Of a stretch of 38,311 nt of DNA, positions 1 through 38,311 are shown piece by piece. The notes below the pieces were generated by a model. The model was not told the origin of the DNA and ran no database searches. It saw only the letters and a program-made list of their open reading frames with translations. The first letter of the stretch is position 1; each line of letters starts with the position of its first letter. The stretch is from an uncultured Bacteroidales bacterium (lineage in GTDB: Bacteria; Bacteroidota; Bacteroidia; Bacteroidales; Bacteroidaceae). The stretch covers positions 1-38,311 of the forward strand of contig CAMGHE010000005.1 of NCBI GenBank assembly GCA_946055775.1. Direction: 5' to 3'. The position numbers were made by a program, and so were the translations under genes.

Positions 1-242
1 AGCATTTTTTTCATGCCCACAAATGTAGTGATTTTTTGTTATTGTCGGCTGCGTGTGCAAGCAAAAATACGTATGTGCCGCCTGCAATGCCCATAGCGCC
101 ACCCTTCGCCGCTGCCACGCATACTTTGCGCCGTGGCGATATTTTCTCTCTGAAAATTTGGCTGTGCGATGAAAACGCCGTAAATTGCCGCAGAATTTGC
201 GACGATAATGGCGGCACATTGTCGCACAAAGCACAACGCACG
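1..242. other. AT-richer leader upstream of the Fic gene
   Basis: No convincing gene. The Fic reading frame stays open through this stretch, but the family N-terminus begins only at 243. On the plus strand TTTG (157-160) is followed, after exactly 20 nt, by TAAATTGC (181-188). This resembles the Bacteroidota promoter layout TTTG-N19-21-TAnnTTTG but has an imperfect -7 box, so it is a weak promoter candidate for the Fic gene. Base composition is visibly lower in GC than the rest of the left half of the window. Confidence 0.3.
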
Positions 243-1538
243 ATGTATATACACGAAAGAGAACATTGGACGGACTTCCGTTGGGATGCGTCGCGCATAT
301 CGCTCCTGCAAGAAACGATATGCCGCAAGCAGGGTATGCTGTATGGCCGCCTGGGCACGCTCGGCTTCGACAGCAAGGTGCGGGCCATGGCTGAAAATCT
401 GACGTACGACGTGGTCTGCTCATCTGAGATTGAGGGCGTACAGCTCAACGTGGACCAGGTACGCTCATCCATCGCCAGAAAACTGGGATTGGAGCAGGTG
501 AAGCAAACTGCGCCTTCCCACTATGTCGATTCCGTGGTGAGCGTCATGCTCGAGGCCGTGCAGCACTACGACCGGCCACTCAGCAAGGACAGGCTCTGTG
601 CTTGGCAGGCTGCCTTCTTCCCCTCAGGATTCAGCGAAGGCAGCCGGATAGAGGTGGGCCGCTATCGTACGCACGAAGAACACATCGTCAGCGGCATGTT
701 TGGACGCGAGAAGATTCATTACATCGCCCCCTCGCCCCGGCGGGTGGAGGAAGAGATGCAAAAGTTTCTGGCCTGGTTCGAAAGCAGCGAGCCCGAGAGC
801 AGCATCGTCCGCTCGGCCATAGCCCACTTCTGGTTCGTGAGCATCCACCCCTTCGAGGACGGTAACGGCCGTCTGGCCCGCATCCTCTCGGACATGCTCT
901 TGGCACGCGGTGAACAGAGTCCGCTCCGATTCTACAACATATCCTCGCAAATCAACAAGGACAAGAGCCGCTATTACGACATCCTCGAGTGCACGCAACG
1001 TGGCGATGGCGACCTCACCGAATGGATAGTGTGGTACATGCAGAAACTCGTGGCGGCTTTAGACGAGGCTGAGGCCGTCGTGACCACCATTTTGAACAAG
1101 AGTTTCTTTTGGCACCGAGTATCCTCCACTCCCCTGACACCGCGACAGACGGCGATGCTCAACCTCTTCCTCGACGGCTACGAGGCTAAGATAACATCGA
1201 AAAATTGGGCTGCGCTGGCCAAGTGCTCCAAAGACACCGCCCTGCGAGACATCCAAGACCTTGTCAGCAAGAATCTGCTCGTGGAGGATGTGCCGGGAGC
1301 CAAGCGCCCAAGCTACTCCATCGTCTATGATGCGGACAATCTGACGCAGTTTTTCACCCATGTCAGCATTGTCGAGAAGGACGGCACGCCCTACCTCCAC
1401 GCATTATATAAGGGGCGGAAGAACGTGTGCGCAAGGCTGCTGTCGCTCGATGCAGAGCGCTATCAGAAAGGCGAATTGCCCCTGCAGAATCTGCTCAGCA
1501 AATACTGCGCCTATCTTATGGGGAACTCTATAAATTAG
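243..1538 (+). CDS. Fic family protein with N-terminal inhibitory motif (DUF4172-type N-terminus)
   Basis: A 431-aa Fic enzyme. The family transfers AMP or a related nucleotide moiety from a nucleotide to hydroxyl side chains of target proteins. The catalytic loop HPFEDGNGRLAR (HPFx[D/E]GNGRxxR) starts at H202. A [S/T]xxxE[G/N] inhibitory motif is present as S60-S-E-I-E64-G65, so this is a class II Fic protein whose inhibitory helix lies N-terminal in the same chain. The N-terminus (MYIHEREHWTDFRWD) matches the DUF4172-type domain of this subfamily. The C-terminal third looks like a winged-helix region, expected from the family. I chose ATG 243 rather than the in-frame upstream start at 36 because homology begins there and the upstream extension is low-complexity and unlike the family. 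No antitoxin-like partner gene is adjacent, consistent with autoinhibition. The target is unknown. It converges on the ATPase gene at 1575. Confidence 0.93.
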   Translation: MYIHEREHWTDFRWDASRISLLQETICRKQGMLYGRLGTLGFDSKVRAMAENLTYDVVCSSEIEGVQLNVDQVRSSIARKLGLEQVKQTAPSHYVDSVVSVMLEAVQHYDRPLSKDRLCAWQAAFFPSGFSEGSRIEVGRYRTHEEHIVSGMFGREKIHYIAPSPRRVEEEMQKFLAWFESSEPESSIVRSAIAHFWFVSIHPFEDGNGRLARILSDMLLARGEQSPLRFYNISSQINKDKSRYYDILECTQRGDGDLTEWIVWYMQKLVAALDEAEAVVTTILNKSFFWHRVSSTPLTPRQTAMLNLFLDGYEAKITSKNWAALAKCSKDTALRDIQDLVSKNLLVEDVPGAKRPSYSIVYDADNLTQFFTHVSIVEKDGTPYLHALYKGRKNVCARLLSLDAERYQKGELPLQNLLSKYCAYLMGNSIN

Positions 1539-1574
1539 GCAATTAGGGGAAGTTTAATTCTGTAGAGCACCCCT

Positions 1575-3152
1575 TTATTTGCTGAGCCGTTCTATCTTAC
1601 ATGTATGCTGTTTGGCTTCCTTGTCGTAGTTGATGCCCACCAAAAGGATGTCGCCCGTATATTCTGCTATTTTTGCGGGATAGTCTTTCCGCTTGATTTG
1701 GTCGATGGCCGTGTTGGCCGAGTGGTTGTATTTCAGTTCGATAACCAGCGCGGGCTTGGCCACGTTGTGGCGGGGAATCATCACAAGGTCGGCGTAGCCC
1801 TTGCCTGTAGCATACTCGCGATGGATGACATACTCGTTTTTGGCCCAAATATAAGCGATGGCAAGCACACAGGCGAGCGAGTTTTCATCGTTGTAAGACA
1901 GGATGCTGGTGTGCTCATCGTGCGCCTGGTCCACGGCTCGCGCCACGGCCTGCGCGTTGCCCGCGATGGTGGCATCAAGAAGGGTTTTCGACTGTTGTAT
2001 GGTCTCGGCCAGGACGCTCCATGACGTGGCTTTGATGGCCTTATTCATTTCGTCGCCCACCTCTTTATTGGGAATATAACATGTTTGGGCACGTTCATCG
2101 TAGGACAGATAGCCGAGGTGTATCAGTATGGTCAGCACATCGTTCTTGCTCCTGACGATGCGCATGTCGTTGAGAAACTCTGTGGTATCGACATAGACAT
2201 GCTCGCCCGCCAGCATTCTGATGATGTCATCCTTCAGCCCGTTGTAGTTCATCTGAATGTAGGTCACGACCGAGTCGTAGGCGCCCGTGGTCGTCCAGTA
2301 ACTGCGACATGTGCCCCGCTGCAGGGCATTCATGACGGAGTAGGGATTGTAGATAGACCGCTCTGTGCCGATAGTATATCCGTCGTACCACCTTTTCAAG
2401 TCTGCCAAGGCCACGTTATGCCGCTTTGCCAATGTCTGCACTTCCGCCTCTGTGAAGCCGTAGCATGAGGCCAAATTGGCAGGGTCAACCATGGAATACT
2501 CGTTGAAGTTGTTCAGCGCCGACTCCGTGTTGTACTTCTTGATGGGCAGGATACCTGTGAGATAGGCCCCGGCGAAGACGATGTTTGACCCCGACCCCTT
2601 GAAGAGGCGGCGAAGCAAATCGACGAAGGCCGTGGTGACGTGCTCGTCCGTCCCTGTCTCGCGAAGGATGGCGTCCCACTCGTCGATGATCATGATGAAG
2701 CGCTCGCCCGTACTGTCGCTGATGCGGTAGAGGATGTCCATGAGGTCGTCATCCTCATACCGGCTGACCTCTGGAAATACGGTCAGCACATCCGTGATGA
2801 GCCTATCCTGAATCTTTCGGACCATGTCCTTATCGCCCCGATACTTCGTGGTGAAGTCTGTCATGTCCACGCAGATGACATAGTACTTGTTCAGATACGT
2901 CTCGAACGTGCTGTCGCGCTCGACGTTGAGGCCAGCGAACAATTCGCGCGACTGGCACGACTTGTCGTAGTAGGCACACAGCATCTTGGCCGCCATCGAC
3001 TTGCCAAAGCGGCGGCAGCGAGATACGCAACTGTAGCGACGTTCAGAATTGAGTGTGCTGCTGATAAAAGGTATCAGCGATGTCTTATCCACATACTCGT
3101 GCGTGACGATGTCGCGAAACTCACGATTGCCTTTGTTGATATATACTCCCAT
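1575..3152 (-). CDS. AAA-ATPase-like / PD-(D/E)XK nuclease-family protein
   Basis: A 525-aa protein of the common, multicopy Bacteroidota family joining an AAA-ATPase-like domain (PF09820 type) to a PD-(D/E)XK nuclease-like C-terminus (PF08011 type). The P-loop is the family's variant form, C-R-R-F-G-K-S around residues 46-52. A Walker B-like stretch is IMIIDEWDAI with D157-E158. The nuclease signature near the C-terminus is D455 followed by E472-L-K474. All expected catalytic positions are present, so it looks intact. The biological role of the family is not established; defence or mobile-element functions have been suggested from domain content. It lies 48 nt downstream of the glycosyltransferase gene on the same strand and could be read through from it. 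I see no -7 box in that gap. Confidence 0.88.
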   Translation of the reverse strand: MGVYINKGNREFRDIVTHEYVDKTSLIPFISSTLNSERRYSCVSRCRRFGKSMAAKMLCAYYDKSCQSRELFAGLNVERDSTFETYLNKYYVICVDMTDFTTKYRGDKDMVRKIQDRLITDVLTVFPEVSRYEDDDLMDILYRISDSTGERFIMIIDEWDAILRETGTDEHVTTAFVDLLRRLFKGSGSNIVFAGAYLTGILPIKKYNTESALNNFNEYSMVDPANLASCYGFTEAEVQTLAKRHNVALADLKRWYDGYTIGTERSIYNPYSVMNALQRGTCRSYWTTTGAYDSVVTYIQMNYNGLKDDIIRMLAGEHVYVDTTEFLNDMRIVRSKNDVLTILIHLGYLSYDERAQTCYIPNKEVGDEMNKAIKATSWSVLAETIQQSKTLLDATIAGNAQAVARAVDQAHDEHTSILSYNDENSLACVLAIAYIWAKNEYVIHREYATGKGYADLVMIPRHNVAKPALVIELKYNHSANTAIDQIKRKDYPAKIAEYTGDILLVGINYDKEAKQHTCKIERLSK

Positions 3153-3200
3153 AGTGTGGTTGCTTCTTTCAGGTCTCTGTGTGCCATGTGTCAGCCTTAG

Positions 3201-4103
3201 TCACATCTTGCCCAGACGCTCGTGCACGCCATCGCGGTAGGCGTGCCATAGGCGGGGAATGTCGGCCCACTTCCACCCTTTGCCCAGAGGGGCGGCGACG
3301 ACGGCGGTGAGGATGTAGCCGCTGACGTTGATGAAACTGCGCAGGTGGCGCACGCCCCAGTTGCGGCCATAGTGGTGGTTGAGGTAGGCTGCGTTGCGCA
3401 CCTGGTAGTAGCGTTTCCATTTCTTCTTCTCCTGTCGTTCGGCCCAGGTGTCGTCGCTGAAGAAGCGGTGCTTGTCCATCGGTGCGTCGGGGACGTAGAG
3501 CAGGCGCATGCCCGCCAGGTGGGTGCGCAGGCAGTAGTCGGTGTCGTCACAGAAGATGAACAGGTCGCGGTTGGGCAGGCCGATGCGCTCCACCACCTCG
3601 CGGCTGATGAGCGGTCCCTCGAAGGCCGTCCCCACGACGTAGGTCGGCGCCTCGGGCGGCCGTTTGTGCAGGCGGCCGGCATACATCGAGGCGAAGGGGT
3701 TGGTCAGGTTGTAGCGGCAGAAGTCGTGGCAGAAGATGCGGCCCTCCATGCGGCGGCGCGGTGCCAGTATGGCGGCGTCGGGGTGGGTGGCGGCGGCTGC
3801 CATGAGGCGTTCCAGACAGGTAGGCTGGGGAAAGACGTCGTCGTCCATGCACCAGATGCGGTCGGCGCCGGCGTCGTAGGCGGCCTGGATGCCGGTGGCG
3901 AAGCCCCCCGAGCCGCCCACGTTCTCCTGCGTGATGACGACGAGGTCCGCCTGACCGGCCAGCCATTCGGCCGTGCCGTCGGTCGAGCCGTTGTTGACGA
4001 CGATGATGCGGCTCAGCGCCAGCGTCTGGCTGCGCAGGCTCTGCACCGTGCGTTCCAGCAGGGTGCGGCGGTTGAAGGTGACGACGACGGCGGTGATGTC
4101 CAT
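3201..4103 (-). CDS. Glycosyltransferase family 2 (galactofuranosyl/rhamnosyltransferase-like)
   Basis: A 300-aa GT-A-fold glycosyltransferase. The N-terminus MDITAVVVTFNRRTLL is the classical GT2 nucleotide-sugar-binding strand. The metal/nucleotide-binding acidic motif is CMDDDVFPQ with D87-D88-D89. A second acidic motif, FCDDTDYCLR, sits where GT2 enzymes of the GlfT2/rhamnosyltransferase group carry the catalytic base. I set the start at ATG 4103; an in-frame upstream extension of 14 residues lacks family resemblance. It is the last of three minus-strand genes (GT2, sugar kinase, GT2), so the product probably extends a lipopolysaccharide or lipooligosaccharide core in the cytoplasm. Donor and acceptor sugars cannot be read from the sequence. 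Confidence 0.9.
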   Translation of the reverse strand: MDITAVVVTFNRRTLLERTVQSLRSQTLALSRIIVVNNGSTDGTAEWLAGQADLVVITQENVGGSGGFATGIQAAYDAGADRIWCMDDDVFPQPTCLERLMAAAATHPDAAILAPRRRMEGRIFCHDFCRYNLTNPFASMYAGRLHKRPPEAPTYVVGTAFEGPLISREVVERIGLPNRDLFIFCDDTDYCLRTHLAGMRLLYVPDAPMDKHRFFSDDTWAERQEKKKWKRYYQVRNAAYLNHHYGRNWGVRHLRSFINVSGYILTAVVAAPLGKGWKWADIPRLWHAYRDGVHERLGKM

Positions 4104-4166
4104 ACTTTCAGTGGAGAGAGGGGTGTGGGGATTGAAGGGAAACAATGGGGCGGAGGCGGCGTGGCG

Positions 4167-4949
4167 TCAGTATTTGCCATCCACCTTGCCGCCCTGCGTG
4201 CTGCGGTACTGCTGCATCAGGCGGAAGCACTCGTCGGCGTCGAAGCCGCGGTCGGCGGCGTAGGTCTCGGCCATGAGGCGGTGCATCTCGGGCGTAGCCG
4301 GCAGGCGTTCAAAGTTTTTGCAGCCGGCATGGATGTCGAGCGGACCGTGTGCCATGCGGTTGAGGTCCACCAGTTCGATGCGCAGCTGGCCGTCCTTGTC
4401 GTAGCCGAAGAGGATGTTGGCGCGGCCGTAGTCCTTGTGCGCCAGTCCCGCCTCGTGCAGGCGTGCCGTGATGTGGCCGATGGCGCGGAGTACGTCGGGC
4501 ATCTCGGGCATGTCGTGCTCGAAAAACTCCTCGTAGCGGTGGGTGCATACCGAGCGCAGGGTGACGAAGTAACTCTTGTCGAAGGCCAGGCCCAGCGTGC
4601 TGCGCACGTTATAGTAGCCCACGGGCTGCGGCGTGCCGATGCCCAGGTCCAGCAGCAGGCAGGCGTTGGCGTAGGAGCGCTTCGCCTTCGAGGCGCGCAG
4701 CGTGCCATAGACGAAGCGGTTGATGACGTGCGGGCGGTGGAAGGCCTTGACCACCAGGTCCAGACCGTCGTAGTGCATGATGCGCAGTTCGTTGCGCCCG
4801 CGGTGTATCACCTCGCCCTCGCCGCGGGCCATGCGCTGCGGCAGCGAGCGGAGGAAGGGCGCCAGATGGGCGTAGTCGGGGTGGACCACCAGCGTGTCGG
4901 GGTGCAGACCGTAGTGGTGTGCTGAGCGGGGAAGAGTGGGGCGTTTCAT
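4167..4949 (-). CDS. Lipopolysaccharide core kinase-like protein (Kdo kinase/WaaP family)
   Basis: A 260-aa protein with the protein-kinase-like fold of the Kdo/WaaP (InaA-like) family, which phosphorylates sugars of the lipopolysaccharide inner core. Visible landmarks are the ATP-anchoring lysine in LVVKAFHRP (K68), the catalytic loop HKDYGRANIL (H171, D173, N178) and the metal-binding aspartate in ELVDLNRM (D195, replacing the usual DFG/DFD). All residues needed for activity are present. It sits 10 nt after one glycosyltransferase and 63 nt before another on the same strand, supporting a role in envelope-glycan assembly. The exact substrate (Kdo, heptose or another sugar) is not determinable here. 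Confidence 0.85.
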   Translation of the reverse strand: MKRPTLPRSAHHYGLHPDTLVVHPDYAHLAPFLRSLPQRMARGEGEVIHRGRNELRIMHYDGLDLVVKAFHRPHVINRFVYGTLRASKAKRSYANACLLLDLGIGTPQPVGYYNVRSTLGLAFDKSYFVTLRSVCTHRYEEFFEHDMPEMPDVLRAIGHITARLHEAGLAHKDYGRANILFGYDKDGQLRIELVDLNRMAHGPLDIHAGCKNFERLPATPEMHRLMAETYAADRGFDADECFRLMQQYRSTQGGKVDGKY

Positions 4950-4959
4950 GGCGTGGGGC

Positions 4960-5670
4960 TCAAATCTTGTCCAGTCCTTTGGTGAACTTCAGCCAGTAGT
5001 ACTTCAAGGGGTTCTTATACTTCAACTGCTTCCACGGCCGGCTCTGGTGCGGGCGGTGGAGCACGGGCAGCGAGGTGTAGAGGTAGTTGTGCAGGCCGGC
5101 GTTGAGCGACTCGTGCGAGATGGTCACGTCAAACCAGTTTTTCTCGGCATCCAGACTGTGGAAGTCGAATGCCTGCAGCAGACGGTTGCAGAGCACTGAA
5201 CAGCAGAAACTCAAGTGCTTGCGCGTGTCGATGACCTGGTTCTCCATGCCCGCGGCATACTTGTAGGGGTAGTTGATTTGCCCCTCCTCGTCCACCGTGA
5301 CCGAGGCGATGATGCCCGCGTCGGGGTGGTCGGCTATGCCGTTGCAGAGGCGTTGCAGCGTGTCGGGCTGCACCGTGACGTCGCTCTCCACGATGCAGAT
5401 GTGCGCCCCTTCGGCCAGCGCCTCCTGCTGTGCGCGCTGCAGCATGAGCAGGTAGTTGGGCGAGGGGTGGTCCGTGACGTCGGCCATGTTGACCAGGCGG
5501 AAGCCCATGGTGCGTGCCGCCTCTTCCAGGCGCCGCGTGTTCTCGGGCGTGCTGAAGTCGTTATATACCGTATAGGTGTGTGGCTCTGTCATTTGGGACG
5601 CCATGACGGCCTCAATGGTAGCCATCGTGGTGTCGATAGAGTCTTTTACCGGAGTGAAGATATGAAGCAT
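4960..5670 (-). CDS. Glycosyltransferase family 2-like protein
   Basis: A 236-aa GT-A-type glycosyltransferase, first gene of the three-gene envelope cluster. The N-terminal strand MLHIFTPVKDSIDTT and the partner strand TYTVYNDFSTPENTRRL match the GT2 nucleotide-binding half. The DXD-like motif is CIVESDVTVQPD, with E95-S96-D97. The protein is shorter than many GT2 enzymes, with a brief C-terminal region ending in basic and aromatic residues (YYWLKFTKGLDKI), which may bind the membrane surface or a lipid-linked acceptor; that is inference. Only 10 nt separate it from the sugar-kinase start, so the two are almost certainly co-transcribed. No promoter box is evident in the 65 nt before it, so transcription may come through from the GH20 gene. 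Confidence 0.85.
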   Translation of the reverse strand: MLHIFTPVKDSIDTTMATIEAVMASQMTEPHTYTVYNDFSTPENTRRLEEAARTMGFRLVNMADVTDHPSPNYLLMLQRAQQEALAEGAHICIVESDVTVQPDTLQRLCNGIADHPDAGIIASVTVDEEGQINYPYKYAAGMENQVIDTRKHLSFCCSVLCNRLLQAFDFHSLDAEKNWFDVTISHESLNAGLHNYLYTSLPVLHRPHQSRPWKQLKYKNPLKYYWLKFTKGLDKI

Positions 5671-5735
5671 AGTAGGGGGGAGTGTTTTTTCTTTAATAAG
5701 AAAGGCCGTCCGAGGGTATCAGCGGGTCGCAGGCG

Positions 5736-7952
5736 TCAGTGTGCCGCCTGCTGCCATGTCACCGCCGAGCGGCATATGCCGCGCCGCGCCATGTCGCGCA
5801 GGGCTGCCTGAAGACGGCGGTCGAAATCGGCCGCGTCGCGTCGGGCCTGCGGCGTCCATCCCGCCTCGGCCAGTGCCAGGGCACGGGGGAAAGCCTGATA
5901 GTAGAGGCGCTCGGGCGAGTTGATGCACTCGCTCCACAGCGTGCCCGCCACACCCGCCAGATGGCGTTCTTCAAACGTCGGGCAGTCTGACGTCGGCCCG
6001 AAGCCCCATGCGGGGTCCAGGCGGTAGGTCTGCGCCAGCGACGTGATGGGCATGCCCCAGTTGACCTCCGGCATGTCGCCCCCGGCCATGGGATAGTCCA
6101 GATAGCAGTGCTCGCCCGGACAGAGCATGATGCGGGCGTCGTTGGCCACCGCGGCGCGGATAGCTGCCGCCGTCAGTCCGTGGCGCCAGGCAAAGACGAT
6201 GCAGCCCTCGGGGATGCGCTTGAAGTCCGTCTCGTACCAGAACATCGGCGTCTTGCCGTGCTTGGTGCGCAGCGTGTCGATGATGCTGTTGAACAGGTGC
6301 TCCTGCAACCGCCAGTTGTCCTCGCGGCGGTCGCCCTCGATGCCCAGGCGGCGCTTCAGCGCGCGGCATTTGGGGCAGTCGGTCCAGCATCCCAGCGCCG
6401 GATTACCCGCCTCGTCGCCGCCCAGATGGACGTAGGGCGAGGGGAACACCGCGGCCAGTTCGCCCAGCACATTGCCCAGGAACTCATAGACGAAGGGCTC
6501 GCCCGGACAGAGCAGTTCGTTGCTCACGCCGCAGGTCGTGCGAATCGGCACCTCCTTGGCGCCGCAGGTCAACTGCGGAAAACAGTGTATCGCCGCCACC
6601 TCGTGCCCCGGCATCTCAATCTCCGGGATGATGTCCACATGGTAATCGGCGGCGAAGCGTACCAGTTCGCGCATCTCGTCCTGCGTATAGTAGCCGCCGA
6701 TGGGCATGAGCATGTCGTCCATGCCCGTGCGCTCGCTGGCCTGCTGCGTCAGTTCGGGATAGCGCTTTATCTCGATGCGCCAGGCCTGGTCATCGACGAG
6801 GTGCAGGTGCAGCGCGTTGTACTTCCACCGCGCCATCTCCACGACAAAGTCCTTGAGCACAGGCAGGGGGATGAAGATACGCGCCGGATCGACCATCAGT
6901 TCGCGCATCGCCGTGCGTGGTGCGTCGTCCAGCGTCAGTGCCGGCACATAGGCGCACACCTGGTTGCCAGCATCGCCGCGCAGCAGTTGGTCGAGCGTCA
7001 TCACGCCGTAGAACACGCCCGCTGCGCTGCCGCCCTTGATGTCGGCTCCTCGCGCGTGTATATAGATATGGTATGCCTCGGCCGGCATGGTGCTGTCGGT
7101 GGCCAGCGTCAGAATGTTATCGGGGCCCTTGGCGCCCTTGGCGCGCTTGGCGCCCGCCGTGCGTTCGGCCAGTACGCGCCGGGCCTGGCGCACCTCGTTG
7201 TCCAGACCGTCCTCAGCCTTGATGCGCCATTTGCGCAGCACGCTCAGCGGCGAGCCGCCGTGGCGCACGATGGGCGAAGAGGGGGCGGGCAGCAGACAAA
7301 CCTCGGGGCGGCAGGTATCGGCCGGCAGCGGCGCCGCCTGCATCAGCGTGCGCCAGCCTTCGGCCCGGGCATAGCGGTCCTCGCTCCCGCGGGGCACCAC
7401 CAGGCGCACCTGTCCTGCGGCGATGCCCGCAAAGGCCGTGGCGTCGGCCACGGGCGGCACGTCGCTGTCCATGACGATGCAGCGCAGCCCCGTGCAGTGG
7501 GCAAAGGCGAAAGCGCCGATGACGGGCCGGCCGTGAAGCGTCAGCGTGCGCAGTGCCGTACAGCCGGCGAAAGCCTCGGGGGCGATGCTGTCCAGCCCCG
7601 GCGGCAGGCAGACGTCGGTCAGGGCGTCGCAGGCATAGAACGCCTGAGCGTCGATGAGGCGTACGCTGTCGGGCAGCGCCAGACGCTTGAGGGCGTGGCG
7701 CGAGTGGAGGGCGCAGCGCGGCACGATGGGGCAGTCGGCCTGACTCAGGTCCAGACTCTCCAACTGCCAGCACAGGTCTCGCAACTGGCGGAAGTCCGAG
7801 TTTCCCGCGGTGCTGAGCGTCCCCGTCAGGGCGATGTGGGTGGCGTCCGCCTTGGCGGCGGCGTCGAGGTCGGCCATGCGCTGCACCGTCTGTGCGGCGA
7901 GGGGCATGGCCAGGCAGGCCATCCACAGGATGAGGGCAGAAAGGCTTTTCAT
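5736..7952 (-). CDS. Secreted beta-N-acetylhexosaminidase (GH20) with N-terminal BspA-like leucine-rich repeats
   Basis: A 738-aa exported enzyme. Residues 1-20 (MKSLSALILWMACLAMPLAA) form a signal peptide. About residues 50-200 contain BspA/LRR_5-type repeats: 'ALHSRHALKRLALPDSV', 'AFYACDALTDVCLPPGL' and 'AFAGCTALRTLTL' recur with the family's spacing. Then come a GH20 N-terminal alpha/beta domain (about 225-345) and the GH20 catalytic barrel (about 350-690). The catalytic Asp-Glu pair is in HLGGDEAGNP (D513, E514), the motif for substrate-assisted cleavage of terminal GlcNAc/GalNAc. The repeat module in front of GH20 is unusual; it may bind host glycoprotein or another surface. The gene lies 45 nt after tsaE on the same strand. 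Its activity complements the sialidase and fucosidase encoded elsewhere in the window. Confidence 0.92.
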   Translation of the reverse strand: MKSLSALILWMACLAMPLAAQTVQRMADLDAAAKADATHIALTGTLSTAGNSDFRQLRDLCWQLESLDLSQADCPIVPRCALHSRHALKRLALPDSVRLIDAQAFYACDALTDVCLPPGLDSIAPEAFAGCTALRTLTLHGRPVIGAFAFAHCTGLRCIVMDSDVPPVADATAFAGIAAGQVRLVVPRGSEDRYARAEGWRTLMQAAPLPADTCRPEVCLLPAPSSPIVRHGGSPLSVLRKWRIKAEDGLDNEVRQARRVLAERTAGAKRAKGAKGPDNILTLATDSTMPAEAYHIYIHARGADIKGGSAAGVFYGVMTLDQLLRGDAGNQVCAYVPALTLDDAPRTAMRELMVDPARIFIPLPVLKDFVVEMARWKYNALHLHLVDDQAWRIEIKRYPELTQQASERTGMDDMLMPIGGYYTQDEMRELVRFAADYHVDIIPEIEMPGHEVAAIHCFPQLTCGAKEVPIRTTCGVSNELLCPGEPFVYEFLGNVLGELAAVFPSPYVHLGGDEAGNPALGCWTDCPKCRALKRRLGIEGDRREDNWRLQEHLFNSIIDTLRTKHGKTPMFWYETDFKRIPEGCIVFAWRHGLTAAAIRAAVANDARIMLCPGEHCYLDYPMAGGDMPEVNWGMPITSLAQTYRLDPAWGFGPTSDCPTFEERHLAGVAGTLWSECINSPERLYYQAFPRALALAEAGWTPQARRDAADFDRRLQAALRDMARRGICRSAVTWQQAAH

Positions 7953-7997
7953 AGACAGAAGGTTCGGTTTGTGAGTGGGGGAGTGCTGGCGCCAGCG

Positions 7998-8417
7998 TCA
8001 GATGTCCATGGTCAGCAGGCGCGTGCCGTCCTCCTGCTCGTCGATGTGGACGATGACCGTGTCGTCGGGCAGCACCTCTTCGGCCAGTTCGGGCCATTCG
8101 ATGAGGCACAGGGCGCCCGAGTAGAAATAGTCCTCGAAGCCCATGTCATAGACCTCGTCGATGCGCTTGATGCGGTAGAAGTCGAAGTGGTAGATCACCT
8201 GCGCTGTGGTATCGGAGCGGTATTCGTTGACCAGGGCGAAGGTGGGCGAGTTGACGGTCTCGCTGACGCCCAGATGGCGGCACAGCGCGCCGATGAACGT
8301 GGTTTTGCCGGCGCCCATCTTGCCGTAGAAGGCGAACACGCGGCGGTCCCCCATGGCGTGGGCGAAGGCTTCGGCCGCCTGCTCCAGATGGTTGCTGTCG
8401 GGAAGGGTGATTTGCAT
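7998..8417 (-). CDS. tsaE: tRNA threonylcarbamoyladenosine biosynthesis ATPase TsaE
   Basis: A 139-aa P-loop ATPase of normal TsaE length. With TsaB and TsaD it forms the complex that puts the t6A modification on adenosine 37 of ANN-decoding tRNAs in the cytoplasm. The Walker A motif is YGKMGAGKTTF (G32-T40). Family-typical segments follow: SPTFALVNEY, then the HFDFYRI strand, then LIEWPEL. The start at 8417 is supported by a -7 box (TAATTTTG) about 20 nt upstream at 8437-8444, which rules out the longer overlapping frames. It is followed after 45 nt by the GH20 gene, so the two may share a transcript. Confidence 0.96.
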   Translation of the reverse strand: MQITLPDSNHLEQAAEAFAHAMGDRRVFAFYGKMGAGKTTFIGALCRHLGVSETVNSPTFALVNEYRSDTTAQVIYHFDFYRIKRIDEVYDMGFEDYFYSGALCLIEWPELAEEVLPDDTVIVHIDEQEDGTRLLTMDI

Positions 8418-8436
8418 GATAGGGAAATGTTTCTTG

Positions 8437-8444
8437 CAAAATTA
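8437..8444 (-). promoter_or_regulatory. -7 promoter box of tsaE
   Basis: Minus-strand TAATTTTG matches TAnnTTTG, the Bacteroidota -7 element. It implies transcription starting around 8433 and a leader of roughly 16 nt before the tsaE ATG at 8417. No clear TTTG is seen 19-21 nt upstream. Confidence 0.6.
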
Positions 8445-8647
8445 CACAAAAAGCCCCGTTCCGCACCGACCGTACCCCATTCTTTTCTCTTGCTGTCCGG
8501 CGGCGCCTCCTTACAGCGCGTTCCTGACGCACCCCATAATATACGTCACGCGGAGCGGGCGCTTCACGTTTTGCACAAGAGTTTTCTATCGCGGCTCGCT
8601 TTGCCGGCGAAACGTTTAGGGCTTTTTAACGGTCGGAGAGGGGGCTC

Positions 8648-8718
8648 GGGCGACTGACGGCACGCCCCGGGCGACTCGAAACACGACTTGGGCGACTGAA
8701 AACACAACTTGGGCGACT
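8648..8718. repeat. 21-bp tandem repeat, four units beginning GGGCGACT
   Basis: GGGCGACT starts at 8648, 8669, 8690 and 8711, an exact 21-bp period. Units 2 and 3 are nearly identical (GGGCGACTCGAAACACGACTT and GGGCGACTGAAAACACAACTT, shown here split only by period); unit 1 has diverged after GGGCGACTGA. The fourth copy runs into the stem described at 8699-8746. Twenty-one base pairs is two helical turns, so the sites would lie on one face of the DNA. The array is intergenic, between mscS and tsaE. Its function is unknown. Confidence 0.85.
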
Positions 8719-8746
8719 GTTTTTACGGTCGCCCAAGTTGTGTTTT
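8699..8746. terminator. 19-bp perfect inverted repeat, possible bidirectional terminator
   Basis: The arm AAAACACAACTTGGGCGAC (8699-8717) is perfectly complementary to 8728-8746, leaving a 10-nt loop. Because the arms begin with AAAA and end with TTTT, an RNA from either strand would fold into a strong stem closing on a U-run. The arm is built from the adjacent 21-bp repeat unit, so an inverted duplication of one unit probably created it. It may end transcription between mscS and tsaE. Confidence 0.65.
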
Positions 8747-8767
8747 GGCCTTTTGGATACGAAAAAA

Positions 8768-8887
8768 GGGCCCCCGCGGGAGCCCTTTGCACTTTGCTAA
8801 GCAAAGATACGACAAATTCGGGCGAAATGCAAATCGCACTTTTTCGCTGCTCCCCCGAAAAATTGTTTGCCGTGAGGCGAGAGTTTT
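8768..8887 (-). repeat. Dispersed promoter-plus-hairpin repeat, copy A
   Basis: About 120 bp that recur at 22343-22459 in the same orientation. Read on the minus strand the shared order is: AAACTCTCGCC near the start, a GAGCRRCGAAAAAG stretch, a promoter (TTTG at 8830-8833, 20-nt spacer, TATCTTTG at 8802-8809), the small palindrome CTTTGCTTAGCAAAG that overlaps the -7 box, and a GC-rich hairpin (8768-8785). In this copy the hairpin is followed by six U (8762-8767), making a good intrinsic terminator about 35 nt after the expected transcription start. It lies just downstream of mscS. I do not recognise it as a named RNA family. Confidence 0.75.
8802..8833 (-). promoter_or_regulatory. Consensus promoter inside repeat copy A
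   Basis: Minus-strand TTTG (8830-8833), exactly 20 nt, then TATCTTTG (8802-8809), a full match to the Bacteroidota housekeeping promoter. The -7 box overlaps the inverted repeat CTTTGC-TTA-GCAAAG, a possible operator. The first downstream structure is a terminator-like hairpin, not a gene; tsaE is about 390 nt further on and has its own -7 box. Confidence 0.7.
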
Positions 8888-8915
8888 CTGTCGGGAGGGC
8901 TGCGGCGAGCGGCGC

Positions 8916-9782
8916 CTACGCCTCTTTCTCGCGGACGATGTGTACCGTCTGGTTGGGGTAGGGGAAGTTGATGCCCTTGGCGTTGAAGGCATCGTAGATG
9001 AGGCGGTAGCCGTTGTTGAACACGGGCCAGTAGTCGCCCGTCTTGGCCCATACGCGGACGGTGAGGTTGACGCTGCTGTCGGCCAGGGCGCCGAGGGCCA
9101 CGGTGGGCTCGGGGTCGGCCAGGATGAGGGGCTCCTGACGCAGGGCTTCGAGGATGGCGTTGCGTGCCTTATCCACGTCCTCGCCGTAGTCGATGCCGAT
9201 GGTCCACTCTATGCGGCGGGTGTCCATGCGCGAGTAGTTGACCACCACGGCGGTGCTCATCGAACCATTCGGCACATAGACCACCTTGTTGTCGGCCTGC
9301 ACCAGGACGGTGTGGAATATCTGTATCTCCCTGACGCTGCCCTGTACGCCCTGCGCCTCAATCCAGTCGCCCACCTTATAGGGTTTGAAGAGCAGGATGA
9401 CCAGTCCGCCGGCGAAGTTTTGCAGGTTGCCGGAGAGTGCCATACCGATGGCCACACCGGCTGAGGCCAGCAGGGCGGCGAACGACGTGGTGTTGATGCC
9501 CAGAGCGCCGATGACGGAGATGATGAGCAGGATGGTCAGCATGATCTTGACCATGCTGCGCAGGAAGGTCTGCACGCTCGGGTCGATGCGCTCGCGGTTG
9601 AGGATGCGGGCTACGATACGGTTGATGATGCCGATGATGGCGCGCCCCACGAGAAAGACGATGGTGGCGACGAGGATGTGCTTGCCCACGCTGATGCCGA
9701 ACTCCATCAGGCGCTCCAGCAGGAGGTCTATCTGGGTGCGGGTGATGGTGGGGGCGGCGGTTTGGAGAAGGGAGAATAACAT
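8916..9782 (-). CDS. Small-conductance mechanosensitive channel MscS family protein
   Basis: A 288-aa MscS-type channel that opens under membrane tension and releases solutes during hypo-osmotic shock. An amphipathic N-terminus precedes membrane segments around HILVATIVFLVGRAIIGII and MLTILLIISVIGALGI. The Gly/Ala-rich pore helix LLASAGVAIGMALSGNLQNFAGG follows, then the cytoplasmic beta domain with the family signature PNGSMSTAVVVNYS. The length matches the E. coli MscS class. The start is set at ATG 9782 because the longer in-frame version would begin inside the terminator region of the upstream nlpC gene and has no family similarity. It is minus-strand, 150 nt after nlpC, with no clear promoter box in the gap. 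Confidence 0.95.
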   Translation of the reverse strand: MLFSLLQTAAPTITRTQIDLLLERLMEFGISVGKHILVATIVFLVGRAIIGIINRIVARILNRERIDPSVQTFLRSMVKIMLTILLIISVIGALGINTTSFAALLASAGVAIGMALSGNLQNFAGGLVILLFKPYKVGDWIEAQGVQGSVREIQIFHTVLVQADNKVVYVPNGSMSTAVVVNYSRMDTRRIEWTIGIDYGEDVDKARNAILEALRQEPLILADPEPTVALGALADSSVNLTVRVWAKTGDYWPVFNNGYRLIYDAFNAKGINFPYPNQTVHIVREKEA

Positions 9783-9826
9783 GGTGTGAAGGTGTTTGAA
9801 GGGTGTTGTCAGTGCCTTGGCGGCAC

Positions 9827-9864
9827 AAAAAAAGCGCACGTCAGCGGCGGGACTGGCGTGTGCT
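9827..9864 (-). terminator. Intrinsic terminator after the NlpC/P60 gene
   Basis: Read on the minus strand, AGCACACGCCA pairs with TGACGTGCGCT across a 10-nt loop (9833-9864) and is followed by seven T (9827-9833). It lies about 70 nt past the stop of the NlpC/P60 gene. Confidence 0.7.
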
Positions 9865-9932
9865 TTTCTATAGTAAATGAGGATGGTCGGTAGGGGGGCG
9901 CGGGGCAACGTCCAGCCGGAGCGGGCGTGTGC

Positions 9933-10541
9933 TTACTCCTGAACGATGCGGCGTGCGCCGAGGTAGCGGCGCGAGTAGTAGGCCGAGTTGCTTTTGTCCA
10001 CCTGTACGCCCGTGCGTGCGGCGTGGACAAACTGGAACGACTTGCCGTCGCCTGCCACCTCGGTGACGATGCCCACATGGCCCACGCTGCGCGAGCGCGA
10101 TGAGCCGCTGAAGAACACGAGGTCACCCTTGCGCAGGTCGGCAATGTTGTGGATGGGCGTGCCTTCGGCAAACTGGCTGCGCGACGAGCGGGTGATGCTC
10201 AAGTTGGCATTGCGATAGATGAAGGAGGTGAAGCCCGAGCAGTCGAAGGCCGAGGGGCCGCTGTGGCCGCTACGGTAACGTGCGCCCAAATACTTCATGG
10301 CCGTGGCGACAATCTGCTCGCCCTTGAGGTTGGCAGCAGTGGCCTTGGGGGCAACTGCGGCAGCGGGCTTGGCGGCAAGGTTGAAGACGGGAGCTGCTTC
10401 GGCCTCGCGGATGTAGCGCTGCGAGCGCGAACGGCTGGGCATATCGTCGGTGCCCAGACTCTGTGCCGATGCCGTGGTGACGGCGCACAGACCAAGGACG
10501 GCGGCCAGGGCGAGTTGTTTGAAGCAGTGGGTGAAGTGCAT
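9933..10541 (-). CDS. Secreted NlpC/P60 (C40) cell-wall hydrolase
   Basis: A 202-aa exported peptidase of the NlpC/P60 family, which cuts peptide stems of peptidoglycan, typically the D-gamma-Glu to diamino-acid bond. Residues 1-26 form a signal peptide ending TASA. A linker rich in Ala and Pro follows, and then the catalytic domain: Cys101 in FDCSGF, His155 in SVGHVGIV and the third polar residue His173 in FVHAART. All three are present. The start at 10541 is favoured over the longer in-frame version because the likely promoter box (10630-10637) lies between the two, which would leave the longer start untranscribed. It stands alone with its own promoter and terminator. A role in wall turnover or daughter-cell separation is inference. 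Confidence 0.94.
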   Translation of the reverse strand: MHFTHCFKQLALAAVLGLCAVTTASAQSLGTDDMPSRSRSQRYIREAEAAPVFNLAAKPAAAVAPKATAANLKGEQIVATAMKYLGARYRSGHSGPSAFDCSGFTSFIYRNANLSITRSSRSQFAEGTPIHNIADLRKGDLVFFSGSSRSRSVGHVGIVTEVAGDGKSFQFVHAARTGVQVDKSNSAYYSRRYLGARRIVQE

Positions 10542-10629
10542 GGGGGCGTTATAAGGATTTTTACGGGCTCTGACGGCGATGTGAACAGCCGGTAAGGACC
10601 AAAAGATGGACGTTTCGGTTTTTCGGGCA

Positions 10630-10637
10630 CAAAGGTA
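10630..10637 (-). promoter_or_regulatory. -7 promoter box of the NlpC/P60 gene
   Basis: Minus-strand TACCTTTG, matching TAnnTTTG. It implies a start near 10626 and a leader of about 85 nt before ATG 10541. No proper -33 TTTG is visible. Confidence 0.6.
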
Positions 10638-10769
10638 CGATTTATTCTCCAACTGTCGGCCGTGGCGCGCTCCTTGATTACGAAAAAAATGTTAATCTTC
10701 TGCGTATGGCCTTCTCTCCTTCTATGTTCTGGCACACAGAGACTGCCAGGTGTGCAACGATACGGGCGT

Positions 10770-11885
10770 TCACTGCTGTTCGGCCAGGGCGATGACCATC
10801 TCGGCAATTTGGCGGGCGGCATGCGGTTTGGCCAGGCGGTGGATGTTGGTGGCCAGAGTCTTCAGACGCTCTTCATCGCGAACGGTTTGCAGGGCCGTGT
10901 CGAGCAGGACGTCGCGGGCCTGGGCATCGGTCACGCAGATGGCCGCCTCCTTGCGCACCAGGGCCATGGCGTTCTGCGTCTGGTGGTCTTCGGCCACGTT
11001 GGGCGAGGGCACGAGGATGACGGGCTTGCCCAGTAGGCAAAACTCGGAGATGCTGCCGGCGCCAGCGCGCGAGATGACCAGGTCGGCTGCGGCATAGGCC
11101 GTGGCCATGTCGCTGATGAATGGCGTGGCCTTGAGGTTGGGCGGGCAGCCGGCTTCACTGAGGCGGGCGGTGATTTCGGCGTCGTAGTACTTTCCCGTCT
11201 GCCACACCACCTGTACGTCCTGCTGTGCGGCGATGACGTCGAGGTGGCCCAGGATGCTCTCGTTGAGTGTGCGGGCGCCCAGCGAGCCGCCGACGATGAG
11301 CACCGTGCGGCGTGCGGGGTCGAGGCTGAGGGCTTTGAGCGCCTCGGCGCGCGGCATGGGGTTTTCGAGCAGGTTCTGGCGCACGGGGTTGCCCGTGAGC
11401 GTGATGCGGTCGGCAGGGAAGAAGCGCTCCATGCCGTCGTAGGCCGTGCAGATGGCCGAGGCCCTCTTGGCCAGCAGTTTGTTGGTCACGCCAGCGTAGG
11501 AGTTTTGCTCCTGGATGAGGGTGGGTATGCCCATCTTTTGGGCCATGTTGAGGGTGGGGCCACTGGCGTAGCCGCCCACGCCGACGGCCACCTGCGGCCG
11601 GAAGTCCTTGATGATGCGGCGGGCCATGCGGCGGCTCTTCATCAGTTTGATGAGTACGCCGATGTTGCGCCAGAGGCGGCGGCGGTCGAAGCCCGCCACG
11701 GGCAGGCCCTTGATGGTGTAGCCCGCTTCGGGCACGCGCTGCATTTCCATGCGGCCTTCGGCGCCGACGAAGAGGATGTCGGCATCGGGACGCAACTCGC
11801 GCAGGGCGTTGGCTATGGAGACGGCGGGGAAGATGTGGCCGCCCGTGCCGCCGCCGCTGATGATGATTCTGAGAGGTTTGCTCAT
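10770..11885 (-). CDS. murG: UDP-GlcNAc:lipid I N-acetylglucosaminyltransferase MurG
   Basis: A 371-aa GT28 enzyme of normal MurG length. It acts at the inner face of the cytoplasmic membrane, adding GlcNAc to lipid I to make lipid II, the last cytoplasmic step of peptidoglycan synthesis. The N-terminal glycine loop SGGGTGGH spans residues 10-17. Further signatures are FVGAEGRMEMQRVP, VGVGGYASGP, IQEQNSYAG, IVGGSLGA and the donor-site stretch ISRAGAGSISEF. The true start is the ATG at 11885; an in-frame TTG nine bases earlier is less likely. It follows the LOG-family gene by 21 nt in a ridA-LOG-murG operon. No murC, murD, ftsW or other division and cell-wall cluster gene adjoins it, although murG normally sits in that cluster. 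Confidence 0.96.
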   Translation of the reverse strand: MSKPLRIIISGGGTGGHIFPAVSIANALRELRPDADILFVGAEGRMEMQRVPEAGYTIKGLPVAGFDRRRLWRNIGVLIKLMKSRRMARRIIKDFRPQVAVGVGGYASGPTLNMAQKMGIPTLIQEQNSYAGVTNKLLAKRASAICTAYDGMERFFPADRITLTGNPVRQNLLENPMPRAEALKALSLDPARRTVLIVGGSLGARTLNESILGHLDVIAAQQDVQVVWQTGKYYDAEITARLSEAGCPPNLKATPFISDMATAYAAADLVISRAGAGSISEFCLLGKPVILVPSPNVAEDHQTQNAMALVRKEAAICVTDAQARDVLLDTALQTVRDEERLKTLATNIHRLAKPHAARQIAEMVIALAEQQ

Positions 11886-11906
11886 GACGCTCAATGGTTT
11901 GAGGGG

Positions 11907-12443
11907 TTATTGGCAGAGTCGTTCCAGGTCGTCTGCAGTTGTGGCTACGGCGATGCGGTCCACCACGTCGGCGTCGGCCAGATGGTCGCTGACCATCTGT
12001 CGGAGCATGGCCAGCATGGCGTCCCAGCATCCGCCGGCGTTGTAGAGGATGATCTGGTGGTTGGCCGTGCCGATGGTGTTCTCGGCCAGGGCGGTGAACA
12101 CCTCGTCGAGGGTGCCTATGCCGCCCGGCAGGGCGACGATGACCTCGCTCTCGCGGAGCATGGTGGCCTTGCGGTCGTCCAGTCCGGCGGTGTAGAAGGC
12201 CACCTGTACGGCGTCGCTCTCGAGGTGGCGCTGTACGAGGATGTCGGGCATAACGCCGATGACGCGGCCGCCGCTTTGGCGCACGGCCTGCGCCAGCACC
12301 TCCATCTGTCCGCGGCGTGCGCCGCCATAGACCAGAGTGCGGCCCGTGCGCCCTATCCATTCGCCCACCTCACGGGCAGCAGGCAGATAGGCCGCGGGGA
12401 TGTCGCTGCGCGACGAGAGGAACACCGCGATGCGTGTCTTCAT
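11907..12443 (-). CDS. LOG-family protein (nucleoside 5'-monophosphate phosphoribohydrolase-like)
   Basis: A 178-aa Rossmann-fold protein of the LOG/TIGR00730 family. Members hydrolyse the N-glycosidic bond of nucleoside monophosphates, as in cytokinin activation in plants and YgdH/PpnN-type enzymes in bacteria. The signature PGGIGTLDE is at 106-114, with catalytic Glu114. The upstream Arg-Lys pair (R91-K92, in LDDRKATM) matches the substrate-binding position. The usual GGGxxGLMG loop is here YGGARRGQME, a mild divergence. The bacterial substrate cannot be told from the sequence. It lies 22 nt after ridA and 21 nt before murG, so the three form an operon. Confidence 0.92.
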   Translation of the reverse strand: MKTRIAVFLSSRSDIPAAYLPAAREVGEWIGRTGRTLVYGGARRGQMEVLAQAVRQSGGRVIGVMPDILVQRHLESDAVQVAFYTAGLDDRKATMLRESEVIVALPGGIGTLDEVFTALAENTIGTANHQIILYNAGGCWDAMLAMLRQMVSDHLADADVVDRIAVATTADDLERLCQ

Positions 12444-12465
12444 GACTGTGCTGTGGCTGGCGGCG

Positions 12466-12843
12466 TTAGCGGACGGCGATGCACTCTATCTCGACACGGG
12501 CGTCCTTGGGCAGCGTCTTGACGGCGACGGCCGAGCGGGCAGGCGCCGTGCCGGGGAAAAACTCGGCATAGACGGCGTTCATGCCGGCGAAGTCGGCCAT
12601 GTCGGCCAGAAAGACGCTTGTCTTGACCACGTTGTCCATCGTCAGACCGGCTTCGGCCAGGATGTTCCGGATGTTGGTCAGCGACTGGCGCGTCAGTTCG
12701 CCGATGCCGCCTTCGGCAAACTGGCCCGTGGCGGGGTTGATGGGAAGTTGTCCCGAGACGAAGACGATGCCGTTGGCCTCGATGGCCTGGCTATAGGGGC
12801 CGATGGCGGCCGGGGCGTTGGGGGTGCTGATGGCTTTTTTCAT
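12466..12843 (-). CDS. ridA: RidA family reactive enamine/imine deaminase
   Basis: A 125-aa protein of exact RidA (YjgF/YER057c/UK114) length. RidA hydrolyses reactive 2-aminoacrylate and related enamines made by PLP enzymes, protecting other PLP enzymes from damage. Key residues are visible: Tyr17 in IGPYSQA, Arg103 in PARSAVAV, which binds the substrate carboxylate, and Glu120 in VEIECIA. It is the first gene of a minus-strand operon with the LOG-family gene and murG, with a recognisable promoter at 12936-12967. Its link to cell-wall genes is not obvious. Confidence 0.95.
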   Translation of the reverse strand: MKKAISTPNAPAAIGPYSQAIEANGIVFVSGQLPINPATGQFAEGGIGELTRQSLTNIRNILAEAGLTMDNVVKTSVFLADMADFAGMNAVYAEFFPGTAPARSAVAVKTLPKDARVEIECIAVR

Positions 12844-12935
12844 GATGGTGAGTGATGAGGGAGTTGTTGGTGGTGTGTGTGAGGCATGCGGCGTGTAGGG
12901 TGTCGTGGCGACGGCTTGCGTGGCGCATGCAGGAG

Positions 12936-12967
12936 CAAAGGTACGTTATCGCCGCCGAAGCGCCAAG
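12936..12967 (-). promoter_or_regulatory. Promoter of the ridA-LOG-murG operon
   Basis: Minus strand: CTTG (12964-12967), 20-nt spacer, TACCTTTG (12936-12943). The -7 box is perfect and the -33 box matches three of four positions. The expected start is near 12932, giving a leader of about 89 nt. Confidence 0.65.
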
Positions 12968-12991
12968 CGTTTGGCCTGTTTTTGGCCCATG

Positions 12992-13029
12992 AAAAAAGCG
13001 CGCGCACATCGTAGCCGATGTGTGCGCGC
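12992..13029 (-). terminator. Intrinsic terminator after the S9 peptidase gene
   Basis: A 14-bp GC-rich stem with one imperfect pair (12998-13011 with 13016-13029, loop 13012-13015), followed on the minus strand by six T (12992-12997). It lies about 50 nt past the peptidase stop and ends the cysE-methyltransferase-peptidase series before the ridA promoter. Confidence 0.85.
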
Positions 13030-13077
13030 CGTGATGCGGCTGCTGTGTTGTCCGCTGGTAGGCGGTGGGCGTGGCGC

Positions 13078-15258
13078 TTAGCGTTCGCCCTTGAGATAGT
13101 CGTCGAAGTAGCGTGTGATGCGGTCGTGGAGGTGCACCATGTCGCGGCCCATCATGTTGTGGCCCTGTCCAGGATAGACGAAGTAGTCGGGCTGGGTGCC
13201 GGCATCTTCGCAGGCGCGGAGGAACGAGAGGCTATGTTGCAGTACGCAGGTGGGGTCGTTGTAGCCCACGATAATCTGCAGGCGTCCCTTCAGGTTTTGG
13301 GCTTTGCCCAGCAGGCTCGACGATGCGTAGCCCTCGGGGTTCTCCTGCGGCGTGTCCATGTAGCGTTCGCCGTACATCACCTCGTAGAATTTCCAGTCGA
13401 TGACCGGTCCGCCGGCCACGCCCACCTTGAAGACGTCGGGGTAGGAGCACATCAGGTTGGTGGTCATGAAGCCGCCGAACGACCATCCGTGTACGCCCAG
13501 GCGGTCGGCATCGACGAAGGGCTGCTGCTTGAGAAACTTCACGCCCTCTATCTGGTCGGCCATCTCGGCATCGCCCAGGTGGCGGTGTGTAACGCTCTCG
13601 AAGGCGAAGCCACGGTCTTCCGAGCCGCGGTTATCGACGACGAAGATGATGTAGCCGCGCTGAGCCATGTAGATTTCCCAGGGGCGCGTCATGTACATCC
13701 ACGATGCCTCAACGTTGTGGGCGTGCGGTCCGCCATAGACATAGACCACGGTGGGGTATTTCTTGTTGGCGTCGAAGCCTGTGGGCAGCACCATGCGGTA
13801 GTAGAGGTCGGTCTGGCCGTCGGCCGCCTTGATGGTGCCGTTTTTCACCTGTGGCACGTCATAGTCCTGCCAGGGGTTGGGCAGTTGCCAGAGCGTCTGT
13901 GCGCTGCCCGCCTTGCTGGTGTTGAGCAGGTCGTAGCGGCGGTACATGTCGGGATTGCTCCAGGTGTCGCAGACGTAGGTGCCGCCGGCAGAGAGGCTGG
14001 GGCGGTGGCTGCCGCCATCGGCCGAGAGACGCTGGCGCTTGCCGTCCTTGACGCTGACGCTAAAGATATGGCGCTCGATGGGGCTGCCCTCGTTGCTCAC
14101 ATAGACAATGCTGCGCTTAGCCGTGTTGAAGCCCACCATCTCCGTCACCTCAAATTCGCCACGGGTGAGTTGCACGGGTTCGCCGCCGTTGGTAGAGCAG
14201 AGGTAGAGGTGGTTGTAGCCGTCGCGACGCGACTGCATGATGTAGTGGTTGGCGTCCCAGGGCAGGAACACGATGGGGTGCATCGGCTCGACGTAGCGGG
14301 CGTTGGTCTCGGTGTAGAGTGTGCCTAGGCATTTGCCCGTGGCAGCGTCGTAGCAGATGAGTTCGGCCTTGTCCTGCGTGCGGGGCAGTTCGAACATATA
14401 CACCGTCTTCTCGTCGGGGCTCCAGGCGATGTTGGTGAAGTAGCGGTCGGTGGGGTCGGCCGTTTGGAGATAGATTGTCTTGCCCGTAGCGGGATTGTAG
14501 ATGCCCACGCTCACCTTGTGGCTGGTCATGCCCGCCATGGGGTATTTCTCAGGCGCGAGAGTGGCCACGCGCTGACTGTTGTCCACCAGGGGGAAGTCCG
14601 TCACCATGGTCTGGTCCATGCGGTAGAAAGCCAGCAGCGAGCCCTTGGGACTCCAGAACAGGCCCTCTTGTATGCCAAACTCGTCGCGGTGGACGCTCAG
14701 GCCGTACTGCAGTTCGCGGTTGCCATCGCGGCTCACCTGCTGCGTCGTGCCGTCGGGGGTGGTGACATAGACATTATAGTCTTTGACATAGGCCACAGCC
14801 ATGTTGGGTGCCATCTTGCTGGCCTGTGTGCCGCGCTTGGTGGGTACGAAGGCCGTGACGGTGCGCGTCTGCCAGTTGTAGCGTATGATGCCCTTGCTGG
14901 TGTTGAACTGCACGACGGGGCTGCCGGCTTCGGGGAAACTGGCCGAGCCCGTGCCGTGGAGCTGTCCGTGCTTGGCCTGGTCGAGGGCGGCGCGCACGTC
15001 GCTTTCGGTGAAGAGAGTGACGGGCGTCTTGAGTGTGCGGCCTTTGGCATCGGTGATCTGCTTGACGGCATCGCTGACGTTCTCTACGAGGCAGTCGCCC
15101 CACCATGCGGTGAAGTGGGAGCGGGGCATGAGGTTCCAGTAGTTGGAGCCGCTCCACATCAGGTCGTCGAGGGTGAAGGTCTTTTTGGTTTGTGCGGTCA
15201 TGGCGTTGGGCAGGAGCAGCAGGCACAGGGCTGCCGCCTTGAGGATATGTCTGAGCAT
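13078..15258 (-). CDS. S9 family dipeptidyl peptidase (DPP IV-like), exported
   Basis: A 726-aa prolyl-oligopeptidase-family serine peptidase. Residues 1-23 form a signal peptide (LKAAALCLLLLPNAMTAQ), so it acts in the periplasm or at the surface, cutting dipeptides from peptides, usually after proline or alanine. A beta-propeller domain fills about residues 60-480. The alpha/beta-hydrolase domain carries Ser593 in GWSFGGFM, Asp668 in VGYNDPTC and His700 in GQGHNMM, a complete triad. A family-typical loop, VDNRGSEDRG, is also present. The length matches DPP IV/S9B enzymes. It follows the THUMP methyltransferase gene by 90 nt on the same strand and ends at a strong terminator. Confidence 0.95.
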   Translation of the reverse strand: MLRHILKAAALCLLLLPNAMTAQTKKTFTLDDLMWSGSNYWNLMPRSHFTAWWGDCLVENVSDAVKQITDAKGRTLKTPVTLFTESDVRAALDQAKHGQLHGTGSASFPEAGSPVVQFNTSKGIIRYNWQTRTVTAFVPTKRGTQASKMAPNMAVAYVKDYNVYVTTPDGTTQQVSRDGNRELQYGLSVHRDEFGIQEGLFWSPKGSLLAFYRMDQTMVTDFPLVDNSQRVATLAPEKYPMAGMTSHKVSVGIYNPATGKTIYLQTADPTDRYFTNIAWSPDEKTVYMFELPRTQDKAELICYDAATGKCLGTLYTETNARYVEPMHPIVFLPWDANHYIMQSRRDGYNHLYLCSTNGGEPVQLTRGEFEVTEMVGFNTAKRSIVYVSNEGSPIERHIFSVSVKDGKRQRLSADGGSHRPSLSAGGTYVCDTWSNPDMYRRYDLLNTSKAGSAQTLWQLPNPWQDYDVPQVKNGTIKAADGQTDLYYRMVLPTGFDANKKYPTVVYVYGGPHAHNVEASWMYMTRPWEIYMAQRGYIIFVVDNRGSEDRGFAFESVTHRHLGDAEMADQIEGVKFLKQQPFVDADRLGVHGWSFGGFMTTNLMCSYPDVFKVGVAGGPVIDWKFYEVMYGERYMDTPQENPEGYASSSLLGKAQNLKGRLQIIVGYNDPTCVLQHSLSFLRACEDAGTQPDYFVYPGQGHNMMGRDMVHLHDRITRYFDDYLKGER

Positions 15259-15348
15259 AGCGGTGAATGTGTGTGGGTAATCGGTGGGATGGGCGGTGAT
15301 ATCCGGGCTTCTCGGGTTTTCCAGTCTTTACGGCTTCTCTGCGGGGGC

Positions 15349-16803
15349 TTATCGGCCGTTGCGGCCGCCCTTAAAGCCGCCGCCTTTTGAGCCGCTGCCG
15401 CCCTTGAAGCCGTCCTTGCGTTTGGGGCGCTCGCTGCGCTCGGGGCGTTCGCTGCGTTCCTTGCGTTCAAACTTGCGCTCAAACTCGAAGTGGCGGTTGC
15501 GCAGGATGCGGTAACCCTCGGGCGTGTCGTCGTCCTGCTCGTCGCGGCTGTCGCGGCGTTCGGCAGAGCGGCCGTTGAAGTCGCCGCGGTTCATCTTGAA
15601 GCGGCGCTTCTCGCCCATGCGCTTGCGCTCGTCGTCGGTTTTGACGTCGCCGCCGGCGGCGCGAAATTCCTCCAGTTTGCCGCTGAACATTTGGTACTTG
15701 CGAAACTCGCAGTCGAGCGAGCCGTTGTAGAGCGGTATTTTGATGCTGGCCTTCAGACCAATCTCGTCGAAGCACTCCTGGCGGTAGGAGATGACCCAGG
15801 CCTCGCCGCCCGCAAACTCGTGCTTGAGGCGTTCGCCCAGGGTATGGTAGAGGCCCAGCAGGTCGGGGCTCACTAAGCGTTCGCCGTAGGGCGGGTTGGT
15901 CACCATGAGGGCTGGCTGTTCAGGGTGGACAAACTTGCGAATGTCGCGCTGTTCGGCCGTGATGAGGTCGGCTACGCCAGCGTTCTTGGCGTTGGTGCGT
16001 GTGGCCTCGAGGGCATGGACGTTGATGTCGTAGCCATAGAGGCGGTGGTTGAAGGGCCGTTCGGCTGAGTCGTCGTTATAGATGCGGTCAAGAAGGTCGG
16101 CGTCGAAGTCTTTCCATTTCTCAAAGCCAAAACTCTTGCGGAAGATGCCGGGGTAGATGTTGCGCGCCATGAGGGCGGCCTCGATGAGCAGCGTGCCCGA
16201 GCCGCAGAAGGGGTCGATGAAGTCAGTGTCAAACTTCCACCCCGTGAGGCGTATCAGTCCGGCTGCCAGCACCTCGTTGATAGGCGCTTCGACCGATGCC
16301 GTGCGGTAGCCGCGCAGGTGCAGGCTCTCGCCCGACGAGTCGAGCGACAGTGTGCAGTCGTCCTCGGCGATATGGATGTTGAGGCGTATGTCGGGGTTGG
16401 TCAAGCGTATGTTGGGGCGTTGTCCCGTCTTTTCGCGGAAGTAATCGACGATGGCGTCCTTGACCTTGTAGGCCACGAACTTGCTGTGGCGAAAGTCCTG
16501 CGAATAGACCACCGAATCGACGGCCAGCGTCGTCTCCAGGTCCAGATACTGACTCCAGTCGATGGCGCGCACGGCCGTATAGACGTCGTCGGCGTCCGAG
16601 GCCTTGAAATGCTTGATGGGCTTGAGGATGCGTACGGCGGTGCGCAGACAGAAGTTGGCACGGTACATCATCTCTTTGTCGCCGGTAAACGACACCATGC
16701 GGCGACCGATGGCCACGTTGTTGGCGCCCAGTTCGGTCAGTTCCTGGGCCAGCACTTCTTCCAGACCTTGGAAAGTCTTGGCGATGAGTTCAAATTCTTC
16801 CAT
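15349..16803 (-). CDS. THUMP-domain class I SAM-dependent RNA methyltransferase (RlmL-like) with basic low-complexity tail
   Basis: A 484-aa protein. An N-terminal ferredoxin-like plus THUMP region (about 1-165) is followed by a Rossmann methyltransferase domain with DPFCGSGT (197-204) and the N6/N2-methylase signature NPPYGER (303-309). This matches the RlmL N-terminal half, which makes m2G2445 in 23S rRNA; older annotations call such proteins N6-adenine-specific DNA methylases. About residues 395-484 form a charged tail with Arg/Glu repeats (ERSERPERSERP) and a Gly/Lys-rich end (GGSGSKGGGFKGG), probably disordered and RNA-binding. It lies between cysE and the S9 peptidase on the minus strand. 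Confidence 0.93.
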   Translation of the reverse strand: MEEFELIAKTFQGLEEVLAQELTELGANNVAIGRRMVSFTGDKEMMYRANFCLRTAVRILKPIKHFKASDADDVYTAVRAIDWSQYLDLETTLAVDSVVYSQDFRHSKFVAYKVKDAIVDYFREKTGQRPNIRLTNPDIRLNIHIAEDDCTLSLDSSGESLHLRGYRTASVEAPINEVLAAGLIRLTGWKFDTDFIDPFCGSGTLLIEAALMARNIYPGIFRKSFGFEKWKDFDADLLDRIYNDDSAERPFNHRLYGYDINVHALEATRTNAKNAGVADLITAEQRDIRKFVHPEQPALMVTNPPYGERLVSPDLLGLYHTLGERLKHEFAGGEAWVISYRQECFDEIGLKASIKIPLYNGSLDCEFRKYQMFSGKLEEFRAAGGDVKTDDERKRMGEKRRFKMNRGDFNGRSAERRDSRDEQDDDTPEGYRILRNRHFEFERKFERKERSERPERSERPKRKDGFKGGSGSKGGGFKGGRNGR

Positions 16804-16954
16804 TGATGTAGTGGAGGGGGAGAGGGGGAGAGTGGAATGGCGGTATGTGCCGTCGGCCGGCCTATACCTATTTATATATATAAGGGAGGGGAATGCTGTT
16901 GTGCAGAGAGAGGGTGATACTCGGTTGGTAATGCTCGGTTGGGCCAGCGTGCCG

Positions 16955-17836
16955 TCAGAGGTCTTTCGTCACCTTCTCGCCTGGTGCCACGTCGTGCGTG
17001 AGCCATACGTTGGCGCCGATGACCGCCTGTCGGCCAATGGTCACGCGGCCCAGGATAGTGGCGTTGCTATAGACGATGACGCCGTCTTCGAGGATGGGGT
17101 GGCGCGGTATGTTCTTCACTGGGTTGCCCTCATCGTCCAGGGGAAAACTCTTTGCACCGAGCGTCACGCCCTGGTAGAGTTTCACCCCCTTGCCGATGAC
17201 GCAGGTGGCGCCGATGACCACGCCCGTGCCGTGGTCGATGGTAAACTGTTCGCCGATTTGCGCCCCCGGGTGTATGTCGATGCCCGTTTCGCTGTGGGCC
17301 ATCTCGGTGAGGATGCGCGGGATGAGCGGCACATGGTGTTGATAGAGTTCGTGCGCCACGCGGTAGCATGTCAGCGCTTTGATGACGGGGTAGCAACTGA
17401 TGACCTCGCCATAGTTTTGTGCCGCAGGGTCGCCCAGATAGGCCGCCTCGACGTCGGTGGCCAGGACGCGACGCACCTCGGGCAGGCGTTCGATAATCGC
17501 TGCCGCCACCTCGGCCGCCTCGTCATGGCGCGAGCCTGCCGATGATGTGGCATCGAAACACAGGCCCGCCTCCACCTGACTGGTGAGCAGGGCAAAGAGT
17601 TCTTCGAGCGCTGTGCCGATGTGGTAGCGTATGGTGACGTTGTGCAGCGCCGAGCGGCCGTAGTAGCCAGGGAAGAGCACCGCGCGGCACAGCGCCACTA
17701 TCTCCTGAAGCGCCGGCGCCGAAGGTAGGGGGTCGCCGTGACGGTGCTGGTGAAAGAGGCCCTTCATCAGCGACGTGTCTGACAGACGTTCGGCTGTGGC
17801 GGCGATGCGGTGGACGTAGTTTTCTGTTGCGGTCAT
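16955..17836 (-). CDS. cysE: Serine O-acetyltransferase (CysE/EpsC-like)
   Basis: A 293-aa enzyme that acetylates L-serine with acetyl-CoA, the first committed step of cysteine synthesis. An alpha-helical N-terminal half precedes a left-handed beta-helix of hexapeptide repeats starting at IDIHPGAQIGEQFTIDHGTG, with the catalytic His-Asp region in that stretch. The usual loop LGAKSFPLDDEGNP and HPILEDGVIVYSNATILG follow. The start is ATG 17836, because a -7 promoter box (17860-17867) lies between it and the longer in-frame start. It is the first gene before the methyltransferase and peptidase genes. The 151 nt after it are AT-richer but contain no clear terminator. Confidence 0.94.
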   Translation of the reverse strand: MTATENYVHRIAATAERLSDTSLMKGLFHQHRHGDPLPSAPALQEIVALCRAVLFPGYYGRSALHNVTIRYHIGTALEELFALLTSQVEAGLCFDATSSAGSRHDEAAEVAAAIIERLPEVRRVLATDVEAAYLGDPAAQNYGEVISCYPVIKALTCYRVAHELYQHHVPLIPRILTEMAHSETGIDIHPGAQIGEQFTIDHGTGVVIGATCVIGKGVKLYQGVTLGAKSFPLDDEGNPVKNIPRHPILEDGVIVYSNATILGRVTIGRQAVIGANVWLTHDVAPGEKVTKDL

Positions 17837-17859
17837 GTGAGACTGGACGCTTTGGCCAA

Positions 17860-17867
17860 CAAAGGTA
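17860..17867 (-). promoter_or_regulatory. -7 promoter box of cysE
   Basis: Minus-strand TACCTTTG, matching TAnnTTTG, about 24 nt before the cysE ATG. It fixes the start codon by excluding the upstream in-frame one. No clear -33 box. Confidence 0.65.
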
Positions 17868-17962
17868 AACATTATTTTTCAGTCTGCGCTCCGCTGTGGC
17901 TCCCATTTTGTCGGCATTTTGACGTAGGAGGCCAGCGTTGTGGGCCATTCGGTAAAAATGCG

Positions 17963-17970
17963 TACCTTTG
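17963..17970 (+). promoter_or_regulatory. -7 promoter box of the suf genes
   Basis: Plus-strand TACCTTTG, divergent from the cysE promoter about 100 bp away. The nearest TTG upstream is 22 nt off, slightly long. Transcription from here would give sufC a leader of about 210 nt containing the palindromes at 17993-18145. Confidence 0.55.
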
Positions 17971-17992
17971 CACCTTGATACAGGCGCGCAGG

Positions 17993-18145
17993 GTGTGTCA
18001 AAATGCAAATTTTGACGCACACGCGAAGGTGCGTCAGAATGGCTAAGATGCAAGGCGCTGAGGATGAGGGCGCCGGGAGTGTACTGAAGTACATGACCAA
18101 GCCCGAAGACGATAGCAACGCAGCAGATTGGCCATTATGACACAC
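17993..18145. repeat. Palindromic element(s) in the suf leader
   Basis: Two nested structures share a GTGYGTCA end sequence. The first (17993-18023) pairs GTGTGTCAAAA with TTTTGACGCACAC. The second is a 116-bp palindrome: GTGCGTCAGAATGGC (18030-18044) is complementary, with two mismatches, to the end at 18130-18145. Its exact centre is the perfect TGTACT-GA-AGTACA at 18080-18093. The GTGYGTCA end motif therefore occurs four times in alternating orientation. There is no reading frame. The form suggests a miniature inverted-repeat or REP-like element; alternatively it could act as a structured mRNA leader. Confidence 0.75.
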
Positions 18146-18186
18146 CGTCACCGCGCCACACTCCACCGCAAACAACGCTGCTTACC

Positions 18187-18960
18187 ATGCTACAGATTAC
18201 CAACCTACACGCTGCCGTAGAAGGCAAAGAGATACTCAAGGGCGTCAACCTGACCATCGCCGACGGTGAGGTGCACGTCCTCATGGGACCCAACGGCTCG
18301 GGAAAGAGTACGCTGAGCCACGTCCTCGTGGGCAACCCCAAGTATGAGGTCACCGAGGGCACCATCACCTTCAACGGCAAGGACCTCCTGGCCATGAGCC
18401 CCGAAGACCGCTCGCACGAAGGCCTGTTCATGTCGTTCCAGGCCCCCATCGAGATTCCCGGCGTGTCCATGACCAACTTCCTGCGCGCCGCCGTCAACGC
18501 CAAGCGCAAGTACTTCGGCCAGGAGCCCCTGCCCGCCACCGACTTCCTCCGTATGCTGCGCGAGAAACGCAAACTGGTGGGCCTCGACGCCCACTTCATG
18601 AGCCGCGGCGTGAACGAGGGCTTCAGCGGCGGCGAGCGCAAGCGCAACGAGATATTCCAGATGGCCGTTCTCGAACCCCTCTTCAGTATCCTCGACGAGA
18701 CCGACTCGGGCCTCGACGTCGATGCCCTGCGCATCGTGGCTGAGGGCTTCAACATGTTGCGCAACGAGCGCACGTCGGCCATGGTCATCACCCACTATCA
18801 GCGTATGCTCGACTACCTCCGCCCCGACTTCGTCCACGTGCTGGTCAACGGCCGCATCGTCCGCGAGGGCGACGCCTCGCTGGGCTATGCCATCGAGGAG
18901 AAGGGTTTCGACTGGATTAAGAACGAGGCAGAGGCTGCCGCCGCTGCGCAAAACCGCTGA
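18187..18960 (+). CDS. sufC: Fe-S cluster assembly ATPase SufC
   Basis: A 257-aa ABC-type ATPase that drives the SufBCD scaffold in building Fe-S clusters in the cytoplasm. Walker A is GPNGSGKST (34-42), the ABC signature is FSGGERKRNE, Walker B is ILDETDSGLD and the switch histidine is in VITHYQRML. Length and motifs are standard. It is the first gene of sufC-sufD-sufS on the plus strand, with sufD 6 nt later. No sufB precedes it; the leader holds a palindromic repeat instead. The divergent neighbour is cysE, whose product supplies the cysteine that SufS uses, a sensible pairing. Confidence 0.97.
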   Translation: MLQITNLHAAVEGKEILKGVNLTIADGEVHVLMGPNGSGKSTLSHVLVGNPKYEVTEGTITFNGKDLLAMSPEDRSHEGLFMSFQAPIEIPGVSMTNFLRAAVNAKRKYFGQEPLPATDFLRMLREKRKLVGLDAHFMSRGVNEGFSGGERKRNEIFQMAVLEPLFSILDETDSGLDVDALRIVAEGFNMLRNERTSAMVITHYQRMLDYLRPDFVHVLVNGRIVREGDASLGYAIEEKGFDWIKNEAEAAAAAQNR

Positions 18961-18966
18961 TATGCC

Positions 18967-20322
18967 ATGGCCAGCATAGACCAGTATCTCAGTATCTTCG
19001 CCGACTGTCGCGCACTCATCGACGCCGGCAGCAACGCCGCGATGAATGCCCGTCGCGACGAGGCCGCACGCCTGCTCGCCCGTCAGGGACTGCCCACGCT
19101 GCGCACCGAGCGTTACCGCTACTGCGACGTTGAGCAGGCCCTGAGCCCCGACTACGGCCTTAATCTACAGCGCCACCTGCCTGCCGCCGATCCCTACCGC
19201 ACCTATCGCTGCGGTGTACCCACCCTCGCCACCACGGCCCTGCGCTATGTGGTCAACGATAGTCCGGCGCCTGCCGCTCTCAGCGCCCCCGCCCTGCCCG
19301 AGGGCCTGACCGTATGCTCTTTGGCCGAGGCCGCCCAGCGCTGCCCCGACCTGATGGAGCGCTACTACCACCGCGCTGCCGCCGAGGGCGCCGACAGTCT
19401 GGCCGCCCTCAACGCCATGCTGGCACAAGACGGCATCCTGGTGCATGCCGCGCCCGGCACGACCATCGCCGATCCCATACAGATTGTGCAGGTTATGGCC
19501 GCCACACGTCCCCTCATGGCCAACCGTCGCCTCCTCGTCGTAGCCGAGGCCGGCGCCACGCTGCCCCTGCTGCTCTGCGACCACGCCACGTCGCCCTGTG
19601 CCACGCTGGCCACCCACGTCACCGAGGTCTATGCCGAGGACGGCGCACGCATCGACCTCTACCGCGTGGAGGAGACCAACGCTGCCCACACCCGCTTGGC
19701 GGGCCTCTACGCCCGCATCGGTGCCAGCGCCACCTTGCGTTACCACGATGTCACGCTTACCTGCGGACTGACGCGCACCACGGCCGACATCGTCCTTGAC
19801 GCTCCCGGTGCACACGTCACGGCCGATGGTGCCGTCGTGGCCGATGGCTACCAAAAGGCCGACCACAACCTGCTCATCGACCACCGCGCCCCCGAATGCA
19901 CGAGCGACCTCTATTACAAGTATGTCCTCGACGACCACGCCACAGGGGCCTATGCCGGTCGCGTGTTGGTGCGTCCAGGCGCGCAGCATACGCAGTCGGA
20001 GCAGACCAACGCCAACATGTGCGCCGCCACCACGGCCCACGCATGGTCGCAGCCCATGCTCGAGATATATGCCGACGACGTGCGTTGCAACCACGGTTCG
20101 AGCACGGGCAAACTGGACGACGCGGCGCTCTTCTACATGCAGCAGCGCGGCATCCCCGAGGCTGAGGCACGCCTGCTCCTGCGTCACGCCTTCATCAACG
20201 ACGTGCTGCAGCGCATCGCCCTCGACCCGCTGCGCGAACGCCTGTCGTATCTGGTGGAAAAGCGCTTCCGCGGACACCTCGACGCCTGCGGCTCCTGCGC
20301 CATGTGCAGCGGCAAGCACTGA
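18967..20322 (+). CDS. sufD: Fe-S cluster assembly protein SufD
   Basis: A 451-aa SufB/SufD-family protein that partners SufC and SufB in the cluster scaffold. The N-terminal helical region (RLLARQGLPTLRTERYRYCDVE) and the C-terminal beta-helix core (HNLLIDHRAPECTSDLYYKYVL, NANMCAATTAHAWSQPMLEIYADDV) are typical of SufD. The C-terminus CGSCAMCSGKH is cysteine-rich, as I recall it from Bacteroidota SufD. I call it SufD rather than SufB from its length, its N-terminus and its place after sufC. It starts 6 nt after sufC and ends 38 nt before sufS, so the three are one operon. Confidence 0.94.
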   Translation: MASIDQYLSIFADCRALIDAGSNAAMNARRDEAARLLARQGLPTLRTERYRYCDVEQALSPDYGLNLQRHLPAADPYRTYRCGVPTLATTALRYVVNDSPAPAALSAPALPEGLTVCSLAEAAQRCPDLMERYYHRAAAEGADSLAALNAMLAQDGILVHAAPGTTIADPIQIVQVMAATRPLMANRRLLVVAEAGATLPLLLCDHATSPCATLATHVTEVYAEDGARIDLYRVEETNAAHTRLAGLYARIGASATLRYHDVTLTCGLTRTTADIVLDAPGAHVTADGAVVADGYQKADHNLLIDHRAPECTSDLYYKYVLDDHATGAYAGRVLVRPGAQHTQSEQTNANMCAATTAHAWSQPMLEIYADDVRCNHGSSTGKLDDAALFYMQQRGIPEAEARLLLRHAFINDVLQRIALDPLRERLSYLVEKRFRGHLDACGSCAMCSGKH

Positions 20323-20360
20323 CATCGCTTCCTCCCCTCCCTCCTCAATCTCCCTTCTCC

Positions 20361-21566
20361 ATGCACTCCTACCGCCAAGATTTTCCTATACTTTCGCGTC
20401 AGGTCTATGGCCGGCCTCTGGTCTATTTGGACAATGCCGCCACCACGCAGAAACCCCGCTGCGTGGTTGATGCCATCACCGACGAATACTACTCGGTCAA
20501 CGCCAACGTCCACCGTGGCGTCCACTACCTCTCGCAGCAGGCCACCGAGCGCCATGAGGCAGCCCGCGACACCGTGCGCCGCTTCATCAACGCCCGCTCC
20601 ACGAGCGAGGTGGTCTTTACCCGCGGCACCACCGAGAGCCTCAACCTCGTGGCCTCGTCCTTTGGCGAAGCCTTCCTTCACGATGGCGACGAGGTCATCC
20701 TCACCGTCATGGAGCACCACAGCGATATCGTGCCCTGGCAACTGCTGCAGCAGCGCCGCAGCATCGTCCTGCGCGTCGTGCCGATGACGGACGACGGCGC
20801 CCTCGACCTCGAGGCTTACGAGCGGCTGTTCACGCCGCGTACACGCTTAGTGTGCTGCGCCCACGTCAGCAACGTCCTGGGCACTGTCAACCCCATCCGC
20901 CAAATGGCCCGCATAGCGCACGACCACGGCGCCCTCTTCCTGGCCGACGGCGCACAGAGCGTGCCCCACATGACGGTCGATGTGCAAGACCTCGACTGCG
21001 ACTTCCTGACCTTCAGCGGCCACAAGGTCTATGGTCCCACGGGCATCGGCGTGCTCTACGGCCGCGAGGACCTGCTCGACCGTATGCCGCCCTATCAGGG
21101 TGGCGGCGAGATGATCAGTCGCGTCACCTTTGAGCACACCACCTACGAGCGCCTGCCCTATAAGTTTGAGGCCGGCACGCCCGACTATGTGGGCTCGCAC
21201 GCCCTGGCCGTAGCCCTCGACTATGTCAGCGCCATCGGCATGGACCGCATTGCCGCCCACGAGCATCGCCTCACGGCCTATGCTATGGAACGCATGGCCA
21301 CTATCCCCGGCATGCATCTCTACGGCACACAGCCCGACAAGGACGCCGTCGTTGCCTTTAACATCGAGGGCATACATCCGCTCGACCTCGGTACGCTGCT
21401 CGACCGCTTGGGCATAGCCATACGCACCGGCCACCACTGCGCACAGCCGCTCATGGCCCGCTGCGGCGTGGAGGGCATGGCCCGCGCGTCGTTCGCCCTC
21501 TACAACACCACCGAAGAGATTGACGCCCTCGTGGCCGCCATCGAGCGTTGTCGCCGCATGTTCTGA
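20361..21566 (+). CDS. sufS: Cysteine desulfurase SufS
   Basis: A 401-aa PLP-dependent group II cysteine desulfurase that takes sulfur from L-cysteine to form a persulfide for Fe-S cluster assembly. The N-terminal YLDNAATTQKP is classical. The PLP lysine is K222 in FSGHKVYGPTG and the persulfide cysteine is C360 in IRTGHHCAQP. No SufE-like gene lies next to it. The start is ATG 20361; an in-frame start 57 nt earlier would overlap sufD and add an unrelated extension. A long GC-rich hairpin (21574-21617) follows the stop and separates it from rnhB. Confidence 0.96.
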   Translation: MHSYRQDFPILSRQVYGRPLVYLDNAATTQKPRCVVDAITDEYYSVNANVHRGVHYLSQQATERHEAARDTVRRFINARSTSEVVFTRGTTESLNLVASSFGEAFLHDGDEVILTVMEHHSDIVPWQLLQQRRSIVLRVVPMTDDGALDLEAYERLFTPRTRLVCCAHVSNVLGTVNPIRQMARIAHDHGALFLADGAQSVPHMTVDVQDLDCDFLTFSGHKVYGPTGIGVLYGREDLLDRMPPYQGGGEMISRVTFEHTTYERLPYKFEAGTPDYVGSHALAVALDYVSAIGMDRIAAHEHRLTAYAMERMATIPGMHLYGTQPDKDAVVAFNIEGIHPLDLGTLLDRLGIAIRTGHHCAQPLMARCGVEGMARASFALYNTTEEIDALVAAIERCRRMF

Positions 21567-21572
21567 AACGCA

Positions 21573-21618
21573 CGACGGCCGGCACACAGTAAGCATCATG
21601 CCTGTGTGCCGGCCGTCG
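21573..21618. terminator. GGCCGGCAC-type hairpin after sufS (copy 1 of 3)
   Basis: GACGGCCGGCACACAG (21574-21589) is perfectly complementary to 21602-21617, extended one more pair outward, with a 12-nt loop. It immediately follows the sufS stop. There is no U-run, so it may be a terminator or a processing or stability element. The GGCCGGCAC stem recurs at 22487-22531 and 23123-23171. Confidence 0.7.
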
Positions 21619-21659
21619 AGCGTTTCCTGTTCTCCCTTTTTCCATCCCCTTCTTTCTCC

Positions 21660-22238
21660 ATGCTCCTCTCCCGTTACAATACCGAAGTGGCCTGCGAAGC
21701 CGGCTGCGACGAGGCCGGCCGCGGTTGTCTGGCGGGCAGCGTCTATGCCGCCGCCGTCGTCCTGCCGCCCGACTATTCCCACCCGCTGCTCAACGACTCG
21801 AAGCAACTCTCTGACGCGCGGCGTCGTGCCCTGCGTACCGACATCGAGCGCGATGCTCTGGCTTGGGCTGTGGGCACCGCCACCGCTGCCGAGATTGACG
21901 ATATCAACATCCTGCGCGCCAGTATCCTGGCCATGCACCGCGCCCTCGACGGTCTGAGTCTGCGTCCCGACTTCATCATCGTCGATGGCAACCGCTTCAC
22001 GCCCTACGGCCAGACGCCGCACGCCACCATCGTCAAGGGCGATGCCCGCTACCTCTCCATCGCCGCCGCCAGCATCTTGGCCAAGACCTATCGCGACGAT
22101 GAGATGCACCGTTTGGCCGCCCTCTATCCCGGCTACGGTTGGGAGCGCAATGCCGGATATCCCACCGCCGCCCACCGCGAGGCCATCGCCCGCCTTGGCG
22201 TCACCCCCTACCATCGACGCACGTTCCGGCTGACGTAG
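21660..22238 (+). CDS. rnhB: Ribonuclease HII
   Basis: A 192-aa endonuclease that nicks RNA in RNA-DNA hybrids, including single ribonucleotides in DNA. The active-site signature [11 protein letters not shown] carries D17 and E18, D109 lies in IIVDGNRF, and the family C-terminal motif YHRRTF is present. The length is standard. I set the start at ATG 21660; a GTG 54 nt earlier falls inside the preceding hairpin. It follows sufS on the same strand but is separated by that hairpin, so it may have separate expression. Confidence 0.95.
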
Positions 22239-22342
22239 GGAAAGAAGAGAGTGCGATGAGACGCCCGCGCCACTTCAGCCCTACTTGGAACGTTCACCCA
22301 CCGATGTGTTGGCGCGGAAGGTGTGCATCGCCGAAGGGAAAT

Positions 22343-22459
22343 GGCCCCCAGCGGGAGCCCTATGCACATTGCTAAGCAAAGATATAACATTTTCAGGCGA
22401 AATGCAAATCGCCCTTTTTCGTCGCTCCTCTTGAAAGAGTTTGTCGGGGGCGAGAGTTT
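22343..22459 (-). repeat. Dispersed promoter-plus-hairpin repeat, copy B
   Basis: Second copy of the element at 8768-8887, in the same orientation. On the minus strand it contains TTTG (22405-22408), a 20-nt spacer, TATCTTTG (22377-22384), then CTTAGCAATGTGCATAGGGC and a GC-rich hairpin (22343-22360). The hairpin here lacks a following U-run. The blocks TTGCTAAGCAAAGATA and GCGAAATGCAAATCGC (plus strand) are identical in both copies apart from one flanking base. It lies between the convergent ends of rnhB and the small secreted-protein gene, so the promoter points at no co-oriented gene close by. Confidence 0.75.
22377..22408 (-). promoter_or_regulatory. Consensus promoter inside repeat copy B
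   Basis: Minus-strand TTTG-N20-TATCTTTG, identical in both boxes and spacing to copy A although the spacer itself has diverged in its second half. This pattern of change suggests selection on the promoter. Downstream on that strand is the antisense side of rnhB. Confidence 0.65.
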
Positions 22460-22486
22460 ACTATGGTAGGTGCGGAGCACTAATAT

Positions 22487-22531
22487 ATGGCCGGCACACC
22501 GCCCCGTTACGGGAACTGGTGTGCCGGCCAT
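22487..22531 (-). terminator. GGCCGGCAC-type hairpin after the small secreted-protein gene (copy 2 of 3)
   Basis: ATGGCCGGCACACC (22487-22500) is perfectly complementary to 22518-22531, with an inner CCCG-TTA-CGGG stem. It lies about 45 nt past the stop of the small secreted-protein gene on the minus strand. No U-run. Confidence 0.65.
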
Positions 22532-22574
22532 GCGGATTGTGTGCGTATGAAGTGTAGGGGATGATGCGGGGGCG

Positions 22575-23000
22575 TCAGGGAATCATCAGGTGGTAGCGGT
22601 TATAGACGTTGCCACGGTTGACAATCTTGATTTTGAACGTGCCGGTCCACTTGGGCGTCCAGGTGCAGATGCAGTAGTCGGTGCTGTCGTCGTCCTTGGC
22701 GATGAGGTTGTTATTCTCATCATAGATGTAGAGGTCCAGGTCGGTGTCGCCGTCACCATCAACGGTGACGCGGGCTTCGCAGTTGGCGCGGAAGGAGTAG
22801 GTCCAGGTGTCGGTGTAGCCAGCCAATACCTTGTCGTAGAGGTCGATGCTCGGGCCGATTTTGTCGTGCGTGTCGGCGGTCGTTGTGACGCTGACGGGGG
22901 CAGCGGTTGTGCTGGCGGCGGCTTCGCTGTTGGCGGCGTGTGCGGCGCTGAAGGAAAGGAGGGCGAAGGTGCAGGCGGTAAGGAGGCTCTTGGTCATCAT
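22575..23000 (-). CDS. Small secreted protein with PPC-like acidic C-terminal domain
   Basis: A 141-aa protein of unknown function. Residues 1-22 form a signal peptide (MMTKSLLTACTFALLSFSAAHA). A Ser/Thr/Ala-rich linker (about 23-45) leads to a compact beta domain. That domain has the pattern of bacterial pre-peptidase C-terminal-type domains: YSFRANCEARVTVDG, then DGDTDLDLYIYDENNNLI, then TGTFKIKIVNRG. The Asp-rich stretch DGDGDTD (81-87) and the later KDDDSTD could bind calcium. There is no catalytic domain, so it may be a free-standing binding or stabilising module. The start is set at the ATG pair before the signal peptide; the longer in-frame extension is not protein-like. It sits between the fucosidase gene's hairpin and its own. 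Confidence 0.75.
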   Translation of the reverse strand: MMTKSLLTACTFALLSFSAAHAANSEAAASTTAAPVSVTTTADTHDKIGPSIDLYDKVLAGYTDTWTYSFRANCEARVTVDGDGDTDLDLYIYDENNNLIAKDDDSTDYCICTWTPKWTGTFKIKIVNRGNVYNRYHLMIP

Positions 23001-23082
23001 AGTGGTATGCCCTGGTCCGTGTCGGGCGCAACGTCTAACGGTTATTTGTTTTGTTCTTTGTCTGTTTATGTGCCCAGAGTGG

Positions 23083-23090
23083 CGAAGGTA
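23083..23090 (-). promoter_or_regulatory. Possible -7 box of the small secreted-protein gene
   Basis: Minus-strand TACCTTCG, one mismatch from TAnnTTTG, about 85 nt before the ATG pair at 22995-23000 and just after the hairpin at 23123-23171. Weak evidence. Confidence 0.35.
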
Positions 23091-23122
23091 ACCCATGGCG
23101 GAGAAAAAAATATCACCTACGG

Positions 23123-23171
23123 CAAGGCCGGCACGCCGCTCCCTTGGTGGGAGTATGGCGTGCCGGCCTTG
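23123..23171 (-). terminator. GGCCGGCAC-type hairpin after the fucosidase gene (copy 3 of 3)
   Basis: CAAGGCCGGCACGCC (23123-23137) is perfectly complementary to 23157-23171, with an inner CTCCC/GGGAG stem. On the minus strand a T-run (from the plus-strand A-run at 23104-23110) follows about 13 nt beyond the stem. It lies about 35 nt past the fucosidase stop and probably ends that transcript. Confidence 0.7.
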
Positions 23172-23205
23172 TGTGTGGTAAGGATGTGGGGGAGAGGGCG
23201 GGGGC

Positions 23206-25437
23206 TCAGAATACGCCCAGTTCGCCGATGCAGAGAGCGTCGCCGTTGGCCAACTGGGTGGCTTCGAGGCGCAGGTAACGGGCTTGGACAGCCTGCGGCA
23301 GGTGGTGGCGGCGTGTGCTGGGCTCGTTGACAATGTTGCCGAAGGTGTATTCGCCTGCGTCGTGGTAGGTGGTGCCGTCGGTGCTCCATGTCAGGCGGCA
23401 GGCGGCGAGCAGCCCCGTGGAGATACCCGTGGGCGGCGTGTAACAGAAGCCGCTGACGGTGCGCTGTGCACCAAGGTCGATGGTCACGATGGCATCCTGA
23501 CCGGCCGTGGCGCTCTGCCAGTAGGTGCGTGCTTTGGCGTCGGTGGCGCTGGTCAGCGGATGGCCTTCGGTCTGGCCCGCCGTTGTGGTGAGCGTGAGCG
23601 TGGCCTTGGCATACTCCACCTGGTGTGTGGTCACAGCACCGCTGTTGTCGCCCAGCACGGCAACGGCCCTGAGCTCGCAGGGCTGCAGCGTCAGTGGCGT
23701 GGTGTAGGTGGGCGATTCGGGGCCAGGCTGCGTACCATCGGTGGTGTAGTGTATGGTGAAGCCAGCATTGAGGTTGGCGGCCACATCCTGGTGGTGCGAT
23801 TTCCACCCAAAGTCTTGCCCTTTTGTGGTGATGGTGACGCGGCCGTCGGCCTCCTGCGTGACGGCCAACTGGGGCGGGCGCGAGGCATAGTGGTGGAGCG
23901 AGACGGTGGCCAGCGCTGCCTTGGCGCGCGAGGCCAGCACACGTATGCGCACCTTGCTGGCGGTGACGTCGGGGAAGCGCAGAATGCGCTTGTAGCCCAC
24001 GTTGGTGGCGTGGGCCACCTCGCGCCACTGGCCATCCACCCAGGCATCGACGGCATGCTCCTCGATGCGTTCGCCACGCACCGCCACCGGTTCTTGGAGC
24101 AGGACGCGGTTGAAGGTGACGGGGTGCTTCATGTCGATGACGATGGCACTATCCACACTGACAAAGGTGGCATCGTCGCCGTCAAACAGACGTTTGGGAC
24201 AGCGTGCCTTCCGGTCGATGAGGTTGTGGCCATAGGTCTGACTGATGCGCTGCCCGACGTCGGCAAGCACGCGCACCTCGGTGTCGGCGAAGCGGCCGTC
24301 GCGGTTGGGCGGGATGTTGAGCAGGAAGGTAGAGTTGCCCCCCACGGAGCGCTCGTAGATGTCGAAGACGTCGTCGGCCGAGCGTACGCGTTGCCGCTCA
24401 TCGTCGCGGTAGAACCAGCCCTCGCGTATGCTGGTGTTGGTCTCCGCCTGCTGGTAGTGGAGGAAATGGGCGCCATTCAGGCGTGGGCGGCTGCCCAGGT
24501 CGGCATCGGTGAGGTCGGGATAGTGGCCCATGGAATCGGGGTGCTCGGCGAAGGGCAGGACGTTCCACTCCGTGCTACGTGTGGCGCCGCTTTCATTGCC
24601 GCACCAGCGCACGTCGTTGCGGCCGAAGACCACCGCCTGCGGCGCGAGGGTGCGAATGAGGGTCATCCATGCCCGGTAGGTGTAGGTCTGTCCGCCCTTG
24701 CGCTTGGGGTGGGCGCCATCGAACCACACCTCGTCGATGGGGCCGTATTCGGTGAGCAGTTCGTAGAGTTGGTTAAGGAAATACTCGTTATAGTCGTCCA
24801 CCATGAAGCGGAAGCGGACCTTGCTGGCGAAGGGGCGGCCGGGCACCTGGCGGGGTATGTCGCGCATGGTATAGGTACTGAGGTTACCGTAGAGGCCGTC
24901 GGGACTCTCTATCTGGTAGAGGTCGGCCGGAGAGAGGTAGATGCCCAGTTTGAGGCCGTACTTTCGGCACGAGGCGGCAAGGTCCTTCAGCACGTCGCCC
25001 TGGCCGTTGCGGAAGGGCGACGACATGATGCCGTGGCGGGTGTAACGACTCTGCCACAGGCAGTAGCCGTCGTGGTGTTTGGCGGTGAAGATAACCATCC
25101 TCATGCCCGCACTCTTCATGGCGCGGCACCACTGGTCGGTGTCGAGCGAGGTGGGGGCAAAGATGCGCGGGTCTTCCTTACCCGTGCCCCACTCCCGGCG
25201 AGTGAAGGTGTTAGGGCCAAAGTGGACGAAGGCGATGAACTCGTTGCGCAGGGCTGCCAACTGGTTGGCCGACGGCACCACATGCGTGGCCTTCTCCATC
25301 ATCGTGTCCTCGTCCTCGTCCTCGGCCACGGCGATGGTGTTGGCATAGTCTATGCGGCCCTGTGCCGCCGCGCCAAGGGTTGTAGCAGCCATGAGCAGCA
25401 CGGCCCAGAGGGAATGTCTTGTCTTTATCATCATCAT
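23206..25437 (-). CDS. Exported alpha-L-fucosidase (GH29) with C-terminal carbohydrate-binding region
   Basis: A 743-aa secreted glycosidase that releases L-fucose from host or milk glycans. The signal peptide covers about residues 1-25. The GH29 barrel occupies about 55-400, with family stretches VHFGPNTFTRREWG, FTAKHHDGYCLW, GIYLSPADLY and the nucleophile D240 in EVWFDGAHP. Two further regions follow: a chitobiase-type bacterial Ig-like segment (VTFNRVLLQEP onward and the GFTIHYTTDGTQPGPESP block) and an F5/8 type C (discoidin-like) domain at the C-terminus (LTSATDAKARTYWQSATAGQDAIVTIDLG). It lies 43 nt after the sialidase gene on the same strand. Together the two enzymes remove the capping sugars of mucin-type glycans. 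It ends before a strong hairpin. Confidence 0.94.
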   Translation of the reverse strand: MMMIKTRHSLWAVLLMAATTLGAAAQGRIDYANTIAVAEDEDEDTMMEKATHVVPSANQLAALRNEFIAFVHFGPNTFTRREWGTGKEDPRIFAPTSLDTDQWCRAMKSAGMRMVIFTAKHHDGYCLWQSRYTRHGIMSSPFRNGQGDVLKDLAASCRKYGLKLGIYLSPADLYQIESPDGLYGNLSTYTMRDIPRQVPGRPFASKVRFRFMVDDYNEYFLNQLYELLTEYGPIDEVWFDGAHPKRKGGQTYTYRAWMTLIRTLAPQAVVFGRNDVRWCGNESGATRSTEWNVLPFAEHPDSMGHYPDLTDADLGSRPRLNGAHFLHYQQAETNTSIREGWFYRDDERQRVRSADDVFDIYERSVGGNSTFLLNIPPNRDGRFADTEVRVLADVGQRISQTYGHNLIDRKARCPKRLFDGDDATFVSVDSAIVIDMKHPVTFNRVLLQEPVAVRGERIEEHAVDAWVDGQWREVAHATNVGYKRILRFPDVTASKVRIRVLASRAKAALATVSLHHYASRPPQLAVTQEADGRVTITTKGQDFGWKSHHQDVAANLNAGFTIHYTTDGTQPGPESPTYTTPLTLQPCELRAVAVLGDNSGAVTTHQVEYAKATLTLTTTAGQTEGHPLTSATDAKARTYWQSATAGQDAIVTIDLGAQRTVSGFCYTPPTGISTGLLAACRLTWSTDGTTYHDAGEYTFGNIVNEPSTRRHHLPQAVQARYLRLEATQLANGDALCIGELGVF

Positions 25438-25480
25438 AAAGGGAAGCGGTGTGGTGAGCGATGTGAAACTTGCAGGTGCT

Positions 25481-26692
25481 TCAGCGGCAGAGCGTCCATG
25501 CGCCGCCGGTGATATCCTCGAGAGTGAGCGCGCGATAGATCATCTGATAGTAGCCCGGTTCCTCCTCATAGAAGAAGCCGATGCGTCCGTCCTTCTGCAG
25601 CGTCATGGTAGAGTAGGCCGAGCCGGTGTCGCTCACGCGATACTGTCCCTTCCATCCTGCGGCGAAGGCGCGCGGTGTGAGATAGTCGGCCTGCGTGCGC
25701 AGCGGTTTCCAGTAGATGGTGACGTTAGAGCGGTTGGGGCCTGCCGGTATGCTCTGCAGGGCTATCCATGCGCGGCTGCCGTCGGCCTTAGCCTTGGCCT
25801 GGACGAGCATGATTTCGCCGTTGCAGGGTGTGCCGTCGTTGCTGATGCCCCCCGGCACGTTGCGCGAATCGACGGGTGCGCCCCACATTCCCTTGGCCTG
25901 CTTGACATCGGTGTAGCGGAAGATATTGAAGTAGCGCCCGCCGTGCTTGCGCGAACTGAGCAGGACGCTGCCATCGGGCAGTTCTTCACACTTGGGCTCA
26001 TCGCCCTTGGGTGCGCACGACTGGTCGGCCGGTCCCAGAGCCTGCCACGACCGTCCGAAGTCGTCCGAGAAGATGACGTAGTTGCCGCGGTGCGTGCAGA
26101 GGGCGGCGTAGAGGCGGTAGTAGCGTCCCACCTTGACCTGACGGCTTTGGCATATACGGCCCGAGCCCATGAAGAGGCCGTTGATGCGGTTGGCGAAAAT
26201 GCCCTCATAGACCTGCTGCGTGAGGTCGGTTGGTTCAGCGCTGCTCCACGTCCACTGTTTGGCCTTCTTGTCGTAGGTAGCATGGGTGCATACCATGCGC
26301 TGGGTGTGGCCAATCTTGGAGTTCCAGTAGGGCACATCGCCCGACACGCACACCAGGAGCAGTTCGTTGCGCTCCCGGTCGGCCACGAGACAGGCGTCAC
26401 CGTAGCCTGTGTCAGGACCGCTGCCCGAGCCACGAAGCACGGTGACGGCGTCAGACCATGTGGCGCCGTTGTCGGCCGAGACACGCTGCATGATATCGAC
26501 GCGGCCGTAGCCTATATCGCCGCCGCAGGGGCGCAGGTCGGTCAGGGCGATGACGTCGCCATTGACCGCTGTGGCGATGGCGGGGATGCGGTAGGGGTAG
26601 CCCGTGCTGTCGCCCGTGTGGAACAGGCGCGTCTGTGCGTTCATGCCGATAGCGGCGAGGGCCAGAGAGAGGAGGATGAGGGGTCGTTTCAT
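25481..26692 (-). CDS. Exported sialidase (GH33)
   Basis: A 403-aa exo-alpha-sialidase that releases terminal sialic acid from glycoconjugates. The signal peptide covers about 1-20 (LILLSLALAAIGMNAQ). The YRIP box (residues 34-37) holds an arginine of the active-site triad, D52 in ALTDLR is the likely acid/base, and Asp-boxes are at 72-79 (SADNGATW) and 209-216 (SDDFGRSW). The Glu in CNGEIM and the Tyr in GSAYSTM fit the nucleophile pair. At about 400 aa it is a minimal catalytic propeller without added lectin domains. The start is ATG 26692; the longer in-frame version overlaps the upstream gene. It follows the tamL-like gene by 28 nt and precedes the fucosidase by 43 nt. Confidence 0.94.
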   Translation of the reverse strand: MKRPLILLSLALAAIGMNAQTRLFHTGDSTGYPYRIPAIATAVNGDVIALTDLRPCGGDIGYGRVDIMQRVSADNGATWSDAVTVLRGSGSGPDTGYGDACLVADRERNELLLVCVSGDVPYWNSKIGHTQRMVCTHATYDKKAKQWTWSSAEPTDLTQQVYEGIFANRINGLFMGSGRICQSRQVKVGRYYRLYAALCTHRGNYVIFSDDFGRSWQALGPADQSCAPKGDEPKCEELPDGSVLLSSRKHGGRYFNIFRYTDVKQAKGMWGAPVDSRNVPGGISNDGTPCNGEIMLVQAKAKADGSRAWIALQSIPAGPNRSNVTIYWKPLRTQADYLTPRAFAAGWKGQYRVSDTGSAYSTMTLQKDGRIGFFYEEEPGYYQMIYRALTLEDITGGAWTLCR

Positions 26693-26720
26693 AGTGGGGG
26701 AAGGATTAAGGGTGAAAGGG

Positions 26721-29225
26721 TCAGAAGGGATAGCCAATGGCGAAGTGGAAGGCCAGGGCATCTTTAAACTTGCCAATGTTGTAGAAGCCGCTCTTGCCCG
26801 TGTCGTAGGGAGCATGGAGGCCAATGCCCACGTCGAAGCGCAGGACGAGGAAGTCCATGTCGTAGCGCAGGCCGAAGCCCGTGCCGACGGCTACATTTTT
26901 CAGGTTGTCGGCCGTCAGGCGACCACCCGGCCGCATGGGGTCGTCGCGCAGCAGCCATACGTTGCCGGCGTCAAGGAAGAGCGCGCCGTGCAGGCTACCC
27001 ATGAGGTGGGCGCGCAGTTCGGCGTTCGCCTCCAACTTGACGTCGCCCGTCTGGTCGATATAGGCATAGCGGCCACCCTGACTGCGGAAGGTGCCGGGGC
27101 CCACGGTGCGCACGGTGAAGGCGCGCACGCTGTTGGCACCGCCGACATAGAACTGTTCCGAATAGGGTGCCGTCGTGCTGTTGCCGTAACTATATACCAC
27201 GCCGGCGAACAGGCGGGTGGCGATGTGCAGGCCCGAGTGGATGCGGAAGGTTTGGTGACCTTCGACGGTGGCCTTGACAAACTGGGCAAAGGGGCTGCCC
27301 AGCAGGTCCTTGTCGCGCTGGTTGAAGCGCTGCCCTGTAGCGGCATAGAAGCCCGAGAGCACGTTGCCAGCCTCCTTCAGGTTCAGTTGCAGCCAGACGG
27401 GGTTGCGGTGGCCAGCGGCCGAGGAATAGGTGAAGGTGTAAGACATGGAGGGGACAAACTGGTCGCGCATAGACATGTAGAGCGCGGGGTTGGCCGTCAT
27501 GATAGAGTCGAAGGCCGTCGTCTTATGGATAAGTTTGTCAAACTCCAGGCTCAGCGGTTTGAGTTCGTGCCGCGCATTGCTGTAGCGGCTCCATTTGTAC
27601 GTCACGTCGGCACCGAGGGTCACCATCTGGAAGAAGTTGGCGCGGTTTTTCCAGTCGCCGCTCAGGGCGAACGTCGTTGTGGACTGCGTCAGGCGCCGTC
27701 CCAGCCGCCTGCGGCTGAAGAAGGGGACGATGGGCCGCGGAAACTCCAGCGACAGTTCGGTGCCCAGTTCATACGAGTTGAACAGCGAACTCTTGCCGCT
27801 GCCACTGGTGTGCAACTGCCATTCGTAGGAGCCAAACACCTTCCACGACACCTTTTCGCCACCGCGGAAAGCATTGCGCTTGGCGATGCTGTAGGTCATG
27901 CCCGGCCCCACCTGCTGGTTGCTCTTTAGCGTGGCGTTCATCTCAAAACTGCTGTCGAAGGGTTTGTCGAGCGTGGCCGATATATATACGTCCAGGCTGT
28001 CGCAGGCAGCCGTCGTGTCCTGCGGCACATAACTGATGTCCATCTGCGAGAACACCCCCATTGCGCCCAACTTCTGCAGCGTGGCGCGACTGTCGCTCAG
28101 GCGGAACAGTTCGCCGCGCTCATGGGCTATGGCGCGTCGCCACATACCCGGTCGCAGGGGCATTTTCTCGCCTGAGTAGGTATAGCGTATGTAGCCGCGT
28201 CCGGCCTGCTGGTCCAGGACGTCGTAGGCGTCGTGGCGCATGGTGACATAGACGCGGCCTATGTGCCACGGGTGGCGCGTGTTGGCCGGGCGGTCGGTTT
28301 TGGGCATCACCACCAGTTGTACGTGTCCCGGGCGCTGCAGGGTGTCGGCCAGGAAGGTGGTGTGTGCTGCGGTGTAATAGTAGTAGCCATTCTCGCGAAA
28401 CAGCGCCTCGAGGCGCGTCTGCTCGTCCGAGAGGTTGACCACACTGAAGGCATCGCCCCGCCGCAGCGCACTGGCATAGCGTGTGGCGCGCACCAGACTG
28501 TCTGCGCTGCCCACGAAGCCGCGGTAGGCAATGCTGTCGAGGCGGTGCAGGGGGCCGGCATAGATATCGTAGGCCACGCGGGCCTTACGCGGGTTTTTCT
28601 GCGGCAGCACCGTGGCCTTGACGCGGCCCGAGAAGAAGCCGTAGTTGTGCAGGGTGTTGGTGGCCACGCGAGCCCTCGTCTCGGGGGCCACGCTGCTGAC
28701 ATAGATGGGATTGGTGGCAAAGGTCTTGAACATCCATTTGCGCAGGCCATGCTGGTGGTTGACCAGAGCGTTGTAGGCCCACAGACCAAAGGGCAGCGGC
28801 GTGCGCATCGACGACGAGCCAAACAGGGCATTGTTTGGTGCGTAGGCCAGCACGGCCTCCACCTCTTCGCGGGCCGTAGCAAAGGCCTCCTGGTCGGCCT
28901 CCGACTGGCGGCGTGCCCGTTCCTCGTCGGCCTTGGTCAGCGTGGTGCTGTCGTTACCGCCCGCCGCTTCAGCGCCGCCCGCCGCCATGCCGTCGAGCAC
29001 GTTGCCCACGGCATCGATGGCGCCGGCGATAGAGGTGATGACGCCAGCCGAGTCTTGCTCGACAGCGCCACGCTTGTAGCGTTTGGGGGCGCCGTCCCAT
29101 GTGATGGCTTCGATACCCGTATAGAGCGTCTCGTCCTCGGCCAGATGCTTCGTTTCCGAGCACGAGGGCAGCAGGAGCACAACGGCAATGAGTAGCAGGA
29201 GTGTATGGCGTGTAGGCTGGGGCAT
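26721..29225 (-). CDS. BamA/TamA-family outer-membrane lipoprotein (TamL-like)
   Basis: An 834-aa Omp85-superfamily protein. Residues 1-22 are a lipoprotein signal with lipobox LLPSC and acyl-anchor Cys22, as in the Bacteroidota lipoprotein variant of TamA called TamL. POTRA-like repeats fill about 30-440 and the 16-strand surface-antigen barrel is C-terminal; segments such as GVVYSYGNSTTAPYSEQFYVGGANSVRAF and the final FHFAIGYPF are typical, the last ending with aromatic Phe. An unusual low-complexity insert rich in Ala, Gly and Glu lies near residues 60-110. It begins 69 nt after tamB on the same strand and is followed 28 nt later by the sialidase gene. Its role with TamB is outer-membrane protein or lipid homeostasis. 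The start is set at the ATG before the lipobox signal. Confidence 0.92.
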   Translation of the reverse strand: MPQPTRHTLLLLIAVVLLLPSCSETKHLAEDETLYTGIEAITWDGAPKRYKRGAVEQDSAGVITSIAGAIDAVGNVLDGMAAGGAEAAGGNDSTTLTKADEERARRQSEADQEAFATAREEVEAVLAYAPNNALFGSSSMRTPLPFGLWAYNALVNHQHGLRKWMFKTFATNPIYVSSVAPETRARVATNTLHNYGFFSGRVKATVLPQKNPRKARVAYDIYAGPLHRLDSIAYRGFVGSADSLVRATRYASALRRGDAFSVVNLSDEQTRLEALFRENGYYYYTAAHTTFLADTLQRPGHVQLVVMPKTDRPANTRHPWHIGRVYVTMRHDAYDVLDQQAGRGYIRYTYSGEKMPLRPGMWRRAIAHERGELFRLSDSRATLQKLGAMGVFSQMDISYVPQDTTAACDSLDVYISATLDKPFDSSFEMNATLKSNQQVGPGMTYSIAKRNAFRGGEKVSWKVFGSYEWQLHTSGSGKSSLFNSYELGTELSLEFPRPIVPFFSRRRLGRRLTQSTTTFALSGDWKNRANFFQMVTLGADVTYKWSRYSNARHELKPLSLEFDKLIHKTTAFDSIMTANPALYMSMRDQFVPSMSYTFTYSSAAGHRNPVWLQLNLKEAGNVLSGFYAATGQRFNQRDKDLLGSPFAQFVKATVEGHQTFRIHSGLHIATRLFAGVVYSYGNSTTAPYSEQFYVGGANSVRAFTVRTVGPGTFRSQGGRYAYIDQTGDVKLEANAELRAHLMGSLHGALFLDAGNVWLLRDDPMRPGGRLTADNLKNVAVGTGFGLRYDMDFLVLRFDVGIGLHAPYDTGKSGFYNIGKFKDALAFHFAIGYPF

Positions 29226-29294
29226 GGGGAGAAGGGGAAAGGGAATGAGAAAATGGGGAGAAAGGGAAGGAAAGGGAGGGGAAGGCAGCAAAGA

Positions 29295-32200
29295 TTAGTC
29301 TTTCTTATGACGGAACAGGAAGAGTTCGCCAAGTTTCTCCGTCTTGCGCCGTAGCACGAGGCCAGCCCCCGTCTGTGTGAGTTGGCCCTCAAGCGGGTCG
29401 TGCGTTGAGCGGTCGTAAAACACCTTGACGTAGCGTGTGGCACTGCGGTCCAGACGATATTCGACGGCGATGTTATCGATGAAACTGGCGGCCGAGTTTT
29501 CGGCATCCTCGCCCGTACTCACCTTACCGCCAATGATGACGCTGATGCGGTTGTTCCAGAAGCGTTTGGCAAAGCGGAAGGAGTAGTCGGTTGTCTCGGT
29601 GCCCGCCTTCGACGTGCCTGTCTCCATGCCCACGCTCAGGTCGAACGTGCGCAGGGCGTTGCCCGCGATGTTCTGAATCTCACTCTGCAGGAAGGCGTTC
29701 AGGGCGTTGCTGGCCTTGAATCCGGTGCCACCCGTCAGCATGTCGTCGGTCATGAACATGCCCGTAGCCAGCATGGCCACCGCCGTCTTGCTTCGCTGGT
29801 CGGCCCCCATGGCAGCCAACTGGTTTTGCATGGCCAGGTCCTCGGGTGCCTCGATAGTGAACTCCAGTCCCATGCGGTCGAGGGGCTGCGTGATGGCCAC
29901 GCCCACGTCGAAGGCCACGGCGCGTGGCACATCGTTTTCGGTGATGGTGGTCTTCATGCGCTCCTTGGCGGCGATGTTCAGCGTGGGGTTGGCCACGTCG
30001 CCCGTAAACTCGACGTAGCTGCCCGGGACGATGTCGAAGGTCTTGAGCGGGATGACCGGCAGCGAATACTTCATCTTGCCGCTTTGGGCCGTCAGGCGTC
30101 CCGTCAGGCGGAAGTCGCCCTGCTCGGTGATGCGCATGGTCAGGTCGCCGCCGCCCTCCAGGTTGACATAGTTGGTGCCATCCTCGCTCAGGTTGCAGCA
30201 GAAGCGTGCCGCATCGCTGATGCTGATGCCCATAATCATGTTGAAGCCGCCCACGGTCACCGCCTCTTCCGTTTCGACGCGTGCCGTGTCGGTCAGATCG
30301 ACAAAGCGCACCAGGTCGGCCAGGCGGTCATCAACCGTCAGGGGCGAGTCTTTGAGAATGTAGGTCATGTCGGTGCGGTCCAGGATATCCATCTTGCCGC
30401 GTACCGTCACGGCGTCGGCCGAGCCGTTGAGTTGTCCGATGAAGTCGGCATACACCTTGCCATAGAGCAGCGACGACATCTTGCGTCGTGTGTTGACCAG
30501 TTCAAAGTTTTTCGCTTTCATCGTCAGGTTCATGCGCATGTTGTCCATCTGACTCATATCCAGCGCGCCCGTTATCTCCAGGGGGTTGCCCCTACCGTTG
30601 GAGCGCAGGGCAAAGGCGTCAAAGAGCAGCCTACTGTTGTTCAGGGCCAGCGTGGTGGTGTCCATGGCCAGGTTGATACCGTAGGCGTCCGAGAGGATGT
30701 GGGCCTCGTCGAAGGCCAGCGTACCGTCCATGCGCAGGTCTGCGCCCTGCTGGGTGAGACTGACGTCGCCCTTGGCATAGCCGTCCAGCATGAAGTCGGT
30801 CCCCGCCAGGAAGCCATTGGCCATCTGCAGCGGCAGTCCGTCGATATGGGCCTTGCCTTCGAAGCGCTCATCGCGGTAGGTGCCCTCACACTGCATCACC
30901 TCGCGTTCGTCTGCGCTGATATAGGCATGGGCATAGTGCGCGCCGTCGGCCGTAGGCAGGTAGAACGCTTCCATACCCAGATCGCCCAGCAGAGCACCCT
31001 CAAACGTCAGACTTTGGGTCTGCACCAGCGCTGCTGCCGACAGCGACGGCTCGAAGCGGCCCGCCGTGACGTGGACGTCGCCGCTCAGTCGGCCGCCCAG
31101 GCGCGGCATAAACGGCAGTACATCCGACAGTTCGTCCAGGTTGACGTTCAGCATACTCAACGTCAGGTCGTTGATGCTGTCGGTCGGGGAGCCCTGCAGA
31201 CTCAGTGCCGTGCCATCGTCGGCCAGCAGGTCGATGTCGGCCCGCACCTCATGCTCGCGGCCCAGAAAGACGTAGTTGTCGCCGTTGATGCGGAAGTTGC
31301 GGTAGGCGATGACCGGCGTTTCAGGGAAGACGCTCAACTGCAGTCCGCCCTCGCCCGCCGTGGCTCTGAGGCCCAGGTCGATGCCCTTGCGGCCGCGGGC
31401 GTCAAAGAAGTCGATGTGGGCCCCCGCCGCCTGCTGCTGGATGAAGGCGTCGATGATGGCGCGGAATTTGTTCGGGTTATGCTTGGTATAGTTGTAAAAC
31501 TCGCTTCTGAGGTGCACTCCCGCCGTGTCTTGAGTTAGACGGGCGTTGATGGTGTCAATGAGCAGGCCACCCTGCTCCATGCGTCCCACGCGGGCTTCAC
31601 CGCTCAGCCCCTCTTCGGGCGATGTGCGCAGACTCACGTGTGCTGTCTCGTAGCCCAGTCCTCTGAAGCGCAGTATCTTGCTTAGCGGGTTCTCGCGCCC
31701 TGCCGTCAGATTGACCTGCAGGGTGGGCAGCGTGCGTCGCAGGTCTTGCAGGTCTATCGTGCGCTGCTCCATCTGTGCTGCCAGGGCCGCTGTGAGGGCA
31801 TTCAGGCCGTTGCCTATCTGTGTCAGTCGCCCTTCGGCCCCCAGTGCCAGTGTCAGGTCGCCCGCCGTCACCGCCGCCGTCGTCGTGTCGGCCGACGTGG
31901 CAAAGTCCATCGTCAGGTCGCGGGCCATGATACTCTTGCGCGGTGTCAGGAAGCGTATGTTGGTCAGTGCGCCGTGCAGCGCCAAGGTGCGTTGCCGGCT
32001 GTCGGCCGTCAGCGCCAGGTGTGTCGTCACGCCGAGGCCCAGGGTGTCCTTCTGTCCCATCAGGTCCGAGAGGTGCACCTCGTCGATGTCGGCTGTGAGC
32101 AGCGCCTCTATCTGCCGTCCCCATGCCGCGGTGAGTTCGCCGCGTCCGCGTGCAAAGGTGTTGTCGGCGCTGAAGGTAGCCCGTGCCCGCTGCTGTCCGC

Positions 32201-33968
32201 TCTCTGCCGTCAGGTGCAGGCCGTCCAGCAGGGCGCTGCCCGCCGTCAGTCGGTCAATGTCGGCCTCGGCCTTCAGCCGTGCCGCCATCGTTGTGGGGTC
32301 GAAGCCCCGACCCTCGGCCTTCAGGCGGCCCGTGAACGCCGTGAGTCCGCTGCCCGGCAGCAGGCGTCCCAGCGGCAGGCCCTTGGCGTTGGCCGCTATG
32401 CGGTAGTGTTCCGTCTGCGTGTTGGCCATCAGGTGTGCGCCCAAACTGCCCCCCGCCGTCTGCAGCGCCATGTCGGCCGTGTAGGCTGTGCCTTCCGCCT
32501 TCAGGTGCCCCTTCAGTCGGGTGGCCGAGGGTATGTTCATCGTCCCTTCCATACCGCTCAGGCGCGTCAGACGTGCCCCGTCGGCCACCTCGGCCGTCAG
32601 GCGCACATCCATCGTGCGCCGGTTGTCGTCGGCCAGCGCCGTTGCGTGGCCGCCCGCCGTCAGGGTCAGGAGGTGGGGAATGTCCAGGCGTCCCTCTTCG
32701 ATGGCCAGGTGGGCCATGTTGCCCGCCACCTTGACGCCCAGCGTCATGCCCTGGTCAGGCAGCGCCGCCAGGGCCTCTGGCGTCACGATGCCCGCCAGCA
32801 GCGGCGCCAAGTCGCTACGCCCCGCTGTGGCCGACAGCAGCACCTGCATCGTACCCTGTGCCATGCTGTCCAGCGCCGTATAGGGGATGTCGGCCTCGGC
32901 CGTCAGCGTGCTCTGCGGAAGGCGCAGCGTCAGCGTGGGGATGCTGATGCCGCGGCTGTCCATACACAGACTGCCTGTGGCATCTGTCAGGTGCAGTCCT
33001 GCATGCTCGGTCATGGCCAGGTGCGACAGGCGCATCTTCACGCCGCCGTTCTCCGACACCAGCGAATCTATCGTGGCGCGCACGTCGGTCAGCGCGATAT
33101 AGTCGGCGCTGAGCCCCTCGGGTACGGCATAGCCCTTCCACAGCCACTGGCGGCTGTGGCGGAATGCGGTGTTGGGCTGTGGTCCGGCGGTTGTCGGCGC
33201 GACGTGACGTGTGGCATAGGTCAGGGCATTGCCTTCGAGGTGGATGCGGTTGGCGGCATAGCGCCCTGTGCCCGTGTGGAAGTCGCCGCCGCCGAGACTG
33301 GCCAGCGTGATATCGGCGCCGATGCGCAGGCTGTCGCCGGGCATGGAGAGCACCAGGGACGTGCGGCGCAGACTGACGTCGTCGGCCACGATGTGCCAGG
33401 GCATGGCGGCTGTGGTGTCGGGGGCCTCTTCGCGGGCGGTGTCGCTCAGGGCAACATAGAGGTGGGCGCGTTCCACCAGAGCATGGTCCAACCTCACCTC
33501 GCCATCGGCCCAGGCTATGCCGTGCGCACTGGCCTCGGCATGGCCTATGGTCCCCATGATGCCCGTGTTGCTCACCATGTCGCGCGTGTCGAGCAGCACA
33601 TCGTCGAGCGTCAGACCGTCCACGTCGGCGCGGCCCTGTAGCAGGGGCAGCAGACGCACGTCCAGACGTACCTGGCGAGCAGCGAGCAGCGTGTCGCGGG
33701 GTGTCTGACATACGGTCAGGTCGTGCAGCGTCAGGTCCAGGGGGAAGGCCAGACGCACCTGGCGCAAACTGATCTGCATCCCCGTGCTCTCCGAGAGCAT
33801 GGCGGTGACGCGCTGCGCTACCCAGTTTTGTATGGGCGGAATATAGAGAAGGACCGCCAGCATGAAGAAGAGGATGAAGGGCGAGGCCAGCACCCATAGG
33901 GCGCGGCGCACCCATCGTTTCCTTCGCTGCTGGCGTGTCGTGGTCTGAGATGCACTGCTTTTCTTCAT
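29295..33968 (-). CDS. tamB: Translocation and assembly module protein TamB (DUF490)
   Basis: A 1557-aa AsmA-like envelope protein. An N-terminal basic stretch and a single membrane anchor (about 22-43, LWVLASPFILFFMLAVLLYIP) precede a long periplasmic beta-rich body with repeating amphipathic strands, and the conserved TamB domain lies at the C-terminus (about 1180-1557; LPVIPLKTFDIVPGSYVEFTGDVANPTLNIAAKE). Such proteins are thought to bridge the inner and outer membranes and work with the Omp85 partner, encoded 69 nt downstream. The start at 33968 is fixed by a perfect promoter just upstream (33974-34005); longer in-frame starts would lie inside or before that promoter. The transcript appears almost leaderless. 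Confidence 0.93.
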   Translation of the reverse strand: MKKSSASQTTTRQQRRKRWVRRALWVLASPFILFFMLAVLLYIPPIQNWVAQRVTAMLSESTGMQISLRQVRLAFPLDLTLHDLTVCQTPRDTLLAARQVRLDVRLLPLLQGRADVDGLTLDDVLLDTRDMVSNTGIMGTIGHAEASAHGIAWADGEVRLDHALVERAHLYVALSDTAREEAPDTTAAMPWHIVADDVSLRRTSLVLSMPGDSLRIGADITLASLGGGDFHTGTGRYAANRIHLEGNALTYATRHVAPTTAGPQPNTAFRHSRQWLWKGYAVPEGLSADYIALTDVRATIDSLVSENGGVKMRLSHLAMTEHAGLHLTDATGSLCMDSRGISIPTLTLRLPQSTLTAEADIPYTALDSMAQGTMQVLLSATAGRSDLAPLLAGIVTPEALAALPDQGMTLGVKVAGNMAHLAIEEGRLDIPHLLTLTAGGHATALADDNRRTMDVRLTAEVADGARLTRLSGMEGTMNIPSATRLKGHLKAEGTAYTADMALQTAGGSLGAHLMANTQTEHYRIAANAKGLPLGRLLPGSGLTAFTGRLKAEGRGFDPTTMAARLKAEADIDRLTAGSALLDGLHLTAESGQQRARATFSADNTFARGRGELTAAWGRQIEALLTADIDEVHLSDLMGQKDTLGLGVTTHLALTADSRQRTLALHGALTNIRFLTPRKSIMARDLTMDFATSADTTTAAVTAGDLTLALGAEGRLTQIGNGLNALTAALAAQMEQRTIDLQDLRRTLPTLQVNLTAGRENPLSKILRFRGLGYETAHVSLRTSPEEGLSGEARVGRMEQGGLLIDTINARLTQDTAGVHLRSEFYNYTKHNPNKFRAIIDAFIQQQAAGAHIDFFDARGRKGIDLGLRATAGEGGLQLSVFPETPVIAYRNFRINGDNYVFLGREHEVRADIDLLADDGTALSLQGSPTDSINDLTLSMLNVNLDELSDVLPFMPRLGGRLSGDVHVTAGRFEPSLSAAALVQTQSLTFEGALLGDLGMEAFYLPTADGAHYAHAYISADEREVMQCEGTYRDERFEGKAHIDGLPLQMANGFLAGTDFMLDGYAKGDVSLTQQGADLRMDGTLAFDEAHILSDAYGINLAMDTTTLALNNSRLLFDAFALRSNGRGNPLEITGALDMSQMDNMRMNLTMKAKNFELVNTRRKMSSLLYGKVYADFIGQLNGSADAVTVRGKMDILDRTDMTYILKDSPLTVDDRLADLVRFVDLTDTARVETEEAVTVGGFNMIMGISISDAARFCCNLSEDGTNYVNLEGGGDLTMRITEQGDFRLTGRLTAQSGKMKYSLPVIPLKTFDIVPGSYVEFTGDVANPTLNIAAKERMKTTITENDVPRAVAFDVGVAITQPLDRMGLEFTIEAPEDLAMQNQLAAMGADQRSKTAVAMLATGMFMTDDMLTGGTGFKASNALNAFLQSEIQNIAGNALRTFDLSVGMETGTSKAGTETTDYSFRFAKRFWNNRISVIIGGKVSTGEDAENSAASFIDNIAVEYRLDRSATRYVKVFYDRSTHDPLEGQLTQTGAGLVLRRKTEKLGELFLFRHKKD

Positions 33969-33973
33969 GCTTG

Positions 33974-34005
33974 CAAAGTTACTACACCGGGGCAATGTGG
34001 CCAAA
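33974..34005 (-). promoter_or_regulatory. Consensus promoter of tamB, near-leaderless
   Basis: Minus-strand TTTG (34002-34005), 20-nt spacer, TAACTTTG (33974-33981), a full match to the Bacteroidota consensus. Only five bases separate the -7 box from the tamB ATG at 33968, so the expected transcription start is at or within a few bases of the ATG. Confidence 0.75.
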
Positions 34006-34082
34006 TCCCCGCCGCGCGAAATAAGCGCCGGGGAGCAGGCAAAAGGTGCGGCAGGGGCCACCATACCAGCAGACATAATGAA

Positions 34083-34120
34083 GACAGGTGCCGCGACCTA
34101 TGCCGCGACACCTGCCTGTC
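34083..34120 (-). terminator. Hairpin downstream of the smalltalk gene
   Basis: GACAGGTGCCGCG pairs imperfectly (one bulge) with the segment ending CACCTGCCTGTC. It lies about 85 nt past the stop of the smalltalk gene and before the tamB promoter. No U-run. Confidence 0.45.
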
Positions 34121-34204
34121 TGGATTATGGTTGGGGGCAGCCGGGTCAGTTGCCCCAGATGCTGCTGTTCTGCTCCTTGTCCCACATAATGGTGGGGGCG
34201 GTGG

Positions 34205-34348
34205 CTAAGGCATCTGGCAACCGGTGAAGACGCCCGCCAGGGCTGTGAGGGCGGCGATGACCACCTGTATGACGATGCCCCAAGGGTTGCGCTTTGGGGA
34301 GCCTGCGGCGGTCTGTGCATCGCTGATGTTGACGTTTTTCTGTGCCAT
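34205..34348 (-). CDS. Smalltalk family small membrane protein
   Basis: A 47-aa protein. A hydrophilic N-terminus (MAQKNVNISDAQTAAGSPKR) is followed by one hydrophobic helix (about 23-41, WGIVIQVVIAALTALAGVF) and a short end, TGCQMP, with a single cysteine. The pattern (short basic lead, Ile/Val/Leu helix with LTA, GVxxGC-type ending) matches the Bacteroidota family called 'smalltalk protein', of unknown function. Family members often stand near amidase or HU-like DNA-binding genes; none is here, as it sits alone between tamB and the GH16 gene. Its promoter is probably the -7 box at 34474-34481, giving a leader of about 120 nt. No clear ribosome-binding site, which is usual in this phylum. 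Confidence 0.8.
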   Translation of the reverse strand: MAQKNVNISDAQTAAGSPKRNPWGIVIQVVIAALTALAGVFTGCQMP

Positions 34349-34455
34349 GTGTCAAAAGGTTTTATATGGGTGAGACAATCGGTTGGGTGTGGTGGGGACA
34401 CATGGCGTGATGACTGCCGGCATTTGGCCCGGGCGGTGCGGCCTGCACCAACGCC

Positions 34456-34502
34456 AAGTGCCCTTCCACACTGCAAAATTACTGCGGTGCAGAAGGGCAC
34501 TT
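34456..34502 (-). terminator. Hairpin after the GH16 gene
   Basis: AAGTGCCCTTC (34456-34466) is perfectly complementary to 34492-34502, with further partial pairing inside. It lies about 50 nt past the GH16 stop on the minus strand. The loop contains a promoter box (34474-34481). No U-run follows the stem, so terminator strength is uncertain. Confidence 0.55.
34474..34481 (-). promoter_or_regulatory. -7 box of the smalltalk gene, inside the hairpin loop
   Basis: Minus-strand TAATTTTG, matching TAnnTTTG; no -33 TTTG. It lies in the apical part of the hairpin at 34456-34502. Confidence 0.45.
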
Positions 34503-34553
34503 CACGTTGTTGTAGGGTGTGCAGGCGCTGGAACGCCGTTTGCGGGGGCTGCG

Positions 34554-36365
34554 TCAGGGTATTAACACCTTGCCGCTCAGCGTGGTGTGGCCATCGGTGG
34601 CGCGCACCACATAGGCGCCCTTTTCTGTGGTGGGCAAGACGATGGTGCCGTGGGCGGCGTCGGCCGTGAAGCGGCGCACGATGCGGCCCTTCATGTCGGC
34701 CATGCTCACGCTCACCTGTCCGCCGAAGGCGCTCAGGTCAATGCACGGCATGGCGCCCAAAGTGGTGACGAAGGGGCGCTCGGCTGTGGCCGTGGCGTCG
34801 TGGATGGCATCGGGCTGCGAGCGAACCTTATAGAAGCGGACGTAGTCGATATAGTATTTCAGGGGGAAGGCCGACTTGTCGATGCCGTCGCTATCCTTCA
34901 GTGCCAGGTTGAGCAGGAGGAACAGCGGCGTCTTGAACGGGTTTTCCACCTTGCAGTAGGTGCCCACGGGCTGCACCGTGCGGGCCAGCGACGTCACGTT
35001 GAGCAGTTCGCCGTCCAGATAGAGGCGGATAGACAGGCTGTCCCAGTCCATGCGCCAGACGTGGTATTTCGAACTCCAGTCGGGGTCCTGACCGGTGAAG
35101 TGGGTGAAGGGCGTCTTGACCGTGCGCCACTGGCTGCCTCCGGTGGCGTTGCTCCATGCCACATTGGCCAGGATGCTCTTGCTGTAGAACTCGAGGATAT
35201 CCACCTCGCCGCAGGCCGGCCAGGCGCCGTTGGTCTCGGGGTAGCCCTTGCACCAGATGGCGGGCCATGCGCCGCTCGAGGTGGGAATCTTGGCGCGTAT
35301 CTCCATGCGGCCGTAGAGCAGGTCCTGCTTGTGGGCCGTGATGACCGACGAGGAGGTGTAGTAGGCGTACTGTCGGTTTTCCTTCCACGACGAGGACGAG
35401 GGGTTGTAGTTGGGGTTGGCCACGGTCTCGACGCGGGCCGTGATGACCAGGTTGCCATCTTCGCAGATGGCGTTGTCGGGCTGGTACCACTGCGGCTCGC
35501 TGTTGCGCACGAAGCCGCGCTCATAACTCCAGTTGTCCTCGTTCAGGCGGCCGTCCGTGTCAAACTCGTCCGCCCATACCAGTTCGTAACCCGAATCGTC
35601 GTCGGTGGCGGCTTTCAGGTCATCGTCGCTGACGGGGTCGAAGTGCCACACCGAGGCCGAGTTGAGGTTGACCGTGCGCCAGGCCACGATGACGCCTATC
35701 TTGTCGGCATGGACGGGGTTTTTCGTTCCTTCGCGGATAAGGAAGGCGCGCTGCTGCCCCAGAGAGTTGAGGCTGAAGCCCGTGCCCTGTGCGGCCAGGT
35801 CCTGCACCGTCACCTTGGCGCTCAGTTCGCCCGTGTTGCGCATGTAGCGTCCCGTGGCTTTGTTGACAATCTTGAGCGTGGTGCCGGTGGCAGTGGCTTT
35901 GACAAATTTCCACATGGCGCGGGGCGAGGCCGAACGGTCGTTCCACTTCAGTTGTTCGCCGCTTTTGATGCTCATGTCATAGATAACGGCGTCCTGACAG
36001 TAAGCCATGGAGGGTCCCGAGACGATGTAATACCAGTATTCGTTCTCGTCATCGCTCACCTTGACGCTGTTGACGGCAGCCTGATAGGTGGCGGTGGCTT
36101 CCTTCACCTGAGCCACTGTCGTGGCGTCCTCGATAGCCTGAGCAAAGGCTGTGCGGGCCTCGGCGGAATAGCAACCGGGGGTGTCGCCCTCAGCGGTGAG
36201 CGTGTTGAGCAGTTCGCGTGCCGTGGCTTTGGCGGCATCGAGGGCATCGTCGGCCATGGTCAACGGGATGGGTGTGGCAGACATGCTGGCGGCATGGGCG
36301 GAACTCCCTGCTGCGAGGACAAGGGCCGCAGCAACCAACCAGCGGAGGGCATCATGTTTTCTCAT
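34554..36365 (-). CDS. Secreted GH16 glucanase-type hydrolase with type IX-like C-terminal domain
   Basis: A 603-aa exported enzyme. The signal peptide covers about 1-25 (LRWLVAAALVLAAGSSAHAA). Next come a short helical FIVAR-like region (about 38-100) and a beta-trefoil-like or lectin-like segment (about 105-245; IVSGPSMAYCQDAVIYD, IVNKATGRYMRNTG). The GH16 jelly roll is at about 255-510, with the catalytic ExDxxE in GEVDILEF (E387 nucleophile, D389, E392 acid/base). The family cleaves beta-1,3 or mixed beta-1,3/1,4 glucans; the subfamily is unresolved. The final 75 residues (VSMADMKGRIVRRF, GAYVVRATDGHTTLSGKVLIP) resemble type IX secretion sorting domains. It has its own -7 box at 36429-36436 and ends before a hairpin. 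Confidence 0.92.
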   Translation of the reverse strand: MRKHDALRWLVAAALVLAAGSSAHAASMSATPIPLTMADDALDAAKATARELLNTLTAEGDTPGCYSAEARTAFAQAIEDATTVAQVKEATATYQAAVNSVKVSDDENEYWYYIVSGPSMAYCQDAVIYDMSIKSGEQLKWNDRSASPRAMWKFVKATATGTTLKIVNKATGRYMRNTGELSAKVTVQDLAAQGTGFSLNSLGQQRAFLIREGTKNPVHADKIGVIVAWRTVNLNSASVWHFDPVSDDDLKAATDDDSGYELVWADEFDTDGRLNEDNWSYERGFVRNSEPQWYQPDNAICEDGNLVITARVETVANPNYNPSSSSWKENRQYAYYTSSSVITAHKQDLLYGRMEIRAKIPTSSGAWPAIWCKGYPETNGAWPACGEVDILEFYSKSILANVAWSNATGGSQWRTVKTPFTHFTGQDPDWSSKYHVWRMDWDSLSIRLYLDGELLNVTSLARTVQPVGTYCKVENPFKTPLFLLLNLALKDSDGIDKSAFPLKYYIDYVRFYKVRSQPDAIHDATATAERPFVTTLGAMPCIDLSAFGGQVSVSMADMKGRIVRRFTADAAHGTIVLPTTEKGAYVVRATDGHTTLSGKVLIP

Positions 36366-36425
36366 ACAGACAATGGTGAGGGTTTAGTTTTGGTGATTAT
36401 GTGATGGGGGTTGTGGCTTGCGCCA

Positions 36426-36923
36426 TTACAAAGTTACGATGATTTGCAGGACCATGGGGTGGCGCGCCTGATTTTTAACGCTTCGTCGGCGCGAGGGGGG
36501 GGCAACGGCGAAAACCGATTGCGTTATGATCAAATAGTCGTTGAGGTGGCTCTGTATCTCCTCGTAGTGGGTGGAGATGTTGGCCGTGGCGTTCTTCAAC
36601 TCGTTGTAGAGCGCGGCGGTCAGCACCCCTGCCCGGGCGGAGGTGGCGGCAGCGAGCGTGGCAATACCAGCCTCCCCCGTGAGCGGCTTAGTGAAGACCA
36701 GGCGCACGGAGGTGGTGGTAGGCACGCTGTGCTCGTAGATATTAAAATTGGAGAGGTGGGTAAAAGCCGTATTGGAGAGCAGTCCGGCATAGAAGGCAGA
36801 AGCGAGCGGCAGGGTCGAAGGTCCGCCGCCGCTGATGTTCTCGTCCCACTGGTTGCGCTGGTAGATATGGCACAGATAGAGAGTACAAGGGGAGGTAGAA
36901 AAGACACGCCGCCGGGCTGACAA
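36426..36923 (-). pseudogene. 5'-truncated gene fragment, unrecognised
   Basis: An open frame of about 165 codons with no ATG near its start; the only possible initiator is a TTG at the very edge. Codon use is strongly GC-ending, like the core genes, and the translation looks like real protein (ASAFYAGLLSNTAFTHL, VRLVFTKPLTGEAGIATL, ALYNELKNATANISTHYEEI), so I read it as the 3' part of a gene whose front is missing. I do not recognise the family. The frame begins where the AT-rich hsdS stub ends (36925), so the two are joined at a breakpoint. Near its end a run of eight G/C (about 36495-36502) could hide a frameshift, so the last 30 codons are uncertain. Its stop abuts the GH16 promoter box. 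Confidence 0.5.
36429..36436 (-). promoter_or_regulatory. -7 promoter box of the GH16 gene
   Basis: Minus-strand TAACTTTG, matching TAnnTTTG. It implies a leader of about 60 nt before ATG 36365. It overlaps the last codons before the stop of the upstream gene fragment. No clear -33 box. Confidence 0.6.
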
Positions 36924-36924
36924 A

Positions 36925-37014
36925 TCATAAATTATATATTGTTCCTGATTGAGGAGTTATAGTTATTGTGCAGATTTGAGCAATCTCTCCCAACTTATAC
37001 TTCTTCATTTCCAT
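36925..37014 (-). pseudogene. hsdS: hsdS stub: first 29 codons of a type I restriction specificity subunit
   Basis: ATG at 37014, five nt after the rhuM stop, opens a frame whose start (MEMKKYKLGEIAQIC) is the characteristic N-terminus of type I restriction-modification specificity subunits, which choose the DNA target. It stops at a TGA (36925-36927) after 29 codons, whereas HsdS is normally about 400 aa. Base composition is AT-rich like rhuM up to the stop and then switches abruptly to GC-rich. The gene is therefore cut off at a junction, not merely shortened by a point mutation. It would have been co-transcribed with hsdM and rhuM. Confidence 0.7.
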
Positions 37015-37019
37015 AACTT

Positions 37020-38033
37020 CTACTTTTTATCCTCCAACAGACCTCTAACTTGTTTGTCAAAGTCAGAATCAATCCGTTGGGTTTTGTTGAAAATGTCATA
37101 TTCACCTTCTGCCTTCTCTTTGGCTTGAGCAGCAGACACATGGCCTTTGTCGGGGAGTAACTGATAACGACGGAATGTCAAGAATTCATTAACCGACAAG
37201 GAGAATTGCTCCATGTTGAATGTATTCTCTCGTTCTATCAAATCCTCGATATAGTCAAAATATCCGCTAACCGCACGCTCCAATTGTCTAATCTCTTTTT
37301 CCTGCAGGTAGTTTTTAGCCACGGTCACGTCCGACTTCAATATACGCCCATCGGGAGCATTCTTCCATGTGGTCAAACCCATATGATCCTTCGTATGGTC
37401 GGATTTCGTGTAGATGATTTCTGCAGCCGTCTGCCCTGTGATGGCATAGTGGAAGCGGTTTTGTATCATGGCATAAAAATCACGTGTCGTTGGCGAGTTC
37501 TTGTCATAGTCGATGCAGCACTCGGCATAGATATCGGTGATTTGCTGCCAAATACGGCGCTCACTGGCCCGGATGGAGCGGACCCTTTCGAGCAACTCTC
37601 GGAAGTAGTCCTTCCCAAAGACGGCGTTACCTTGCTTCAGCCGCTCATCATCCATGGCAAAGCCCTTCTTGATGTACTCGTTGAGAATCTTTGTTGCCCA
37701 TTGGCGGAAACGGGTAGCCTTCAGGGATGACACTCGATAGCCCACGGCAATGATGGCATCAAGACTGTAGAACTTGGTCGAGGATGTCTGTGTCTTGCCT
37801 TCGATAGCACCATGTTCAGTGGTATGTTCCATTTTGGAACATACCATATCTTCTTCTAACTCACCTTCTTTGAAGATATTCCCCAAGTGTTTGGTAATGG
37901 CAGGGCGTTGCACCCCGAAAAGTTGCGCCATTGCCTTCTGAGTACACCATATGGTCTCATCCTTTATGACCACCTGCACCTTGCCCTCTTCATCGGGCAG
38001 GCTATATAATAAGAACTGTATTTCGTGACTCAT
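37020..38033 (-). CDS. rhuM: Virulence RhuM family protein
   Basis: A 337-aa RhuM-family protein (PF13310 type). Visible family features are the N-terminal winged-helix-like part (ETIWCTQKAMAQLFGVQRPAITKHLGNIFKEGEL), the conserved FYSLDAIIAVGYRVSSLKATRFRQWAT block, and the helical C-terminal half (LLERVRSIRASERRIWQQITDIYAEC; VTVAKNYLQEKEIRQLERAV). The family was named from a Salmonella pathogenicity island, but in commensals it commonly sits within type I restriction-modification operons. That is the setting here: 39 nt after hsdM and 5 nt before the hsdS stub. Its molecular function is unknown; DNA binding is inferred from the N-terminus. AT-rich codon use marks it as recently acquired compared with the GC-rich core genes. 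Confidence 0.92.
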   Translation of the reverse strand: MSHEIQFLLYSLPDEEGKVQVVIKDETIWCTQKAMAQLFGVQRPAITKHLGNIFKEGELEEDMVCSKMEHTTEHGAIEGKTQTSSTKFYSLDAIIAVGYRVSSLKATRFRQWATKILNEYIKKGFAMDDERLKQGNAVFGKDYFRELLERVRSIRASERRIWQQITDIYAECCIDYDKNSPTTRDFYAMIQNRFHYAITGQTAAEIIYTKSDHTKDHMGLTTWKNAPDGRILKSDVTVAKNYLQEKEIRQLERAVSGYFDYIEDLIERENTFNMEQFSLSVNEFLTFRRYQLLPDKGHVSAAQAKEKAEGEYDIFNKTQRIDSDFDKQVRGLLEDKK

Positions 38034-38072
38034 TGTTTGTTCAACTTCTTAAGTTTATATTTTGAGGTTAGT

Positions 38073-38311
38073 TCATTCGTTGGCCTTTGTTGGATTGAAA
38101 TGCAAAGCGTCCAATTGCTTCATTATCTCAGACTCCAATCTGTGACTCTCTTCAAATTGTTTTGCCAATGTCTGCTTGTATTCGTCCATACGGCGATTAA
38201 ACTCTTCTTCTGTGATGTCCACATAGTCAATCTTGATGTCGAAGTATTGACCCGCCGACAGACTGTAGCCTTTCTCTTTGATTTCATCGTAGGAAACAGC
38301 CACTGAGAAAT
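38073..38311 (-). CDS. hsdM: Type I restriction-modification methyltransferase subunit HsdM, C-terminal end (partial)
   Basis: The last 79 or so codons of a gene that runs off the right edge. The translation (SYDEIKEKGYSLSAGQYF, then DYVDITEEEFNRRMDEY) is the conserved C-terminus of HsdM, the N6-adenine methyltransferase subunit of type I restriction-modification systems. The catalytic part lies outside the window. The frame remains open to the window end; no true start is present. It is followed 39 nt later by rhuM. Codon use is AT-rich. Confidence 0.85.
   Translation of the reverse strand, partial: FSVAVSYDEIKEKGYSLSAGQYFDIKIDYVDITEEEFNRRMDEYKQTLAKQFEESHRLESEIMKQLDALHFNPTKANE

Follow-up and report, generated by a model that had tools for sequence, protein, structure and literature searches.

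A dispersed repeat with a predicted self-terminating promoter in an uncultured Bacteroidales genome and its relatives

The window analysed here, a stretch of 38,311 nt from an uncultured Bacteroidales bacterium, contains two intergenic sequences in which a promoter-like pattern appears to lead straight into a hairpin, and the question is what such an arrangement does between genes. The first-pass annotation had described these sequences, copy A and copy B, as a repeat of about 120 bp, and had considered a family of tiny RNAs, a mobile regulatory unit or insulation between genes. The shared repeat was confirmed: a query with copy A found copy B (E = 1.8e-27), with 86% identity across 90 nt (8764-8853 vs 22339-22428). 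A search of the bacterium's own genome (G000) with 136 nt of copy A returned 42 rows, comprising 40 distinct places at E <= 2e-6 and two short, weak matches, so the repeat is not a product of chance. The element is thus present 40 times or more in the draft genome of 2.2 Mb, where the promoter pattern, with up to three mismatches allowed, gives 45 matches and numerous contigs terminate in or beside element copies.

Alignment of the 40 copies with their flanks demonstrated that the repeat extends to the left of the interval first described. The 27 full-length copies gave a clear consensus, and copy A is complete at roughly 330 bp (about 8562-8892); the repeat of about 120 bp is real, but it represents just the right arm of the element. 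In copy B (22339-22465) this arm has decayed, and the left half and the U-run are missing. On sequence grounds, the element is a real, structured dispersed repeat in many copies; it belongs to a broad class already known, and its core is unusual.

Read along the plus strand, the element is ordered as a left end module, a TTTA-N6-TTTAACG box, a variable stretch, GGGCGAC units, an inverted unit forming a palindrome, the hairpin, the dyad, the promoter and a right end module (Table 1). The hairpin, dyad and promoter belong to the minus strand, with transcription predicted to run leftward. The pattern of the distal, AT-rich box, TTTA-N6-TTTAACG, occurs 25 times in the genome vs 0 for a reversed control pattern, and the GGGCGAC units are spaced by 21 nt in 52 of 54 spacings, as counted over 44 full elements of G000 and a close relative, the SUG481 MAG (G061). 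The RNAalifold consensus of these full-length G000 copies pairs up the palindrome as well as the terminator hairpin on either strand, the minus strand having three extra pairs. The small palindrome said to cover the -7 box is intact in copy A, but only a remnant of it is left in copy B.

Table 1. Features of the two copies of the element in the window
Feature	Position	Strand	Basis or remark
Left end module CTTCACGTTTTGCACAAGAGTTTTCTATC, copy A	8562-8590		similar module in the 27-copy G000 consensus; by eye in many copies
TTTA-N6-TTTAACG box, copy A	8615-8631	+	pattern match
21-nt tandem repeats GGGCGACTGAAAACACAACTT, copy A	8647-8719	+	Tandem Repeats Finder, period 21, rows 8647-8718 and 8669-8719
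Palindrome, last direct and one inverted repeat, copy A	8700-8745		arms 8700-8719 and 8726-8745
Intrinsic-terminator-like hairpin with six U, copy A	8762-8788	-	10 pairs, 6 GC
Dyad CTTTGCTAAGCAAAG over the -7 box and start region, copy A	8792-8806		
Promoter TTTGCATTTCG-N8-TGTCGTATCTTTG, copy A	8802-8833	-	start predicted near 8797 from promoter layout
Right end module GCGAGAGTTTTCTGTC, copy A	8877-8892		
Hairpin, decayed terminator without U-run, copy B	22343-22359	-	
Remnant dyad TTGCTAAGCAAAG, copy B	22369-22381		
Promoter, toward rnhB (21606-22238, +), copy B	22377-22408	-	
Right end module GCGAGAGTTTACTATG, copy B	22450-22465		

Comparison of the ends of the 44 full copies revealed no terminal inverted repeats, and a classical MITE was rejected on this ground. 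The mean local scores were 24.1 for direct and 18.5 for inverted comparison, and 16.3 for left ends against the right ends of other copies; since direct end repeats score at least 27 in just 8 of the 44, they are not claimed for the family. The element is apparently non-coding. Its 122-nt core has some stop-free frame in 39 of 40 copies, so that frame length is uninformative on coding. Codon scores of the cores are low: the best one exceeds zero in 11 of 40 and never goes above 8.6.

The core of the element is a TTTG-N20-TATCTTTG promoter, which both copies keep, as had been claimed. The pattern TTTG-N19..21-TANNTTTG occurs three times in the window vs 0.05 expected in shuffles, and two of these sites are copies A and B. 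The Bacteroides primary sigma factor consensus is given as TTTG around -33 and TAnnTTTG at -7 (PMC7366714); the promoter of the element fits a primary-sigma-type promoter and agrees with that consensus. Its length is 32 nt at 71 of 72 distinct places, under a pattern that permits 27-35 nt; the 72 places come from six genomes and from RUG192, where the place is not an element. Mean identity is 44% for the N8 spacer, vs 90-96% for the flanking boxes within G000 and G061 and 88% for the boxes in comparison with Segatella buccae, although the places were chosen with a regular expression in which the boxes are partly fixed. With this caveat on selection, the boxes are kept across distant copies and the spacer is not. 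A TTTGC-N2..5-GCA dyad is present in 70 of 90 places, a count given without a chance control.

This kind of promoter was also seen outside the element. One case is the third TTTG-N20-TANNTTTG site of the window (33974-34005, minus strand). Another is the RUG192 place, where, by eye, the same 32-nt promoter block stands ahead of an apparent protein gene and has no terminator hairpin.

What follows the promoter in the element is a terminator-like hairpin. A hairpin followed by at least 4 T was found within 60 nt in 86 of 90 promoter places vs 20 of 1800 letter-shuffled leaders. By genome, the test was passed at 34/35 distinct places in G000, 25/26 in G061, 16/16 in S. buccae, 6/6 in G006 and 4/5 in G003, so that the test covered a minority of the promoter matches in G006 and roughly half in S. 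buccae. The four failures were copy B and three other loci. By eye, the stem is followed by a short T-run in two of these three (L042 and L127), and in the remaining one (L048) it lies beyond the limits of the test. Hairpin sequences vary among copies and genera with pairing retained, and each stem position shows several standard pair types in the 90-place set; this pairing is inflated, since hairpins were picked by pairing, and the shuffle count is the fairer control. Both sides of the stem change while pairing is maintained. In a MAFFT alignment of 46 places, the hairpin is of a different kind in different genera.

For copy A, the GC-rich hairpin ending in six U was borne out (8788-8765), and a 48-nt stretch containing it folds at -18.4 kcal/mol, an energy that is unremarkable by itself (z -1.64 vs shuffles). 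The hairpin of copy B folds no better than shuffles (z +0.32) and is followed by ATTTCCC instead of a U-run. As copy B fails the terminator test, copy A alone is predicted to end its transcript after some 35-40 nt. As a sequence feature the self-terminating promoter has good support; its use is presumed.

A promoter and a terminator in nearly all places tested would also suit a multi-copy small RNA family, in which RNAs of 35-40 nt would act in trans and the seed would be their loop or 5' end, and GCAA is indeed frequent in the 5' leader within each genome. This explanation is rather improbable: loops and stems differ among copies and genera, no longer unpaired stretch is kept, and GCAA may merely pair with TTTGC in the dyad. 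Moreover, the window holds no Rfam family at gathering score, and a search of eight loci at E up to 0.1 returned three microRNA matches far under their gathering scores; a known RNA family was rejected for these loci and the window. The broader suggestion of a tiny-RNA family or mobile regulatory unit survives two of the three refutation tests proposed for it, those of copies in relatives and of compensatory change in the hairpin, and may still hold.

Concerning the genes around the element, copy A has two minus-strand neighbours, an MscS-type channel gene upstream (8916-9908) and tsaE downstream (7998-8417), and copy B is flanked by rnhB and by a gene whose function is unclear. Genes were called on both sides of 25 of the 40 copies, and the context was convergent in 9, tandem in 11 and divergent in 5; these counts are approximate, because the ORF caller is crude and at copy B chose a 455-aa minus-strand ORF without a Pfam match over rnhB. 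This mixed context argues against a fixed gene target, and a host-gene leader was rejected for the same reason. The promoter of copy B does point at the 3' end of rnhB, as had been stated, and the gene is an RNase HII by Pfam (PF01351, E = 6.9e-40). An antisense role on rnhB is nevertheless only weakly suggested, as it would depend on the decayed copy B.

The neighbours of copy A allow a further explanation, namely an attenuated promoter for the downstream gene that is opened by antitermination. The next minus-strand Pfam gene there is tsaE (PF02367), which starts near 8417, about 380 nt from the predicted start. We consider this highly unlikely as an account of the element: the called gene on the downstream side is co-directional in 13 of 29 copies, and the palindrome and repeats would form a second barrier to transcription.

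Insulation between genes is possible, but the gene context is mixed. Terminators on both strands would then block read-through between genes and the promoter would be secondary; the minus-strand terminator-like hairpin in 86 of 90 places agrees with this, and in several copies, by eye, the plus strand has a large palindrome that runs into a stretch of T. We nonetheless judge a cis insulator to be quite unlikely, since the promoter is among the best-kept parts and an insulator has no need of it, and since 5 of the 25 scored contexts are divergent.

Further copies do occur in related genomes, although few genomes have them. BLAST gave matches in 4 of 61 genomes, one of the four being the own genome. 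The promoter pattern matches 15 of 393 genomes in the order, with 45 matches in the own genome and 1 or 2 in each of the rest, and 42 of 399 in the family, where five genomes have at least 13 matches: G000 (45), G061, there counted as G738 (37), S. buccae, there G586 (34), G006 (19) and G003 (13). Beside the 40 copies of G000, its close relative G061 gave 35 matches. S. buccae is an oral species of another genus, and by eye it has the same layout with unlike repeat sequences, as do G003 and G006. With one full S. buccae element as query, a search of 100 genomes from that genus found S. buccae itself and, in short pieces, two others. The layout is therefore common to two genera and the sequences look nearly species-private. 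Such a patchy distribution could also be explained by vertical inheritance with fast divergence. Phage or plasmid cargo was rejected: the 136 nt of copy A had no match in plasmid or phage records, and the promoter pattern was absent from the viral contigs searched.

Other repeats were noted in these searches. Among the promoter matches of G785 (5), G658 (4) and G595 (3) are other elements, in which a similar promoter is not directly followed by a terminator. In G658 and G595, of another genus, a multi-copy element (L219-L224) has, by eye, a similar promoter followed by tandem repeats of about 23 nt and an inverted copy, and in G785 a further multi-copy element (L214-L218) has a CTTGCATTTCGCC promoter and GCGTACCGCGCG palindromes. 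Other dispersed repeats also crowd these genomes, for example GTAGTAGTGCCATGTCCATTGACGTGGCAC in the flanks of L011, L014, L018 and L059.

The claim that the element had not been described holds for this sequence within the searches made: our literature searches, whose scope took in few subscription papers, found no description of it. Intergenic repeats of this broad kind, however, have already been described as PINSR in Prevotella intermedia (PMC4755523). By its description, PINSR is the nearest published repeat; it is reported with 177 and 184 copies in two strains, about three quarters of the sites being common to both, and as intergenic, judged non-coding, lineage-restricted and without terminal inverted repeats (PMC4755523). 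The element here resembles it in its high copy number and in lacking terminal inverted repeats, and differs in length (about 330 bp vs 188 bp); the words promoter and terminator are absent from the main text of that paper.

The BrickBuilt MITE of Porphyromonas gingivalis has 19 intergenic copies, with tandem 23-nt repeats between an unlike leader and tail, and showed promoter activity in a reporter (PMC4596501). Rho-independent terminators were predicted around 10 of the 19 copies, at BrickBuilt_5 outside the element (PMC4596501). The element here also has tandem repeats between unlike ends, but with a period of 21 nt and not of about 23 nt. BrickBuilt, as described in that report, differs in ending in IS5-like terminal inverted repeats, of which none were found here, and in that its predicted terminators do not directly follow an internal promoter. 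In Streptococcus pneumoniae, of another phylum, BOX, RUP and SPRITE are dispersed, structured, slow-moving and patchy repeats, judged parasitic, of which some copies are transcribed (PMC3049150); the abstract of that report makes no mention of a self-terminating promoter.

Comparison of flanks with G061 placed several copies at shared places. Ten pairs were aligned, giving six near-identical elements, three unlike elements at the same place and one unscorable pair (L004/L083). Since at least six copies are common to G000 and G061, movement would be slow. Fifteen further copies were picked for having no partner seen, and therefore no rate can be derived from them. An orthologous flank was found in G061 for 14 of the 15, and none of the 14 gave an alignment over the element in G061 at E <= 1e-6. 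Both flanks aligned in only four. At L016 and L026 the G061 site is shorter and has no element, and at L021 and L027 it is filled by other sequence. A clean target-site duplication was not readable at the sites compared with G061, because the intergenic sequence around them has turned over. As for the two copies of the window, the flank of copy A had no match in G061, and the G061 counterpart of copy B (L260) contains, by eye, an opposite-orientation left half of an element with the IS66-like end inside. Because the presence/absence variation comes without a readable target duplication, we can only infer movement, from sites that are occupied in one species and empty in a near relative.

In the six near-identical pairs, with gaps excluded, differences numbered 3/144 in the boxes, 3/48 in the N8 spacer, 2/161 in the hairpin plus U, 13/708 in the repeats and 31/509 in the outer flank. 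The element body is slower to change than the flank, and on the G000/G061 time scale the promoter is not better kept than the repeats.

The element also appears to receive insertions. In G000, 22 contig ends (L136-L157) bear GTAACTACTCAGCTAT, an IS66-like end, and by eye at least 15 of them lie in the element. The box was matched ahead of nine IS ends. The distance past TTTAAC is 16 nt for eight of them, of which seven are in the element and one, L140, is taken as outside; for the ninth, L145, it is 6 nt. Both IS ends were seen on both sides, so that insertion occurs in either orientation, and four pairs among the 22 contig ends share exact 8-mers, as expected of target duplication. A 64-aa C-terminal fragment of a transposase matched PF03050 just under the cut-off (23.0 vs 23.1 bits, E = 6e-5). 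These insertions may represent position-specific targeting of a repeat. The same IS was also seen at the apparent non-element places L139, L140, L145 and L153, and by eye some of these places show TTAAC-like boxes. Two other ends, L151 and L154, are found across element-like cores on their far side, and L151 has its 8-mer in common with L155. A scan of viral contigs for the IS66 end gave no match.

These ends at a fixed offset and their shared 8-mers, together with the 21-nt array and palindrome, would agree with a REP/BIME-like palindromic repeat that serves mainly as a DNA-protein binding site and an IS66-like landing pad. That explanation is distinctly doubtful, since it leaves the promoter and terminator unexplained and since 27 G000 copies are full-length without an IS.

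Our preferred reading, to which we give about an even chance, is that this repeat of about 330 bp is non-autonomous, moves slowly and has a promoter that is kept in check by the element's own terminator. Neither an autonomous copy nor a transposase of the element came to light in the sequences examined. The element would carry its own self-terminating transcription unit: RNA polymerase would start at the promoter, stop 35-40 nt later and release a tiny RNA. The maintenance or movement of the element may depend on this transcription event or on the opened promoter: transcription could, for instance, melt or supercoil the neighbouring palindrome, or the RNA itself could act. The terminator would be retained since it hides the promoter from neighbouring genes, so that an insertion would be nearly neutral. 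A bolder version, which we think unlikely, makes the element a counterpart of SINEs in spirit, in which a self-terminated transcription unit is the conserved heart and stands beside a 21-22-bp array and a palindrome, transcription or the tiny RNA drives the spread, the parts are re-invented per lineage, and the TTTAAC box is a fixed-distance landing pad for IS66-like elements.

What drives dispersed repeats in bacteria is often not apparent. In this case a promoter tied to a terminator is what two genera have retained while most else changes, and this would offer a testable handle on why such repeats persist. If these promoters are active, each such genome may contain dozens of hidden start sites that would confound RNA-seq and promoter maps.
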